64,000 nt of DNA from Polyangium fumosum (GTDB lineage Bacteria > Myxococcota_A > Polyangia > Polyangiales > Polyangiaceae), in contig NZ_SSMQ01000004.1 of assembly GCF_005144585.1 (NCBI RefSeq), forward strand, positions 124,001 through 188,000, given 5' to 3'. Numbering within the stretch: position 1 is the stretch's first letter; each line of letters starts with the position of its first letter. The translations under genes were made by a program, and so were the position numbers. Below the pieces are notes generated by a model, which was not told where the DNA came from, did not search any database, and worked only from the letters and a program-made list of their open reading frames with translations. Positions 1-64,000 of the stretch are shown here, one piece after another.

Positions 1-1
1 C

Positions 2-409
2 ACGACGGTGACGAACAGCCTGCGGCTCTTGAAGCTGCCCGCGCGCGTGCGCTCGATGGTGATCGGCGGCGACCTCACCGAGGGCCACGCGCGCGCGCTG
101 CTCGGCGCGCCCGACGACAAGGCGATGGAAGAGATCGCCGACAAGGCGGTGCGGGGTCGGTTGCCGGTGCGGAAGGTCGAAGAACTCGTGCGCACCTCGC
201 GCGGCCCGAAGGAGGGCGGCGGAGGCAAAGGCACGAAGGCCGACGCGCCCGCGCCGAAGTCGCCGGGGGTGAAGGACCTGGAAGCGCGGCTCATGCGCAA
301 GCTCGGCGCGAAGGTCGAGGTGCGCGACAAGGACGGGAGCGGCGAGATCGCGATCGCGTACGGATCGCTCGACGAACTCGAGCGCATTCTTTCCCTGCTC
401 GGCGCCTGA
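2..409 (+). CDS. parB: ParB chromosome-partitioning protein, C-terminal part
   Basis: The reading frame is open at the left edge, so only the last 135 residues are present. The opening residues VTNSLRLLKLP match the end of the ParB/Spo0J helix-turn-helix region, followed by LTEGHARALL, which is typical of the segment between the DNA-binding core and the tail. A Lys/Gly/Pro-rich linker (about residues 72-90 of the visible part) leads to a small C-terminal dimerisation domain ending in LDELERILSLLGA. ParB loads at parS and works with ParA and SMC in origin segregation. A parA gene would be expected just upstream, outside the window. A methionine is shown at position 8 only because GTG can be read as a start; it is internal. 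Confidence 0.88.
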   Translation, partial: TTVTNSLRLLKLPARVRSMVIGGDLTEGHARALLGAPDDKAMEEIADKAVRGRLPVRKVEELVRTSRGPKEGGGGKGTKADAPAPKSPGVKDLEARLMRKLGAKVEVRDKDGSGEIAIAYGSLDELERILSLLGA

Positions 410-437
410 ACGAGACGTGTGAGGGCGGGCGCTTGCG

Positions 438-989
438 GTGCCCGCCGGCTCGCCGCACGATGCCCAGGTGCCGAACGTCGTGCCCGCGCTCGCGATGTTC
501 TTCGGGCTGATGGTGCTCGCTGGCTTCGTGCCACAACCGCTGACGCCCGCGACGCTCCTGGCCGCGAAGACAGCGCCGCCGTGGGCCCTTGCGCTCGTCG
601 CGGCCGTAGCGGCGGCGAGCGCGGCGTTCGTGGATCATCGGCTCGTGCGCACGACCTTCCAGATCAAGGCGCTCGCGGAGATCCGGAAGAAGCCGCTTTT
701 CCAGCGCGCAGAAGGCTGGGTGAAGGTCGCGCCGTTCCTGACGACGGCGGCATTCGCGGCGCTGCCGCTGCCGTTCATCATCGTGCGTGTCTTGATGCCG
801 CTCACGGGGTACCCGGCGTGGCGATACGCCGTGGCCGTGGGGCTCGGGCGGGCGCCGCGCATCTACGTGATCGCGGTCGTGGGCAAGGAGCTCGACATCC
901 CGACCGAGCTCCTCGTCGGGGCCCTCGCGCTCGGCGCACTCGTCTCGATCGCCGCGTACGTGCAGCAGAGGCGCGCGCCGAAGGCGTGA
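438..989 (+). CDS. VTT/YqaA-type small integral membrane protein
   Basis: This 183-residue protein has hydrophobic segments at about residues 12-32, 48-65, 93-112 and 150-172. The motif PLPFIIVRVLMPLTGYP followed by VGLGRAPRIY resembles the conserved core of the VTT (SNARE-associated/YqaA, DedA-like) family, whose members are linked to lipid scrambling or undecaprenyl-phosphate handling. The GTG at 438 follows a G-rich stretch that can act as a ribosome binding site; an in-frame GTG at 468 is an alternative. It starts 28 bp after parB on the same strand and faces the TPR lipoprotein gene, their ends nearly touching. The specific substrate cannot be told from sequence. Confidence 0.72.
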   Translation: MPAGSPHDAQVPNVVPALAMFFGLMVLAGFVPQPLTPATLLAAKTAPPWALALVAAVAAASAAFVDHRLVRTTFQIKALAEIRKKPLFQRAEGWVKVAPFLTTAAFAALPLPFIIVRVLMPLTGYPAWRYAVAVGLGRAPRIYVIAVVGKELDIPTELLVGALALGALVSIAAYVQQRRAPKA

Positions 990-2003
990 TCAGCGCTTGT
1001 TGATCGCCTTGATCTCGCGGAGTTTGTCCTTCGCGGCCTTGCCGATCGGCGCGTCCTTTCCGAGCTCCACGGCCTTGCCCATGGAGAACTCGGCGCTCTG
1101 CGGCTTCTGGAGCGCGAGCTGTGCGAGGCCCATGTAGTAGTACCCCGCGGCGTAGTCGGGCTTCACCTTCACGGACTCCTGGTAGTCCGCGAGCGCGCCG
1201 GCCTCGTCGCCGAGCTCGTGCTTGCAGGTGCCGCGGCGGACGAACCACTCGGGGTCGGTCGCCTTGAGCTTGATCGCTCGGTCGAACGCGGCCACGCAGT
1301 CGCCGAACGCCTTGCCGTAGCCGAGCATGCGACCGACCGTGACGAGCATCGCGGGGTCGTCCTTCGTGCCTTCGAGGACCTTCTTCAGGTGCGGCACGGC
1401 CTTCTCGTGTTGCTTCGCCTCGGCGAGCATCGCGGCGTACTCGAAGCGCACCTCGACGGTGTCGCCCTTCGCGATCGCCGTGTCGTAGGCCTTCGACGCG
1501 CCCTCGACGTCGCCCTTCAGGCCGAGCGCGTAGCCGAGGTTGCGCAACATGCCGACATCACCGGGCACCTTTTCGAGCGCCGCGCGGAGGTGCTTGATGG
1601 CGTCGTCGGTGCGCGGCGGGCTCGTCGAGAGGTAGATCGCCGCGAGGTTCTGCGCGGCCGCGGCGAGCCCCGGCTTGAGCTTCAGCGCGGCGAGGTAGGA
1701 CGCCTCGGCGCCGGCGAGGTCGTTCTCCTTTTCGAGCACGAGGCCCATGTACGCGTGCGCCTCGGCGTTGTCCGGCGACGCCTTGAGCGCGCGTTCGAGG
1801 TGGACTTTGCCGGCCGCGTACTGCTCCTTGTCGATGTAGGCCACGGCGCGCTGGAAGTCGGTCTGCGCGGCGCCCTCGTTGATGCCTTCGTTCCCGCCGA
1901 GCGGCGGATCGGCGACGAGATCGGGATCCTTCGGCGGCGGCGTGCTGCCGCCGCACGCCATGAGGAGGAGCGCCGTGGCGCAAGGGAGGAGGAAGGCTCT
2001 CAT
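990..2003 (-). CDS. TPR-repeat lipoprotein
   Basis: A short signal sequence ends in the lipobox LLMAC, predicting an acylated Cys near residue 16-17, followed by a Pro/Asp-rich linker. The rest is a run of about seven to eight tetratricopeptide repeats, with signatures such as NAEAHAYMGLVLEKENDLAGA and PDYAAGYYYMGLAQLALQ. TPR lipoproteins usually scaffold envelope complexes; no partner is specified here. I chose the ATG at 2003 because it overlaps the glnD stop codon (ATGA), which indicates translational coupling, and because it places the lipobox correctly. A frame extension to 2036 would add an unlikely Ser-rich leader. It is the last gene of the cheR-glnD-TPR set. Confidence 0.85.
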   Translation of the reverse strand: MRAFLLPCATALLLMACGGSTPPPKDPDLVADPPLGGNEGINEGAAQTDFQRAVAYIDKEQYAAGKVHLERALKASPDNAEAHAYMGLVLEKENDLAGAEASYLAALKLKPGLAAAAQNLAAIYLSTSPPRTDDAIKHLRAALEKVPGDVGMLRNLGYALGLKGDVEGASKAYDTAIAKGDTVEVRFEYAAMLAEAKQHEKAVPHLKKVLEGTKDDPAMLVTVGRMLGYGKAFGDCVAAFDRAIKLKATDPEWFVRRGTCKHELGDEAGALADYQESVKVKPDYAAGYYYMGLAQLALQKPQSAEFSMGKAVELGKDAPIGKAAKDKLREIKAINKR

Positions 2004-4786
2004 CGCTCTGTGCGAGGAGGAGGAGGAGAAGACCATGGCCCGCTGTTTCCTTCTTGCTCGAGCGATTCGAGCACCGACTCGATTCCTTGCCGCACCTCGG
2101 CGGCACGCTTGCCCGGCGCCACTTTACCGCCGTCCGCCTCGCTGACGTAGAACACGTCGGCCGCGCGCATGCCCTCGGTGTTGATCTTGGCGACGACGAT
2201 GCTGAGGCCGAGGCGGTAAAGCGCGTCGGAGATGGCGTGCAAGAGGCCCGGGCGATCCCGGGTCATCACCTCGAGGACCGTGTGCCGCGGCGAGGCGCGA
2301 TCGTCGATGGAGACCTGCGTGCGCACGCGCGGCGTCGCCCGCCGTGGCAGCGCGCTCTTGCCGCGCTTGCTCGCAAGCTCCGCCGTGGTCGTGCGGCCTT
2401 CGAGCACGGCGTCGAGGTCCCGCACGAGCACCGGCAACGCGCGCGCGACGCCCTCGACCCCCTCGGCACGATCGCGCACCCAGAAGAGGTCGACGGCCTC
2501 GACCGCGCCGCCCGGCAGATGCCGCGAGTGGATCTGCGCGGCGTGCACTTCGAGGCGCGAGGCCGCGAGCGCCGCCGTGATCGACGCGAGCAGGCCCGGT
2601 CGATCCGCGGCGACGACGCAGATCTCGGCGGCCTGCGGGTGCCGGGAAGGGACAAGCGCGACGCTGACCGTCCGGCCCTCGTGCTTGCGAGCGAGCTCCG
2701 CGTGCGAGGCGATCGCCGCGGGCGCGTTCGAGAGCAGGTACCGCTCGGGCATCGACGCGAGGTACGTCGGGACGAACGCCTGCCGCGCGGCCCGCTCCTC
2801 GTCCGAGGACGCGGGAAGCGCGAGCGCGGCGTCGAGCACGGCCGACTGCGCGCGGGCGGAGCGCTCGTCCTCGCCGGGGTTGCCGGCGAGCGCGCGATCG
2901 GCGGCGAGGTAGAGCTCGTCGAGCATGCGCGCCTTCCACGAGGTCATCGACGTCGGGCTCGTCGTGGAGAGGTCGGCGACGGTGAGCAGGTAGAGCTCGG
3001 AGAGCGAGTCCCGGTCGGGGATCACGCGCAAGAACTCCTCGATCGTCGCGGGATCGTCGAGGTCCCTGCGGGTCGCCACGTGGTACATGACGAGGTGCTG
3101 GCGCACGAGGTGGCACGCGGCCGCGACGTCCTCGGCCGGCAAGCCGAGGCGCTTCAGGATGCCGTCGGCCATGACGGCGCCGCGCTCGCTGTGATCCTTG
3201 CCGCCGATCGCCTTGCCCACGTCGTGCAGGAGCGTCGCGAAGAAGAGCATCGTCTTGCGCGTCGCCTCGGCGGCGAGGCGGCACGCGAGCGGGTGCTCGG
3301 CCGTGAGCTCTCCGCGCACGAGCGCCGCGAGCCTGTCGACGGCGGCCACCGAGTGAACGTCGACCGTGTACACGTGGTAGACGTCGTGATGCACGCGCCC
3401 AACGACGGGCAGAAACTCGGGGATCATCGCGAGCAAGAGCCCGAGGTCATGCATCTCCGCGAGCGGAGAGCCGCGCTTCAAGCGGGTCTCCTCCGTGGTC
3501 GAGACGAGCGCGCAGAAGAGGCGCGCGGCCTCGGGGCTCTCGCGCAGGCTCTCGGTCCAGGAAGGATCCGCGGCGGCGCGCGCGATGGCGTCGCGGGCCC
3601 ACGGCAGGAGCGGCGCGCGGCGCTCGACGGCCGCCGCGAGCATGCGCAACGCGAGCGCGGGCTCCTTCGTAACGAGCTCGAGCTCGCTCATCGTCACGCA
3701 GCCGTCGAACATGCGCACGCCGCCGCCGAGGTCCTCCTCGCGCGGCTTCTTCTTGCCGAGCAGCGGCGCGGCGCGCGCGAGCATGGTCTCCCGCGCGCTC
3801 GAGATGATGCGCGCGCTGCGGTAGTACGCGCTCATCATCTTCTCGACGGCCTCGCCGCCCTCGCCGTAGCCGAGCAGCGACGCGATCGACTCCTGCTCGT
3901 CGAACGTGAGCCTGTCGCTGCGCCGCCCCGCGTGCGCGTGGAGCAGGTTCCGGATGCGGAAGAGCAGCTCGCGCGCAGCAGCGATCTCCGCCGACTCGCG
4001 CGGCAAGAGCGCTCCTACGCGCACGAGATCGTCGAGCTCGTGCACGCCGAAGCGCGCCTTTCCCGCCCAGCACGCGATGTCGAGATCCCGCAGGCCCCCC
4101 GCCCCGTTCTTCACATCGGGTTCGAGCAGATACACCGACCCGCCGAACCGCGCGTGCCGCTCGCGCACCTCGTCCTCGAGCTGCGCGAGGAACCGAGGCA
4201 GCTCCGTGTGCGCGAAGAGCCCGGCGTCGCACCGCGTCTTCAGCTCATCCGAGAGCGCGCGGCTCCCCGTGATGTGCCGGTAATCGAGCAAGCTCGTCGC
4301 CGTGGGCAGGTCCGTGCGAGCCGCCTCCACGAGCGCCTCGACCTTGCCGACCTGATGGCCGATCGTCACGCCCATGTCCCAGAGCGGGTAGAGCAGCGCC
4401 TCCGCCACGGACGCGGCGGCGCCGAGGTCGCGCGCGAGGAGCCGCACGTCGAGGTCGCTGCCGAGCGCGAGCGCGCCGCGCCCGTATCCACCGACGCCGC
4501 CGAGCGCGACCTCTTCGAACGCGCCCGCGACTTCCTTCGGCGCAGGCTCGCCGCCGGGCAAACGCAGGCGCCCCTCGCGCGCCTCGGTCCGCAGGATCTC
4601 GAAGAGCTGCGTGAGCAGCTCGTCACAGACGCGCGCGTGCTTGCGCCCGAGCACGAGCCCACACGCGTCGAGCGGCGCGGCGTGGTTGCCCGATGGCACG
4701 AGCGCTTCGAGCTCGGCGCGGCGCGCGGACCATTCGCGGCGAAGATCCACGAGCACGCCCGTCGGATCCTTCACCTCGGCGGTCAT
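2000..4786 (-). CDS. glnD: Bifunctional [protein-PII] uridylyltransferase/uridylyl-removing enzyme
   Basis: This 928-residue protein has all GlnD domains in order. The nucleotidyltransferase motif GGYGRGALALGSDLD lies at residues 99-113. A GlnD/GlnE-type helical linker follows, then an HD hydrolase domain with LLHDVGK near residue 515. Two ACT domains sit near residues 725 and 845, with DRPGLL in both. GlnD senses glutamine and uridylylates or deuridylylates PII proteins, controlling nitrogen assimilation in the cytoplasm. No glnB, glnK or ntr genes are in the window. The start ATG overlaps the stop of the upstream cheR-like gene by 4 nt, and the stop overlaps the downstream TPR gene by 4 nt. 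Confidence 0.96.
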   Translation of the reverse strand: MTAEVKDPTGVLVDLRREWSARRAELEALVPSGNHAAPLDACGLVLGRKHARVCDELLTQLFEILRTEAREGRLRLPGGEPAPKEVAGAFEEVALGGVGGYGRGALALGSDLDVRLLARDLGAAASVAEALLYPLWDMGVTIGHQVGKVEALVEAARTDLPTATSLLDYRHITGSRALSDELKTRCDAGLFAHTELPRFLAQLEDEVRERHARFGGSVYLLEPDVKNGAGGLRDLDIACWAGKARFGVHELDDLVRVGALLPRESAEIAAARELLFRIRNLLHAHAGRRSDRLTFDEQESIASLLGYGEGGEAVEKMMSAYYRSARIISSARETMLARAAPLLGKKKPREEDLGGGVRMFDGCVTMSELELVTKEPALALRMLAAAVERRAPLLPWARDAIARAAADPSWTESLRESPEAARLFCALVSTTEETRLKRGSPLAEMHDLGLLLAMIPEFLPVVGRVHHDVYHVYTVDVHSVAAVDRLAALVRGELTAEHPLACRLAAEATRKTMLFFATLLHDVGKAIGGKDHSERGAVMADGILKRLGLPAEDVAAACHLVRQHLVMYHVATRRDLDDPATIEEFLRVIPDRDSLSELYLLTVADLSTTSPTSMTSWKARMLDELYLAADRALAGNPGEDERSARAQSAVLDAALALPASSDEERAARQAFVPTYLASMPERYLLSNAPAAIASHAELARKHEGRTVSVALVPSRHPQAAEICVVAADRPGLLASITAALAASRLEVHAAQIHSRHLPGGAVEAVDLFWVRDRAEGVEGVARALPVLVRDLDAVLEGRTTTAELASKRGKSALPRRATPRVRTQVSIDDRASPRHTVLEVMTRDRPGLLHAISDALYRLGLSIVVAKINTEGMRAADVFYVSEADGGKVAPGKRAAEVRQGIESVLESLEQEGNSGPWSSPPPPRTER

Positions 4787-5619
4787 GGTCGTCGCTTCGG
4801 GGGGCGCAGCGCGGTGACGGTCTGCGCGAGCCGGAACGGTTCGAGGCCCATGCTGCGCAGGCGCAGGACCTCACTCGCGGCCGAGAACAGAAGGCCCCCG
4901 TCTTCGAGCTCGTTCGCGAGCCGCGTGGCGACCTGCTCGCCGGCCTGCGTCGTCAGGTAGAGCAGCACGTTCTTGAACAGGATGATGTGGAACGGCCCCT
5001 GCGGCACGCGCTTGACGAGGTCGCACTCCTCGAACTCGACCGCGTTGCGGACGAGGAGCCCGACGCGCAGGCGGCCGTTCTGTTCGTCGCAGAAGCGCTC
5101 GACCCACGCGGGCGGGATGTCGCGCGCCGCCTCGCGCCCGTACGTCGCTTCGCGCGCGACCGCGATCGCCTCGGCCGAACGATCCACGCCGAGCACGCGG
5201 AAGCGCCGACGCGCCGCCGTGAGCAACATGCCCATCGTGTACGCCTCTTCGCCCGTGCTGCAGCCGGCCGAGAGCACCGCGAGCTCCACGTCCGCGGGGA
5301 AGAGCTTTTCGAGCTGGCGCTCGATCACCTCCCACTGCGCGCCGTCGCGGTAGAAGCGCGTCTCGCCCACGCGGAGCGAGGTGACGATCTGCTCGACCGC
5401 GGTCTTGTCCTTGAGCAGCTCCCGCGCGACCGCGTTCATCGACAGGCCGCTCCTGTACGACTGATGTTCGAGGTAACGACGCACGCGATCGCGCACCCAG
5501 CCGGGTGTCGCGCCGCTCGAGCCGAAGCCGAAGAGCTCTTCGGCGAGCTTCAGCGCGACGTCGACGGCGCGATCGCCCGAGTCAGGTCCAGACACGGATG
5601 AGCCCTTCGCGCGCGCCAT
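4783..5619 (-). CDS. CheR-type chemotaxis protein methyltransferase (orphan)
   Basis: This 278-residue protein carries an N-terminal CheR helical domain with GETRFYRD, matching the family NETxFFRD motif. The SAM-binding Rossmann domain follows: LSAGCSTGEEAYTMGM (motif I), LGVDRSAEAIAVARE, and FHIILFKNVLLYL. The enzyme should methylate glutamates on chemoreceptors. No receptors, CheA or CheB are nearby, so the substrate is unknown. It is the promoter-proximal gene of a set coupled to glnD by an ATGA overlap. The start chosen is the ATG at 5619; an in-frame ATG at 5658 would add 13 residues. CheR proteins in myxobacteria are often parts of Che/Frz-like pathways, but here it stands alone. Confidence 0.87.
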   Translation of the reverse strand: MARAKGSSVSGPDSGDRAVDVALKLAEELFGFGSSGATPGWVRDRVRRYLEHQSYRSGLSMNAVARELLKDKTAVEQIVTSLRVGETRFYRDGAQWEVIERQLEKLFPADVELAVLSAGCSTGEEAYTMGMLLTAARRRFRVLGVDRSAEAIAVAREATYGREAARDIPPAWVERFCDEQNGRLRVGLLVRNAVEFEECDLVKRVPQGPFHIILFKNVLLYLTTQAGEQVATRLANELEDGGLLFSAASEVLRLRSMGLEPFRLAQTVTALRPPKRRP

Positions 5620-5934
5620 GACGTTCGTGTTCGCTCTCGAGAAGCTCGCACGACGCATGCACGCTCTGTCGCGCGCCGTCCTCGGGGCGCGCGCAGGGCA
5701 TGTCGTCGGTCGACTGGCTTCCCGCTTCCATCGCGCCGCCAATTTATCACCAAGGCTCGGCCATCCAGGCCAAACATTCATCTTTCCGCCCCCCGCCGCC
5801 GTGAACCGGAGTCCACGCCCCCGCTCGACCGGCGAGATACACCTCGACCCCCGCGACGCGCGCCCGCCCGAGGCCCCTCGCTTCAATCCCGGAAAGCGCG
5901 TATGGCTTGGAACTTGCTCCCTTTCGCCCTCGCC
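5620..5934. other. Divergent intergenic region between cheR-like gene and a plus-strand gene
   Basis: No gene is supportable in these 315 bp. They separate divergently transcribed genes and should hold both promoters. A locally AT-rich stretch near 5740-5750 contains a possible minus-strand -10-like GATAAA (5743-5748), but no convincing -35 was found with it. Confidence 0.4.
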
Positions 5935-6834
5935 ATGCGCAAGACGATGCTCTGCTCGACCGCGGCGCTCGCCTGGTTCCTCACCGCCGGGACGGCCTCG
6001 GCCCAGGCGCCGCCCCCGACGCTCGAACCGCTTCCGCCCGGAGCGCCCCTCCCGCCCCACATCGTCCAGCACCCCGACGGCCGCACGACCGTCACCCGCA
6101 CCCCCGAGGAAGGCGTCGACGTTCACGCGCAGACGAGCGCCGGCACAGTCCACGCCTACGAATGCGGCCGCGTCGACGTCGATCCGCGCGCCCCTGCATC
6201 CGCGTCCGCGCACGGCGCGTGCCCCCTCCCCCACGCGCTACCGTACCCCTACCCCTCGGCGCCTCCGCCCGCCTACGCCTACCCGCCCCCGCCTCCACCG
6301 ATCGCGCCGCGCAAGCCCAAACCTCGGTACGCCCCGGATCCGGCCCGCCGCGGCGCGCTCATCGCGTCGAGCATCATCTTCGGCCTCGGCACGGTCACGA
6401 CCGGCGCCGCGTACCTCATCTCCCTCGGCGCGAGCGCGGCCTGCGGCGCCACGGAGGCCTGCAGCGTCGAGCCTTCGAAGTCCGCGCTGTACGCGATGGG
6501 CGCGATCCTGACGATCACGCCGAGCGTCCCGCGCTTCGTCGTAGGCGACTGGGGCAAGGGGCTGCTCTACACCGCGCTTCGGGGCGGCTCGTTCGCAGCG
6601 GGCACGATGATCGATTGGGACGACCCGACCCGCCTCGTCCCCCTCACGTTCGCGTTCCTCGTGCCGCTCACGCTCGGCATCGTGGACCTGGCGACGACAC
6701 CCCACCGCGAGCAGCTCGAAGCCAAGAAACAACAAGCCGCGAGCAGCTTCGAGCTTCGCGGCCTCGGCCCGACCGTCGCGTACGATCTCCGCGGCAACAC
6801 GATCCCGGCCCTCGGCGCGATCGGCACGTTCTGA
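5935..6834 (+). CDS. Secreted or membrane protein with Pro-rich linker, unknown function
   Basis: Not recognised. This 299-residue product starts with a Sec-type signal peptide (MRKTMLCSTAALAWFLTAG then TASAQA, likely cleavage after ASA). A Pro/Ala/Tyr-rich stretch follows to about residue 135, including short runs such as YPPPPPPIAPRKPKPRY. The C-terminal half has about four hydrophobic segments (near residues 142-163, 180-200, 215-225 and 240-260), suggesting an inner-membrane domain. The ATG at 5935 was preferred over the upstream in-frame ATG at 5902 because it places a proper n-region before the hydrophobic core. Its end lies 21 bp from the end of the convergent acyltransferase gene. Confidence 0.7.
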   Translation: MRKTMLCSTAALAWFLTAGTASAQAPPPTLEPLPPGAPLPPHIVQHPDGRTTVTRTPEEGVDVHAQTSAGTVHAYECGRVDVDPRAPASASAHGACPLPHALPYPYPSAPPPAYAYPPPPPPIAPRKPKPRYAPDPARRGALIASSIIFGLGTVTTGAAYLISLGASAACGATEACSVEPSKSALYAMGAILTITPSVPRFVVGDWGKGLLYTALRGGSFAAGTMIDWDDPTRLVPLTFAFLVPLTLGIVDLATTPHREQLEAKKQQAASSFELRGLGPTVAYDLRGNTIPALGAIGTF

Positions 6835-6855
6835 CGCTGCCGCCCGCCGTTCTGC

Positions 6856-7746
6856 TCAGGACCGCTTCTTCTCCCTCGACAACCCCTTCCACCGCCGGTG
6901 CAACCACAACCATTGCGCCGGGTACGTCTCGACAAACGATGCGAGCGCGTCCGTGATCCGCGCCGCGACATGCACCACGTCGGTCCGCGTGGCGAGCGCC
7001 TCGGGCTCGATCAGGTCGAAGGCGTCGAGCTCGTGCAAGCCATCGTCGCGGCGGCGACCGAAAGCGACGACGATCGGCGCACGCGCGCGTGACGCCATCA
7101 GCACCGGCGCGAGATCACACCACGCAGGCGCTCCGAGGAACGGGAGTTGCGCGACGCCGGCAGCACGCTCGGGCGCTTGATCGATCATCATCGCGACGAC
7201 GTCGCCACCGGCGAGCGCTCCCCGCACGCGGGCCGTGGCACCGCGGGCGTCGACGAGAAGGACACCTCGTTCGGCGCGCAGGTGTTGCCAGGTGCGATCG
7301 AGCGCGCGCCAGGACAAACGCTTCGTGAGGACGTGCAAGGCCGGCGCGCGCCCCGACGGACCCACGTGCTCCCGAAGCCACGCCGCCGCCGCACACGCCG
7401 AGAGATCCCAGTTGCCCGTGTGCGCCGTCGCGACCACGACACCACGCCCACGCGCGAGCGCGCGCGCGAAAAACTCCGCGGCGCGCGGCGATACCACGAG
7501 CTTCGATGCGAGCGGCGCCTTCGGCCTCCCTGCGGTCCAGAGGAGCTCGAGCAGGCCTGCGCCGAGCGAGCCGTACATCGCCGCCGCCACGCGCCTCGGC
7601 GCCGGCACGCCTGCGCGCGCCATCGCGGACTCGACATGACGTCGCCGCACACGCAATAACCCGCCCACGAACGCGCCCAGCGCCGCGCCGAACGAGCGCA
7701 GCGCGTGGTACGGCAGGAGCCCCACGAGGCGCGCCACGAGCCACAT
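6856..7746 (-). CDS. LpxL/HtrB-type lysophospholipid or lipid A acyltransferase
   Basis: This 296-residue protein has one N-terminal hydrophobic anchor and the acyltransferase motif HTGNWD (H-x4-D catalytic pair), preceded by GRGVVVATA. Downstream it has MIDQAPERAAG (the family DQ motif) and PAQWLWLHRRWK near the C-terminus, a typical LpxL/LpxM ending. The family transfers secondary acyl chains to Kdo2-lipid IVA or related lipids at the inner membrane. Start ATG 7746 follows GAGGA at 9 nt. The frame stays open upstream to 8151, but that stretch overlaps the small gene at 7836-8123 and looks non-coding. No other lipid A genes are adjacent. Confidence 0.88.
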   Translation of the reverse strand: MWLVARLVGLLPYHALRSFGAALGAFVGGLLRVRRRHVESAMARAGVPAPRRVAAAMYGSLGAGLLELLWTAGRPKAPLASKLVVSPRAAEFFARALARGRGVVVATAHTGNWDLSACAAAAWLREHVGPSGRAPALHVLTKRLSWRALDRTWQHLRAERGVLLVDARGATARVRGALAGGDVVAMMIDQAPERAAGVAQLPFLGAPAWCDLAPVLMASRARAPIVVAFGRRRDDGLHELDAFDLIEPEALATRTDVVHVAARITDALASFVETYPAQWLWLHRRWKGLSREKKRS

Positions 7747-7835
7747 CCACAGCGGTCCTCGTGGACGCTGCGGGACGGCCTCGGGCGCGCCTCCTGCGCG
7801 AGCGCCGAGCGTCTCGGCCGCTCGGCCTCGTGCGT

Positions 7836-8123
7836 TCAACCCAAGAAGCCCGCTTTGCGGCCCGCGGCGAGCTTCGTGCCGCCGTCGACGCTCACCGCGA
7901 AGAGGTCCTCGCGCGCCACGAAAAACGACTCGCCCTTGATCGAGCGCGCCCGGATGACGCCATGGGCGATCCGCAGCGACTCCACCTTCGCGATGTTCAG
8001 CGAGACGCCGTCGTGCGCGACGTACAGCGTCAGGAGCTGACCTTCTGGCAGGCGGAGCCAACCCTCGGGGTCGGTCGTGACGGAAGCGGTGTCGAGCACG
8101 GTACGGAGCATGTCCTCGGTCAT
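7836..8123 (-). CDS. Small conserved-looking protein of unknown function (95 aa)
   Basis: Not recognised. The start MTEDMLRTVLDTASV and the regular alternation of hydrophobic and charged residues (LRLPEGQLLTLYVAHDGVSLNIAKVESLRI) suggest a compact beta-rich cytoplasmic domain without signal peptide or membrane segment. An in-frame ATG at 8132 would add three residues. It lies 89 bp upstream of the acyltransferase gene on the same strand and is divergent from the MlaF-like gene. Supporting evidence for coding is codon-position bias like its neighbours and a length that fills the gap; the same frame open further upstream is a shadow. Confidence 0.6.
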   Translation of the reverse strand: MTEDMLRTVLDTASVTTDPEGWLRLPEGQLLTLYVAHDGVSLNIAKVESLRIAHGVIRARSIKGESFFVAREDLFAVSVDGGTKLAAGRKAGFLG

Positions 8124-8204
8124 GCGGCACATTTCCCGCCGTAAGCCCCACGCGTCAAGCGCGAGGGCCCCTCGGACGAGACCGCGTGGTAGCCTCCACG
8201 CGCG

Positions 8205-9065
8205 ATGTCCGCCGGAGGCACGAGCCAAGCACCCCGGATCCCGCCGGAGGATCACGTCTTCGTCGACAACGTGAAGAAATCGTTCGGGACGACGCAGGTC
8301 CTGAAGGGCGTGACGATGCACCTCCGCCGCAAGGAGACGGCGGTGATCATCGGCGGCTCGGGCGCGGGCAAGACGACGCTGCTGCGGCTCCTCATCGGCC
8401 TGGAAAAACCCACGAGTGGGCACATCTGGGTCGACGGCGAGGACATCGGCCCGCTCGGCGAGCGTCAGATGAACCGCGTGCGGCAGAAGTTCGGCATGGT
8501 GTTCCAGTACGCCGCGCTGCTCGACTCGCTGAACATCTTCGACAACGTCGCGTTCCCCTTGCGGGAGCACCGCAAGCAGATGTCGGAGAAGGACATCCGC
8601 GACAAGGTCGTGGGCATGCTGAACCTGCTCGGGCTCGAGAACAAAGAGCAGCGCATGCCGAGCGAACTCTCGGGCGGACAGAGGAAACGCGTGGGCCTCG
8701 CGCGCGCGCTCATGCTGGAGCCGAAGATCCTGATCTACGACGAGCCCACGAGCGGCCTCGATCCGCAGACGAGCCGCATGGTCGACGATCTCATCGAGGA
8801 GACGCGCGACCGGTTCGGCGTGACGAGTGTGGTGATCTCCCATGACATGGCGAGCACGTTCCGCATCGCGCACCAGGCGTTCCTCGTGATCCAGGGTCAG
8901 GTCGTCGCCTCGGGCACGCCCGACGAACTCGCGTACGGCGAGAGCGAGATCGCGCGTGAGTTCATCGCCGCCTCCGGCATCGCACCCGAGCGCATCTCGC
9001 GCGTCGAGAGCCTGAAGCAAGCTGCGGAGGGAGGAGCCGCCGTGCGGTACCACCCGTCGAGCTAA
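8205..9065 (+). CDS. MlaF/Ttg2A-type ABC transporter ATP-binding protein
   Basis: A single-domain 286-residue ABC ATPase. Walker A GGSGAGKT is at residues 50-57, followed by the Q-loop (MVFQYAALLDSLN), the signature LSGGQRKRVGLARAL, Walker B ILIYDEPTSGLDP and the H-switch SHDM. FQ-x-AALLDSL-x-I-x-DNVAFPL is characteristic of the MlaF/Ttg2A subfamily that powers MCE-type lipid trafficking across the envelope. No permease (MlaE) or MCE protein is adjacent, so its partner is elsewhere or unconventional. The ATG at 8205 is the only sensible start. Its stop overlaps the stop of the convergent deacetylase gene. Confidence 0.88.
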   Translation: MSAGGTSQAPRIPPEDHVFVDNVKKSFGTTQVLKGVTMHLRRKETAVIIGGSGAGKTTLLRLLIGLEKPTSGHIWVDGEDIGPLGERQMNRVRQKFGMVFQYAALLDSLNIFDNVAFPLREHRKQMSEKDIRDKVVGMLNLLGLENKEQRMPSELSGGQRKRVGLARALMLEPKILIYDEPTSGLDPQTSRMVDDLIEETRDRFGVTSVVISHDMASTFRIAHQAFLVIQGQVVASGTPDELAYGESEIAREFIAASGIAPERISRVESLKQAAEGGAAVRYHPSS

Positions 9066-9997
9066 GGAACTTCGTTCGCTGCTTCTTCGAGCGTGACGAA
9101 CCGCGCGCCACGCTTCGCGAGCACGTCGAGGGCCGCGGAGAGCGCGTCGAGCCTTCGTGCGAACGGGATCCGGAGCTCGCGCTGGTGCGGGACGAGGTGC
9201 GCGAGGCCGTCGTCTGCGTCGAGGAAATCGATGCCGTGAAGCTCGAGGTTCACGAGCGGCTCGCCCGCGCAGGGAGCGGCGAGCAGGCGCGCGACACGAG
9301 GCCCAGCGAGGGCGATCGAAGTGCCGATGAAGGGCAGGCGCAGCCCGGGCGTGACCTGGATCGGGAGCTCGACGAGGGCGCGGTTTCCCGGGCGGAACAA
9401 GGGTTTGCCCGGGCGATACGGGCGTATCGGCGCGGCGAGCACGCGCGGGGTGTCGAGCACCGAGGCGCTCGTGCGGCCGACGAGGCGCATCGCGCCCATC
9501 ACGAGCGCCTTCGCGCCGTAGTACGCGGGGCACGGGAACACCGACGAATCGAAGCGCAAACCGAGCGCCTCGAGCGCGTCGAGCACGTCGTCGGTCACGG
9601 TGTACCCGGGCGCGCGGAAACCCACGGGGCGACGGCCCGTGGCGCGCTCGATCGCGTCCTGCCCGGCTGCGATGTCGCGCTGGATCTCCTCGGGCGAGCC
9701 GCGCGTGAGATCGTACCGGTGCGAGAACGAGTGGTTCTCGACGACGTGCCCACGCGCCGCGAGCGCCGCGAGCTTGGCCGCGCTCGCGGGCCTAGCGAGA
9801 TCCGCGCCGATGGCGAAGAGGGTCAGGGGGAGATCGTGCGCCCGCGCGAAGTCCGCCATGCGGGCGAGGGCGATGTCGTAGACGGCGTGACGGGCCACGG
9901 CCTCGTCCGCGAGCGGAGCGAGGCCGTGGATGTGGTGGTAGTGCGAGATCCCGTCGAGATCGACGGAGACGGCGCCGAGGAGCGCCCTCTCAGCCAC
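9062..9997 (-). CDS. Polysaccharide deacetylase (NodB homology) family protein
   Basis: This 311-residue protein has a NodB-type carbohydrate esterase 4 fold. Motif 1 is atypical (SVDLDG instead of TFDDG). Motif 2 is ENHSFSHRYD with the H-x3-H metal ligands, and motif 3 is FRAPGYT. The family removes N-acetyl or related groups from polysaccharides or glycans. There is no signal peptide, so it may act on cytoplasmic or lipid-linked intermediates. The GTG at 9997 overlaps the stop of tsf, suggesting coupling; a TTG at 10012 is another possible start. Elongation factor and deacetylase are functionally unrelated, so the coupling may only reflect gene packing. Confidence 0.82.
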   Translation of the reverse strand: MAERALLGAVSVDLDGISHYHHIHGLAPLADEAVARHAVYDIALARMADFARAHDLPLTLFAIGADLARPASAAKLAALAARGHVVENHSFSHRYDLTRGSPEEIQRDIAAGQDAIERATGRRPVGFRAPGYTVTDDVLDALEALGLRFDSSVFPCPAYYGAKALVMGAMRLVGRTSASVLDTPRVLAAPIRPYRPGKPLFRPGNRALVELPIQVTPGLRLPFIGTSIALAGPRVARLLAAPCAGEPLVNLELHGIDFLDADDGLAHLVPHQRELRIPFARRLDALSAALDVLAKRGARFVTLEEAANEVP

Positions 9998-10928
9998 CGG
10001 CCATCTTCGCAACTTCCGATGCGAAGTCGGGGCCCTGCGGCTTCTCGATGCCCTCGCCGCGCTCGAAGCGGACGAAGCGCACGATCTTCACGGTGCCGCC
10101 CGCGGCCTTCTCGGCGGCCTGGCGGAGCTTGTCGATCGTCTGGCCAGGGACCACGACCGACTCCTGCTCGGTCAGCGTGACCTCGCTGAACCACTTGTTG
10201 AACTTGCCCTCGATGATCTTGGGCCACGCGCTCTCGGGCTTCGGCTTCGGGTCCTCGCGGAGCTGCCCCTCGAAGATCTCCTTCTGCTTGGCCTTCGCGT
10301 CGTCGCCGATGTCCTCGCGGACGAGCGCGACCGGGTTCATCGCCGCGATCTGCATCGCCGTCTCGTCGGCGAACTTCACGACCTCGGCGTGCTGCGCAAT
10401 CGCGTCGCTCTCGGTCTCGAGCGCGAGCACGACGCCGATCTTGCCGCCGAGGTGCACGTACGCGTGCGAAAGGCCCGACTTGCCGGCGGGGACCTCAGCG
10501 CGATCCCAGCGGCGAATGTCGATCTTCTCGCCGATGCGCGCCGTGAGGTCGACGATCACGTCGCTCACCTTCTTGCCGTTGAGCTCGCTGCTCTTGAGGT
10601 CGGCGCCGAGGGGCGCGGCCGCGGCGAGCGCGAGCACGTCGCCGACGAAGTTTTTGAACTCGTCGCTGCGCGCGGAGAAGTCCGTCTGGATGTTGACCTC
10701 GACGAGCGTGGCGGCGCGCTTGTCCTGCGAGACGGAGGCGCGGACTTCGCCCTCGCTGGCGACGGCGCCGGCCCGCTTGGCGCTCTTCGCGAGGCCCTTC
10801 TTCAGGATGATCTCGACGGCCTTTTCCATGTCGCCCTCGGCCTCGACGAGGGCGTTCTTGCAGTCGCTCATGCCCGCCTGCGTACGCTCGCGGAGCTCCT
10901 TGATCGCCTGCGGATTGATGCCGGCCAT
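9990..10928 (-). CDS. tsf: Translation elongation factor Ts
   Basis: This 312-residue protein begins with the EF-Ts UBA-like N-terminus (IKELRERTQAGMSDCKNAL) and continues with VEVNIQTDFSARSDEF, where TDF-type residues contact EF-Tu. The following core includes HLGGKIGVVLALE. EF-Ts is the guanine nucleotide exchange factor for EF-Tu. Length and order are normal. It lies 223 bp downstream of rpsB in the conserved rpsB-tsf arrangement and overlaps the start of the deacetylase gene by a few bases. pyrH and frr, which often follow in other bacteria, do not follow here. Confidence 0.97.
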   Translation of the reverse strand: MAGINPQAIKELRERTQAGMSDCKNALVEAEGDMEKAVEIILKKGLAKSAKRAGAVASEGEVRASVSQDKRAATLVEVNIQTDFSARSDEFKNFVGDVLALAAAAPLGADLKSSELNGKKVSDVIVDLTARIGEKIDIRRWDRAEVPAGKSGLSHAYVHLGGKIGVVLALETESDAIAQHAEVVKFADETAMQIAAMNPVALVREDIGDDAKAKQKEIFEGQLREDPKPKPESAWPKIIEGKFNKWFSEVTLTEQESVVVPGQTIDKLRQAAEKAAGGTVKIVRFVRFERGEGIEKPQGPDFASEVAKMAGG

Positions 10929-11059
10929 GGCTCGTATTCCTCCGGAAAATGTATCGTTCGTGTTGGGGAAATCTTCAGAGGTTCGGGCGCCGGCTCGGCT
11001 CGTCCGAGCGGAGCCCCGAACGTGGACAGGATGCTCTCAGGGGTCCCCGGGGGCCGATG

Positions 11060-11101
11060 GTGGCAGGAAGGGCGCCACCCCGAGCGAGGGGTGAAACCTC
11101 G
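11060..11101. repeat. Possible degenerate hairpin element in the rpsB-tsf spacer
   Basis: A ggtggc/gccacc stem (about 11059-11079) is followed by cgagg-ggtgaaa-cctcg (11085-11101). The GTGAAA loop is the same as in hairpin 1 of the four-hairpin elements at 14738, 47365 and 52089 read on the other strand. The rest of the element is not recognisable, so this is only a candidate remnant. It could equally be an attenuator between rpsB and tsf. Confidence 0.3.
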
Positions 11102-11151
11102 AGCTCGAAAGGGAGCGCCCTCCCGTCACGCTCGCCCGGCCGGGCGCGTGA

Positions 11152-12057
11152 TCACTGCTGGGGCTGATCGCCGCCGCCGCCGCGACCGCCACGGCCGCCG
11201 CGACCGCCGCGGCCGCCCTGGTACACGTTGATCTCGTCGCGACGGCCGCCGCCCTGCTGCGGGCCGCCCTGCTGCGGACGCTCGCGATCCTGCTCGCGCT
11301 CCACGTCCTTGCGGCGCTGCGAGCCCTCGAGCGCGGCGTCGGCGATGCGGGCCGTGATCAGCCGGATCGACCGGATCGCGTCGTCGTTGCCCGGGATCAC
11401 GTAGTCGATGAGGTCCGGGTCGCAGTTCGTGTCCGTGATCGCGATGACCTGGACGCCGAGCTTGCGCGCCTCGTTCACCGCGATCGACTCCTGGTGCGGA
11501 TCGATCACGAAAATCGCCGCCGGCACCCCGCCCATGCCCTTCAGGCCGCCGAGGTACTTCTCCAGGCGATCGCGCTCTTTCTCCATCCGCGCGACCTCCT
11601 TCTTGACGAACTGCTCGTACGTCCCGTCCTCCTTCATGCGCTCGAGCGTGCGGAGGCGGTCGAGGCCCTGCTTGATCGTGCGGAAGTTCGTCAGCGTGCC
11701 GCCGAGCCAGCGGTTCGTGACGAAGTACATCCCGGAGCGGCGGGCCTCTTCCTGGACGATGTCCTGGGCCTGGCGCTTCGTCCCGACGAACAGGATGCTG
11801 CCGCCGCGGCCGACCGCGTCGACGACGAAGTCGTACGCGCGCTTGAAGAGGCGCACCGTCTGGTCGAGATCGACGATGTGAATGCCGTTGCGCGCGCCGT
11901 AAATGAACGGGCGCATCTTCGGGTTCCAGCGCTTCGTCTGGTGGCCGAAGTGCACGCCCGCGTCGAGCAGCGAGCGGAGGGGCAGCGGGAACTCGCCGGG
12001 GCCGGGGGGCACGAACGTGCCGGCGGACTCGGCAGTGGACATCGAAACGTCAGTCAT
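11152..12057 (-). CDS. rpsB: 30S ribosomal protein S2 with Arg-Gly-rich C-terminal tail
   Basis: The core is a clear S2: [36 protein letters not shown], and [15 protein letters not shown]2 bridges the head and body of the small subunit near the mRNA exit. At 301 residues it is longer than the usual 230-260. The excess is a C-terminal low-complexity tail: Gln/Arg/Glu-rich ([19 protein letters not shown]), then [16 protein letters not shown] and a final QPQQ. Start ATG 12057 follows AAGGA at 9 nt; an internal Met at residue 6 is an alternative. A candidate promoter lies upstream (12235-12263). It is co-directional with tsf. Confidence 0.97.
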
Positions 12058-12373
12058 GGCACGGATTCCTTACTCGGGTTCGGTTGGACCTCCGCTCCCC
12101 ATCCTGCGGACAACCCCCCGGGATCAACGGATCCTTGGGAGCACCGGCCGCAGGTCCCACCTCATGGGGCGTGTGCCGGGGGAGCGTGTGGAGTCCGTTT
12201 GCCGTTGCAAATGCGGGGGCAAACGGGGGCGCGCATCCTGCCCCGCGAGTTGGGGCTTGTCAACGGAAGGAACGGGCCTTTCGTTCGGTTCCTCGCGGTG
12301 AACCTCCTCACGCGCTATCCCTACGGGAGAACCTGCGACGGCGGACGGACCATCGGCATCCCAGGGGCACGCC
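12058..12373. other. Divergent intergenic region, rpsB / KaiC-like gene
   Basis: These 316 bp hold no supportable gene. They contain the rpsB leader and candidate promoter on the minus strand and should contain the promoter of the plus-strand KaiC-like operon, for which no clear -35/-10 pair was seen. Confidence 0.5.
12235..12263 (-). promoter_or_regulatory. Candidate sigma-70-type promoter for rpsB-tsf
   Basis: On the minus strand a perfect TTGACA (12258-12263) is followed after 17 nt by CAGGAT (12235-12240), which matches three of six -10 positions. It points at rpsB and would give a leader of roughly 170 nt. The position and the perfect -35 make it plausible; start-site mapping was not possible. 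Confidence 0.5.
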
Positions 12374-13813
12374 ATGAAACAGGATGACGCCGAGCGACCC
12401 AGCCTCGACCGGATTCCCACAGGGATCACGGGTCTCGACACCGTCCTCGGCGGAGGCTTCCTGGCCGGCAGCGTCCACCTCGTCGTGGGCCCGCCCGGCA
12501 GCGGCAAGACGATCCTCGCCAACCAGATCACCTTCCGCCGCGCCGCGACGGGCCAGACGGCCGTGTACGTCACGCTGCTCGCGGAGGCGCACGCCCGCAT
12601 GCTCGCGCATCTCGCGGCGTTCGAGTTCTTCGACCCGACCTTCGTGCCGCACCGGATCGTCTACATGAGCGGGTACGGCGTGCTCGAACAGAGCGGCCTC
12701 GACGGCCTGCTCGAGCTGCTCGGCCGTACGATCCGGGAGCACGGCGCGGTGTTCCTCGTGCTCGACGGGCTCGGCACGGCGGAGGAGTTCGCCCCGACGA
12801 CGAGCGTGTTCAAGCGGTTCTTGTTGACGCTCTCGACCTCGGCGAGCTTGACCGGCTGCACGATGCTCCTGCTCGCCACGCAGCGCGCCTCGGACATGCC
12901 ACGGCCCGAACAAGCGACGGTGGACGGGCTCATCACGCTGGACAAGCGCCGCATCGGCGCGCGCTCGGAGCGCGAGCTCGTGGTCGAGAAGATGCGGGCC
13001 ACGAAGTACGCGCTCGGCGCGCACGCGATCGACATCGACGAGAAGGGCATCCACGTCTACCCGCGGCTCGAAGCCTGGCCCTTCCAGCCGCCCTCCTCGG
13101 CGCCCCCGCGCGGGCGGATCGGCTTCGGCGTGCCGGGGCTCGACACGATGCTCGGCGGAGGCGTCCTCGCCGGTTCGTCCACGGTGCTCGTCGGAGCGCC
13201 CGGGACGGGCAAGACGCTGCTCGGGATGAGCTTTCTCCTCGAAGGCATCCGTCGCGGCGAGCGCGGGATTTACCTGGGTTTCGGCGAGGCGCCCGCGCGG
13301 ATCGTCCAGGCGGCGAGAGGCGTCGGGCTCGACGCCCAGGGCGCGCTCGATCGCTCCGAGCTGACGATGCTATGGTACCCTCCCACCGAGGGTACGGCGG
13401 ACGCGGTTGCGTGGCGCCTGCTCGAGGAGGCCAGCGAGGAGGGGCAGAAGCGCGTGTTCATCGACGAGCTCCGCGGCTTCCGCAATATGGTGACGGACGT
13501 CGAGCGACTCGATCGCTTCCATGCAGCGTTGTGGGCCGCGCTCGCGAGGCGCGGGGCGACCACGCTGCTCGCGGAGACGATCTCCACGTGGGAGCGCGCG
13601 CCGAGCACGATCTCGCTGCCGCAGGCCGCGTTCGTGGACAATGTCATCGTCCTCGAGGAGGAAGAAAAAGGGCGGCGGCTGCGCAGGTACGTCGCGACCC
13701 GCAAGGTCGCGGGCGGGAAGCACGATCCCTCCTCGCGGAGGCTCCGGATTTCGAGCCAGGGCATCGAGGTGGAGCGGCCGAACGCGCGAGGGCGCCTCCG
13801 GGGGAGCGCGTGA
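12374..13813 (+). CDS. Tandem KaiC-like RecA-superfamily ATPase
   Basis: This 479-residue protein has two KaiC/RadA-type domains. Each begins with the family motif around TGITGLDTVLGGG or FGVPGLDTMLGGG and has a Walker A: GPPGSGKT at 39-46 and GAPGTGKT at 274-281. Walker B-like strands are VFLVLDG and RVFIDELRG. In cyanobacterial KaiC a Glu-Glu pair follows the strand after Walker A; here the first domain has LLAEA and the second GFGEA, so the catalytic glutamates are at least partly changed. No kaiA or kaiB is present, so a clock role is not implied. Its stop overlaps the start of a receiver-domain gene (GTGA), indicating a functional pair. Confidence 0.88.
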   Translation: MKQDDAERPSLDRIPTGITGLDTVLGGGFLAGSVHLVVGPPGSGKTILANQITFRRAATGQTAVYVTLLAEAHARMLAHLAAFEFFDPTFVPHRIVYMSGYGVLEQSGLDGLLELLGRTIREHGAVFLVLDGLGTAEEFAPTTSVFKRFLLTLSTSASLTGCTMLLLATQRASDMPRPEQATVDGLITLDKRRIGARSERELVVEKMRATKYALGAHAIDIDEKGIHVYPRLEAWPFQPPSSAPPRGRIGFGVPGLDTMLGGGVLAGSSTVLVGAPGTGKTLLGMSFLLEGIRRGERGIYLGFGEAPARIVQAARGVGLDAQGALDRSELTMLWYPPTEGTADAVAWRLLEEASEEGQKRVFIDELRGFRNMVTDVERLDRFHAALWAALARRGATTLLAETISTWERAPSTISLPQAAFVDNVIVLEEEEKGRRLRRYVATRKVAGGKHDPSSRRLRISSQGIEVERPNARGRLRGSA

Positions 13814-14193
13814 AGACGATCCTCGTCGTGGACGACGAACTCGACATCGTCGACGTGCTGAGCGATCTCCTCACCGCGGAAGGCTACCGCGTGATCACGG
13901 CGTCGAACGGGCGCGAGGGGCTCACGCGTATCGCCGAATCGCGGCCCGACCTCGTGCTGCTCGATCGGATGATGCCCGTCGTCGACGGGGCCGAGATGCT
14001 GCGGCTCATGCGCGAAGACGCGTCGCTCGGCGGCATCCCGGTCGTGATGATGAGCGCGGCGGAGGGGCGGAGGCTCTCGCAGGAGCTCGGATGCGCGGCG
14101 TTCCTCAAGAAGCCGTTCGACCTCGGGACGCTGCTCGACACGGTCGCGCGCCTCGCTGGTAGGGGCGATCGCGAAGAGGTCGCGCGGAGCTAG
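13810..14193 (+). CDS. Stand-alone response regulator receiver domain
   Basis: A 127-residue CheY-like receiver with all key residues: acidic pair D8-D9, phospho-acceptor D52 (VLLDRMMPV), S82 in place of Thr, and K101 before Pro (FLKKPF). It has no output domain, so it should signal by protein contact. The GTG start at 13810 overlaps the stop of the KaiC-like ATPase, which strongly suggests co-translation and direct partnership. No histidine kinase is adjacent. KaiC-like ATPase plus receiver pairs are known in non-cyanobacteria, often in stress or phototransduction-like signalling, but the role here is unknown. Confidence 0.9.
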   Translation: MKTILVVDDELDIVDVLSDLLTAEGYRVITASNGREGLTRIAESRPDLVLLDRMMPVVDGAEMLRLMREDASLGGIPVVMMSAAEGRRLSQELGCAAFLKKPFDLGTLLDTVARLAGRGDREEVARS

Positions 14194-14283
14194 GCGACGC
14201 CAAAAAGCCTGGGGCGTTCGGCCTTGTCACGAGCGGCGCTCCCGCGGGAAGATGGCTCCCCGAGCGCGCGCCGAGGAACGTCC

Positions 14284-14715
14284 ATGAGCAACCAAGATCG
14301 TGAAGAAGAAGCACCGCTTTCCGAAGGCCCCGTATCGGGCCCAGCATCGGACCGCCGCACCGCGTTGCGACACATGGCCGTCTTCCCCGCGCACGTCGAC
14401 ACGGGCAACGGGACCAAGCGCACCGCCGTGATCCGGGATCTGAGCGTCTCGGGCGCCCTCCTGCTCACCCGCGCGCGCGTGAAAATCGGCGACGAGGTCA
14501 CGCTCTCGCTGTACCTCACGGGCGATCCAAACCAGGCCCGCGAGGTGAAGGGCCGCGTCGTGCGGGACGAGCGGCGCAGCGTCGAGGTCTCGGACATCTG
14601 GCCGTACGCCGTCGCCATCCACTTCAACGAGCCCTTCGAGGACATCGAGCCGGCCGTAAAGGCGCTCGCCGAGAAGCAAGCGAGCCTCGGCCTCGTCGGT
14701 GGCAAGGATCCCTGA
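14284..14715 (+). CDS. PilZ domain protein
   Basis: This 143-residue protein carries the c-di-GMP-binding PilZ signature: an Arg-rich segment (RRTALRH, near residue 25) and DLSVSGALL (D-x-S-x-x-G). The N-terminal 20 residues are acidic and probably disordered. PilZ proteins respond to c-di-GMP and in myxobacteria affect motility and exopolysaccharide. Start ATG 14284 was chosen; the frame opens earlier at 14224 but that stretch is Arg/Ser/Pro-rich and unlikely. It lies 90 bp after the receiver gene on the same strand, so it may belong to the KaiC-like operon. A four-hairpin repeat follows its stop. Confidence 0.88.
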   Translation: MSNQDREEEAPLSEGPVSGPASDRRTALRHMAVFPAHVDTGNGTKRTAVIRDLSVSGALLLTRARVKIGDEVTLSLYLTGDPNQAREVKGRVVRDERRSVEVSDIWPYAVAIHFNEPFEDIEPAVKALAEKQASLGLVGGKDP

Positions 14716-14737
14716 GAGGGCGCTCCGCAGCGTATCG

Positions 14738-14838
14738 CCGGGGTTTCACCCCGGACCCGACCAGGGGCTCTTCGCCCCTGGACCCGAACCAGGGCAAGCC
14801 CTGGACCTCGCGTGCATCGACCGCAATGCGGTCGATGC
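14738..14838 (+). repeat. Four-hairpin dispersed element, copy A
   Basis: Four consecutive inverted repeats: hairpin 1 at 14738-14754 (ccgggg/cccc gg with loop tttca), hairpin 2 at 14761-14781 (ccagggg/cccctgg), hairpin 3 at 14789-14804 (ccagggc/gccctgg), and hairpin 4 at 14814-14838 with an 11-bp stem gcatcgaccgc closing on aat. Same order as copies B and E and the reverse of copies C and D. It sits between the PilZ gene and the next plus-strand gene. It could terminate or stabilise the upstream transcript. Confidence 0.8.
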
Positions 14839-14885
14839 GCAGCCGAACCTCGCCCGTACCTACCCGCATCGCGTACACTCGTGAT

Positions 14886-16994
14886 GTGCGCGATTTCCAA
14901 GCCAGCCCGAGAAAATTCGTCCTCCGTGGCTTCCTGCTCCTCGCGCTGACCGCCTCCGCGTGTATCGCCGGCGCGCCCGAGGGCATCCGTCGTCAGACCG
15001 ACGGCGACGAAGAAGACCCGCTCATCAATTTCGACGGCGGCGTGCCGCCCATCGACGCCGCGCCCGACATCCCGAACGCGGATCCCTACGCCGTCATCGG
15101 CGCCGATCCCACGCACGGCCCCTTCACCGGCGGCCAGCGCGTGCTCCTTCGCGGCAACGGCTTCGCAGCGGCGACGCGCGTCTGGTTCGGCGAGGTCGAG
15201 GCCGACACGTCCACGATGCTGCCGATCGATCCGACCCGGTTGCAGATCGTCGCGCCCAAGGGCTCCGCCGGCCCGGTCACGCTCACCGTGCAGAAGGGCG
15301 ACGACGAATCCACGCGCCGCTCGCTCCCCGGCGGATACGCCTACGACGCGCTCTACGCGGCGCCCTCGAGCGGGCCCGTTGCCGGCGGCACGGTCGTCGA
15401 AATCGCCGGCGACGGCACGAGCTGGGGGCCCGGCACGGTCGTCAAGATCGGCGGCAAACCCTGCACCACGCAGACCGTCAGCGGACCGACCTCGATCACG
15501 TGCACCGTCCCCAAAGGCACGCCCGGCGCGAAGCCCGTCGCGGTCGACGTGGGCGACGGCCAGCCGATCGTCGTGCTCGACGCATACACCTACGAGGACA
15601 GCACGAACGGCTTCAAGGGCGGCCTCTCCGGGGCTCTGCTCGCGGGCAAGCTCAAGGTGCTCGTCTACAACAACTTCACGGGGGATCCGATCCCCGGCGC
15701 GCACGTGATCGTGGGCAGCGCTCTCCCGTCCGCGCTCGTGAAACAGGTCGATTCGACGGGCGTCACGCTCTTCGACGATCCCTCGCTCTCGGGCCCGCGC
15801 ACCGTGACCATCGCGGCCAAGTGCCACAGCCCCATCTCGTTCGTCGACGTCCCCGTCGACACCGTCACCGTCTACCTGGATCCCGTCCTCAGCCCTGCTT
15901 GTGTGGCCGACGGCGATCCTCCGCCGGTCGGGGGCAAACCCGGCGCGGGCGGCGGCATCCGCGGCGAGCTCGTCTGGACCGGCAACGTCGAGTTCAAGAA
16001 ATCCCCCTGGATCAACGTACCCGCGCCCGCGCCGGGCGAACGCCAGGCCGCGTACGTCTTCCACGCGACGCAGGATCCGACCGCGTCCTTCCAGCTCCCA
16101 CACCCCTCGACGGCCATCCTCCCCGATACACCCGGCGAGCTCGGCTACCAGTTCCAGCTCGGCAGCGGCGCCGGCAACCGCGCCCTGTACGCGCTTGCCG
16201 GTGTCGAGACCACGAACACCGTCCCGACGAAGTTCACGGCGTACGCGATGGGCATGGTGCAAGGCGTGAGCGTGCAGCCGGGCGTGTTCACCGAGCAGGT
16301 CTACATCGTGATGGATCGGTCGCTCGATCAAGCCCTCACGATGAACGTCACGCCGCCCGCGCCAGGGCCGAAGGGTCCGGATCGCGTGCGCGCCACGGTC
16401 TCCGTGATGCTCGGCAACGACGGCTACGCGATCCTGCCTGCGGGCGTGAAGACGCCGCTCTTGCCGCTCGCTGGGCCCATCCCCTTCGTCGGCCTGCCTG
16501 CGCTCGACGGCTCGTTGTTTGGCGCGACGTACCACTCCACTGCGCGCGCGGTCACGGGCGCGCAGGCCTCGGCGCCGATGTCCGTCGTCGGCCGGCTGCT
16601 CTCGACGAGCACCGCCGAGGGCCTCCTCGTGGATGGGTTCGTCGGCGTGCCGACGCTGAACACGCCGGCGAGCGGCGCGGCCTGGGATGGCCGTCACCTC
16701 GCGACCACGTTCGGCGCCGGCGGCTCTGCGATCGACCTCTCGGTCTACGACATCGCGAGCGGTGGCGGCCTCATCCGCTGGACCGTCGTCGTGCCCAAGG
16801 GCTCGCACGCCGTCGAGGTCCCCGATCTCTCGGGCTTCCCCTTCCCCTCGGGCGGCCTGCCGGGCGGGCCCGTCACGATCGGCGTCTATGGCGCGCGCGT
16901 CGAGAAGTTCTCCTACGGCGCGCTCCGCTACCGCGACATCCGGCCGAGCGGCATGAGCGCCTATGCCCTCGACTACTTCAACGTGTTCCTGTGA
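14886..16994 (+). CDS. IPT/TIG-domain surface lipoprotein
   Basis: This 702-residue protein has a leader ending in LTASAC (lipobox-like) near residue 25, then an acidic, probably disordered linker. Two IPT/TIG immunoglobulin-like domains follow, the first with GPFTGGQRVLLRGNGF and the second with SGPVAGGTVVEIAGDG. A segment around residue 260 (LKVLVYNNFTGDPIPGAHV) resembles a carboxypeptidase-regulatory-like/TonB-plug beta-sandwich. The C-terminal half has no recognised domain. GTG 14886 is the best start because it puts the charged n-region directly before the hydrophobic stretch. It precedes the IgGFc-like lipoprotein gene by 19 bp, so the two are probably one operon of surface proteins. 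Confidence 0.8.
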   Translation: MRDFQASPRKFVLRGFLLLALTASACIAGAPEGIRRQTDGDEEDPLINFDGGVPPIDAAPDIPNADPYAVIGADPTHGPFTGGQRVLLRGNGFAAATRVWFGEVEADTSTMLPIDPTRLQIVAPKGSAGPVTLTVQKGDDESTRRSLPGGYAYDALYAAPSSGPVAGGTVVEIAGDGTSWGPGTVVKIGGKPCTTQTVSGPTSITCTVPKGTPGAKPVAVDVGDGQPIVVLDAYTYEDSTNGFKGGLSGALLAGKLKVLVYNNFTGDPIPGAHVIVGSALPSALVKQVDSTGVTLFDDPSLSGPRTVTIAAKCHSPISFVDVPVDTVTVYLDPVLSPACVADGDPPPVGGKPGAGGGIRGELVWTGNVEFKKSPWINVPAPAPGERQAAYVFHATQDPTASFQLPHPSTAILPDTPGELGYQFQLGSGAGNRALYALAGVETTNTVPTKFTAYAMGMVQGVSVQPGVFTEQVYIVMDRSLDQALTMNVTPPAPGPKGPDRVRATVSVMLGNDGYAILPAGVKTPLLPLAGPIPFVGLPALDGSLFGATYHSTARAVTGAQASAPMSVVGRLLSTSTAEGLLVDGFVGVPTLNTPASGAAWDGRHLATTFGAGGSAIDLSVYDIASGGGLIRWTVVVPKGSHAVEVPDLSGFPFPSGGLPGGPVTIGVYGARVEKFSYGALRYRDIRPSGMSAYALDYFNVFL

Positions 16995-17013
16995 TCGCGA
17001 CGAGGAGACGCGC

Positions 17014-19020
17014 ATGAACGAGCGATCCAGGCGCTCGAAGAAGCTCGGCCGCGGCGCCCTCGTCGTCTTCGCCACGGCGCTCGTCGCGAGCTGCTTCGAC
17101 AAATCGACCCGCTGGGAAGAGGTCGAGCCCAAGCCCCCGCCGCCGCCCGCGTGCGTCGTGGGCCTCGAACGATGCACGACCGCGCTCGAGCGCTGCACCG
17201 ACGACGGCGCGGGCCCTGCGTGGACCCTCGTCGAGGACTGCGCGGCCGAGGGCCTCGTCTGCGCGCCGACCTTGCTCCGCTGCACGGCGTGCCTCCCGAA
17301 TGCAGGGAGCTGCAAGGGACAAGAGGCCTACCGCTGCAACGCGGATGGCACCGCCGCGACGCTCGTCGACACGTGTGATCCGTCGAAGGGCATCGCGTGC
17401 CGCCTCGGAAACTGCGTGGATCTCTGCGGCCGCGCGACCATCGAGAAGAGCAACGTCGGCTGCGAGTACTGGGCGGTCGACCTCGACAACGCGATGATCG
17501 ACGCGACCAGCAACGCGGCCGCGCAGCAGTTCGCGGTCGTCATCTCGAACCCGCACCCGGACGTCGCCGTCTCCGTGCGGATCGCGCAGGACGACGGCCT
17601 GCCGGGCTCCGAAGCTGCGCCCTACGACATCGCGACCGCGGTCATCGCGCCCTTGAACCTCCAGGTCTTCAAGCTCGGCCCGCGCGAGGTCGACGGCAGC
17701 CCCGAGGGCGAATACGACACGGGCACGCACACGGCGCTCACGCGGCACGCCTACCGCGTCCGCTCGGATTTCCCCGTCGTCGCGTATCAGTTCAACCCGC
17801 TCGAAAACGTCAACGTCTTCTCGAACGACGCGTCGCTCTTGAAGCCCACCGAGGCGCTCTCGTTCGGCGTCGAGGACAGCCTCATCACGTCGTACGTCGT
17901 CGTCGGCTGGCCGCAGACGATCGCCGCGACCGACGATCCGGACACGAACTTCAACCCGAACGACCCGACCCACCTCCGCTCGTTCCTCACGGTCGTCGGC
18001 ACGCAGCCGAACACCACGGTCCGTGTGCATACGAAGACCAAGGTCGTCGGCGGCGGCCCTGTGCCCGAGACGCCGGCGAACGGCACGATCGAAGCGCGCC
18101 TCGACGCCTTCGACGTGCTGAACCTGGAGACGGGCGATTTCAACGCCGACTTCACGGGCAGCACCATCGAGTCGACCGGGCCCATTGCGGTCTTCACGGG
18201 CGGCGAGGCCTCGGACGCGCCCCATTTCCCGACCCTGGCCTACCGCCGCTGCTGCGCCGATCACCTCGAAGATCAGCTCGATCCGGTCCGCACGGCTGGA
18301 AAGTCGTTCGCCATCCCGCACACGCCGAGCCGCACGCGCATGGTCAAACAAGCCGGCGCGCTCATCGACGAGGTCCCCGAGCCCGATTACGTGCGCTTCG
18401 TCGCCGCCTCGAAGGCCGGCGCGAAGATCACGACGAGCCTGCCGCCTCCGTACGACGTGATCGACCTCAAGTGGCTCGGCGATTCGGCCGAGGTCACGAC
18501 CTACCGCCATTTCACGGCCGAGAGCACGGAGCCCATCATCGTGGCGCAGATCATGGGCAGCCAGGACGCCGCGGGCGTGCGACGTGGCCTGCCCGGCGGC
18601 GATCCGAGCCTGCTCATCGTCCCCCCGCTCGAGCAGGCCCGACCCGATTACGTCTTCCTCACGCCCGACAAATACGCATTCGATTACGTCTCGATCGTCG
18701 TGCCCGCGGGCCAGGGTGTCCTGCTCGACGAGATCCTCATGGGCCCTGATAGCTGCGAGGTCGAGGCGGCCGACGGCCTCACGATCGAGGAGCGCGGCGG
18801 CGAGCCGCCTGCGTACCTCGTCTACAACTGCCAGCTCAGCTTCCCCCTCATCGAGGCGCTCGCGAACTTCGTGATCACCCTGCCGGGCAAGCAAAACGAC
18901 GGCGTCCACCGGGTCGTCGCCGGCGTCCCGGTCCTCGTGACCGTGGGTGGGTTCGATTCGTACGTGAGTTATTCGTACGCGGCGGGCACCGATCTCCGGG
19001 CGATCGCGCTGCCGGAGTGA
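17014..19020 (+). CDS. IgGFc-binding-like surface lipoprotein (copy 1)
   Basis: This 668-residue lipoprotein has lipobox LVASC, a Pro-rich linker and a Cys-rich module of about 100 residues (spaced Cys around CTDDGAGPAWTLVEDC). A large domain with the hallmarks of the IgGFc-binding N-terminal family follows: GCEYWAVDLDN, FPVVAYQFNPL, GPIAVFTGG, CCADHLEDQLDPV, and PDYVFLTPDKYAFDYVSIVV. The family name comes from a mucin-like mammalian protein; in myxobacteria these are secreted surface proteins of unknown ligand. Start ATG 17014 follows GAGGAG at a good distance. It is paralogous to the gene at 31233-33038. A hairpin after the stop separates it from the convergent eutBC gene. Confidence 0.82.
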   Translation: MNERSRRSKKLGRGALVVFATALVASCFDKSTRWEEVEPKPPPPPACVVGLERCTTALERCTDDGAGPAWTLVEDCAAEGLVCAPTLLRCTACLPNAGSCKGQEAYRCNADGTAATLVDTCDPSKGIACRLGNCVDLCGRATIEKSNVGCEYWAVDLDNAMIDATSNAAAQQFAVVISNPHPDVAVSVRIAQDDGLPGSEAAPYDIATAVIAPLNLQVFKLGPREVDGSPEGEYDTGTHTALTRHAYRVRSDFPVVAYQFNPLENVNVFSNDASLLKPTEALSFGVEDSLITSYVVVGWPQTIAATDDPDTNFNPNDPTHLRSFLTVVGTQPNTTVRVHTKTKVVGGGPVPETPANGTIEARLDAFDVLNLETGDFNADFTGSTIESTGPIAVFTGGEASDAPHFPTLAYRRCCADHLEDQLDPVRTAGKSFAIPHTPSRTRMVKQAGALIDEVPEPDYVRFVAASKAGAKITTSLPPPYDVIDLKWLGDSAEVTTYRHFTAESTEPIIVAQIMGSQDAAGVRRGLPGGDPSLLIVPPLEQARPDYVFLTPDKYAFDYVSIVVPAGQGVLLDEILMGPDSCEVEAADGLTIEERGGEPPAYLVYNCQLSFPLIEALANFVITLPGKQNDGVHRVVAGVPVLVTVGGFDSYVSYSYAAGTDLRAIALPE

Positions 19021-19027
19021 TCACGAA

Positions 19028-19057
19028 GAGGGGCTCGCCTTGACGGACGAGCCCCTC
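19028..19057. terminator. Bidirectional terminator-like hairpin
   Basis: A 10-bp perfect stem (gaggggctcg / cgagcccctc) closes a 10-nt loop between the convergent ends of the IgGFc-like gene and eutBC. No U-run is present on either strand. Confidence 0.55.
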
Positions 19058-19082
19058 GCGCAACGTCAGGGCAGCACCTCCG

Positions 19083-21512
19083 TTAGAGGTTCTTGAGCTG
19101 CGCCACCACCTGCTTTGCGGACGCGACCGGATCCTTGTCTTTGTACGTCGTGTCGGCGAGGCCGGCGAAGACGCTCGTGATGTCGTGGTCGACCTTGCCC
19201 GCCTGGGCCCAGACCTCGACCTTCGGGTTCGTCATGTACACCGAGAACGCGCGGTGCTCGCTGCCCGGCCGCTCGCCGATGATGTGCACGATGGCTCGCC
19301 TGCTCTGCGTATCGGCGAGTTTTCCGTAAAGGACCTCGCCCGCGTGATACCCCGCGCGCACGCGCCCCGCCGTGCACACGATGTGCTCGGGCGCGACCTT
19401 GTAGCCCGCCTTTTCGAGCTCCGCGCGCAGCGCCGGCAGGAACTTGTCGACGTGGCCCGGATCCGAGATCGAGAAGGCGTTCAGGCCCTCGGAAATCATG
19501 ATCTGCACGTCGTATTTGCCCGCGTGCGTGTCGCGCAGCGTCTCGAGCTCGCGAACCGCCTCGTCCTTGAGCTGCTCGCCCGTCGGCGGGTGCAGGATGT
19601 AATCGTCGCGATCCTTCGCGCCCGTCCAGATCTTCACCGCGCTCGGGATCGTCGCGACAAACGCCGGATCGAGCTCGGCGAGGATGCTCTTCTTGCCGTC
19701 GGCCACGAGGTCGCGGATGTACTTGTCGAGCGTGGGGTTCAGATCCCACGGGTTCGCCCCGTGGCCCTCGGCGATGAACACGCCGCGCGCCTTCACGGCG
19801 TCGAGCGCGTCGAGCGTCTCCTGCGCATTCATGATCTCGTCCACGGAGCGCATGTCGGCCGGGTCCTTCGCCTTCACGTACTTCGCGTAGACGTACTTCA
19901 CGTTGCCGAAGTACTGCGTGGGCTTGCCCATGGCGTCGATCACGCCGAGCTCCTGGAAAAATGCCCACATCTTGTCGTCGACCTTGAAGCCGTGCTTCTC
20001 GCGGATCCGGACGTGGTCCTGAAACGCGGTCGTCAGGTACGAGAGCATCGGATCGTTCTTCGTGGGCAAACCCATGAGGTAGGCGGGGTTCGCCGGCATG
20101 ATCTCGTCGATGCACCAGTCGAGATCGTCGAGATCCACCGACATGTGCAGCGTCGAGCAGATGTCCAAGCCGATGGGCAGGCCGTGGAGCTTGCCCATCA
20201 CGATGTCCTCCAGACAGCAGCGGACGAGCTGCTGCTTCGTGCGGAAGACCTCGGGGCCGATGAAGCCCGCCACGTCGTTCAGGTGCACCCAGGGCGCCTC
20301 GGGTTGGCCCGCGGCCTTTTGCGCCTCGGCCACCTTCTTCTTCAGCGCGCGCGCAAAGCCGTACTTGCGCGCCTCGTGCACGACCATGTCGAAGCCCGCG
20401 CCGTGGCCGTTCGTCGCGTCCGCGCCCTGGCCCGTCTCGAAGTAGAGCCCGTACTTGCCCGAGCGCGTGGCCGCGTGGTTCAGCATCTTCTCCACGGTCA
20501 CGTCGAACGTCGCGTTCGCGTCGACCGTGCTGCCGAGGCTCTGGAACCAGAGCGCCGTCGAGAGCGGGAACTGCTTCTCCACCTCGGCCTGCACGTCGAT
20601 GTGCGCGAGACAGCAATGCGGCAGCGTGTCTTCGAGCTTGAACGTGACGAGCACGTCCTTCAGCACCTCCTCGATGGCGTGCACGCTCGCGACCTCGCTC
20701 GACACGGGGTTGTTGCCGAGCACGACGTCGCCGACCGCGAAGGCGAAGCCGTTCATGACCTGCCAGAGGATGTCGTTCGTGTCGTCGGTGGGCGAGTTCG
20801 GCTGGATACGCGCGCCCATGTACCCCTTGGCGCCGATGTTCGAGCCCGGCAGCGGGTTGAACACCGTCTGGCCGACCTTGATGAGCTCGTCGTTGCTCAT
20901 GAGCTTCACGATCATGCCGATGATGTCGCTCGGCAGGCCCACCATGACGGCCTTGATCTCGTCCTCGGTCTTTTCGAGCAAGAACGATTTGAGCTCCGAC
21001 ATCTTCCACGCGCGCACGCCGTCGAGCGCGGTCGCGTCGGTCGCCTTGAGGACGAGGTCATACACCGCGTCTTCGAGCATCGGGCGGTCCACGAGGTCGC
21101 CGATCTTCGTGTTCGCAAGGAGCTTGCGCGCGTTCTCGCGCGACGGCTCGTCGGCGGCTGCGATCCCGAGGGCCTCGTCGCCTTCCTTGAAATCGTTCGC
21201 GGCGCCGATCACGGCCTTGTAGAACTCGTGGTCGTACTTCTCCTTGACGCGGATCACGTAGGCGATCACGTCCTCGCCTTCCTTGATTTCGGGGATGGAT
21301 ACGCCCGAAGGCGCCGTGGGCGCCCCAGGCGCCGGCGCGATGGGATCGGAGCCACACCCCGCCGCGAACGTCGCGGCGACGCCGCCAAGGAGCCCCATCA
21401 TGAAGGTGCGACGGCGAAGCGCGAGGCGCGTCGCTGGGGGAAGCGCCGTCGCCGCCACCCGAATCTGCCGAGGTCTACGAGGACGAGTGAGCTCGTTTGT
21501 CAGCTTCTTCAT
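19083..21512 (-). CDS. eutBC: EutB-EutC fusion ethanolamine ammonia-lyase with Tat/lipoprotein leader
   Basis: This 809-residue protein joins the large (EutB) and small (EutC) subunits of adenosylcobalamin-dependent ethanolamine ammonia-lyase. The EutB part has ARIQPN, VGDVVLGNNPVSS, YFETGQG, GFIGPE and GLPIGLD. Aligned by eye to the E. coli enzyme, the pocket residues R160, Q162, N193, E287, F329 and D362 correspond to R235, Q237, N268, E359, F417 and D450. The EutC part (about 625-809) has DDYILHPPTGEQL, IGERPG and SVYMTN. The N-terminus is unusual: RRRTFMM at 33-39, a Gly/Ala hydrophobic stretch and FAAGC at 49-53, which looks like a Tat lipoprotein leader. A Pro/Ala linker follows. ATG 21512 follows GGGAG; ATG 21536 has no ribosome binding site. 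It would convert ethanolamine to acetaldehyde and ammonia. No other eut gene is present. Confidence 0.88.
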   Translation of the reverse strand: MKKLTNELTRPRRPRQIRVAATALPPATRLALRRRTFMMGLLGGVAATFAAGCGSDPIAPAPGAPTAPSGVSIPEIKEGEDVIAYVIRVKEKYDHEFYKAVIGAANDFKEGDEALGIAAADEPSRENARKLLANTKIGDLVDRPMLEDAVYDLVLKATDATALDGVRAWKMSELKSFLLEKTEDEIKAVMVGLPSDIIGMIVKLMSNDELIKVGQTVFNPLPGSNIGAKGYMGARIQPNSPTDDTNDILWQVMNGFAFAVGDVVLGNNPVSSEVASVHAIEEVLKDVLVTFKLEDTLPHCCLAHIDVQAEVEKQFPLSTALWFQSLGSTVDANATFDVTVEKMLNHAATRSGKYGLYFETGQGADATNGHGAGFDMVVHEARKYGFARALKKKVAEAQKAAGQPEAPWVHLNDVAGFIGPEVFRTKQQLVRCCLEDIVMGKLHGLPIGLDICSTLHMSVDLDDLDWCIDEIMPANPAYLMGLPTKNDPMLSYLTTAFQDHVRIREKHGFKVDDKMWAFFQELGVIDAMGKPTQYFGNVKYVYAKYVKAKDPADMRSVDEIMNAQETLDALDAVKARGVFIAEGHGANPWDLNPTLDKYIRDLVADGKKSILAELDPAFVATIPSAVKIWTGAKDRDDYILHPPTGEQLKDEAVRELETLRDTHAGKYDVQIMISEGLNAFSISDPGHVDKFLPALRAELEKAGYKVAPEHIVCTAGRVRAGYHAGEVLYGKLADTQSRRAIVHIIGERPGSEHRAFSVYMTNPKVEVWAQAGKVDHDITSVFAGLADTTYKDKDPVASAKQVVAQLKNL

Positions 21513-21705
21513 GCGATCGTGCTCCCAAGCAACCATCCAAAGAGTGCGTCGCCCGCATAACGGCGAACCGCATCGAGCGGCCCACCACCCGCGGAAGGCA
21601 CCTTTCGAATAAAGGCACCCCGAATCAATTGTAGGCCGAGCGTCCTCGCTCTGGCAACGCCCCTCGTCATGGATCGGGTATGGTGGTCACCCAATGAGGC
21701 ACGAC

Positions 21706-22743
21706 ATGGCTTACAAGCGGTGGATCGGGAATTTCGTAGGGCTCTTCGCGCTTTTGGGCGGATGCCAGGTCGTTGGCAGCATCGAGCCGGAGCTCGTCCT
21801 CGCGTCCGGAGACGAAATTTGCGGCGACGGCGTGGACGACGACGGCGACGGCCTCGCCGATTGCGACGACCCCGATTGTGGCACGACCCTTTGCGTCCCG
21901 AACGCTCCGCCCGGCTGGGAAGGCCCGTTCTGGGTCCAGCGCGCGTTCTGGGACGGCGTGTCCGGCCCCTCGTGCCCCGCGGGCATCCCGGGCACCGCCC
22001 ATTATATGTCCCCCGCGCCCGCGGCCTGCACGCCCTGCGCGTGCAGCGACGTCCAGGGCGGCGCTTGCAACCCGCCGAAATTCCGGTGCTGGCCCTCCAA
22101 GAACTGCTCGGGAGATGCCGTCAACACGACGCTCGCCGACGTCGGGCAATGCGATGCGCCCTTCAGCCCGTTCGCCCTTGGCGCCGCGAGCTGCCGCATC
22201 ATCGGCGCGGGCGCCCTGCAATCGGACGGCGCGTGCACGCCGAGCGGCGGAGAGCTCACGGAGCCGCAGCTCTTTCAGCAGATCGTCTCGGCCTGCGCGC
22301 TCGGCGCGGGGCTCGGCTGCGCGGAGGGCTCCACCTGCGCGCCGCCGCTCGAAGCCGGCGCGCGGCTCTGCGTGCGGAGCAGCGGCGCCGGCGTATGCCC
22401 GAGCGGCTGGGATGGAGAGACGCTGACGGCCTTTGCGGGCGGGCAGGACGCGCGGACCTGCGGCGCTTGCACGTGCACGCTCGAGGGCGCCGGATGCGAG
22501 GACGGCGCTTATCGTGTGTTCGATTCGAACAACTGCAAGGTGCCCGCATCGGGGGCCGACACGGCTCCCCCGATCGACATCACGGGCGACACCTGCGTCG
22601 ACGTCTCCGCGCTCGCCGATTCCGGCACCTTTTCGATCGAGGCCCTCGAAGCCAGCGTCTACACGGGCGCCTGCACCTCCGCGGGCGGCGCGCCGAGCGG
22701 CGCAGTGCTGGTCGAGGACGCGTTCAAATATTGTTGCCGCTAG
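21706..22743 (+). CDS. Cys-rich lipoprotein of myxobacterial type
   Basis: This 345-residue protein has lipobox LLGGC near residue 19 and then ICGDGVDDDGDGLADCDDPDC, a Ca-binding-like Asp-rich Cys loop common in secreted myxobacterial proteins. Many more Cys pairs follow (CTPCACSDVQGGAC, CGACTCTLEGAGC, ending in YCCR), suggesting a disulfide-stabilised extracellular domain. Function is unknown. The second ATG (21706) was chosen because TGAGG lies just upstream; the ATG at 21694 overlaps that site. It is divergent from eutBC with about 190 bp between them, and its stop abuts the stop of the GH5-like gene. Confidence 0.75.
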   Translation: MAYKRWIGNFVGLFALLGGCQVVGSIEPELVLASGDEICGDGVDDDGDGLADCDDPDCGTTLCVPNAPPGWEGPFWVQRAFWDGVSGPSCPAGIPGTAHYMSPAPAACTPCACSDVQGGACNPPKFRCWPSKNCSGDAVNTTLADVGQCDAPFSPFALGAASCRIIGAGALQSDGACTPSGGELTEPQLFQQIVSACALGAGLGCAEGSTCAPPLEAGARLCVRSSGAGVCPSGWDGETLTAFAGGQDARTCGACTCTLEGAGCEDGAYRVFDSNNCKVPASGADTAPPIDITGDTCVDVSALADSGTFSIEALEASVYTGACTSAGGAPSGAVLVEDAFKYCCR

Positions 22744-24144
22744 TCATTCCACACGAAATCGAGGATCCTGCCGGATTTCGCGGATCCGCTCGCGCGCCGC
22801 GGGTTCGTCCGGGCCGATGTCGGCCGAATCGCCGCCCGCGCCGATCGAGATACGCCGCCCGCCTTCGAGGTCGAGATCACAGAGCCCCTCGCCCCACAGG
22901 ATCGCGGCCTCGATCGGGCGCCGCTCGGCGCGGGGTCCGGCCGGGCCGAGCACGACATCGAAGAGCTGGCCGAGGTCGTGCCGGGCGCCGCCCTGGCAAA
23001 AACGCGGGGCGCTCCTCGGCACGTGCTGGCCGAGCTCGCCGAGCAGGAAAGGCAAACCGAGGCTCCGCGCGATCGTGAGGTCTTTCTCGAGCTTCCACGT
23101 CGCGCGGGCAAACGAGGGGTCGTTCCCCGAAGGCGCGACGGCCGTGTACACGTGCGCCGTCCAGACGAGCCGCGCCCGAAGCGAAGCGGGCAGCGCCTCG
23201 ATCCACGCGCGCTGGGAGGACACGTAGGCCGCCTCGTGCCCGCGCAGGTCGCCGAGCAGGATCGGGTGCGGCAAACGCTCGCCGAGCAGGCGCAGCGCGG
23301 GCTGCACGAATTCGCTCACCCACACGCCCGCCTCGGGGCCGTCCCACGTGCCGCGGGCGACGTTCCGGAAGGTGTCGAGCTCGTTGACGAGCTCGAAGGC
23401 CAGGATCGCGCGATCTTCCGCGATGGCGGGCCTCGCCGCGAACGCCTCGATACGATCGGCGAGGGACCCGGCGCCTGCTTGTTTCCAGCCGCCTTCGAGA
23501 TAAAAACGCTTCGCGAAGAAGGGGCTCTTGGGGTCCTGGTCGTCGAGCGAGCGCGTGCTGTCCGGAGCGCCGTAGCCGGCCTGGTGGTTCTGCAGCGTGA
23601 CGATGAAACGCAACGGCTGCTCGCGGCGCGCGTTTTCGTCGAGCAGGAGCGCGAGCATATCGGCGGCGTGCTTGATCTCGGTCGACGAGCCGGTTTGCTT
23701 CAGCGAACCCCACAGGCGCACGACGGGCGCGCCGCTCCGGGCGACTGCGTCGAGCGCGATGCAGGCGACGCGGCGGCGATCGAGCTCGGTCGGCCCTCCC
23801 TCGTAGAGGAGTTTGTCGAGAAGATCGAAGAGGTGTGCCCCGACGAACCGCAGCCGAACGGGCCGGCCGGCAAAGTCCTGTTCGAGGTGGCCGAGCGCTC
23901 CAGGTTTGGCAGGGACGACCCGCGCGAACCCGTCCGGGCGCGGCCAGATCCCTGGCGTGTCACGCGTATCGGAGCAGGCCGGATGCGGACGCGAAACCGG
24001 AGGTGAAGGCAGGTTCGCGTGCAGATTCGAAGGCGAAGGTGGCGCCGGCGTCGGATGCGTGAGCGGCGCGGGGAGAACCGCGTCGGGGCGAGACGGCGCG
24101 TCACATGCGGCGACAATGAAAAAGAATGCCAGGAAAAGACGCAT
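22744..24144 (-). CDS. Glycoside hydrolase 5-like lipoprotein
   Basis: This 466-residue protein has a short leader with lipobox IVAAC (Cys about residue 14), a Pro/Ser-rich linker to about 60, then a TIM-barrel-like domain. LAFELVNELDTF (about residue 250) offers the Asn-Glu acid/base pair and FLLGELGQH (about residue 370) the second Glu nucleophile, the clan GH-A pattern seen in GH5 mannanases and cellulases. VRLWGSLKQTG fits the early Arg-bearing strand. It should act outside the cytoplasm on a beta-linked polysaccharide; the substrate is not deducible. The frame continues open upstream but the signal peptide fixes the start at 24144. It is convergent with the Cys-rich lipoprotein gene with no gap. 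Confidence 0.72.
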   Translation of the reverse strand: MRLFLAFFFIVAACDAPSRPDAVLPAPLTHPTPAPPSPSNLHANLPSPPVSRPHPACSDTRDTPGIWPRPDGFARVVPAKPGALGHLEQDFAGRPVRLRFVGAHLFDLLDKLLYEGGPTELDRRRVACIALDAVARSGAPVVRLWGSLKQTGSSTEIKHAADMLALLLDENARREQPLRFIVTLQNHQAGYGAPDSTRSLDDQDPKSPFFAKRFYLEGGWKQAGAGSLADRIEAFAARPAIAEDRAILAFELVNELDTFRNVARGTWDGPEAGVWVSEFVQPALRLLGERLPHPILLGDLRGHEAAYVSSQRAWIEALPASLRARLVWTAHVYTAVAPSGNDPSFARATWKLEKDLTIARSLGLPFLLGELGQHVPRSAPRFCQGGARHDLGQLFDVVLGPAGPRAERRPIEAAILWGEGLCDLDLEGGRRISIGAGGDSADIGPDEPAARERIREIRQDPRFRVE

Positions 24145-24194
24145 GCGGGACCGAGGAGGCCTCGTACGCTCGACGAGGCTCCTATCCCCCGAAA

Positions 24195-24560
24195 TCACGA
24201 AAACAAAGTGGGGAGGAACTGCTGCATTTGCTTGGCCTGCGCCTCGGCGCGGGCACGGCAGGCTTCGAGGCGGGCGCGCAGCGGGCCGTCGGCGTCCCGC
24301 GCGCCCCGGCGAAAGACCTCGGCCGCGCGCTCGTGCGTGAGCTTCAGCAAAGGCGCGAGGCTCTTCTGATCGACGCGCATCGGGGTGTCGAGGAGCACGA
24401 TGCACGCTTCGGCCGCATCCCGCAGATCCGATGCGTCGAGGGCATCCGCGACCGGGAGCAACTCGACGAGCGACTGCCTGAGTGTGTCTCGCCCACCTAT
24501 GGGAATCGCGCTGGACATGAGGATGCGATCCAGGATAGCGGAGGAATTCGTTTCGGCCAT
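24195..24560 (-). CDS. Small helical protein of unknown function (121 aa)
   Basis: Not recognised. From the ATG at 24560 the protein begins MAETNSSAILDRILMSSAIP and is predicted to be mostly alpha-helical. It has Ala/Arg/Glu-rich amphipathic stretches (LRARLEACRARAEAQAKQM) and no signal peptide. An in-frame ATG at 24602 would add 14 residues; the frame further upstream looks non-coding. It lies 50 bp upstream of the GH5-like lipoprotein gene on the same strand and may be cotranscribed. Coding status rests on length and codon bias only. Confidence 0.5.
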   Translation of the reverse strand: MAETNSSAILDRILMSSAIPIGGRDTLRQSLVELLPVADALDASDLRDAAEACIVLLDTPMRVDQKSLAPLLKLTHERAAEVFRRGARDADGPLRARLEACRARAEAQAKQMQQFLPTLFS

Positions 24561-25005
24561 CCGGGGCGTTATTTGTCGCGTCGCAGCATGCACGTCGGCC
24601 ATCCGCCACCCTTCGAAGCGCCAAGATCGTGCCGCAGCAGATGCAACCGGGACGTGCGATTTCGACGAGACCGGCACTCCGAGGGTCCCTGGGCCCGGGT
24701 GTCCCGACAAACGTAAAACGAGCGAGAGGCGCGATCGGCGCGCCCCTCGCTCGCGAGAGCAGCAGCGTCCCCCCCGAGCCGCTGCCTGCTCTCCTGCCCG
24801 ATCCTACCCCGCGCCCGCCAAAAATCCCCACGTCCGGAGAGCAATCCCCTGTGGGGATGTCGGTTTTCGGGCAGACGCAAATCCCTAGAGCGCCGAACGG
24901 TTCGGCGCTCTGCGAGATCGCGAAGCGAGCTCGCCTCGGGGGGTGAATCGACCGGGCTTTGCCCGGGCGAGAGGGGGATGCGAGGCGTCCCCCTCGGGAC
25001 AAAAG
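24561..25005. other. Gene-free region rich in inverted repeats
   Basis: No gene is supportable. Several hairpins occur in a row: atccccac (24824-24831) with gtggggat (24851-24858); agagcgccgaac with gttcggcgctct (24887-24911, near-perfect palindrome); ccgggctttgcccgg (24952-24966); and gagggggatgc with gcgtccccctc (24971-24995). The last two, followed by the 25006-25049 hairpin, have the same general architecture as the four-hairpin elements and may be a diverged member. Confidence 0.55.
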
Positions 25006-25049
25006 AGCTAGAACATCGAGCGGTCGTCAAACCGATCGATGTTCTAGCT
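25006..25049 (-). terminator. Intrinsic terminator of the membrane spermidine-synthase-like gene
   Basis: A 14-bp perfect stem (25006-25019 with 25036-25049), one mismatch, a further 4 bp and a 6-nt loop. Read on the minus strand it is followed by CTCTTTTG, a short U-run, so it fits an intrinsic terminator. The TAG stop of the gene (25044-25046) lies inside the stem. Confidence 0.75.
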
Positions 25050-27506
25050 GGAATGGGCCGAGGCGCCCTGGGGCAGATCGAGCTCCGGCACGGTCGGGCG
25101 TTCGCTGATGGGCGTGACGCGATCCCCCGGCAACGGCTCAGGGCGAGGCGCAGCGAGCCGGGTCGGCCGCCGCGCCGCAGGGACGAGCACAGCGGCGAGG
25201 AGCACGGAGGCCCCGCCGCAGAGCACGGCGGCGCTGTAGCCGAGGCGGAGCGCGAGCAAGGCGCCACCAAAGAGCGCGCATGCGGCGAAGGATCCGGCGA
25301 CGGCCATCGAGAGGGGCAACGCGCGATCGGCAAGCGAAGACGCGATCCGCGCGCCGAGCGCGAGGAGCGCGCCGAGGCCCAGGCCGATCACGCCGAGGAT
25401 CACGGCCGCGACGCCGAGCCGCGCCGGCAGCGTGAGCCCGAGGGCCAACCCGAGCGCCGCATCGAGCCCCATCGCGAGGGGCGCGAGGACAAACACGAGG
25501 GCGAGCGACCAGCGCTGCGCGGCGCCACGCGCGGCCACGTCCCAAGGCCGATGCCCACGCCCGAAGCCCAGGCCGAGCGCGAGCAAAAAGACGAGCGGCA
25601 GCACGAGCGCCACGAGATCGGCCCGGCCCACGACCACGCCGAGCCGCGGAAGGAGCGCCCCGCCGATGAGCGAGACCCCCGCCGCGGAGAAGCCGAGCGC
25701 GAGCGCCGCGCGCAGGATCGATCCACGCGAAGCGCCGTCGAGCGTCCGCCGCGCCGCGACGAGCGGCCCGAGCAGCGCGACGAACGCCGCGAGCGCGGTC
25801 ACCCCGAGGCCGGCGGCGATCGTCAAGAACCCCCGCTGGTTCTCCTTCAGCCCGCGCACGTCGAGCAGCGTCTTCTTCAGCTCGCCCGGCGCGACCGTGG
25901 AGAACCAGAAGGGACGATCGTCCGTCGGCGGCCGGAGATCCGTGCCTTGCCGCGCCGAGAGCTCGGCCGGATCGGCGCCCTCGACGAGCAAACGACGGAG
26001 GTTTCCTCTGGGCGCCTCCGCCATGAGCAGCTCGGCGAACTTGTGCCGCCGGCAGTGCGACCGGAGGTTCGTGAGTTCCTCGGCGCCGAGCGGCGTGCGC
26101 TTGAGGAGCAGCGTGGTGATCCTGTCCTTCGTGCAGCCGAAGAGGTGCGTCGCAGGCGCCTGGGCCCCCGCTTCACGCAGCGCGCGTGTCGCGAGCGCGA
26201 CGAGCCGATCCGCCTCCACCTCGGGCCGCGAGAGCGTCACGGTGCCCTCGGGAACGACCGCGAGCAGCAGATCCCGCACGGCCTGCGTCGTGAAGAGCGG
26301 GCTCGGCGTGGCTGCGACGGCGCCGACCGGCGAAGGCGCGAAGGCGTCGAAGTACCCGACGACGATGCTGCGATAAGGCACGGGCGGGCGCCGGACGTAC
26401 CCGCGCGGCCCCTCGACCGTGAGCCGGATCTCGGGTTTGTCGTAGAGCTCCCCGCTCCACGCGCGCGACTCGCCACGCATGATTTCGTGCACGAGGGCGG
26501 GGTCCGGCTCGACCGCGTAAATCTCTTTCTGGTTCTGCCGGAGCGCGGACCGCAGCTCACGTCCGCCGGCCGATCCCACGACGAGCACGGGCCCCTTGTC
26601 CTTGTGCAGGACGTAGCCGAGCTCGTCCGGCGAGGCCGGGGGCATCTGCTTCCCGTCGTAGATCTGCGTGCCCATCGTGCCGTCCGCGCGCAACCACACG
26701 GCGCCCGCCGCGGGTTTGTCCACGGTGAGCAGGGCGCGGTTCGTCCAGCGCTGGAAGGAGACACGCTCGATCTGGATCCACCGAATGGCCGCGAGCTTGA
26801 GGTACGGCGCGCCGATCTCGCCCGCGAGCAGCACCGAGCAGCCGAGCACGAACGTCGTGACGATCCCGAGGTGGACCCGCGGCCGCTCCGCTTCGCCGGA
26901 CGAACCCTCGCCTTCGGCCACGGGGACCTCACGCCGCGCAGCGACCGCAAAAAGCGCCGCCGCGAGGCTCGCCGCGATGGCCGAGCCGAGCCCCACCCGC
27001 GCAGGCCCGAAGCGCAGGACGAACGCCGCCGCGACGACGCCACACGCCGCGACGAGGAGCCCGCTCTTGCCGACGTCGGCCACGCGCCGCCGCGCCACGC
27101 CGAGGGCGCCCGCAAGCGTCACGCCCGCGAGCACGAAGGGCAGGAGCGAAGTGCCGAGGAAGATCGCGAGCTGGCCGAGCGCCGCGCGATCGAACGTGTC
27201 GACCGAACGAGCGCGCACCCCAACCACGACCGAGATGGCCATCGCGCCCGCGGAGAGCGCGGCGAAATGCGCGACCGGCGCCACGCTGCGTGGCGGCTTG
27301 CCGATGCCCCGCACGACCCCGCCGAACCACGCGCCGACGCCGAGCCCGAGCGGCAGGAGCGCGGTCCACACGAGCTCGAAGTGAGGCCCGAGCAAGGCGG
27401 AGAACATCCGCACGAGCGCGATCGAGAGCACCACGAACGCGGCGAGGTAAAGCGCGATTCCCCCGGCGAGGGCCCTCGACTGGCTGACCGACATTGCGAG
27501 GGACAT
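25044..27506 (-). CDS. Multi-pass membrane protein with spermidine-synthase-like domain
   Basis: This 820-residue protein has about seven hydrophobic segments before residue 235, a soluble domain (about 250-560) and again seven or more segments to about 790, then a polar tail. The soluble part resembles the aminopropyltransferase Rossmann fold: VLVVGSAGGREL at motif I and YAVEPDPALVHEI, but the usual GGGDG motif is replaced and the catalytic Asp region (VVGYFDAFAP) is only loosely similar. Such fused transporter-like/spermidine-synthase-like proteins are frequent in Deltaproteobacteria and Myxococcota and their reaction is generally unknown. Its stop lies within a strong terminator hairpin. 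It is 63 bp downstream of the metalloprotease gene. Confidence 0.78.
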   Translation of the reverse strand: MSLAMSVSQSRALAGGIALYLAAFVVLSIALVRMFSALLGPHFELVWTALLPLGLGVGAWFGGVVRGIGKPPRSVAPVAHFAALSAGAMAISVVVGVRARSVDTFDRAALGQLAIFLGTSLLPFVLAGVTLAGALGVARRRVADVGKSGLLVAACGVVAAAFVLRFGPARVGLGSAIAASLAAALFAVAARREVPVAEGEGSSGEAERPRVHLGIVTTFVLGCSVLLAGEIGAPYLKLAAIRWIQIERVSFQRWTNRALLTVDKPAAGAVWLRADGTMGTQIYDGKQMPPASPDELGYVLHKDKGPVLVVGSAGGRELRSALRQNQKEIYAVEPDPALVHEIMRGESRAWSGELYDKPEIRLTVEGPRGYVRRPPVPYRSIVVGYFDAFAPSPVGAVAATPSPLFTTQAVRDLLLAVVPEGTVTLSRPEVEADRLVALATRALREAGAQAPATHLFGCTKDRITTLLLKRTPLGAEELTNLRSHCRRHKFAELLMAEAPRGNLRRLLVEGADPAELSARQGTDLRPPTDDRPFWFSTVAPGELKKTLLDVRGLKENQRGFLTIAAGLGVTALAAFVALLGPLVAARRTLDGASRGSILRAALALGFSAAGVSLIGGALLPRLGVVVGRADLVALVLPLVFLLALGLGFGRGHRPWDVAARGAAQRWSLALVFVLAPLAMGLDAALGLALGLTLPARLGVAAVILGVIGLGLGALLALGARIASSLADRALPLSMAVAGSFAACALFGGALLALRLGYSAAVLCGGASVLLAAVLVPAARRPTRLAAPRPEPLPGDRVTPISERPTVPELDLPQGASAHSS

Positions 27507-27569
27507 CGTCTAGCACGGGTCGAAGCACGTTGACCCGCCGAATCTCTCGCGGCCGGTTGCTCGCTAGGC

Positions 27570-29429
27570 TCAGCGTTCCTTGCCGAGCGGAGCGAGCGGC
27601 CACGGGCGCAAGAGGGGAACGGCCGCCATCGGACCGCTCTGCCGCAGCGCGCGCGCGCACTCGTCGACGAGCAGGCGTCGCGGCCCGAACGCCGTCCCGT
27701 TCGCGGCATCGGCGTCCATGAGCCGCGTCGGCGTGTCGCGACCGAAGTCGTCGGGATGGCCGGGATCGTCGAGCAGCACGTGCCCGAGCTCGTGCGCGAG
27801 GGCGAAGCTCGCGCGGTCGGCCCGGAGCGCGGCGCGATCCGTGATGAGCACGTTGCGCACCGCGCCGCCGTCGGCGCCGATGAAGCTCTCGCCGATGCGG
27901 CCGCTGCCCGCGAAGCTCGGCACCACGATCACCTCGATGGTCGAAGGATCCCCGTCGTCGAGGGCCTTGATGAGCGCGCGCTCCTCGACCGTGCCCGCGA
28001 TCGCGTCGATGTCGTTGAAATGTTGCAGCCCGTCTTCGAGCTCGACGCGCCCGATGCACGCCGTGAGCAGCGCGTCCGTGCTGACCGGCCCCGATGCAGG
28101 CGGCTCGACGAGCGCCGGCTCGCCGCTCTTGCGCCGCACGAGCACGTCGGAGCTACCGCGCGCGCCTGCCGCGATCGTCGCGTTGTCCGAGACGCGCGCC
28201 ACGAAGCCCGCCGAGGCGATCGCCGTCGCGAGCACGCGCGCCGCGCCCGCGGGCGCCGTGCCCTTCTCCATCGTCACCGCGATCTCGCGCCCGTCCACGC
28301 GCACGCGCACCTTGCCTCCGCCCGCCGCCGGCAAGCCGTGATCACAGCCGAGCGCCACGAGGTGCGGGCGTGGCGGATCCACGATCGTGATCTCCGTCTC
28401 CGCGGGCGGCCCGAAGCTCACGCCACACGCGCCCCAGAGCGTGCTCGCCTGCGCCACGTCCGCGCGCGCCAGCACCATCGCGCCCGCGTCGTCCCCGCCC
28501 ACAGGTGGCGGACCGCCCGGCCGCGGGCGCACCAGAAAGACGCGCAGCACGCCGCGATATCGCACGAGCGGCCCGAGCGGCGACGCGCGCGGCCCCGCGA
28601 CGCGCAGGCCCCCAAGCTTGCGCACATCGCTGATCAGCGCGAGCTCCACCGCGCCGCCGAGCTCCGCGCGCACGGATCGATCCCGCACCGTCGGGTGGTT
28701 CCGATCGATCTCGTCCGGCACCACGCGGATCGGCGCGGTCGAGGCGCACGCGAGCGACGCGTCCACACCGTCGGGACATGCCACCGCGCCGAGCATCAAG
28801 GGCTCCAGCCGATCGACGATCGCGCCCGACGGCGCGCGGCCCGTCACGCGCACGACCGGCGGCAGATCCTCCCGCGTGGCCACGACGACGAACCGCACCG
28901 CGTCGGGGTTCGTGCTCTTCGCATACGGATCCGCGGGCAGCCGCTCGGGCGGCGTGCGCTCGAGCGAGGCGTGCGAGCGCGCCGGATCCACGCGCTGCCC
29001 CTGCCCGTCGATCGGAAGCACGTCGATCGCCGCGATCGTACGCGTTCGTCCGAACGCCTTCACCTCACCACGCCCCGCGCGTACGGCCTGCAACGCGACA
29101 CGCTTCGCGCCTGCGGGGATCACGCTCCCCGCGAACGGCCGCCCGTCCACGAGCAGGCGCGCCACGTCGCCGCGGACCTCGATCGTTCGATCCTTGCCCT
29201 TCGGCAACGCGAGTTCGAAGAGATCCGTGGACGGCGCGACGACGTCCTGCTCCGCGTCGGGACGACCATCGACGTCGTCGTCGTCGCGATCGACGCCGAG
29301 CACGATCCGATCGTCGGCCTGCGCGGCGGGCAGGCCCTCCGGGCTCCCCTGCCCCGCGGCGGCGAGGACGACCCCGAGGGCGAGCGCGCGCCCGAAGGGC
29401 CGTCCGCGCTCGCCTCGGGCGAGGATCAC
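27570..29429 (-). CDS. Secreted zinc metalloprotease-like protein (HELGH)
   Basis: This 619-residue protein has an N-terminal hydrophobic leader (GRALALGVVLAAAGQ). Its C-terminal part has FALAHELGHVLLDDPGHPDD near residue 545, the zincin HExxH followed by G-x2-H-like spacing as in metzincins. The middle 500 residues are beta-rich and unrecognised, with one DRDDDDVDG acidic patch near residue 50. The GTG start at 29429 overlaps the OmpA-type gene stop (GTGA), so the two are translationally coupled. The frame open upstream runs antisense-like through the OmpA gene and was rejected. It could process surface proteins made by the neighbouring genes, which is inference. Confidence 0.72.
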   Translation of the reverse strand: MILARGERGRPFGRALALGVVLAAAGQGSPEGLPAAQADDRIVLGVDRDDDDVDGRPDAEQDVVAPSTDLFELALPKGKDRTIEVRGDVARLLVDGRPFAGSVIPAGAKRVALQAVRAGRGEVKAFGRTRTIAAIDVLPIDGQGQRVDPARSHASLERTPPERLPADPYAKSTNPDAVRFVVVATREDLPPVVRVTGRAPSGAIVDRLEPLMLGAVACPDGVDASLACASTAPIRVVPDEIDRNHPTVRDRSVRAELGGAVELALISDVRKLGGLRVAGPRASPLGPLVRYRGVLRVFLVRPRPGGPPPVGGDDAGAMVLARADVAQASTLWGACGVSFGPPAETEITIVDPPRPHLVALGCDHGLPAAGGGKVRVRVDGREIAVTMEKGTAPAGAARVLATAIASAGFVARVSDNATIAAGARGSSDVLVRRKSGEPALVEPPASGPVSTDALLTACIGRVELEDGLQHFNDIDAIAGTVEERALIKALDDGDPSTIEVIVVPSFAGSGRIGESFIGADGGAVRNVLITDRAALRADRASFALAHELGHVLLDDPGHPDDFGRDTPTRLMDADAANGTAFGPRRLLVDECARALRQSGPMAAVPLLRPWPLAPLGKER

Positions 29430-31135
29430 CGCCCCTCGATCGCCTGCGTGACGATGTGGAACTCGACGCGACGGTTGCGTGCCTGCCCCTCGGGCGTCGC
29501 GTTGCTCCCGACCGGCTTGCGCGCGCCGAAACCCTTCGATTCGAGCCGGCTCGCCGCGATGCCGCCCTTGTCGATCAGGTACATGCGTACGGCCGCCGCG
29601 CGGTTCGCCGAGAGCTTGTCGTTGTACTCGGGCTTGCCGATGTCGTCGGTGTGCCCTTCGACGCTGACGAGCTTGATCTCGGGGTTTGCCTTGAGCAGAC
29701 GCACGACCTCGTCGAGGATCGGGTAGCTCTTCGGCAGGATCACGTTGCTGTCGAACTCGAACTCGACCTGCTTCGTGATCTGAATCTCGCTCGATCCGCT
29801 GATGCGGCGGACGAACTGCGGGCAACCTTCCTTCTCGGGATCGTCGCCGCGCATGCCCGGCTCCTTCGGGCACTTGTCCTCGGCGTCGGGCACCGTGTCC
29901 TGATCGGCATCGTCCTCGGGGCAGCCATCGCGATCGTCGATGCCGTCCTTGTCCTCGGGGTTGGCCGGACACTTGTCGACGTTGTCGGGGATGCCGTCCT
30001 TGTCGAGATCGGACATCGTCGGACAGCCGTCGTCGGGGTTCGGCGGCGCCTTGTCTTCCTTGTCGACGGGGCACATGTCGACGAGGTCCGGGAAGCCGTC
30101 CTTGTCCGTGTCGACGTCGTCGCGGAACTGGTAACGCGCCGCGCCTGCGCCGACCTCGGTGTCCTTGAGCTGGAAGGCGCCGCCGACGACCGCGACGATG
30201 CGCAGATCGGGCGCGTAGCCGCCCGTGAGGCGCGAGCCGACCGAGAGGCCCGCCCACGAGAGCTTCCTCGCGTCGAGCGCCATGCGACCCGAGAGCGACC
30301 ACTCGAGCGGCGCGGAGTCGAGCTCGCCGAGCGTCTCGGGCAGCATGCCCACGGAGCCGAAGATCTCGGCCCCGATGCGCAGGCGATCCTGCATGAGCGG
30401 CACGTAGCCGCCGACGCCGTAGGTCAGCTCGCGGCCGACCGTGAGCTCGTGCAGCTTCGCGGTGGGCCGGATGGAGAAACCCGCGTTCAGCGTCAAGAAA
30501 AATTTCTTCGCGTCGTACTCGGTGGCAAGGCCAACGCTGCCCCACGTTTCCTTGTCACCGCCGAAGGAGAACTCGTCGCCGGTCGGCAGGAACACCGCCG
30601 CGCGCAGGCCGAGCTTGAAGGACTTGTCCTCCGTCCGGAACACGATGAAGCGGCCGTCGAGCCGCATGTCCATCGGCGCGAAGACTTGCATGTTGACGTT
30701 CTGGTTGAGCCCAGCCGCCGCGTTCCCCGTGGGGTTGCCGCTCTGGTAGAGCGCGAGCGGGAGCGTCACCTGCACGGCGCCGCGCTCGAGGATCTCAGCG
30801 CCGGCCGTGATGTACGCCGTGAGCTGGTTCGCGACGGGCGGACCTTTCAGCGTCCCGGCCTTCTCGAGGTTGTCGACGTGGTTGTCGACGCGCAGCGGGT
30901 TCAGCGAGAAGCCGAGCCCGAACTGGCCGTAGAGGCGCGTCTGCCCGATGTCGGGACGCCACACCGCGAGGCCGTCCCCGGGCGCACCGCCGATCTGCAG
31001 CCGGTCGAGGTAAAACGTCTTGTCCTGCGCGTTCGCCGCAAGCGGCACGAGCAAGGTCGCAAGGAGGGTGGCGCCGGGCAGAAGGGTCTTTTGCGCCCGC
31101 TTTGCCCATGCGGGTCCCATAGGTCGTCGAACCAT
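29426..31135 (-). CDS. OmpA-family outer-membrane protein with thrombospondin type 3 repeats
   Basis: This 569-residue protein has a signal peptide ending PLAANAQ, then a beta-rich region (about 30-335) likely forming a barrel. A Ca-binding TSP3-type stretch follows (about 340-440) with repeats such as DLDKDGIPDNVDKCP and DADQDTVPDAEDKCP. A C-terminal OmpA peptidoglycan-binding domain has FDSNVILPKSYPILDEV, VEGHTDDIG and LSANRAAAVRMYL, ending in RNRRVEF. It should anchor the outer membrane to peptidoglycan. GAGGA lies 9 nt before ATG 31135; GTG 31138 and ATG 31120 are alternatives. It is coupled to the metalloprotease gene. Confidence 0.88.
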   Translation of the reverse strand: MVRRPMGPAWAKRAQKTLLPGATLLATLLVPLAANAQDKTFYLDRLQIGGAPGDGLAVWRPDIGQTRLYGQFGLGFSLNPLRVDNHVDNLEKAGTLKGPPVANQLTAYITAGAEILERGAVQVTLPLALYQSGNPTGNAAAGLNQNVNMQVFAPMDMRLDGRFIVFRTEDKSFKLGLRAAVFLPTGDEFSFGGDKETWGSVGLATEYDAKKFFLTLNAGFSIRPTAKLHELTVGRELTYGVGGYVPLMQDRLRIGAEIFGSVGMLPETLGELDSAPLEWSLSGRMALDARKLSWAGLSVGSRLTGGYAPDLRIVAVVGGAFQLKDTEVGAGAARYQFRDDVDTDKDGFPDLVDMCPVDKEDKAPPNPDDGCPTMSDLDKDGIPDNVDKCPANPEDKDGIDDRDGCPEDDADQDTVPDAEDKCPKEPGMRGDDPEKEGCPQFVRRISGSSEIQITKQVEFEFDSNVILPKSYPILDEVVRLLKANPEIKLVSVEGHTDDIGKPEYNDKLSANRAAAVRMYLIDKGGIAASRLESKGFGARKPVGSNATPEGQARNRRVEFHIVTQAIEGR

Positions 31136-31171
31136 CACGCGATGTCCTCTGTATCATTGTCCCGGCCAGAC

Positions 31172-31218
31172 CGGGTGGCCGTCGCGCGCCCCTCCTTCAC
31201 TTCGCGCGCGGCCACCCG
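31172..31218 (-). terminator. Terminator-like hairpin after the second IgGFc-like gene
   Basis: A 9-bp stem cgggtggcc (31172-31180) with ggccacccg (31210-31218), extended inward by a cgcgcg/cgcgcg pairing. It lies between the stop of the 31233-33038 gene and the OmpA-type gene on the same strand. Confidence 0.5.
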
Positions 31219-31232
31219 AGTGTCGTGGACGG

Positions 31233-33038
31233 TCACTTCGGCGTCGGCGGAACGACGATCTCGTTGATGGGCAGGAATCCGGCGCCCGCCGGATAGGCGT
31301 ACGAAACGCGGAGGGTCTGCTGCGTCGTGCCCCAGCCCCACACGGTGGCGCCAAAGGGCTGCGTGCTCGACATCTCCTGCGGCCCGTTCGTGCAGCCGTC
31401 GACGCCCTGGAAGTCGCCCTTCACGAGGTCCACGCGCGTGAACTCGTAGTCGCCGACGGGCTGCCAGCCGTCGAGCTCGCCCTTGCACTTGAGCGTGACG
31501 GGGGCAAAGTCGCCGGTCGTCTTCGACTTGACGCGCACCACGACGAGGCTCGTCTCCGGGTACGTCGGGTCCGTGAAGAGGACATAACGCTTCAGGAACT
31601 GCTGCGGCGGCACCACGTTGACCCAGTCCGGATCGCCGACGTTCGCGAACGGCGCGCCGCCCGTCATGTAGGCGCCGAAATAGAACGGGTGCTGCGCGTC
31701 CTGGCTGCGCACGACGAAGGGCCCCGGATCCTCGAACTCGAGCACCTGCCCCTGGCCGATCATCGCGGGCGCGCCCGCGGGCTTCGTGGGCGTCCAGGTG
31801 AGGACCGTCCCGTCGACCGCGCCGACGAGCCGCCACCGCGACGACTCCTCCGCCGCCGAACGGCTCTTGTACCGCACGGCCACGTATTCGCTGCCGAGCG
31901 CGCGCACCGGCGCGAGCTGCTGCTGGCCCGAATCACAGTCGTCCTGCATCGACGGCACGTTCATGCACTTCGACGCGCCGAACACGGCGACCGGCTTGTC
32001 CGAGCCGATGGGGCTGCCCGTGAGCTCCTCGGGCTGCGTGATCTGCAGGAACTGGCCCGCGCTCAGCATGTACTCGACGGGCTTGTTCACCTCGGACGCG
32101 GGGATGCCGCCGCCGCCGACGACCGCCACGTTCGGCAGGAGCGTGACCTTCGTGTTGTCCTGGTGCGCGAGGATCGCGAGGGAAGGCCAAGCGTCGGGGA
32201 AAACCTCGCTCGCCTTGTACGCGTTGATGGCGAGATAGTTGGTGTCCCAAGCGCTCGTCGGGAGCAGCAGCGTGGCCGAACTGACGTACGCCTGACCGCC
32301 GCCGTACGGCGAGATCTGGTAGGCCACGACGGGGTAGTCCGTGGTGATGTGGAAGGCGTCGCCCTTGCCCGTGTCGATCACGCCGGTGTCGAGGTTCAGC
32401 GCCGCGGGCTTCGGGCAGTCGACGACGCTCGCGCCCGCCGACTTGCGCGACAGGAACAGGATCGCCACCTGCCCCACGTCGATGCCCGTCGCCGCGTTGT
32501 AGGCGTCGTACTGGATCGTGCCGTTCGCGCCGATGCTCGGGATGTACGCGAACGTCGCCGGATCGAGCGACGAGCCCTTCCGCGAGACCTGGAGGTGCAC
32601 CGGCTTCGACCAGGTATTCGCCACGAATGCGGCGAAACACGCGCCGTCGGCCTGCGGCCGGAGCGCCGTCTTGAGCGCCCAGTAATCGCAGCCGTACGAG
32701 CTCTTCGACTCCTCCGCGGCCTGGCAGGGGTCGTTGATGCACTTCGCATTGGCGCAGCCCTGGTCCGGCGTGCATTGCACCTTGACCTCGCCATAACAAT
32801 CGACGACCGCCGTGAGGTCGTTCGAGCACGTGTCATCGCAGCCGACACCGCTGTCGGTATCGATGATGACGCCGCCGGAGCCGCCGTCGCCCCCCGTGCC
32901 ACCCGGCCCTCCCGGCCCCGTGCCGGCGCCCGACGCCTCCGGGTCCTGGTACGAGTCGGTGCACGCGGCATACGCCGTGGCAGCGAGGAGCGCCGAGATC
33001 GCGAGCGAGAAGCTCGAAGCCCAGCTGGACTTTTTCAC
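31233..33038 (-). CDS. IgGFc-binding-like surface lipoprotein (copy 2)
   Basis: This 601-residue protein has a signal sequence with lipobox YAAC, a Gly/Pro/Asp-rich linker (GPGGPGGTGGDGGSGG), a short Cys-rich module, and the same large domain as the 17014-19020 gene. Shared landmarks are GCDYWALKTAL, YPVVAYQISPY, KPVAVFGASKC, DDCDSGQQQLAPV and RYVLFTDPTYPETSLVVVRV. Identity to copy 1 is modest but the motif order is the same. The start is GTG 33038, preceded by GGGAGG at 7 nt; the ATG at 33059 overlaps that site. It lies upstream of the OmpA and metalloprotease genes on the same strand, forming a surface-protein cluster. Confidence 0.82.
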   Translation of the reverse strand: MKKSSWASSFSLAISALLAATAYAACTDSYQDPEASGAGTGPGGPGGTGGDGGSGGVIIDTDSGVGCDDTCSNDLTAVVDCYGEVKVQCTPDQGCANAKCINDPCQAAEESKSSYGCDYWALKTALRPQADGACFAAFVANTWSKPVHLQVSRKGSSLDPATFAYIPSIGANGTIQYDAYNAATGIDVGQVAILFLSRKSAGASVVDCPKPAALNLDTGVIDTGKGDAFHITTDYPVVAYQISPYGGGQAYVSSATLLLPTSAWDTNYLAINAYKASEVFPDAWPSLAILAHQDNTKVTLLPNVAVVGGGGIPASEVNKPVEYMLSAGQFLQITQPEELTGSPIGSDKPVAVFGASKCMNVPSMQDDCDSGQQQLAPVRALGSEYVAVRYKSRSAAEESSRWRLVGAVDGTVLTWTPTKPAGAPAMIGQGQVLEFEDPGPFVVRSQDAQHPFYFGAYMTGGAPFANVGDPDWVNVVPPQQFLKRYVLFTDPTYPETSLVVVRVKSKTTGDFAPVTLKCKGELDGWQPVGDYEFTRVDLVKGDFQGVDGCTNGPQEMSSTQPFGATVWGWGTTQQTLRVSYAYPAGAGFLPINEIVVPPTPK

Positions 33039-33474
33039 GCAAACCTCCCTTTCCGGCAATCGGTCACGAGGGTACCACGATCAGCAGGCTTCGGTACGGG
33101 GACAAACCCCGACTTCTTCCGCGTCTTCCCGGACGAATGCCCTCGCGGAGCGAGAGCCACGCGGAACACGCGCAGCGAGGCCGGATCGATTACGTCCATT
33201 CGAATGCGCCCGTTCCTTTCCGTATCACAACCCACGCTTTGGGTTGCTCGCCCGCTCGACGAACGGACGGTCTCGACCAGCCTTCGTCGGCGGCACCGAC
33301 GATCCGCGTCGGTGGTGTGTCCTCAATAACCTTTGGATGGTAAGAAACAGGCCGATCCTAGCCGACGCCGAAAAGGCACGTCAAGGTCCGCCTCGCTGCG
33401 ATCTTGCCACCCACGCACGAAGGCGTGGACCTGGCGCCCAGGGCGCGCGGACCGACCGGCGACGTTATGACGGT
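33039..33474. other. Intergenic region without gene
   Basis: 436 bp with no supportable coding frame. It should hold the promoter of the IgGFc-like gene on the minus strand. One clear hairpin is present, caaccca with tgggttg (33228-33246). No repeat-family member was seen. Confidence 0.5.
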
Positions 33475-33645
33475 TCAATCGGCCATCGGCTCGAAATCGG
33501 CCTTCGTCGCTCCGCATTCGGGGCAATACCAGTCGTCTTGGATGTCCTCGAACGCCGTGCCCGGCGCGACGCCGTTGTCCGGATCGCCGATCGCCGGATC
33601 GTAGACGTGGGCGCACACGAGGCAGCGGTATTTTTTATTCTTCAT
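33475..33645 (-). CDS. Rubredoxin
   Basis: This 56-residue protein is a classical rubredoxin with the two Cys knuckles CLVCAHVYD and [11 protein letters not shown] binding one iron. It also has the conserved core [23 protein letters not shown]. It carries single electrons to redox partners in the cytoplasm, for example in oxidative stress defence or alkane hydroxylation. GAGGG lies 8 nt before ATG 33645; an in-frame ATG at 33651 is too close to it. It follows the sugar-aminotransferase gene on the same strand but about 160 bp away, so it is probably separately expressed. Confidence 0.95.
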
Positions 33646-33805
33646 CGGCATCGTCCCTCGGGAACGGGGGCCCTTATATCCTCGACCCGTCGCGAAGGGT
33701 AGCCTCGTGAAAGCCGAGGCTTTGCCACGAGCAGAGCGAGAGGCGCGCGCCTCGGCCTGCACCTCGCCGACAGGCGGCTCGGCGTGTTCCGACGCCGAAC
33801 GACCT

Positions 33806-34966
33806 TCAGCCCGGAAACACCTCGCGCAGCGACGCGTCGAGCGCCGCGCACACCTCGTCGACCTGCGCGTCGGTCATGCGCGGGTAGAGCGGGAGCGTGA
33901 GCTCGCGCGGGGCGAGCACGTCCGTGCGGGCGAGGTTGTCCCGACGCACGCGCTCGCTGGTGCCGTGGAACGAGAAGGCGTGGATCGGCAGGTAATGCAC
34001 GCTCGTCTGGATCCCGCGCGCCTTCATCGCGGCCATCACGGCCTCGCGCGGCGCGCCCTCGGGCAGCAGCACGGGCATGATGTGGTAGGCGCTTTCCCCC
34101 ACCCCGCGCGCCTCGAAGTCGCGGAACGGGACGTGCACGCGGTCGAGCGCGCCGAGGCGATCGCGGTACCGCGTGACGACGGCGCGACGCATGCGGTTGC
34201 CCTCCGCGAGGCGGCCGAGCTGCACGAGCCCGATCGCGCTGCGGATCTCGTCGATGCGGTAGTTCTGCCCCGCGAGGACCACGTCGTAGGAAAACGCGTG
34301 CCCCTTGTGGCGCTCGAGCGTGAGCGTCGTCATCCCGTGCGATCGCAGGAGCTTGCAGCGCTGGCGAAGCTCCTCGGTCCGCGCGGCGACCGCGCCTCCC
34401 TCCCCGGTCGAGAGGTTCTTGTTCGAGAAGAAGCTGTAGCAGCCGACGTCGCCGATCGTCCCGAGGGCGCGGCCCTTCCAGGTCGCCAGCGGCGCGTGCG
34501 CCGCGTCCTCGATCACCGCGACGCCGTGCCGCTCGGCGATCGCGAGGATCGCGTCCATGTCGCACGGGTAGCCGGCGTAATGCACGACCGTGATCGCCTT
34601 CGTACGCTTCGTGATCTTCCGCTCGACGTCCGCGGGATCGATCGTGAGATCGTCCGGCCCGACGATGTCCGCGAGCACGACGTCCGCGCCCGTCGTCAGC
34701 GCGGCGTTCGCCGTCGCCACGAACGTGAGGCTCGGGCAGATCACCTCGTCGCCGGGCCCGGCGCCCACGGCGAGGTAGGCGAGGTGCAGCGCCGCCGTGC
34801 AGTTCGTCATGGCGAGCACGCCCGTCGTGCCGAACGCCTCGCCGAGCGCGCGCTCGAAGGCCTGCGTGCGCTCGCCCATCGTGAGCCAGCCGGAGGCCAC
34901 GACGTCGGCCGCGGCTTGGGCCTCTTCAGGGCCGAAATGAAGGTCGCAGAGGGGAATCTTCCACAT
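33806..34966 (-). CDS. DegT/DnrJ/EryC1/StrS-family sugar aminotransferase
   Basis: This 386-residue protein is a PLP-dependent fold-type I aminotransferase. Landmarks are [21 protein letters not shown] near residue 50, [13 protein letters not shown] for the PLP-contacting Asp, and [14 protein letters not shown] near residue 185 with the Schiff-base Lys. [18 protein letters not shown] is the typical active-site return loop. The family aminates nucleotide-linked keto sugars for surface polysaccharides or antibiotics. It lies 12 bp downstream of an NAD-dependent epimerase/dehydratase, which probably makes its keto-sugar substrate. Which sugar cannot be told. Confidence 0.92.
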
Positions 34967-34978
34967 GCTCGGATCCGA

Positions 34979-35980
34979 TCAGATCGCGTACTCGTCCGGC
35001 CGATAGTCGGCGATGCGCTCGAGGACGTAGACCCACGTCTTCTGGAGCCCTTCTTCGAGGGTCACGCGTGGCTCGTATCCGACGAGCTCCTTGGCCTTGC
35101 GTCCATCGGCGAGCAGGAGCTCGACCTCGCTCGCGTCGGGCCGCACGCGCGCGTCGTCCGTCTCCAGGCGCGCCGGTTTGCCCGAGATCACGAAGATGAG
35201 CTCGGCGAGCTCGCCCATGGAGATCGTGCGGCCGCTGCCCACGTTGATCACCTGCCCGAGGGCCCGATCACTCGCGCCGACCGCGAGGAACCCCGCCACG
35301 GTGTCCTCGACGAAGTTGAGGTCGCGCTTCGGCCGCGTGCTGCCCACGCGCACGACGTCGCGGCCGGCCGCGAGCTGCTTCATCACGCTCGGGATGAACG
35401 CGCGCGACGACTGGCGCGGGCCGTACGTGTTGAAGGGGCGGATCGTGGCGACGGGCGTGCCGAACGAGAGGAAATAACTCTCGGCGAGCTTGTCCGCGGC
35501 GATCTTCGTCGCCGAGTAGGGCGACTGCCCCGTGAGCGGGTGGGCCTCGTCGATCGGCGCATACCGCGCCGATCCGTACGTCTCGCTCGTCGACGTGTGC
35601 ACCATGCGGGCGCCGTGCTCGCGCACCGCTTCGAGCACGTTCAACGTGCCCGACACGTTCGTCGCGACGTACTGATGCGGAGCCACGTACGAGTAGGGGA
35701 TCCCGATCAGCGCGGCGAGGTGGAAGACCACGTCCGCGCCCCGCACGAGCTTGCGCACGCAGGCGGCGTCCTCGACGTTGCCGAGGACGACCTCCACCTG
35801 CCCGAGCACGCTCGCGGGGACGCGATCCAGGTGGCCGCGCTGCGAGCTCGACGTGTAGCGGACGAGCGCGCGCACGTTCGCGCCCTCGCGCACGAGGGCC
35901 TCCACGAGGTGGCTGCCGATGAAGCCCCCCGCGCCGGTCACGACCACGCGCTTGCCTGCGTAAAACGAGCCCGCTTCCAT
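34979..35980 (-). CDS. NAD-dependent nucleotide-sugar epimerase/dehydratase
   Basis: This 333-residue extended short-chain dehydrogenase has VVVTGAGGFIGSHLVEAL for NAD binding and the catalytic YSATK (Y-x3-K) near residue 155, with TSETYG for the Ser/Thr. It also has RPFNTYGPRQ, typical of GDP-mannose or UDP-sugar dehydratases/epimerases. With the adjacent aminotransferase it probably makes an amino sugar for lipopolysaccharide or capsule. The start ATG 35980 follows GAGGA at 7 nt; GTG 35983 is also in frame. The upstream lipoprotein gene ends 16 bp away, and the three genes may be one operon. Confidence 0.93.
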   Translation of the reverse strand: MEAGSFYAGKRVVVTGAGGFIGSHLVEALVREGANVRALVRYTSSSQRGHLDRVPASVLGQVEVVLGNVEDAACVRKLVRGADVVFHLAALIGIPYSYVAPHQYVATNVSGTLNVLEAVREHGARMVHTSTSETYGSARYAPIDEAHPLTGQSPYSATKIAADKLAESYFLSFGTPVATIRPFNTYGPRQSSRAFIPSVMKQLAAGRDVVRVGSTRPKRDLNFVEDTVAGFLAVGASDRALGQVINVGSGRTISMGELAELIFVISGKPARLETDDARVRPDASEVELLLADGRKAKELVGYEPRVTLEEGLQKTWVYVLERIADYRPDEYAI

Positions 35981-35996
35981 CACGAGATCCTCGTCG

Positions 35997-36380
35997 TCAC
36001 TTGACGATGATGTCGCCGGCCGGCGCGCCCGCGCCCTCGGTCATGCCCTTTTCGCGGTGCACGCAGAGGCCCTGCTTGCAGTAGCTCTCGGGCGTCGGCG
36101 AGGCGCACTTGAGCTCGGGCTCCTCGCATTGGCCCTTCTTGTAGTTCTCGGCCATCGGCTTGATCGTGTCGAGCGTCTGCCCGTTCACGGGCTTCGCACA
36201 GCCGGGCCACGCGCTCTGCTTGCAGTCGGCGTCGACGTTGCAGTGCTGCGCCTTGTTGAGGAGGTCGAACGCCTCCCCCCGGATCTTGTCGCACTCCTTC
36301 GGCTCCATCTTGCTGGAACACCCGAGCGACGAGAAAAGGGACAAGCAAACCAGGGCTCCCAGGGTCACGACGCGCTTCAT
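35997..36380 (-). CDS. Small Cys-containing lipoprotein
   Basis: This 127-residue protein has a clear signal with lipobox SSLGC (Cys about residue 21). Its mature part has about eight Cys (e.g. HCNVDADCKQSAWPGC, ESYCKQGLCVH), suggesting a small disulfide-rich periplasmic or surface domain, like the many small Cys-rich lipoproteins of Myxococcota. Function is unknown. The start ATG 36380 is chosen for its fit to the signal; the frame opens at 36416. It precedes the epimerase gene closely, but a functional link to sugar synthesis is not evident. Confidence 0.78.
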   Translation of the reverse strand: MKRVVTLGALVCLSLFSSLGCSSKMEPKECDKIRGEAFDLLNKAQHCNVDADCKQSAWPGCAKPVNGQTLDTIKPMAENYKKGQCEEPELKCASPTPESYCKQGLCVHREKGMTEGAGAPAGDIIVK

Positions 36381-36551
36381 CGCCTCCGTCCTTTCCGTTT
36401 CGAGCCTTGCTACCACGGCTCGACGCGCACGTCTCAGTCGGCCACGGAGGCCGCGCCCGCGCGCGCGCTCGGGAGACCGAAAAAATTACGCCGCGCGACG
36501 CCCCCTCGGCCGCTCGCCTGAGCCTCCATCGTGACGTAGCCCGGAAGGAGC

Positions 36552-37376
36552 ATGGAACGGCTGCGCGTCCTCACCCTCAACATCTGGAACAAAAAGGGCC
36601 CCTGGGAGCGACGGCTCGAGCTCATCCGCGAAGGGATCCGCCGCCTTTCGCCGGACATCATCGGGCTGCAAGAGGTCATCCTCTACAACGATCGCACGCA
36701 GGCCGACGAGATCCGCGAGGGCCTCGGCTACGACGCCGCCTTCGGCATGGCCCACGATCTCGGCGACGGCATACACTTCGGCAACGCCGTGCTCTCGCGC
36801 TTCCCGATCGAGAAGCGCGCGGTGCTGCCGCTGCCCACGGCCGGCGACGAGGAGCGGCGGGCGCTCCTCCACGCGCGCATCCGCACGCCCGCGGGGTCCC
36901 TCCCGTTTTTCGTCACGCACCTCAACTGGAAGTTCCACGACGGCGTGGCGCGCGAAGCCCAGGTCGTCTCCATCGCCGAGCACGTGATGCACGAAGCCCC
37001 GGTCGGCGCGGATCTACCCGCGGTGCTCGTCGGCGACTTCAACGCCGTGTCGCACTCCGCGGAGATGCGATTTCTGCTCGGGCTCCAGTCGCTCGGGGGC
37101 AAGAGCGTGCACTTCACCGATTGCTTCGAGCACCTCGGCGCGCCCCCGGGCTACACGTTCGATTCGGAGAACAACCCGTACGCCGCGCTGACGCACGAGT
37201 TCCCGCGCCGCATCGATTACATCCTCGTGCGCGGGCCCGAGCTCGGCACGGGCCGCGGCAAGCCGCTCTCGGCACAGGTCGTGATGACCGAGAACCAGGA
37301 CGACGTCGCGCCCTCCGATCACTACGGCGTGTTCGCGGAGATCAACGTCCGCGAGCTCGGCCCGCGCCTGCACTAG
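36552..37376 (+). CDS. Endonuclease/exonuclease/phosphatase-family hydrolase
   Basis: This 274-residue protein has the EEP fold: LRVLTLNIWN at the start, DIIGLQEV with the metal-binding Glu, FFVTHLNWK, VLVGDFNAVSHS (D-x-N) and DDVAPSDHYGVF at the end with the SDH motif. The family includes phosphodiesterases, sphingomyelinases and nucleases acting on phosphodiester bonds. No signal peptide is present, so it is probably cytoplasmic. The specific substrate is unknown. It begins with ATG 36552 preceded by a purine-rich AAGGAG. It is convergent with the enoyl-CoA hydratase gene, with a hairpin between. Confidence 0.87.
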   Translation: MERLRVLTLNIWNKKGPWERRLELIREGIRRLSPDIIGLQEVILYNDRTQADEIREGLGYDAAFGMAHDLGDGIHFGNAVLSRFPIEKRAVLPLPTAGDEERRALLHARIRTPAGSLPFFVTHLNWKFHDGVAREAQVVSIAEHVMHEAPVGADLPAVLVGDFNAVSHSAEMRFLLGLQSLGGKSVHFTDCFEHLGAPPGYTFDSENNPYAALTHEFPRRIDYILVRGPELGTGRGKPLSAQVVMTENQDDVAPSDHYGVFAEINVRELGPRLH

Positions 37377-37390
37377 CGCATGAAGGGGAC

Positions 37391-37407
37391 GCCCCGCCGC
37401 GCGGGGC
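37391..37407. terminator. Short hairpin between convergent genes
   Basis: gccccgc (37391-37397) pairs with gcggggc (37401-37407) around a 3-nt loop. It sits between the stops of the EEP hydrolase and enoyl-CoA hydratase genes. No U-run follows on either strand. Confidence 0.4.
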
Positions 37408-37412
37408 TCCGA

Positions 37413-38198
37413 TCACTTGCCCTGGAACGAAGGCTCGCGCTTCTCCATCCAGGCGAGCACGCCCTCCATGCAGTCGGCCGACTGCAGGAGCTTCACCTGC
37501 CCGGCCTTCTCGCGATCGAGCGCCTCGTCGATCGTGCTGCCGAGGCTCTTCCGGACGGCGCTCTTGATCTCGGCGTACGCGAGCGGCGGGCCCTTCGCGA
37601 GGCGCGCGGCGAGCTTCATCGTCTCGCCGCGGAGCTCGGCCGACGGGAGGACGTGGTTCGCGAGGCCGAGCGAGACGGCGTGATCGGCCGTGATGCGATC
37701 GCCCGTCAGCATGATCTCCATCGCGCGCCCGAGGCCGACGAGGCGCGGGAGCCAGAACGAACCGCCGCCGTCCGGCATGAGCCCGATCTTCACGAAGCGC
37801 TCCTCCAAGTAGGCATCTTGGCCGAGCATCCGGAGATCACACGCGAGCGCGAGATCACAGCCGAAGCCGACGGCCGGGCCCTCGACCATCGCGACGAACG
37901 GCTTCGGCGCGTTCACGATCGCGCGAATGATCCCGTGGTAGCGATCCATGATCGCGTCGAGCCCCCCCGCGGCCTGCAGGCTGCCCATCGCGTTCTTGAG
38001 ATCGGCGCCCGCGCAGAACGCGCCGCCCGCGCCCGTCAGCACCACCGCGCGCACCGACGCGTCTGCGCCGAGCCGCGGCAACGTCTCGAGGAGCGCGCCG
38101 AGGAGCTCCGTGTCGAGCGCGTTCTTCGCCCGGGGCCTGTTCATTGTGACGACGGCGACGGGGCCTTCGTGCTCGACCAAGAGGACCTGTTCGGACAT
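37413..38198 (-). CDS. Enoyl-CoA hydratase/isomerase family protein
   Basis: This 261-residue crotonase-fold protein has GAGGAFCAGADLKNAMGSL at the first oxyanion-hole region and AMVEGPAVGFGCDLALACDLR at the second. EERFVKIGLMPDGGGSFWLPRLVG has Asp at the position often Glu in hydratases, so whether it hydrates or isomerises is uncertain. The C-terminus has YAEIKSAVRKSLG. It acts in fatty acid or other acyl-CoA metabolism in the cytoplasm. It is 5 bp downstream of mazG on the same strand, so transcription is likely shared without an obvious functional link. Confidence 0.92.
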   Translation of the reverse strand: MSEQVLLVEHEGPVAVVTMNRPRAKNALDTELLGALLETLPRLGADASVRAVVLTGAGGAFCAGADLKNAMGSLQAAGGLDAIMDRYHGIIRAIVNAPKPFVAMVEGPAVGFGCDLALACDLRMLGQDAYLEERFVKIGLMPDGGGSFWLPRLVGLGRAMEIMLTGDRITADHAVSLGLANHVLPSAELRGETMKLAARLAKGPPLAYAEIKSAVRKSLGSTIDEALDREKAGQVKLLQSADCMEGVLAWMEKREPSFQGK

Positions 38199-38203
38199 GC
38201 GCT

Positions 38204-39049
38204 TTACCTACCCGATTTCTTGGACTCCTCCCAGTAGACGTCGAGCTCCTGCAACGTGAGGTGATCCTCCCCGCCCGGCTCGGGCCATCCGCCGTGGCGC
38301 TCGCGGACGCGGGCTTCGACGTGATCGAAGCGGCGCGTGAACTTGTCGATCGTGCGGCGCAGCGCGCTCTCGGCGTCCACGTTCACGTGCCGCGCGAGGT
38401 TCACCAGCGCGAAGAGCGCGTCGCCGAGCTCCGCCTCGATCTCCCCGGCGTCGCCGGTCGCGATCGCCTCGTCGAGCTCGCGGATCTCCTCGGCCACCTT
38501 GGCCCGTGATCCCGCGACGTCCGGCCAATCGAAGCCCACGCGCGCGACCTTCTCCCCGATGCGCTGCGCCCGCACGAGCGCCGGCAAGCTGCGCGGCACA
38601 CCTGAAAGGATCCCCTGCTTGGGCTTATCCGCGCGCTCCTTCGCCTTGATGAGCTCCCAGTTGCGCAAGACCTCGTCCGCGTCCTCGACCGTCGTGTCCG
38701 CGAAGACGTGCGGGTGCCGCCGCACGAGCTTCTCGCAGATCGCAGCGACCACGTCGTCCGGACCAAACGCCCCCTCCGCGCGCCCGAGCTCCGCCTGGAA
38801 GACGACCTGCAGGAGCAGATCCCCGAGCTCGCCGCGGAGCTCGCCGCGATCGCCCGCGTCGATCGCGTCGATCACCTCGCACGCCTCTTCGAGCACGTAC
38901 TTGCGCAGCGTCTCGAACGATTGCTTTCTGTCCCACGGGCAGCCGTCCGGCGCGAGCAGGCGTTGCATGAGCTCGACGAGGCGAGGGAAGGTCTGACCAC
39001 GCTGCTCGACGAGCGGGGGGACGACGACGGGATCAAAAGGCCTGGCCAT
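38204..39049 (-). CDS. mazG: Nucleoside triphosphate pyrophosphohydrolase MazG
   Basis: This 281-residue protein has the full-length tandem MazG architecture. The first domain has CPWDRKQSFETLRKY, EEACEVIDAID and ELGDLLLQVVF. The second has GFDWPDVAGSRAKVAEEIRE and ELGDALFALVNLARH. Metal-binding Glu/Asp residues are present in both. It hydrolyses dNTPs and NTPs to the monophosphates and limits (p)ppGpp or aberrant nucleotide effects. The length matches E. coli MazG plus short extensions. No MazE/MazF toxin system is adjacent. It is divergent from the 39125 gene. Confidence 0.94.
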   Translation of the reverse strand: MARPFDPVVVPPLVEQRGQTFPRLVELMQRLLAPDGCPWDRKQSFETLRKYVLEEACEVIDAIDAGDRGELRGELGDLLLQVVFQAELGRAEGAFGPDDVVAAICEKLVRRHPHVFADTTVEDADEVLRNWELIKAKERADKPKQGILSGVPRSLPALVRAQRIGEKVARVGFDWPDVAGSRAKVAEEIRELDEAIATGDAGEIEAELGDALFALVNLARHVNVDAESALRRTIDKFTRRFDHVEARVRERHGGWPEPGGEDHLTLQELDVYWEESKKSGR

Positions 39050-39124
39050 GACGAACCCGTAGCACGCGGGGCCCGCGCCGGCCGTCCCCCTTCCCTCGCC
39101 CGCGAAGGCCCGAGGCCGGTTACC

Positions 39125-40294
39125 ATGCCGCGCGTGAGCGCCTCGAAACGACCTTCGTCCGCGCCGGCACGCCCGTGGCGCTGGGCTGTCCTCCTCGGCC
39201 TCGTCGCCCAGGCCGCGTTTCTCTTCTACCGAACGAGCCAGGAGGAGGAGCGCGCCTGGGACCCGTCGAGAATGACAAACCCGGCCTCCCCTTCACCGGG
39301 GATCCAGGATCGGGGCATGCTCGGCACGCGCGCGCCGGTGCAGCCCGGGGATCTCGTGGTCTCGCAAGGCAAGGGCCTCATCGCGGGCCTCGCGACCGAC
39401 GGGAAACGTGTCTACTTCAGCGAATCGCTGCTCGGGCAGCGGATCCTCTCGGTCCCCGTGGCGGGCGGCGCGGAGACCCAGCTCGGATCGGGGCGTATGC
39501 CGCTCGACGTCGCGCTCGCGAAGGACGTGCTCGTCGTCATGGACGGGGGCGCTCTCTCGGTCGACGGGCAAGGTACGATCACGGCTTTCCCGCTCGACGG
39601 ATCGGGCGAGCCGCGCGTGCTCGCCTCGAGGATCGTGAACCCGGCCGCGATGGCGATCTCTGCGACCCACGTGTACTGGCTCGACGGGGGCAACGTGGAT
39701 CGCGACTACGTCGACGGCTTCGTGGCGAGCGCGCCGCTCGCGGGTGGAGCGCACAAGGTGCTCGCGGCGGGCGAGCGCCAGCCGCGCGGGCTCGCCGTGG
39801 ACGCGACGCACGTGTACTGGGCGCGGCGCGACGTGTACCAGCAGGGCGAGGTCGTGCGGATGCCGATCGCGGGGGGCCCGATCGAGGTCGTTTCCCCCGG
39901 CCAGGATTGGGTCAAACGCATCACGATCGTCGGCACGGACGTGTACTGGATCTCCGCGAAGGATCTCGAAGGGACACGCGGCACCGTGCGAAAGGCGCCC
40001 GTCAAAGGCGGCCCTGCGCTCGACGTGGCGCTCGCCGACACCAGCATGTGCGGGATGGCGATCGACGGCGACGCGGTCTACTGGACGGATCCGGGCAACG
40101 TCGACGGAGCGGGCGCGCGCACGGGCGGGCGTATCCTGAAGCAGCGCCTCACGGGCGGCGGCGATCCGATCGTCCTCGCGAGCGGGCAGGATCGGCCGTG
40201 TTACATCGCGGTCGACGCGACGCACGTCTACTTCAGTACGCGGAGCCTGGAGCGGGTGAAACGGGCCCCGAAGGACATTGCCTCGGTGCCCTGA
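39125..40294 (+). CDS. Membrane-anchored beta-propeller-like protein
   Basis: This 389-residue protein has a basic N-terminus and one hydrophobic anchor (WAVLLGLVAQAAFLFY, residues about 22-37), then extracytoplasmic repeats. Repeating units contain variants of DATHVYWARR and GDAVYWTDPG, with a hydrophobic-V-Y-W/F pattern about every 45-60 residues, typical of six- or seven-bladed propellers of unknown ligand found in myxobacteria. Function is not assigned. ATG 39125 is the start. Two four-hairpin elements in opposite orientation follow the stop. It is divergent from mazG. Confidence 0.75.
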   Translation: MPRVSASKRPSSAPARPWRWAVLLGLVAQAAFLFYRTSQEEERAWDPSRMTNPASPSPGIQDRGMLGTRAPVQPGDLVVSQGKGLIAGLATDGKRVYFSESLLGQRILSVPVAGGAETQLGSGRMPLDVALAKDVLVVMDGGALSVDGQGTITAFPLDGSGEPRVLASRIVNPAAMAISATHVYWLDGGNVDRDYVDGFVASAPLAGGAHKVLAAGERQPRGLAVDATHVYWARRDVYQQGEVVRMPIAGGPIEVVSPGQDWVKRITIVGTDVYWISAKDLEGTRGTVRKAPVKGGPALDVALADTSMCGMAIDGDAVYWTDPGNVDGAGARTGGRILKQRLTGGGDPIVLASGQDRPCYIAVDATHVYFSTRSLERVKRAPKDIASVP

Positions 40295-40346
40295 GCCGCC
40301 CCTCCCCCGCGCGGGTTGAGCATGGGTCTCATCGGAAGCCGCCGCG

Positions 40347-40451
40347 CCGGGGCGCTGCCCCGGGCCCCGCGGGGGCTCTTCGCCCCTCGACCCGAACCAG
40401 GGCCAGCCCTGGACCCTTTGGGGAAGAACTGCGCGATGCGCAGTTCTTCCC
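40347..40451 (+). repeat. Four-hairpin dispersed element, copy B
   Basis: Hairpin 1 at 40347-40363 (ccgggg/ccccgg), imperfect hairpin 2 at 40370-40388, hairpin 3 at 40397-40412 (ccagggc/gccctgg) and hairpin 4 at 40421-40451 with a perfect 14-bp stem gggaagaactgcgc closing on gat. Orientation is as copy A. It is paired with inverted copy C 88 bp away. Confidence 0.8.
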
Positions 40452-40539
40452 ACAGGCCGTTGGGACCACGTTGCCGGCTGAACCGTCAGCGCTGCCGTCT
40501 TGGCTTTCGGGGTCGCTCGTGGTCTTGACTCGGCCCGTT

Positions 40540-40644
40540 CGATGAACTGCGCGATGCGCAGTTCATCGACCCTCGGTCCAGCGCGGGCGCTGGTCCGGGT
40601 CCCGGGGCGGATAGCCCCGGGTGGGGCCTGGGGCAACGCCCCAG
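40540..40644 (-). repeat. Four-hairpin dispersed element, copy C
   Basis: Reverse orientation: hairpin 4 first (40540-40568, 13-bp stem cgatgaactgcgc, loop gat), then hairpin 3 (40578-40593), hairpin 2 (40601-40621, cccggggc/gccccggg) and hairpin 1 (40628-40644, ctggggc/gccccag). With copy B it forms a large imperfect palindrome. Confidence 0.8.
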
Positions 40645-40709
40645 CGAAGCGCTTCCCAGATGAAACCCATGGTCAGCCCGCGCGGGAGAGGGGCCGGGGG
40701 GTGAGGGCT

Positions 40710-41348
40710 CTACAGCGTCTTGGCCAGCTCGGCGGCGTGCCCGACGGCCGCATCGAGCGCATCTTTCGCGACCTTCGGGCCCATGAGGCCCATCGGCTCG
40801 GCGATGATCTCGTGGAACGGGCCGAGGCCCATGAGCCCGAGGATCGTCTTCAGGTAGGGGACCTGAAAGTCCCAGGACGCGAACGGCGATCCCGGCGGAT
40901 AGGCGCCGTCGCGCGAGACGAGCAGGACGACGGGGCGCCCGCCGAGCAGGCCCTTGAACTCGCCCTTCTGGACCTCGAACGTCAGGCGCGCCTGCACGAC
41001 CGCGTCGATCCAGCGCTTGAGCTGCCACGGGATCGAGAGGTTCCACATGGGCGTGGAGAGCACGATCAGGTTCGCCTGGTGGAGCTGATCGGTCCACCGG
41101 CTGAGCGCGTTCCAGCGCGTGGCCATTTCCTCGTCGAGGTTGCCCTCGCCGTACAGCATCTCGAACTTGGTCTGGACGTCCCACTCGTCCCAGGCCGGCA
41201 GCTTCTCCGCGTCCTTCACGAGGTCGACCTCGACGCGGTGCGCGTCGGGGTTCTTCTCCAGGTATGCGCTGAAAAACGCATCACGAAGCTTGCGCGTCCG
41301 CGAGCGCTCGGCCCGCGGAAGCGCGAACAAGTCCAGCACGATCCCCAT
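40710..41348 (-). CDS. FMN-dependent NADH-azoreductase / flavodoxin-fold oxidoreductase
   Basis: This 212-residue protein fits the AzoR family: an N-terminal flavodoxin strand, LIVLSTPMWNLSIPWQLKRWID (the FMN-binding PMYNF-like motif) and VSRDGAYPPGSPFASWDFQVPYLKTILG. It also has GLGPFHEIIAEPMG, as in E. coli AzoR (FI-x-AEG region). It would use NADH via FMN to reduce azo dyes or quinones in the cytoplasm; physiological role is probably quinone detoxification. It stands alone after the hairpin elements, 51 bp downstream of the next minus-strand gene. Confidence 0.87.
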   Translation of the reverse strand: MGIVLDLFALPRAERSRTRKLRDAFFSAYLEKNPDAHRVEVDLVKDAEKLPAWDEWDVQTKFEMLYGEGNLDEEMATRWNALSRWTDQLHQANLIVLSTPMWNLSIPWQLKRWIDAVVQARLTFEVQKGEFKGLLGGRPVVLLVSRDGAYPPGSPFASWDFQVPYLKTILGLMGLGPFHEIIAEPMGLMGPKVAKDALDAAVGHAAELAKTL

Positions 41349-41399
41349 GACGTTTTTCTCTTCCCCTTGTTCGCGAGATTCGCGAGGCGGGCCCGACGG

Positions 41400-42005
41400 T
41401 CAGGCGACGGCCGCCCACTCGACGTCGAACTCGAGCTGCGATCCTTGCGCGCCGGACGTGCTCCGGAGCCCTCGCGCGAGGTTGCGTACGCCCGCGAGCA
41501 GCGGCTCGTTCGACGTGGAGAGCCACGCGCCGCCGATCGCGACCTGCCCGTCGATGTGCACGCGGAAGCTCACCTTCTCGCGCGCCGCCGAGATCTCGAA
41601 CGTGCCGGCGCCGCGCGTGAGCGCGAAGCGGGCCAGGTCCGAGACGGCCGACTGCAGGAGCATGCCTCGGTTCCACTCCATCCCGAGGTAGACGCAGAGG
41701 TACCGGACGTAGTTGCGCAGCGTGATGACCGAAATATCGTCCTTCACGACGACCGTCTTCATCGGCTTCGGCACCGCGCCCATCTCGCGGAGCAGCTTGC
41801 GCTCGAGCTCGGTGGCCTCTTCCACGCTGAGCTCGCGGAGGTTGCGCACGAGGAAGCTGATCAGGCTCGCCTTGCCTTCGGAATCCAGCGCGTCGACGTC
41901 CTTGTCGGCACGCGCTCCCAGTACCTCCACAGCGGCGTCGAGAGACGAAGCATCGACGTACTTCGTCGCCACTCGCCGCGCTGCCTGGGAAAAGCTGACA
42001 CCCAT
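41400..42005 (-). CDS. RsbT-like/anti-sigma-factor-like protein, degenerate ATPase fold (tentative)
   Basis: Not firmly recognised (201 aa). The segment VKDDISVITLRNYVRYLCVYLGMEWNRGMLLQSAVSDLARFALTRG recalls the RsbT-type GHKL kinase opening (helix, then SELARN box). However, the Asn of the N-box is replaced by Phe and the DxGxG-type ATP motif is not visible, so ATP binding is doubtful. The first 60 residues are acidic and helical (LISFLVRNLRELSVEEATELERKLL). No rsbR/rsbS/sigma gene is adjacent. It is divergent from rlmN. Confidence 0.5.
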   Translation of the reverse strand: MGVSFSQAARRVATKYVDASSLDAAVEVLGARADKDVDALDSEGKASLISFLVRNLRELSVEEATELERKLLREMGAVPKPMKTVVVKDDISVITLRNYVRYLCVYLGMEWNRGMLLQSAVSDLARFALTRGAGTFEISAAREKVSFRVHIDGQVAIGGAWLSTSNEPLLAGVRNLARGLRSTSGAQGSQLEFDVEWAAVA

Positions 42006-42204
42006 GGTGTACTCCCTAGGTCCGTTCTATTTCGGGATTCAACGAGGCTACGACAGATCCCCTCCCCGGTAAAGCAAACGGGCTCCTCTATCCGTCCCGG
42101 CCGTTTCGACGACGGTCCCGTTCCGTAAGGCGACCCTGTCCTCGCGGCAACTCTTGTTCGCTCCCTTGCCGCTCCGTCTCGCGCGCACTAACCACGACGC
42201 CATC

Positions 42205-43395
42205 GTGAAGCCCGCCGCCCCCCTCCATCCCATCGCGCGCCTCCCCGAAGAATGGCGCGACGCGCTCGCCCAGCGCGGCGAGCGGGCCTTCGCGGCCAAG
42301 CAGATCTTCAACTGGATTCACCGCCACGGCGTCGTCGACCCCGCCGCGATGACCAACGTGTCCGCGCGCCTGCGCGCCGCACTCGCCGAGGAAGGGCTCG
42401 GATCGATCGCCGAGATCGTGCACGTCCACCGCTCGGCCGACGGCACGCGCAAGCTCGTCGTGCGCTTGAAGGACGGCGCCACGATCGAGACCGTCCTCTT
42501 GCCCGCCGTGAGTGGTCCGGGGGCGCGTCCGGAGCCCGAGATCGACGCCGACGCGGCCGCCGCATACGACGACGAGGACGAAGAGGACGACCCGACCACG
42601 GAGGAGGCCTTCCGCGGGAAAACCCGCGTGACCCAGTGCATCTCCACGCAGGTCGGCTGCGCGATGGGGTGCGTGTTCTGCGCGAGCGGCGTGGCCGGGT
42701 GGAAACGGCACCTCGGGCCGGAGGAGATCGTCGCGCAGATCCTGCTCGGGCGCGCGCTGCTCGACGAGGGCGAGGCGCTGCGGAATGTCGTGTTCATGGG
42801 CATGGGCGAGCCGCTGCACAATTACGACGGCACGGCCCGCGCGTTGCGGCTGCTCACGCACCCCGACGGGATCGCGCTCTCCACGCGCCGCGTGACCGTC
42901 TCGACCTCGGGCCTCGTCCCGGAGATCGCGCGGCTCGGGCGTGATTTCAACGGGCAGATCGCGCTCGCGATCTCGCTGCACGCGGCCGACGACGAGAGCC
43001 GCTCGGCGCTGATGCCCATCAACAAGAAGTACCCGCTCGCGGAGCTGCTCGCGGCGCTCAAGGCCTACCCGATGCAGCGGCGAAGGCGCATCACGATCGA
43101 GTACACGCTCGTCTCCGGGAAAAACGACGACGTGGCCGAGGCGCAGAAGCTCGCGCGGCTGCTCCGGGGCATGCCGGTGAAGATCAATTTGATCCCGATG
43201 AACCCGATCGAGGCATCGACGCTCGGGCCCCCCGACATGGCGCGTGTCTTCGCGTTCCAGAAGGCCCTCGTGGGCTCGGGTTACTCGTGCTTCATCCGAC
43301 GCCGGCGCGGGGACGATGTCTCGGCTGCATGCGGGCAACTCGTGTTGCTCGGGGCGAAGCCGAAGGTCAAGGCATTCAGGAACTCGGCGTCGTAG
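42205..43395 (+). CDS. rlmN: 23S rRNA (A2503)/tRNA (A37) methyltransferase RlmN
   Basis: This 396-residue radical SAM protein has CAMGCVFCASG (C-x3-C-x2-C binding the 4Fe-4S cluster), FMGMGEPLHNY, RRVTVSTSGLVP, LAISLHAADDESRS and SCFIRRRRGDDVSAACGQL, with the mechanistic Cys near the end. It methylates C2 of adenosine in 23S rRNA and tRNA. An unusual acidic insertion (DADAAAAYDDEDEEDDPTTEE) precedes the cluster motif by about 25 residues. GTG 42205 is the likely start (VKPAAPLHP); the frame is open to ATG 42154. It precedes the biotin carboxylase gene by 62 bp. Confidence 0.95.
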   Translation: MKPAAPLHPIARLPEEWRDALAQRGERAFAAKQIFNWIHRHGVVDPAAMTNVSARLRAALAEEGLGSIAEIVHVHRSADGTRKLVVRLKDGATIETVLLPAVSGPGARPEPEIDADAAAAYDDEDEEDDPTTEEAFRGKTRVTQCISTQVGCAMGCVFCASGVAGWKRHLGPEEIVAQILLGRALLDEGEALRNVVFMGMGEPLHNYDGTARALRLLTHPDGIALSTRRVTVSTSGLVPEIARLGRDFNGQIALAISLHAADDESRSALMPINKKYPLAELLAALKAYPMQRRRRITIEYTLVSGKNDDVAEAQKLARLLRGMPVKINLIPMNPIEASTLGPPDMARVFAFQKALVGSGYSCFIRRRRGDDVSAACGQLVLLGAKPKVKAFRNSAS

Positions 43396-43457
43396 GCGTC
43401 GTAGATCGAGCGACCGCGCTTGACGTCCCACGGTCCCACGCGCACATCGCTGGGACC

Positions 43458-44852
43458 GTGTTCGAAAAGATCCTCATCGCCAACCGCGGCGAGATTGCCT
43501 GCCGCGTCGCCCGCACCTGCAAACGCCTCGGAATTGCTGTCGTCGCCGTCTATTCGGACGCCGACGCGAACGCCCCGCACGTCCGCATGGCCGACGAGGC
43601 CGTGCGGATCGGACCGCCGCCCGTCAAGGACAGCTACCTCTCGATGGACGCGGTCATCGCCGCGGCCAAGCAGACCGGCGCGCGCGCGATCCACCCCGGC
43701 TACGGCCTGCTCAGCGAGAAAGAGGCCTTCTGCCGCGCCGTGAACGACGCTGGCATCGTCTTCATCGGCCCGCGCCCCGAGGCCCTCGACGCGTTCGGCG
43801 ACAAGATCAAGGCGCGCGAGGTGGCCAAACGCGTGGGCGTCTCGCCGCCGCCGGGCACGGACGGGCCCATCAGCGCGGACAACGTCGAGTTCGCCACGCG
43901 CGAGGCCGAGCGCATCGGCCTGCCGATCCTGGTCAAGGCCGCGGGCGGCGGCGGCGGCATCGGGATGCAGATCGTCGAGGACCTCGGAAAACTCCCGCGT
44001 GCCCTCACGGCTTGCTCGGATCGTGGCAAGAGCGCGTTCGGCGACGCGCGTGTCTACCTCGAGCGGTACATGCGCGCGCCCAAGCACATCGAGGTGCAGA
44101 TCCTGGCCGACACGCACGGGAACGTGGTCGCGCTCGGCGAGCGCGAGTGCAGCGTGCAGCGCCGGCACCAGAAGATCGTGGAGGAGAGCCCCTCGCCGGC
44201 CCCGTTTTTCCAGGGCGAGGCGGGCGAGGCCAAACGGAAGGATCTCTTCGAGCAGGCCAAGCGGATCGTGCGCAGCGTGGGGTACGTCGGCGCCGGCACG
44301 GTCGAGTTCGTCGCATCGGGCGACGGCGAAATTTTCTTCCTGGAGGTCAACGCGCGGCTCCAGGTCGAGCACTGCGTGACCGAGATGGTCTGGGGGATCG
44401 ACCTCGTGGAGCAGCAGATCCGCGTCGCCGCCGGGGAGCGCCTCGCGCCCGAGGTGCTCGCGGCCGAGGCGCGAGGGCATTCGATCGAGGCGCGCGTGTA
44501 CGCCGAGGATCCTGCGAAAAAGTTCGCCCCGCAGCCCGGGCGCATCGCCAAGCTCGTGTGGGCGCCGGCGGGCGGGGATTTGCGGATCGAGACCGGGGTC
44601 GAGGAGGGCTCGGAGGTCACGCCCTTCTACGATCCGATGATCGCCAAGATCGTCGCGTCCGGCCCGAGCCGCGCCGCGGCGATCGCCCGGCTCGACGAGG
44701 CGCTCGCCCTGACCACGCTCGAGCTCGTGGGGCCCGCGGGGCCGGCGGCGACGAACCTGCCCTTCCTCCGCCAGGTGCTCGCGTCGGAGGCGTTCGTGGG
44801 CGGCCGGTACGACACGCTCTTCGCGGAGGCGCTCGCGAAAGAGAAGCGGTGA
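43458..44852 (+). CDS. accC: Acetyl-CoA carboxylase biotin carboxylase subunit
   Basis: This 464-residue ATP-grasp enzyme starts FEKILIANRGEIACRV and has IHPGYGLLSEK, the Gly-rich lid AAGGGGGIGM, ERECSVQRRHQKIVEE and FLEVNARLQVEH with catalytic residues, and YDPMIAKIVA near the end. It carboxylates biotin on a carrier protein using bicarbonate and ATP, the first step of malonyl-CoA (or propionyl-CoA) formation. No biotin carrier or carboxyltransferase gene is adjacent, so its acyl-CoA partner is unknown. GTG 43458 is the start. It lies 16 bp upstream of the phosphohexomutase gene. Confidence 0.93.
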   Translation: MFEKILIANRGEIACRVARTCKRLGIAVVAVYSDADANAPHVRMADEAVRIGPPPVKDSYLSMDAVIAAAKQTGARAIHPGYGLLSEKEAFCRAVNDAGIVFIGPRPEALDAFGDKIKAREVAKRVGVSPPPGTDGPISADNVEFATREAERIGLPILVKAAGGGGGIGMQIVEDLGKLPRALTACSDRGKSAFGDARVYLERYMRAPKHIEVQILADTHGNVVALGERECSVQRRHQKIVEESPSPAPFFQGEAGEAKRKDLFEQAKRIVRSVGYVGAGTVEFVASGDGEIFFLEVNARLQVEHCVTEMVWGIDLVEQQIRVAAGERLAPEVLAAEARGHSIEARVYAEDPAKKFAPQPGRIAKLVWAPAGGDLRIETGVEEGSEVTPFYDPMIAKIVASGPSRAAAIARLDEALALTTLELVGPAGPAATNLPFLRQVLASEAFVGGRYDTLFAEALAKEKR

Positions 44853-44868
44853 TACAACTGTCGGCACG

Positions 44869-46671
44869 ATGACCGACCTCCTCCTGCGCGCCCAACGCTG
44901 GCTCGAAGCCGACCCCGATCCTGACACCCGCGCCGAGCTCGCCCGCCTGACGGAGCTCGCCTCTTCCGCCGAAGATCCGGCGCAGAAGGCGAGCGCGCTG
45001 CGGGAGCTCGGCGAGCGCTTTGCGGGCCCGCTCGAGTTCGGCACGGCGGGGCTTCGAGGCGTCATCGGCGCGGGCGAGACGCGCATGAACCGCGCGGTCG
45101 TGCTCCGGACGTCGGCCGGGCTCGCGCGGTATCTCCTCGCGGCGGACGAGGCTGCGGCGCGCGCGCGGGGGGTCGTGATCGGGTACGACGGCCGGCGGAT
45201 GAGCCGCGAGTTCGCCGAGGACACCGCGTGCACCCTCGCTGCGGCCGGCGTCCCGGCGATCCTCTCGCCGATCCCCTGCCCCACGCCCGTCACGGCGTAT
45301 GCGGCGACTGAACTCGGGGCCGTGGCGGGCGTCATGATCACGGCCAGCCATAACCCGCCCGAGTACAACGGCTACAAGGTCTACTGGGGCAACGGCGCGC
45401 AGATCATCCCGCCGCACGACAAGGGCATCGCGGCCGCGATCGATGCCTCCCCGGCGGCGAAGGACGTGCCGCGGATGGACCTCGACGAGGCCCGCGCGAA
45501 GGGGCTCGTTCGTTCGTTCCCGAACGACCTCGACGATCGGTATCTCGCCGCGATCGCTGCGCTCTCGGTGCGGGGCGACGGGGATCGTTCGCTCTCGATC
45601 GTGTACACGCCGCTGCATGGCGTGGGGAACCGGCTCGTGCGGGCGGCGCTCGCGGCGGCGGGGTATTCCCGGGTCACGACCGTGCCCGAGCAGGCGGAGC
45701 CGGACGGCGCGTTCCCGACGGTCGCGTTCCCGAACCCCGAGGAGAAGGGCGCGATGGATCTCTCCTTCGCGCTCGCGGCGCGTGAGGGTGCGACGCTCAT
45801 CCTGGCGAACGATCCCGACGTCGATCGCCTCGCCGTCGCCGTGCGCCGCCCCGAGGGCGGGTACACGCAGCTCACGGGCAACCAGGTCGGCACGTTGCTC
45901 GGCCATTACCTGCTCACGCGCACGCCGGCTTGTTTGTCGGACGATGCCCCTGTCGAGGATGCTCCGAAGAAGCTCGTGATCGCGTCGATCGTCTCGTCGC
46001 CCATGCTCGGCGCGATCGCGCGCGCGCATGGGGTCCGGTACGAGGAGACGTTGACCGGCTTCAAGTGGATCGCGAATCGCGCGATGGATCTCGAACGTGC
46101 GGAGGGCGCGGCGTTCGTCTTCGGGTACGAGGAGGCGCTCGGGTACACGGTGGGCACGCTCGTGCGTGACAAGGATGGCATCGGCGCGGCGCTCCTCTTT
46201 GCTGAGCTTGCGAGCGTGATCCAGGCCGGTGGCAAGAGCGTGCTCGACGAGCTCGAAGCCCTCTCGCGCCGGTATGGCCTCTACGCGAGCGGGCAGCGCT
46301 CGGTGACTTTGCCTGGCACCGAGGGCATAACGCAGATTCAGGCTGCGATGGATCGGCTGCGTGCGTCGAAGCCCTCGCGCGTGGGTGCGCTCGCTGTGCT
46401 TGCGCTCTCGGATTTCCAGGCGCAGGTCCGCACGCTCCCGGATGGGCGGACCGAGCCGCTCACGCTCCCGAAGAGCAACATGATCGCGCTGGATCTCGAG
46501 GGGGGGAGCCGCATCATCGCGCGGCCGAGCGGGACCGAGCCCAAGATCAAGTTCTACTTCGACATCCGTGAGCCCATCACGCCGGGCGAGGCGCTCTCTG
46601 CGGCCGAAGGGCGCGCGAAGACGCGCATGAGCGAGCTCGAAACGGCGCTCTCCGCGATCGTCGGCATCTGA
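44869..46671 (+). CDS. Phosphoglucomutase/phosphomannomutase (long form)
   Basis: This 600-residue alpha-D-phosphohexomutase has FGTAGLRGVIGAG near the start, the phosphoserine loop MITASHNPPEYNGYKVYWG near residue 160, the metal loop LANDPDVDRLAVAV and the sugar loop FGYEEALGYTVG. A C-terminal phosphate-binding loop RPSGTEPKIKFYF follows. The length and FGTAGLRG motif fit the long PgcA/Pgm2-type (about 570-600 aa). It interconverts hexose-1- and hexose-6-phosphate for glycogen, trehalose or surface sugars. It is closely spaced after accC on the same strand. Confidence 0.93.
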   Translation: MTDLLLRAQRWLEADPDPDTRAELARLTELASSAEDPAQKASALRELGERFAGPLEFGTAGLRGVIGAGETRMNRAVVLRTSAGLARYLLAADEAAARARGVVIGYDGRRMSREFAEDTACTLAAAGVPAILSPIPCPTPVTAYAATELGAVAGVMITASHNPPEYNGYKVYWGNGAQIIPPHDKGIAAAIDASPAAKDVPRMDLDEARAKGLVRSFPNDLDDRYLAAIAALSVRGDGDRSLSIVYTPLHGVGNRLVRAALAAAGYSRVTTVPEQAEPDGAFPTVAFPNPEEKGAMDLSFALAAREGATLILANDPDVDRLAVAVRRPEGGYTQLTGNQVGTLLGHYLLTRTPACLSDDAPVEDAPKKLVIASIVSSPMLGAIARAHGVRYEETLTGFKWIANRAMDLERAEGAAFVFGYEEALGYTVGTLVRDKDGIGAALLFAELASVIQAGGKSVLDELEALSRRYGLYASGQRSVTLPGTEGITQIQAAMDRLRASKPSRVGALAVLALSDFQAQVRTLPDGRTEPLTLPKSNMIALDLEGGSRIIARPSGTEPKIKFYFDIREPITPGEALSAAEGRAKTRMSELETALSAIVGI

Positions 46672-46680
46672 GCGGTGTTG

Positions 46681-46742
46681 GCGCATCGATCACCTCGTGG
46701 TCGATGCGCACGAGCCCTCGCGTGGTCCGGGACAAGACCCGG
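46681..46742 (-). repeat. Four-hairpin element, truncated copy F
   Basis: A hairpin-4-like stem (46681-46709, gcgcatcga/tcgatgcgc extended by tcac/gtgg with one wobble pair) is followed by tggtccggg as in copies C and D, and by ccggg-acaaga-cccgg (46727-46742), a short hairpin 2. Hairpin 1 is missing. It begins 9 bp after the phosphohexomutase stop. Confidence 0.55.
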
Positions 46743-47364
46743 CGCGGCGGCCCGCATGCAGATCCATGCTCGGGCAAGCGGCGGAGCGAGCGGGCGAGAT
46801 CCGGACGCCGGCCGGACATGTGCCCTCTGCCGCCTTCGGTGCGTGTTCGGCAGCGCAACCGATGCTTCCGCTGGGTGACCGTCCGAGGGACGTTGCCTGC
46901 CCCCTGACGTCGACTTGGATCCTTTCGGGTCGTCCTCCGTGACAAGGCCCGTCGAGGGCTGACGCGCGATGCCTGGCGGCTCGACAAGGCCCCTCGGCCG
47001 CCTCCGGCCCTTGTCTCGCGGCTCGACCTTCCACGGGGAACACGCCTCGCCATGTGTCTGGCGGCGAGACGCTTGCCCTTCTGCGCGGACGAACCTTGTC
47101 CGACTTCGTGACCGATGCCCTGTGGCGGAGCCGTGACTTGTCACGACGCAGAACAGACGAGCACGAGGACCGATGTCGCCTGCCGACAACGCGCAGAAGC
47201 AACGGCTCGGTGAGAACCTATCGAAGCCGAGCGCCTCGCGGACCTCGCCGTCTCCCCCTGGGCCTCGGTCCGCGCTGCGCTCTTCGTTGGCGGCCTCGTC
47301 ACCCGCCTTGTCCACGCCGCGGCCTTCGCTGGCAGACTCCTCACCCACCTTGTCCGCGCCCGTT
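46743..47364. other. Gene-free stretch between elements F and D
   Basis: About 620 bp with no supportable gene. Frames here are short, overlap in several phases and lack family resemblance. The sequence may be decayed coding DNA. Both flanking elements (F and D) have the same orientation. Confidence 0.45.
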
Positions 47365-47469
47365 CGATGAACTGCGCATCGCGCAGTTCATCGACCCTGG
47401 GTCCAGCCCCTGGCTGGTCCGGGTCCAGGGGTGGACAACCCCTGGTCGGGGCCCGGGGTGAAACCCCGG
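47365..47469 (-). repeat. Four-hairpin dispersed element, copy D
   Basis: Reverse orientation: hairpin 4 (47365-47393, 13-bp stem cgatgaactgcgc, loop atc), hairpin 3 (47403-47417, ccagcc/ggctgg), hairpin 2 (47425-47445, ccaggggt/acccctgg) and hairpin 1 (47453-47469, ccgggg/ccccgg around tgaaa). It ends 19 bp from the stop of the ScfR-type regulator gene. Confidence 0.8.
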
Positions 47470-47488
47470 CGCTCCCCTCCCCCCCACC

Positions 47489-48928
47489 TCATCGCTTCGG
47501 CGTCGGCCCGAAGAAGCTCACACCACGCAGGTTCTCGTCGATGCGGAGCGGGTGCTGCATCGGTGGGAAGACGCGTTGCTCGCAGTCGTGGTGCTCGCAG
47601 AGCCTGCAGGTGACGCCGACGGGGACGAGGGCTTCGTGGCTCTCCACGTCGACGCCGTCGGAGTAGACGAGTTCTTTGGCGAACCTTGCTTCGCAACCGA
47701 TGCTCACGGAGAGCATTGAGTGGGGGGCGTGGTAGCCGCCTCGATCGTTGCGTACGGTCCTTGCGATGCAGAAGTACCTTGTCCCGTCGGTCATGCGGGA
47801 GAGCTGCACCCGGATCATGCCTGGGGTCAGGAAGGCTGTGTGGACGGCCCAGCGGGGGCAGGCTCCGTTGAAGCGGGCGAAGCGGATGCCTGAGCCGCTG
47901 AAGCGTTTGGAGATGTTGCCGGCGATGTCGATGCGTAGGAAGTGGAAGGGCACGCCTTCTGCGCTTGGGCGGCGCAGGGTGGTCAACCGGTGGCAGACTT
48001 GCTCGAAGCTCGTGCCGAAGCGGTGGGCCAAAAGCTCGATGTCGTATCGCTCGGCGCGCGCGGCCTCGTAGAACGGCACGTAGGGCATGAGCAGCGCGGC
48101 GGCGAAGTAGTTTGCGAGGGCGACGCGGGCGAGGGCGCGGGATTCGGGGTTGGAGAGACCGCTCTCGCTTTCGAGCAGCTTGTCGATGGTGTCGCTTGCC
48201 GCGAGTAGACCGATCTGGTGTGCGAGCTGGAAGCGCCGGCTGCGCGGCGGCAGGAGCTCGGACAGGCTGAGGCGCCTTGCTTCGCGATCGTAGCGGCGCA
48301 TGGCTTTGCGTTCGTCGGCCACGTGCAGCAGGCGGACTTCGACGCCGTGCTCTTGATCGAGGTGGCGTACGAGGGAACGGTAGACGTCGTCGGATTCGAG
48401 CCGGCTGCGGGCGCGGACTTCGTCGGCGGCGTCTTCGAGGGTGGGGAAGTGGTTCATGTGCCGCTGGATCAGGTCGTTGACCTCTTCCGTGGGCAATCGC
48501 GTGGGCTCCATGCCGGCCACGCCCTCGCCGCCTTCGAGTCGCTCGGAGAGGGTTTCGGCGGATTCTCGGGTATCGCGATAGGCGCGATAGAGGGAGATCA
48601 CGGCTTTTGCGAGGGCGGGTGAGCTTCCTGCGAGCTCCTTCAGATCGCTCGTCGTCACGTTGTGGTTGTCGAAGAGGGGATCGCCGAAGGCTTCGCGCAG
48701 GTCGGAGACGATCGAGGCGTCTCCGCTTGTCCCGAACGTGGACAGGTCGAGTTCGAAGAGCTGCGCCAGCTTGATGAGCATGGGCGCTGTGAGGGGGCGC
48801 CGGTTGTTCTCGATCAGGTTGAGGTAGCTCGGGGAGATCCCCAGCCGGTCGGCGAGTTGGCCTTGCGTCATGTTTTCGCGTCGACGCAGTGCCCTCACCT
48901 TTCCGCCCAGCATCGTATTTTCGGCCAT
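47489..48928 (-). CDS. ScfR/RamB-type short-chain fatty acid/acetate metabolism regulator
   Basis: This 479-residue protein has an XRE-type helix-turn-helix at the N-terminus (RRRENMTQGQLADRLGISPSYLNLIENNRRPL). The central domain has DUF955/IrrE-like features and a C-terminal ScfR domain has VTCRLCEHHDCEQRVFPP with a Cys cluster. This architecture matches RamB and related regulators that control glyoxylate or methylcitrate cycle genes in response to acyl-CoA state. It is divergent from aceB-aceA, across a 201-bp AT-richer spacer, so it is very probably their regulator. ATG 48928 (MAENTMLGG) starts just before the HTH; the frame is open to 49012. Whether it represses or activates is not known. 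Confidence 0.9.
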   Translation of the reverse strand: MAENTMLGGKVRALRRRENMTQGQLADRLGISPSYLNLIENNRRPLTAPMLIKLAQLFELDLSTFGTSGDASIVSDLREAFGDPLFDNHNVTTSDLKELAGSSPALAKAVISLYRAYRDTRESAETLSERLEGGEGVAGMEPTRLPTEEVNDLIQRHMNHFPTLEDAADEVRARSRLESDDVYRSLVRHLDQEHGVEVRLLHVADERKAMRRYDREARRLSLSELLPPRSRRFQLAHQIGLLAASDTIDKLLESESGLSNPESRALARVALANYFAAALLMPYVPFYEAARAERYDIELLAHRFGTSFEQVCHRLTTLRRPSAEGVPFHFLRIDIAGNISKRFSGSGIRFARFNGACPRWAVHTAFLTPGMIRVQLSRMTDGTRYFCIARTVRNDRGGYHAPHSMLSVSIGCEARFAKELVYSDGVDVESHEALVPVGVTCRLCEHHDCEQRVFPPMQHPLRIDENLRGVSFFGPTPKR

Positions 48929-48979
48929 AGCGCAAAGCGGCGGAGCTCTTGCGGTTTGCTCGGTGACCGCCAAGGGGAG

Positions 48980-48995
48980 TTTACAATCTTTACAA
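48980..48995 (+). promoter_or_regulatory. Candidate operator: tandem TTTACAA repeats upstream of scfR-type gene and aceB
   Basis: TTTACAA (48980-48986) repeats after TC at 48989-48995. The pair lies between the direct repeats gtgaccgccaag and gtgaccgcaag, and cttgcggt (48948-48955) is the inverted match of accgcaag (49001-49008). The position between the divergent genes and the AT-rich context make it a candidate binding site for the regulator. No experimental motif was available to match. Confidence 0.35.
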
Positions 48996-49057
48996 GCGTG
49001 ACCGCAAGTCAAACGTTGGAACCATACATACGTAACATCATGAATTTGTTTCGTTCA

Positions 49058-49086
49058 TTGACGACAGAAGGCAAAGACCAAATAGT
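49058..49086 (+). promoter_or_regulatory. Candidate promoter for aceB-aceA
   Basis: TTGACG (49058-49063), 17 nt, then AATAGT (49081-49086; four of six -10 positions). It lies 43 bp before the aceB start within the AT-richest part of the window, so a regulated sigma-70-type promoter is plausible. Confidence 0.45.
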
Positions 49087-49129
49087 TCTTATGTCACGAC
49101 GCGCAGCGTTGGACGCGGAGCGTTGAGCC

Positions 49130-50770
<1,641 letters not shown>

Positions 50771-50791
50771 ACCGCTGAAGGAGAGAGACCC

Positions 50792-52078
50792 ATGTCCGTC
50801 GCGTACCCGCTGCCCGTTCGATCGTCCGCCGTCCCTAGCACTGGCCTCGTGCCGAACCGCTGGGAGGGCATCGCCCGTCCGTACACGGAGGCCGACGTCG
50901 AGCGGCTACGCGGCTCGTTCCACATCGAGCACACGATCGCGAAGCTCGGCGCGCAGCGGCTCTGGGAGCTCCTGCACACCGAGGACTACGTGGCAGCGCT
51001 CGGCGCCCTGACGGGCAACCAGGCCATGCAGCAGGTGCGCGCCGGGCTGAAGGCGATCTACCTGAGCGGCTGGCAGGTCGCAGCGGACGCGAACCTCTCC
51101 GGCGAGATGTACCCGGATCAAAGTCTCTACCCGGCGAACAGCGTCCCGAGCGTGGTGCGCCGGATCAACCAAGCCCTGCTCCGCGCCGACCAGATCGAGC
51201 ACGCCGAGGGCAAACGCGAGCGGCACTGGCTCGCGCCGATCGTGGCCGACGCAGAGGCCGGCTTCGGCGGTCCGCTGAACGCCTTCGAGCTGATGAAGGG
51301 GATGATCGAGGCCGGCGCCGCAGGCGTGCATTTCGAGGACCAGCTCGCCTCGGAGAAGAAGTGCGGCCACATGGGCGGCAAGGTGCTGGTGCCAACGAGC
51401 CAGTTCATCCGGACGCTCGTGGCCGCGCGGCTCGCGTCGGACGTGATGGGCGTGCCGACGCTCCTCGTGGCCCGCACGGACGCCGACAGCGCGAAGCTGC
51501 TGACGAGCGACGTGGATCCGCGGGATCGTCCGTTCCTGACGGGGCAACGCACGCCCGAGGGGTTCTTCCAGTTCAAGGGCGGGCTCGACGCCGCGATCGC
51601 GCGCGCGCTCGCCTACGCGCCCTACGCGGACATGATCTGGTGCGAGACGAGCACGCCGGACCTCGACGAAGCGCGCAAGTTCGCCGAGGGCGTGCACGAA
51701 AAGTTCCCGGGCAAGCTGCTCGCCTACAACTGCTCGCCGTCGTTCAACTGGAAGAAGAACCTCGACGATCTGACGATCGCGAAGTTCCAGCGCGAGCTCG
51801 GCGCGATGGGCTACAAGTTCCAGTTCGTCACGCTGGCCGGCTTCCACGCGCTGAACCACGGGATGTACGAGCTCGCCCGCGAGTACAAGGTGCGCGGCAT
51901 GAGCGCCTACTCGGAGCTGCAACAAGCCGAGTTCGCCGCCGAGAAGGCCGGCTACACGGCCACGCGCCACCAGCGCGAGGTGGGCACGGGTTATTTCGAT
52001 CAGGTCGCGCAGGTCGTCTCGGGTGGCCTCGCCTCGACCCTCGCGCTGAACGAGTCGACGGAGGCCCACCAGTTTTAG
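50792..52078 (+). CDS. aceA: Isocitrate lyase
   Basis: This 428-residue protein has the isocitrate lyase catalytic motif [14 protein letters not shown] with the active-site Cys, [15 protein letters not shown] and [30 protein letters not shown] further on also matches ICL. It cleaves isocitrate to glyoxylate and succinate, letting cells grow on acetate, fatty acids or prey lipids. GAAGGAGAGA lies just before ATG 50792. It is the second gene of the aceBA operon; a four-hairpin element follows its stop. Confidence 0.97.
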
Positions 52079-52088
52079 AGCGGTGCGA

Positions 52089-52189
52089 CGGGGTTTCACC
52101 CCGGACCCCGACCAGGGGTTGTCCACCCCTGGACCCGGACCAGGCACGGCCTGGACCGAGGGTGCAAAGGCCGCGATGCGGCCTTTGCA
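52089..52189 (+). repeat. Four-hairpin dispersed element, copy E
   Basis: Hairpin 1 at 52089-52103 (cggggtttcaccccg), hairpin 2 at 52112-52132 (ccaggggt/acccctgg), hairpin 3 at 52140-52154 (ccaggc/gcctgg) and hairpin 4 at 52163-52189 with a 12-bp stem tgcaaaggccgc closing on gat. It fills the space between the convergent aceA and murI stops. Confidence 0.8.
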
Positions 52190-52197
52190 ACGGGCGG

Positions 52198-53025
52198 TCA
52201 GAGATCGATCTGGTGCACGTCGCCGAGCGGCTCGCCCAGGAATCGCTCGGCGACCGTGGAGAAGCTCTTCGGGAGGTCCGTCACGAAGAGCTCGAGCTTG
52301 CCCCGCGAAGTCCGCGACGTGTGTTGTCCGCGCTCGGCGAGGAACGCCGAGACGTCGTCCGCCGTCGCCGACGCGCTGTCCACAATCGGAATCGGCTTGC
52401 CCGCAAGCAAGGCCGCCTCCGCCTCGATCACCTGCTGGAGCAGGGGGAAATGCGTGCATCCAAGGACCACGCAGCGCGCCCCCGCGCGCACGAGGGGTTC
52501 GAGGTAACGCTGCGAGACGAGCCGCGGCACCTCCCCTTCGAGCCACCCCTCCTCCGCCAGCGAGACGAGCAGCGGCGCAGGCTGGCCAAACACCTCGGTC
52601 CGCGTGGAGAGCGAAGCCACCGCACGCGGATACGCGCCCGAGGTGATCGTGCCGGTCGTGCCGAGCACCCCCACCGCCCCGCCCTCCGCCGCCGCCACCG
52701 CCGCCCGCGCGCCCGGCACGATCACGCCAAGCACGGGCCTATCGAGCTCGACGCGCAACATGTCGAGCGCGACGGCGCTCACGGTGTTGCACGCGACCAC
52801 GATCGCCTTCACGCCGCGATTCACGAGGACCCGCGCGCACCCGAGCGCATACCGCACGACCGTCTCCGCCGATCGCGTGCCGTAAGGCACACGCGCCGTG
52901 TCGCCGAGGTAAACGATGTCCTCCGCGGGGCAGCGCGCACGAAGCGCGCGCACGACGGTCAACCCACCGAGGCCGGAGTCGAAGACGCCAAGCGGCGCAT
53001 CGGGATCCAGGTGCGAGGTCGTCAC
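52198..53025 (-). CDS. murI: Glutamate racemase
   Basis: This 275-residue protein has FDSGLGGLTVVRAL with the catalytic-region Asp, VVACNTVSA with the first catalytic Cys, and VLGCTHFPLL with the second. It makes D-glutamate for peptidoglycan in the cytoplasm. The GTG start at 53025 overlaps the stop of hom (GTGA), so translation is coupled. The open frame extends to 53442 but that part is antisense-like over hom and lacks similarity. Its 3' end faces element E and aceA. Confidence 0.94.
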   Translation of the reverse strand: MTTSHLDPDAPLGVFDSGLGGLTVVRALRARCPAEDIVYLGDTARVPYGTRSAETVVRYALGCARVLVNRGVKAIVVACNTVSAVALDMLRVELDRPVLGVIVPGARAAVAAAEGGAVGVLGTTGTITSGAYPRAVASLSTRTEVFGQPAPLLVSLAEEGWLEGEVPRLVSQRYLEPLVRAGARCVVLGCTHFPLLQQVIEAEAALLAGKPIPIVDSASATADDVSAFLAERGQHTSRTSRGKLELFVTDLPKSFSTVAERFLGEPLGDVHQIDL

Positions 53026-54368
53026 GAGACCTCGATGCGATACAGGCGCGGCGGCGCGGCGAAGAGGCCCTCCGCGCGCATCCGTTCGAGCGCAGCCGTC
53101 ACGTTCCCTTCCCGCGCCACGTGGGTGAGGACCACGATGTCCACAGGATCCCCCGGCGTCGCAGGGCGCTCCGGCTGCACCATCTGCTCCAAGCTCACGC
53201 CAAGCTCCCCGAGCCCGCCCGCAATCCGCGCCATGAGCCCCGGCCGCTCCGGCGCCGAGAGGCGCAGGTAATACCGCGTCTCGATGTCCTCCTGAGGCTT
53301 CAGCGGGCGCGGCTCCATCGCAATGCCCCGCGTGAGCAGCCCCGACGCGCCGGCCACGATCGAGCGCCCGACGTCGAGGATGTCGCTCACCACGCTCACG
53401 GCCGTCGGCAGATCCCCAGCGCCGCGGCCATAAAGCATGCACGGGCCAAGCGCGCGGCCTTCGAGCAGGATCGCGTTCAAGACGCCCGACACGTTCGCGA
53501 GCACGCTCGTCTTCGGGATGAGCGTCGGGTGGACACGGAGCTCGATCGCGTCGCCGAAATCACGGCCGATCGCGAGGTGCTTGATCACGTAGCCGAAGCG
53601 CTCGGCATACCGATGATCCCGCTCCTCGATGCCCTCGATCCCCTCGACGTGGAGCGCGCTCGCCGGGACACGCGCGCCGAAGGCCAGCATCGCCAGCACG
53701 CAGAGCTTGTGCGCGGCGTCGTGGCCGCCCGTGTCGAGCGAGGGATCGGCCTCGGCATACCCCTTCGCCTGGGCCTCGCGCACCGCCGCGTCGAGGCCGA
53801 GCCCGCCCTCGCGCATGCGCCCGAGCACGTAGTTGCAGGTGCCGTTGACGATGCCCGCGAGCCGCTCGACCCAGTCGCTCGCGAACGCCTCGCGCAGGGT
53901 GCGGATGATGGGGATGCCGCCGCCGACGGCGCCCTCGAACGCGAGATCGGTCCCGCGCGCAATCGCGAGGTCGACGAGGCGCGGCCCATGCTTGGCCAGG
54001 AGCAGCTTGTTCGCCGTGACGACGCCTTTCCCCGCCGAGATCGCGCGCTCCACGAGCTCGAGCGCGGCCCCCTCGCCGCCCATCACCTCGACGACGACGT
54101 CGATCTCCGGGTCGTCGACGACGTCCTCGGGGCGCGTCGTGATCCAGCGCGGATCACAGGCCGCGACGCGCTCTTTCGCGGGATCACGGACGAGCACCCG
54201 GCGCACTTCGAGCGGCGCGCCGACCCGGCCTTCGAGCCACCGCGCGTTCGCCGCGCAAAGCTCGAGCACGCCGCCGCCCACCGTGCCACACCCGAGCAGG
54301 CCGAGTCGGATCGATCCACGCCGCGGAGACGTCGTCGAGGGGTCCTCGGCGTTCGCAGGGCCACGCAT
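53022..54368 (-). CDS. hom: Homoserine dehydrogenase with ACT domain
   Basis: This 448-residue protein starts IRLGLLGCGTVGGGVLEL (NAD(P) binding) and has GKGVVTANKLLLAKHG, EGAVGGGIPIIRTLRE and GYAEADPSLDTGGHDAAHK with catalytic Asp/Lys. A C-terminal ACT domain (YYLRLSAPERPGLMARIAGGL) suggests feedback regulation, usually by threonine. It reduces aspartate semialdehyde to homoserine for Thr and Met synthesis. Its length fits the ACT-bearing monofunctional type. It overlaps murI by 4 nt and is divergent from the sheath-fusion gene. Confidence 0.95.
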   Translation of the reverse strand: MRGPANAEDPSTTSPRRGSIRLGLLGCGTVGGGVLELCAANARWLEGRVGAPLEVRRVLVRDPAKERVAACDPRWITTRPEDVVDDPEIDVVVEVMGGEGAALELVERAISAGKGVVTANKLLLAKHGPRLVDLAIARGTDLAFEGAVGGGIPIIRTLREAFASDWVERLAGIVNGTCNYVLGRMREGGLGLDAAVREAQAKGYAEADPSLDTGGHDAAHKLCVLAMLAFGARVPASALHVEGIEGIEERDHRYAERFGYVIKHLAIGRDFGDAIELRVHPTLIPKTSVLANVSGVLNAILLEGRALGPCMLYGRGAGDLPTAVSVVSDILDVGRSIVAGASGLLTRGIAMEPRPLKPQEDIETRYYLRLSAPERPGLMARIAGGLGELGVSLEQMVQPERPATPGDPVDIVVLTHVAREGNVTAALERMRAEGLFAAPPRLYRIEVS

Positions 54369-54481
54369 GGGCGCGGAGCTTAGCAGGGCCCGGCCCGCGT
54401 CAAAGAAAGCCGCAGAGCCGTGATTCAGGCCCCGCGATTGCCGCTTCTCCCGCGCGCGCTCCCCCCCTACACTTCGCAGCC

Positions 54482-56398
54482 ATGGCCGCCGAAACGAAGG
54501 GCTTCATGAAGGGTGGGATGAACTTCAACGTGGGCGAAGAGAGCCCCGAGCAAATGGAGCAGGTCGAGGGGCCGCTCCTGCCGCTCCGCGTGCTCGTCGT
54601 CGCGGATCTCTTGCCGCGCGACGAGCACAACGCCGGCGCCAGCGCGCCCGAGCTCGCGGTGCGGGTCGATCCGCTCGCGTTCGACGACCTCTTCACGCGC
54701 CTGCGCCCGCGCGTCGCCCTCGAGGTGCCGAGCGTGCTCGCCGAGGGCAACCGCGCGCGCGTCGATCTCGCGCCGACGAGCCTCAAGAGCTTCCGGCCCG
54801 ATGGACTGCTCGCCGAGGTCCCGCTCCTCCGCTCGCTCCTCGACGGCAAGCTGACGCTGGAGAAGCTCCGCGACGGCACCATCGATCGTGATCAAGCCCG
54901 CGTCGAGCTCGACCGGATCTGGAACGGTTCGCCCTTCGTGCGTGACGTCCTCCGCCTCGTCTCGGAGGCCGGCAGCGCGCCCCGCGCCGCCGCGTTCTCC
55001 GCGCCCGCGCAGAGCACGACCGACGCGTCGGTGGCCTCGATCCTCGACATGGTCGAGACCGGTCCGAGCCGCGCCGAGTCGACGCCCGCGCCCGTCGTGC
55101 CCACGCGGCCGCAGGCCCCCGCCGCCGACGCCCGCTTCGGCGCGCTCATCTCGGCCGTCGCGAACGCCGGCAAGTCGAGCTCGGCCCGCTTCAGCCCGCA
55201 AGAGGCCATCCAGCGCGTCGAGAAGGCCCTCGGCGCGCAGCTCGGCGCGATCCTCCAGCACCCCGAGGTGCGCCGCCTGGAGGAGGCCTGGCGTGGCCTC
55301 CAGCTCTTCGCCGATCGCTCGAAGGGGACGAAGGGCCTCAAAATAGACGTCGTCTGCGCGCGGCCCGAGCTCGCGGCGATGGCGCTCGAACGCGCGGTCC
55401 GCCACAACGCCGGCGGCGAGCCCCCGGTCTCCTGCGCGATCGTGGACATCACGATCACCGGCACCTCCGCGACGCTCGCCCAGCTCGAAGAGATCGCCCG
55501 CGTCGCCGAATCGCAGACCGTGCCCGTCGTGCTGAACGCGTCGCACGCGCTCCTCGGCCTGGATCGGCTCGGCGATCTCGAACGGCTCGACAACAAGATC
55601 GCCCTCTTCTCCACGCCGGATCAGGTGCGCTGGCAATCGACGGCACAGAAGCCCGCGATGCGCTGGGTGACGATGGCGATGAACGGCATCCTCGCGCGCG
55701 CCGCCTACGACAAGTCGACCTCGCGCGTGCGCGAGGCCGTCATCAAGGAAGAGCCCGCAGACGAGGGCGCGATGGTCTGGATCGCGCCGGCCTACGGCGT
55801 GGGCGCGCTCGTCACGCAGAGCTTCCGCGAGACGCGCTGGCCATGCCGGGTCGTGGGCGCCAGGAGCGGCGGCACGCTCGAAAACCTCACGATCCACGAG
55901 GTGCGAGGGCACGTCGACGACGCCGAGGTCGTGGCGATCCCGACGCAGGCGTTCGTCTCGACAGATTCGCAACGCGAGCTCTCCAAGGCAGGCGTGCTCC
56001 TCCTCGCGTCGGCCCCGAACAGCGACGCGGTCTATGTGCTCGCCGCCCCGACGTCCTACGTCCCGCCGCCCAAGCGCACGTACGACAGCGCCTCGACGGA
56101 GCCCGAAGCGCGGCTCGAGCGGGTCTCCTTGGTCGATCAGCTCTTCGTGGCCCGGATCGTCCAGTTCCTGCGGGTCATCGCCGGCCGTTTGCCCGGGAAC
56201 GTCGCGCCCTCCGAGGCAAAATCGCTCGTGGATCGCTCGCTCTGGGCGCTCTTCGAGGACGCCAAGCCCGGCAGCTTGGAGATCGTGGTGAACGCGCACG
56301 CGACCTCGGACGGCACCGCCGTCGCCGTCACGATCCGCCCGCGCCGCTTCCTCGGCGTCGCCCTGGAAGAGTTTTCCCTCGAGTTCCTCGTCGGCTGA
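54482..56398 (+). CDS. TssB-TssC fusion: divergent T6SS-type contractile sheath protein
   Basis: This 638-residue protein joins two sheath-type domains. Residues about 30-160 resemble TssB: PLRVLVVADLLPR, VRVDPLAFDDLFTRLRPRV and VPLLRSLLDGKLTLEKL. After an Ala/Pro-rich linker, residues about 215-638 resemble TssC: HPEVRRLEEAWRGLQLFADR, VTQSFRETRWPCRVVG, TLENLTIHEV and VDQLFVARIVQFLRVIAGRLPG. It aligns over the full length of the canonical TssC at 56517 but is diverged. It is convergent with that gene. It could be an accessory or capping sheath subunit, or a second sheath; function is inferred from fold only. Confidence 0.8.
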   Translation: MAAETKGFMKGGMNFNVGEESPEQMEQVEGPLLPLRVLVVADLLPRDEHNAGASAPELAVRVDPLAFDDLFTRLRPRVALEVPSVLAEGNRARVDLAPTSLKSFRPDGLLAEVPLLRSLLDGKLTLEKLRDGTIDRDQARVELDRIWNGSPFVRDVLRLVSEAGSAPRAAAFSAPAQSTTDASVASILDMVETGPSRAESTPAPVVPTRPQAPAADARFGALISAVANAGKSSSARFSPQEAIQRVEKALGAQLGAILQHPEVRRLEEAWRGLQLFADRSKGTKGLKIDVVCARPELAAMALERAVRHNAGGEPPVSCAIVDITITGTSATLAQLEEIARVAESQTVPVVLNASHALLGLDRLGDLERLDNKIALFSTPDQVRWQSTAQKPAMRWVTMAMNGILARAAYDKSTSRVREAVIKEEPADEGAMVWIAPAYGVGALVTQSFRETRWPCRVVGARSGGTLENLTIHEVRGHVDDAEVVAIPTQAFVSTDSQRELSKAGVLLLASAPNSDAVYVLAAPTSYVPPPKRTYDSASTEPEARLERVSLVDQLFVARIVQFLRVIAGRLPGNVAPSEAKSLVDRSLWALFEDAKPGSLEIVVNAHATSDGTAVAVTIRPRRFLGVALEEFSLEFLVG

Positions 56399-56461
56399 TC
56401 GATCACGGGGGCCGGCGCGCGCCGGTCCCCCGCCCTCGCCCACGCGAATCACAAAAACACG

Positions 56462-56487
56462 AAGGCCGGCTCTTTCGAGCCGGCCTT
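56462..56487. terminator. Bidirectional terminator between the sheath fusion gene and tssC
   Basis: An 11-bp perfect stem aaggccggctc / gagccggcctt with loop tttc. On the plus strand ttcg follows the stem. It lies between the two convergent stops. Confidence 0.75.
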
Positions 56488-56516
56488 TCGCGTTTGTCGG
56501 AATCAGCCGAAGCGGC

Positions 56517-58001
56517 TCATTCCTTGTCGAGCTTGCCGACGAGGCTCAACGTGAAGAATGCGCCCATGTACTTGAAGTGCGGGCGCACCTGCATGTCGAC
56601 CTTGTACCAACCGGCGTTGCCCTCGACCTCGGTCACGATGATACGCGCCTTGCGGAGGGGGCGACGGCCGCGGATGCTCGCCGAGACGACGTCCTGATCG
56701 GCGACGAACTGCGAGATCCAGTCGTTGAGCTCCTTCTCGAGATCGGCGCGCTCCTTCCACGTACCGATCTGCTCGCGCTGCAGCACCTTCAGGTAGTGCG
56801 CGATGCGGGCCATGATGAACATGTACGGGAGCTGCGTGCCGAGGCGATAGTTGAGCTCGGCGGCGCGGCCCTCCTCGCTCTGGCCGAAGTACTTCGGCTT
56901 CTGCACGCTGTTCGCCGAGAAGAAGCACGCGTTGTCCGAGTCCTTGCGGTAGGTGAGGCCGATGAAGCCCTCCTCCGAAAGCTCGTACTCGCGGCGCTCC
57001 GTGAGCATGATCTCGGTGGGGATCTTCGTCTGGATCTCGCCCATCGCCTCGTACTGGTGGAGCGGCAGGTTCTCGACCGAGCCGCCCGCCTGCGGGCCGA
57101 TGATGTTCGGGCACCAGCGGTACTTGGCGAAGCTGTCCGCCAGGCGCGTCGCGAACGCGAAGACGGCGTTGCCCCAGCAATACGAATCGTGCTGGCCGAT
57201 GACGTTCTCCTCGTAGTTGAACTCCTTCACGGGCACGGTGTTCGCGCCGTAGGGGAGGCGGAGGAGGAAACGCGGCATCACGAGGCCGACGTAGCGGGAG
57301 TCCTCGGTCTCGCGGAAGGCGTTGTACTTCGTGTACTGCGGGCCTTCGAAGAGCGCCTTGAGGTCCTTCAGGTTCGGCAGGTTCAGGTAGTCCTTCAGGC
57401 CGAAGAACTGCGGGCCGGCCGCGGCGATGAAGGGCGCGTGCGACATCGTCGCGACGGAGGCGCACTTCTGCAGGAGGCTGATGTCCTGCGGGCCCGGGCC
57501 GAACTCGTAGTTCGCGATGATCGCGCCGTAGGGACGGCCGCCGAACTGGCCGAACTCCGCCGAGTAGACGAGCTTGTAAAGGCCGCTCTTGGGCACCTCG
57601 GGGGCGTCCTCGAAATCGGCGAGCAGGTCTTCCTTCGAGCAGTTCAAAAGCTCGACCTTGACGTTCTCGCGGAAGTCCGTGCGGTCCACGACGAACTTGA
57701 GGCCGCGCCACGCCGACTCCAGCTTCTGGAACGTCGGGTGGTGGAGGATCTCGTCGATCTGGCGCGAGAGCTTCGCGTCGATCTCCGCGATCAGCGCATC
57801 GACGAGGGCCTTGTCGACCTTCTCGCCCTCGCGCTTCGGCGCGATGAGCTCGGCGATGAAGGCCTGGACGCCGCGCTTGGCGACCTCGTAGCCCTCGTCG
57901 CCCGGAGCCATCTTGGTCTCCGAGAGGATGTCGTCGAGAAGGCTGCCACCTTCGAGCGTCTGTACGCCCGCGCCGCCTTGCGCCTGATGCTCGGAAGCCA
58001 T
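56517..58001 (-). CDS. tssC: T6SS contractile sheath large subunit TssC/VipB
   Basis: This 494-residue protein is a canonical TssC: HPTFQKLESAWRGLKFVVDR, YGAIIANYEFGPGPQDISLL, GLVMPRFLLRLPYG, YRWCPNIIGPQAGGSVENLPLHQY and NAGWYKVDMQVRPHFKYMGAFF. With TssB it polymerises into the contractile sheath in the cytoplasm. It starts 3 bp after tssB with GGAGGAG before ATG 58001, so both are strongly coupled. It is the last gene of the visible T6SS operon. Confidence 0.97.
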   Translation of the reverse strand: MASEHQAQGGAGVQTLEGGSLLDDILSETKMAPGDEGYEVAKRGVQAFIAELIAPKREGEKVDKALVDALIAEIDAKLSRQIDEILHHPTFQKLESAWRGLKFVVDRTDFRENVKVELLNCSKEDLLADFEDAPEVPKSGLYKLVYSAEFGQFGGRPYGAIIANYEFGPGPQDISLLQKCASVATMSHAPFIAAAGPQFFGLKDYLNLPNLKDLKALFEGPQYTKYNAFRETEDSRYVGLVMPRFLLRLPYGANTVPVKEFNYEENVIGQHDSYCWGNAVFAFATRLADSFAKYRWCPNIIGPQAGGSVENLPLHQYEAMGEIQTKIPTEIMLTERREYELSEEGFIGLTYRKDSDNACFFSANSVQKPKYFGQSEEGRAAELNYRLGTQLPYMFIMARIAHYLKVLQREQIGTWKERADLEKELNDWISQFVADQDVVSASIRGRRPLRKARIIVTEVEGNAGWYKVDMQVRPHFKYMGAFFTLSLVGKLDKE

Positions 58002-58004
58002 CGG

Positions 58005-58496
58005 TTACTCCTCCCCCTGCTTCAGACCGAGCTCGTTGATGAGCCGGTTGCGCTGGGCCGGATCGTTCAAGATCGTCTGAATCTTGTTGCGGAACGCCTT
58101 CTCGTTTCCGAGCGGCCCCTTCAGCGCGGTGAGCGCGGCGCGGAGCTCGAGCAGCTTCTTCAGCTCGGGAACCTGGTTGGCGATCGCCGCAGGCTCCATG
58201 TCCGACAAACGCCGGAACTTGAGGTTGACGTTGAGCTCGTTGTCCTCGTTCTCCGACAGGCGATCCTTGACCGCCATGTTGAGCGAGAGCTTCTGCTCCG
58301 CCATCACCTTCTGGAAGTTGTCCTTGTCGACGTTGATGGGCTTCCGATCCTCGAGCGGCGTCGGGTCGGGGCGCATGGTGTAGTCGCCAAGCATGAGGAG
58401 CTTCAGCGGGAGCTCGACCTCTTCCTTCGCGTTCCCCGTCGCTGGCTTGTACGTGATGTTCACGCGTTCTTTCGGCGCGACTGATCCTTCTTTCAT
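58005..58496 (-). CDS. tssB: T6SS contractile sheath small subunit TssB/VipA
   Basis: This 163-residue protein has PLKLLMLGDYTMRPDP, INVDKDNFQKVMAEQKLSL, KFRRLSDMEPAAIANQVPEL and LIN-type ending, matching TssB. It pairs with TssC in the sheath. AGGAG lies 9 nt before ATG 58496. The gap to tssA is about 195 bp, larger than elsewhere in the operon, and holds no recognisable promoter. Confidence 0.96.
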   Translation of the reverse strand: MKEGSVAPKERVNITYKPATGNAKEEVELPLKLLMLGDYTMRPDPTPLEDRKPINVDKDNFQKVMAEQKLSLNMAVKDRLSENEDNELNVNLKFRRLSDMEPAAIANQVPELKKLLELRAALTALKGPLGNEKAFRNKIQTILNDPAQRNRLINELGLKQGEE

Positions 58497-58691
58497 CGCG
58501 GAAGGCTCCTTTCCCCTACGCTTGGGAGCTACATGCTCCGAGCGGCCTTTCCGAGCCGCCCTACGTTGAATACGTGATTGCCGTCAGGTCGGGGCCCACC
58601 TCGACTGGCGGCCCGAGAATACCGCAAACTACCCCGACCTCGTCCATCGTTATCTTTCCGAACGAGTTCCCTCGTTTCACTACGCGGGCGC

Positions 58692-60413
58692 TCAGGTGAT
58701 CGAGATGCGGAAGGCCGCCGCGGCGTCCAGCTCGCAGAGACGCTCGAACGCCTCGTTCTCGCGCTTACGCGCTTCCTCGCTCACCTCGTATCCCTGGTTC
58801 AACCCGCGGAGCGCCGTGTAGAGCGCCCCATAAAGCTCCGCGCAGAGCTCCGGATCCCACTCGTCGAGTTTGTGCTGCTTCGCCATGCGCTCGAGCCCGT
58901 CGAGCTGCGCGCGCGCGATCGCGAGCTGCCCGAGCTGCAGACAAACCTGCGCGATCGCGAGCTTGCCGCGGAACTTGTCGACCGGCGTGACCGCCTGCCC
59001 CGCGACCTTCGCCACGGCCTGGATGGCCCCGAGCGGATCGCCATTCTCGATGAGGTTCCGCGCCTCGCCGATCGCCTTGTCGAGCGCGCGGAACCCCTTG
59101 CCTCCCGGCGCGCCGCCCGCCGCCGCGCCACCACCGCCCCCACCACCGCCCGATCCGAGGACCGGACGAACCTCGGCGTCGATCCAGGCCTTCGTGAGAT
59201 CGTCGGCGAGCGGGACGCCGTCGTTGAACGTGAACTCCACGAGCGTCGGCGCGCGCTGCAAGAGGAGCGCGACCTCGCGCAAATGCGTGAGCTTCGCGTC
59301 CGTATACCCGAGCTGCTCGAGCGCATTCGAGACGTGCCGGTGCGGATCGAGCCAGAGCCGATGCTCCGATACGACCTCGTCGACCGACGCGAGGATCCCA
59401 TCCCAGTTGCTCGCCTCGGCCATGCCGTCGAACGCGCCGCGCACGTGATCCGGCGGCGAAGGCAGGTAGGTTTGTCCGCCCTCGGCCGGCGGATCCTGCT
59501 GCATGAAGAGCCAGAGCCCGGTGCGGCTCATCCGATACGCAAACGCGCTCGAAGGATCGGCCGCGCGCAGCGCATCACCCGCGCGCATGAGCAAGGTGCT
59601 CACCTGATCGAGCACCACGTTCGCCGAGTCCGCGTCCGTGATGGCCGTTCCATCCGGCACTTCGACCGGCGCCGTCTCCACGGCCGGCGCGGAATACGCA
59701 GGCGGAGGCGGCGGCGCTTGGCGCGCGACGGCCGCTGGCGGAGGCGGCGCAGCACGCTCGACGGGCGGAGGAGGCGGCGGCGGCGGCGGAGGAGGAGGAG
59801 GCGGCGGCGGAGGAGGAGGAGGCGGCGGCGGCGGCGGCGGAGCTTCCTTCGGGACACTCGCGAGCATGCGCCGCGACGACTCGCGCAAGGACCCCATGCC
59901 CGGGTACGCGTCGCCGAGTTTGTCCCGTAGCTCTCCGTCGAGCTGGCGGGTCTGTTGCTCGAGCGCGCCGACGAGGTCCGCGTCCTTCGCGGTCGGGTTG
60001 AAGGTCCCGATCGCGGCCGCGACCTGATCGCCGTACCAGCTCATCAAGTTGCCGCGCGTGCGCGGGCGCTTGATCGGCGGATACATCTTGTCCCAGAACG
60101 CCGTGTTCAGCTCGTTGATGACCACGAGCCCATCGACCGCGCCCTGGACCCCGTCCGTGTGCGCCTTCGCCGCCGCGTAATACACCGCGAGGCGAAAGTC
60201 CTTCGACTTCTCGCTGAGCAGCTCCTCGGCGTTCGTCACGATCTTCGCCCAGTCGATCTTGCCGCCCTCGAGGGACTGCGCCTTGTCGACCTCGGCCTTG
60301 ATCGCCTCGAAGAGCTCGTCGTACGAGACGTCCTGCCCAACACCCCCCGAGATCGGCTCGATCAACGCCGACACTCGGTTCTTTGCCGCTTCCACCGCGT
60401 CACTCGCCGCCAT
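58692..60413 (-). CDS. tssA: T6SS protein TssA (ImpA-type) with long polyproline linker
   Basis: This 573-residue protein has an ImpA N-terminal domain (about 1-190; DVSYDELFEAIKAEVDKAQ and KAHTDGVQGAVDGLVVINELNTAFWDKMYPP). An uninterrupted run of 26 Pro and further Pro-rich stretches follow, then a C-terminal helical half with a second low-complexity Gly tract (GSGGGGGGGG). TssA organises sheath assembly and baseplate docking. ATG 60413 was chosen; Met codons at 60422 and 60425 are in frame and no clear ribosome binding site distinguishes them. Operon order is tagF-tssA-tssB. Confidence 0.9.
   Translation of the reverse strand: MAASDAVEAAKNRVSALIEPISGGVGQDVSYDELFEAIKAEVDKAQSLEGGKIDWAKIVTNAEELLSEKSKDFRLAVYYAAAKAHTDGVQGAVDGLVVINELNTAFWDKMYPPIKRPRTRGNLMSWYGDQVAAAIGTFNPTAKDADLVGALEQQTRQLDGELRDKLGDAYPGMGSLRESSRRMLASVPKEAPPPPPPPPPPPPPPPPPPPPPPPPPPVERAAPPPPAAVARQAPPPPPAYSAPAVETAPVEVPDGTAITDADSANVVLDQVSTLLMRAGDALRAADPSSAFAYRMSRTGLWLFMQQDPPAEGGQTYLPSPPDHVRGAFDGMAEASNWDGILASVDEVVSEHRLWLDPHRHVSNALEQLGYTDAKLTHLREVALLLQRAPTLVEFTFNDGVPLADDLTKAWIDAEVRPVLGSGGGGGGGGAAAGGAPGGKGFRALDKAIGEARNLIENGDPLGAIQAVAKVAGQAVTPVDKFRGKLAIAQVCLQLGQLAIARAQLDGLERMAKQHKLDEWDPELCAELYGALYTALRGLNQGYEVSEEARKRENEAFERLCELDAAAAFRISIT
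59763..59840. repeat. Trinucleotide tract encoding 26 prolines in tssA
   Basis: Twenty-six consecutive proline codons (CCG, CCT and CCC on the coding strand; gg-rich on the plus strand). The mix of two main codons makes it an imperfect microsatellite, but it is still prone to length change in frame. Confidence 0.9.
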
Positions 60414-60500
60414 GGACGGCATCATACCCGCGGGTCGCGCAGGTTCGCACCACGTGTGCGCGCCTCGAACGAAACGCGCGTCGTTCGGGCGCGGGGCGCG

Positions 60501-61478
60501 TTATTGCGAGAGGCCGTCGAGGAAGCCCGAGATCGTGAGCTCGGAGCGCGCCACGAGGGCGTCGAGCTGCACGCCGAGGGCACGACGCGAGGTGGGCTCG
60601 TCGACCGTCGGAGGACGGCAGAGCTCCACCACGTGATCGGCATAACCCGTCGGCGCGATGAGCTCACGGAACGAGGCCACGTGCGGCGGACCGAGGTGGA
60701 GGAGCATCGTCTGCTGCGGAACCCAGAAGGCATTGAGCAGCGTGTTCTTCCAGCGCGAGAGGCGGAGCGTCATGTCCATCCACACCGCCGCCGCGTACGC
60801 GTCGCCCGCGCCGAGCGGGAGGCGAATGCAGAGCCCCGTCTTCGGGTTCTCCTGGCCGATGAACGGCTCGACCGACGCGAAGACGTTCTGCAAGACCCAG
60901 AAGCGGCCCGCATCCGTGCCGAAGCCCGTCTCCCACAGCGCCTTCATCGACTGCGTGGTGAGCCACGAGCGATACCCGGCGCCCGCGGCGTCCGCGTCGT
61001 CGAGCGAAGGAGGGACGATGCGCGAAACGCGATCGACGAACGCGTCGACCGGGAGCGTTCGCCCGCTCGTGGCGACCTCGTACGACGAGGCGAGCAGCGA
61101 CCAGAGCGCGATCGGGAGCGATGCGCCGGCCGACACGAGCTGGCCGTAATCGTACGAAGCAAAAACGACCATCGGGTACGTACGACCCGCGTTGTCGCCG
61201 CTCGCGGCCCAGGCGCCGACCATGCCGCGCGTGGGAGGTTCGTCGCCTTTGCCTTCACCGTGAAAGATGAAGAGCCCGACGGAAGGCTGGTACGCCGCGT
61301 CGAACGAGGAGCCGAGCGCGCGATGCGCGAAATCGAGGCCCCCGCCGAGCCAGCGATCGAACGCCGCAAGCTCGTCTCCGCCGGCATTGAAGCGGATGAA
61401 ATCACCCGTCGCAGGCAGCTTGCCGAAGCAGCCAATCTGCGGGGGACTCGAAGGACCCTTCTTCTTTCGCCAGAACAT
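60501..61478 (-). CDS. tagF: T6SS-associated protein TagF
   Basis: This 325-residue protein has the TagF N-terminal signature GCFGKLPATGDFIRFN and then FDRWLGGGLDFAHRAL, as in DUF2094. TagF is a post-translational repressor of T6SS assembly in Pseudomonas and others. The PpkA/PppA kinase-phosphatase pair is not visible and may lie outside the window. Start ATG 61478 (GTG 61481 also in frame). It is downstream of tssM in the same direction and upstream of tssA by about 90 bp. Confidence 0.92.
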   Translation of the reverse strand: MFWRKKKGPSSPPQIGCFGKLPATGDFIRFNAGGDELAAFDRWLGGGLDFAHRALGSSFDAAYQPSVGLFIFHGEGKGDEPPTRGMVGAWAASGDNAGRTYPMVVFASYDYGQLVSAGASLPIALWSLLASSYEVATSGRTLPVDAFVDRVSRIVPPSLDDADAAGAGYRSWLTTQSMKALWETGFGTDAGRFWVLQNVFASVEPFIGQENPKTGLCIRLPLGAGDAYAAAVWMDMTLRLSRWKNTLLNAFWVPQQTMLLHLGPPHVASFRELIAPTGYADHVVELCRPPTVDEPTSRRALGVQLDALVARSELTISGFLDGLSQ

Positions 61479-61557
61479 CACCGGCCCGGCTCACAAATAC
61501 ACGAGCCCCCTGTTTTTACAAGGGGGCGTGCTGCCGCGGGCGAACCCTGGGAGGGCA

Positions 61558-61588
61558 TTCCACAGGCTGCTACGCGGCGCCTGTGGAA
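61558..61588 (-). promoter_or_regulatory. Hairpin between tssM and tagF
   Basis: A 10-bp perfect stem ttccacaggc (61558-61567) with gcctgtggaa (61579-61588) follows the tssM stop by a few bases on the minus strand. A second hairpin, gccccct/agggggc, lies at about 61504-61526. They could attenuate or process the transcript between tssM and tagF. No U-run follows. Confidence 0.35.
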
Positions 61589-61595
61589 CGCCATC

Positions 61596-64000
61596 TCAAG
61601 AACCCTTCTTGCCGCCGAAGCTGTCGCCAATGCTGGGGGGGCAGTTGGTCGCGCGGAAGAAGCTGTTGACGAATGGATGATTGGCGCGGGTGGGGCGCAC
61701 TTCCATCGTCACCGTCACGGGAGGCGCGGTCATCTGCCACGTCACCGTGAACACGCTGTCCTTGTCCTTCTCGGCCGTCGTCGTGCCCGCCTCGAACAAG
61801 CGGAAGATGCCCCAGGGGCCTTCCCGCACGAGCTCCTCGTCGAGCCCGCCCGCGCCACGCACGCGCAGGCGCGCGCCGGTCTGCTTCTCGCCCGGCCAGG
61901 TGAACGTGTGCCAGAACTCCTTCTCGTTCCGGTACTGGCGCTTCTGGCCGTCGATCTCGAAGAGCACCTCGCTGACGATCGGGCTCACCGTCTTCAGGTT
62001 GACGTGGAACGTCACCTGCGGTTTGTCGCCGCCGCCGCTCGGCCACAGGGCCTCGGTGATCTCGTGCGCCTTGTGCAGGCAGGGATAAAGCATCGCGTTG
62101 AAGGGCGTGAACGGCTTCGCCGGCTTCGGACGACCTTCGAGGCCGCCCTTCGGGATGAAGTCGTGGCCCACGCGGATGTGGAAGTCGTTGAGGTGCTGCT
62201 CGTAGAAGCCCCAGAGGATGCCCTCCTTCGGCTTCAAGAAGGCGACCACGTCCTCGAACGAAGCGTCACGCGACGCCGCGAGATCAAACGGATACCGATC
62301 CTTGATGTTCTCGCGGAAGGGCGGCCAGACGACGACCTCCCAAAGCCCGCTCGCGGACCCGCCGGCGCTGCGCATGACGGCCTTGTAGGCCTGGCGGAGA
62401 GGGTTCATGAGCAGCGGCGTCATGAGCTCCTGGCCCGTCTCGTCCATCTTGAGCAGGAGCTTCTCGGTCTCGCGCACGGCCTCGCCGAACTTTTCGCGCG
62501 CGCCCTGCGTGCTCGCGCCGGGCGGAGCGTCCTCGATGCCGCCCATCTCGGCCGCGAGCTGCTCGAGGTGGCCGATGTACTTCGAGAGCTCGGCCGGCTT
62601 CGGAGGCGGCGGAGCCACGCCCTCCGCCGTCTGCTTGGGCTGCTCGGGCACGCCGAAGCGCACCATCGAGCGGAACTTGTCCGGGATCGGATCGTAGATG
62701 CCCGGCGCGCCGCCGCCGCCGAAGTTCACGAGCTGCGAGAGGCGGCCGCTCGTGCCGGTGCGCGTGCTGAACGACGAGTCGATCCGGCGCTTCACGCGCT
62801 CCTTGACCTGATCGAGCACGCCGCCGTCCGCCATGACCTGCTGCTCGGCCTGGTTCTCGAGGACGTCGAACTGCGTGTTGTCCTCGAGCGCGCGGAGCAG
62901 GCGCTGGTAGGGCCAGTCCGGCGTGGAGAGGACACGGAACTCCTCGATCGCCTCTTTGTTGTTCGGCGGGATCTCGACGAGGATGTCCCGGAAGAACTCG
63001 AGCCACTCGCGGATGTACTGCGCGTCGTAGTCCTGCCGCACGCGCGCGAGGGCCTGCGCGATCTTGTCGCCCTGGCGCTCTTCTTCCTGCGTCAGCGGCA
63101 CGACCCAGCGCTCGCGATCGAGGACCTTGATGCCCTCTTCGAGGCTCGCGACGACCTGCGCGTGGCCCTTCGCCGTGTACGGACCACGGACGACGAACCA
63201 CTTGCTCGTGCGCTCCTTCTGCGCGCTCCGCACCTTGCTCAGCACCTCGGGGCGATCCGAGAAGAGATCGTCGAGCGAGAGGGGCGGGTACTTCAGGTTC
63301 TCGCGCGTGTTCGGGCCGTTCTCGTCGTACTTCTCGTCGATGAGCGCGGTGACGAACCGGTCGTAGTAACGCTGCGTGGGGCCGACGCGGGCGAGGATGT
63401 CGCGCGTGCGCTCCACGGTGCGCTTGTCGAGCTCCTCGCCCCGGATCGCGCCGCGGCGGAGGAGGTCGACGTAGTACTTCACATGCGGCGCGAGCTTCGC
63501 CTTGAGGTCCGCCTCGGGGATGTCCGTCGTCGGGCGGAGGATGTCGGTCCAGAGCTGCAGGAGCTTGCCCGTCTCCCACGCCGTCTCGGACTCGGGGAGC
63601 AGGTGGATCCGGTGCTCGTCGGCGAGCAGGAGGTACGTCTTGAGGTCGTTGTACTCCTCGAGGTACTTGCCGCCGGTCGCCGCGTTGAGGCGCTCTTCGA
63701 GGCGCGCGCGCACAGGCTTGACGAAGCCCTCGCGCAAGGACGCGATGTACTGGTCCTTCGTCGGCTCGAAGAGTTTGTCGCCCTGATACATCCCCCAGCG
63801 GTAGCTCACGGGCGCGCCCTCCTCGCGGTACTGATCGAGGAGCTGGGCGTGCGCGCGGAGGTTGTCGAGCTTGTCGACCTTCTCCAGCGGCGAGCTGCCG
63901 TCGGTCCACTTCACGCCCGCCGCCTCGCCCGAGATCCGCGAGGTCTCGGCCACGAGCGCGCGGTTGTTCGCGAACGACATCACGGACGGGATGAGCAGGA
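61596..64000 (-). CDS. tssM: T6SS inner-membrane protein TssM/IcmF, C-terminal part
   Basis: The frame runs off the right edge; about 800 C-terminal residues are visible. The first visible residues (LLIPSVMSFANNRALV) are the end of a membrane segment. The rest is the large periplasmic IcmF-related region, with RVLSTPDWPYQRLLRALEDN, GASTQGAREKFGEAVRETE and the C-terminal beta domain ending in PFVNSFFRATNCPPSIGDSF. TssM forms the TssJLM membrane complex. The N-terminal NTPase domain, if present, is outside the window. It is the promoter-proximal gene among those seen. Confidence 0.93.
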   Translation of the reverse strand, partial: LLIPSVMSFANNRALVAETSRISGEAAGVKWTDGSSPLEKVDKLDNLRAHAQLLDQYREEGAPVSYRWGMYQGDKLFEPTKDQYIASLREGFVKPVRARLEERLNAATGGKYLEEYNDLKTYLLLADEHRIHLLPESETAWETGKLLQLWTDILRPTTDIPEADLKAKLAPHVKYYVDLLRRGAIRGEELDKRTVERTRDILARVGPTQRYYDRFVTALIDEKYDENGPNTRENLKYPPLSLDDLFSDRPEVLSKVRSAQKERTSKWFVVRGPYTAKGHAQVVASLEEGIKVLDRERWVVPLTQEEERQGDKIAQALARVRQDYDAQYIREWLEFFRDILVEIPPNNKEAIEEFRVLSTPDWPYQRLLRALEDNTQFDVLENQAEQQVMADGGVLDQVKERVKRRIDSSFSTRTGTSGRLSQLVNFGGGGAPGIYDPIPDKFRSMVRFGVPEQPKQTAEGVAPPPPKPAELSKYIGHLEQLAAEMGGIEDAPPGASTQGAREKFGEAVRETEKLLLKMDETGQELMTPLLMNPLRQAYKAVMRSAGGSASGLWEVVVWPPFRENIKDRYPFDLAASRDASFEDVVAFLKPKEGILWGFYEQHLNDFHIRVGHDFIPKGGLEGRPKPAKPFTPFNAMLYPCLHKAHEITEALWPSGGGDKPQVTFHVNLKTVSPIVSEVLFEIDGQKRQYRNEKEFWHTFTWPGEKQTGARLRVRGAGGLDEELVREGPWGIFRLFEAGTTTAEKDKDSVFTVTWQMTAPPVTVTMEVRPTRANHPFVNSFFRATNCPPSIGDSFGGKKGS

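Follow-up and report, generated by a model that had tools for sequence, protein, structure and literature searches.

Radical enzymes that depend on adenosylcobalamin (AdoCbl) are commonly regarded as cytoplasmic, since the cytoplasm is where their cofactor is synthesised and repaired and since radicals and aldehydes are damaging. The canonical ethanolamine ammonia-lyase (EAL) EutBC is represented by the enzymes of E. coli and Salmonella (PDB 3abo, 2qez). In Acinetobacter baumannii, where the eutB and eutC genes are cotranscribed with an aldehyde dehydrogenase gene, EutBC works without EutA or a microcompartment and was detected at the cell membrane in immuno-electron microscopy, no N-terminal signal being predicted for EutC (PMC9426561). 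The view taken in the original prediction for the present locus, that known EALs are cytoplasmic or enclosed in microcompartments, therefore needs a caveat. A corrinoid enzyme with a twin-arginine (Tat) leader is known in the reductive dehalogenase PceA (PMC8905343). It is a corrinoid iron-sulfur reductase and not an AdoCbl radical enzyme, and its fold and chemistry are unrelated to those of the protein described here.

The window, i.e. the whole 64,000-nucleotide stretch of DNA from the soil myxobacterium Polyangium fumosum that was analyzed, encodes an EutBC that differs from the canonical enzyme in being a single chain with a Tat-type leader, in lacking a bacterial microcompartment (BMC) and a eutA partner, and in carrying insertions before GFIGPE and in EutC, with an identity of about 31-33% over EutB. 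It also differs from the A. baumannii enzyme, with its eutB and eutC genes and no EutC signal, in being a fused chain with a leader. The window protein is probably an exported variant of a known enzyme. In our judgement there is a good probability that it belongs to a distinct exported subfamily of AdoCbl-dependent EAL, which would use the Tat system to cross the inner membrane and would be tethered through Cys53 in the Myxococcota.

The fused gene and its catalytic pocket

As had been proposed, one gene encodes both subunits. Its minus-strand open reading frame extends from the ATG at 21512 to the stop codon at 19083-19085 and yields a single chain with both EutB and EutC Pfam matches. The features of the gene and of the enzyme part are as follows:

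19083..21512, minus strand: coding sequence of the fused EutB-EutC, 809 residues (open reading frame; similar-length homologues in other Polyangium genomes)
21522..21526, minus strand: GGGAG, a likely ribosome-binding site 9 nt ahead of the ATG at 21512 (sequence; stretch conserved in all Polyangium copies)
21628..21657, minus strand: promoter-like TTGCCA-18-TACAAT, some 116 nt upstream of the ATG (consensus match only, 10/12)
19914..21227, minus strand: EutB domain, residues 96-533, with R235, Q237, N268, E359, F417 and D450 (PF06751, E 9.8e-136)
19704..19913, minus strand: inter-domain linker, residues 534-603 (between the two Pfam matches)
19227..19703, minus strand: EutC domain core, residues 604-762, with ISEGL, GRV and GERPG (PF05985, E 3.2e-25)

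The promoter-like element was found once as compared to 0.2 expected in shuffles. When the window and the related loci were searched with Rfam, no cobalamin riboswitch was found. Codon comparison of the Polyangium copies indicates purifying selection on the gene, with an overall pN/pS of 0.34-0.43. The linker at residues 54-78 is looser (0.43-1.13), and residues 541-595 of the inter-domain linker are under relaxed constraint (about 0.5-1).

The window protein scores above the cut-off of NF011649, and its PF05985 match is above the Pfam cut-off; the NCBIfam EutC equivalog remains below its own (72 of 230 bits). A profile of ten clade members found the solved chains of EutB and EutC with E values of 1e-83 and 7e-15, respectively. 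An AlphaFold2 model with a pLDDT of 36 was discarded; the underlying alignment was too shallow because it had been built from the window protein and three Polyangium relatives alone.

Alignment with E. coli EutB assigned R160, Q162, N193, E287, F329 and D362 to R235, Q237, N268, E359, F417 and D450, so that each of the six pocket residues originally picked by eye was confirmed. The R-to-N and F-to-D spacings, claimed to equal those of E. coli, are indeed 33 residues in both proteins. Equivalents of V326 and L402 are present as well, and the GRV and GERPG motifs of canonical EutC are conserved.

Relatives, gene context and substrate

Among 379 sampled Myxococcota genomes, 108 contain an EutB-like match of some kind. 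An EutBC of the window type, with 56-100% identity along almost its full length, is encoded in ten of the 379, host included, and the remaining matches show less than 40% identity and mostly cover the EutB part alone. Outside the Myxococcota, where relatives were sought in plasmid records, the nearest ones seen are fused proteins on Rhizobiaceae megaplasmids (S. meliloti pSymA, CP140920.1; S. fredii, Ensifer, Pararhizobium). These are annotated only as the EutB subunit and share about 52% identity with the window protein from about residue 71 (residues 71-806). With the S. meliloti protein as a query, 18 carriers were detected class-wide among 318 genomes. In a phylogeny of 42 EutB sequences, the window protein and its relatives, Rhizobiaceae proteins included, form a clade on one side of a branch with 100/100 support, at 2.4 changes per site from canonical EutB. 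This EutBC clade is distinct, has full support and lies at a great distance from the canonical enzymes.

In Polyangium the window gene stands alone, flanked by a convergent lipoprotein-like gene with an IgGFc-binding domain and by a divergent lipoprotein-like gene. A LysR gene lies upstream of the clade gene in two other loci (L037, L038), and glycan genes precede that of S. meliloti. No recognisable eut genes were found beside the clade genes in Polyangium or in the loci of the other carriers. The suggestion that prey-derived phospholipid headgroups supply the substrate found no support: nothing in the gene context points to it, and the same form is carried by rhizobia, which are not predators.

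The divergence of the clade from canonical EutB could mean that the exported EutBC fold no longer acts on ethanolamine, but on another amino alcohol, or that it binds a corrinoid or substrate without turnover. The long branch, the missing eut neighbours and 17 positions that are invariant in canonical EutB and uniformly occupied by a different residue among the leader-bearing members would fit this explanation. However, all eight EutB positions compared (the six pocket residues, V326 and L402) are identical in 20 of 20 clade members as well as in 20 canonical EutBs, Pfam recognises EutB and EutC in every clade member scanned, and the gene context is uninformative rather than contrary to an EAL. 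We therefore regard a changed or lost activity as rather unlikely, though it is the most serious of the alternatives to an exported EAL.

Two further observations concern the neighbouring genes. At window positions 14826-19020, next to the EutBC gene, a large lipoprotein-like gene with IPT/TIG domains and another with an IgGFc-binding domain follow one another in an order that is conserved in Polyangium. In one of the Myxococcota loci (L035 of genome G062, positions 5484-6383), the 3' end of the leader-form EutBC gene shares 4 nt with an overlapping gene for an alpha/beta-hydrolase, which has a lipoprotein-like start and is a possible operon partner.

The conserved leader and its probable loss in one genus

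The N-terminus of the window protein, RRRTFMMGLLGGVAATFAAGC, carries a twin arginine at positions 34-35 and a cysteine at position 53. Its features are:

21354..21512, minus strand: leader, residues 1-53, with a long n-region, twin Arg, hydrophobic stretch and Cys53 (leader comparison, shuffles, codon constraint, alignment)
21396..21413, minus strand: twin-arginine motif RRTFMM, residues 34-39 (R34 and R35 invariant in the ten-member alignment)
21354..21356, minus strand: Cys53, putative lipidated +1 residue after FAAG (Cys after RR in every Myxococcota leader member)

The RRT of RRRTFMM is followed by a run of 19 uncharged residues. R34 and R35 are invariant among ten members that are mostly 51-63% identical to the window protein. 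The pattern RRx[FLMI] with an uncharged run is native to 10 of 10 representative members and arises in 0.06-2.9% of the N-terminus shuffles per member; RRx(F/L)(L/M) with an uncharged run is present in all 15 leader-bearing proteins analyzed. For the part of the leader around the twin arginine, pN/pS among the Polyangium copies is 0.10-0.79, from small counts. In three relatives (L012, L013, L014) the twin arginine comes only 4-10 residues after the ATG, which excludes an artefact of too early a start for their leaders.

A cysteine follows the twin arginine in every leader-bearing Myxococcota member. The lipobox is imperfect in several of them (FAAGC, SVVRC, GTGC, QTGC), position -3 often not being L, V or I, and it is canonical in L054 (LSGC). 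The two Rhizobiaceae proteins examined also begin with twin-arginine leaders, MSKRLFSRQRDGLTRRDLLLMAGATATLASYSHAAK and MIKGLSSKGQGGLSRRELLVMVGTAAGTLASYSDAAK, which differ in lacking a lipobox cysteine and in ending with an Ala-type cleavage site. Curated Tat models did not match the window leader, and none reached its cut-off in the relatives, four of which gave matches to PF10518 or TIGR01409 below threshold. The leader form is present in Polyangium, in other genera and families of the Myxococcota and in the Rhizobiaceae. The comparison supports a Tat-type, lipoprotein-like leader conserved across genera and families, in line with the Tat lipoprotein-type leader that had been predicted from RRRTFMM, a Gly/Ala-rich hydrophobic stretch and AAGC.

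Whether fused homologues share the leader had been raised at the outset, and the answer is divided: the Myxococcota and the Rhizobiaceae do, the latter with the cleavable kind, and five genomes of genus g310 (family f13; L062-L066) do not. The g310 proteins start with MPAVRVHD or a near variant, and in L065 an in-frame stop codon lies just upstream of this start. Leaderless homologues, which had been expected to speak against an exported enzyme, do exist, yet the five form one derived group with 100/100 support and a long stem branch inside the leader-bearing clade, with the leader-bearing L054 as their sister (98/93). Because of this nested position, a single loss of the leader in g310 would be the simplest account.

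The N-terminus might instead anchor or target the protein at the inner membrane without crossing it, so that catalysis would stay cytoplasmic. The canonical EAL is an oligomer of roughly 500 kDa, large for the Tat system, which would be easier to reconcile with such an anchor, as would the existence of leaderless relatives. Moreover, EutBC of A. baumannii associates with the membrane without any signal (PMC9426561). Nevertheless, an invariant twin arginine, an uncharged stretch and an end of Cys or Ala type according to lineage have the look of an export leader and not of a plain anchor, and we hold a mere anchor to be improbable, somewhat more so than a change of activity. That the leader is an annotation artefact of an ordinary cytoplasmic EutBC with its true start downstream of RRRTF is very improbable and was rejected: Met38 and Met39 do follow the twin arginine and homologues without a leader exist, but a good ribosome-binding site and constrained leader codons favour the ATG at 21512, the ATG closely precedes the twin arginine in the short-leader relatives L012 and L013, the Rhizobiaceae have leaders of the same kind, and a start at Met38 would expose a hydrophobic N-terminus.

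A proposed route of export and a possible division of labour between EutB copies

For the exported EAL that we favour, the conserved export tag suggests purposeful export of a B12 radical enzyme from the cytoplasm. As EutB and EutC are one chain, a single twin-arginine leader could carry both subunits. The Tat system carries folded proteins. The chain would thus fold in the cytoplasm, most likely taking up AdoCbl there, since loading before export is possible with such a system, and the folded chain would then cross the inner membrane. The size of the canonical oligomer implies that assembly would have to follow export. The Myxococcota protein would remain tethered via a lipidated Cys53. The Rhizobiaceae leader looks cleavable, and the product would therefore be free in the periplasm. 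In the cell envelope, ethanolamine or a close amino alcohol would be converted to acetaldehyde and ammonia, which would spare the cytoplasm the aldehyde and let the ammonia be taken up.

We know of no reactivase or AdoCbl supply in the periplasm. The missing EutA partner need not be fatal, because the A. baumannii EAL requires neither EutA nor a microcompartment. The difficulties of an exported enzyme lie in the oligomer size, the AdoCbl supply outside the cytoplasm and the fate of acetaldehyde. If the clade is a conserved exported family, it raises the questions of how AdoCbl enters the enzyme and is retained outside the cytoplasm, how an EAL can last there in the absence of EutA, and which ethanolamine source serves in the envelope. 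We put the chances at about even that this is the first AdoCbl-dependent radical enzyme known outside the cytoplasm, i.e. an old, stand-alone family of Tat-exported EutBC in Myxococcota and on rhizobial symbiosis megaplasmids that turns over in the envelope without EutA. In a search of papers from outside the subscription journals, rhizobial Tat and secretion papers among them, we found no paper pairing EAL with twin-arginine export or describing an exported or fused EAL. The clade can be tested in a genetically easy organism, since members reside on the symbiosis megaplasmid of S. meliloti.

The host genome encodes TatC and TatA as well as a cobalamin adenosyltransferase of the Cob_adeno_trans family; the BMC shell protein domain PF00936 was not found in it. 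Its one full EutA gene lies on a contig other than that of the window gene, directly before a second EutBC gene (contig C160 of the host genome, G000). This second EutBC is, like the window protein, a fused EutB-EutC chain, so the fusion is not special to the window gene; it differs in having no leader and in being very distant in the tree. The exported enzyme would work apart from this cytoplasmic EutA-EutBC pair. The second EutBC (L042 / L002, about 53411-57100 on C160) has Ala at the position of the substrate-binding Asp362 of E. coli (GLPMGMAPCFTLH), a change that recurs in three other Polyangium genomes, and it might be something other than a usual ethanolamine enzyme.

A second EutB accompanies the leader form in all six Polyangium genomes, in the four f11 genomes and in G465; the exceptions are G062 and G279, where the leader form is the only EutB. 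Four of the five leaderless genomes, namely G460, G461, G462 and G464, have the leaderless copy as their sole EutB and lack a full EutA. This pattern agrees with a division of labour between compartments but does not prove it. In genome G463 (contig C2, 4852818-4854928), the g310 copy is split over two frames, by a sequencing error or in a broken gene.
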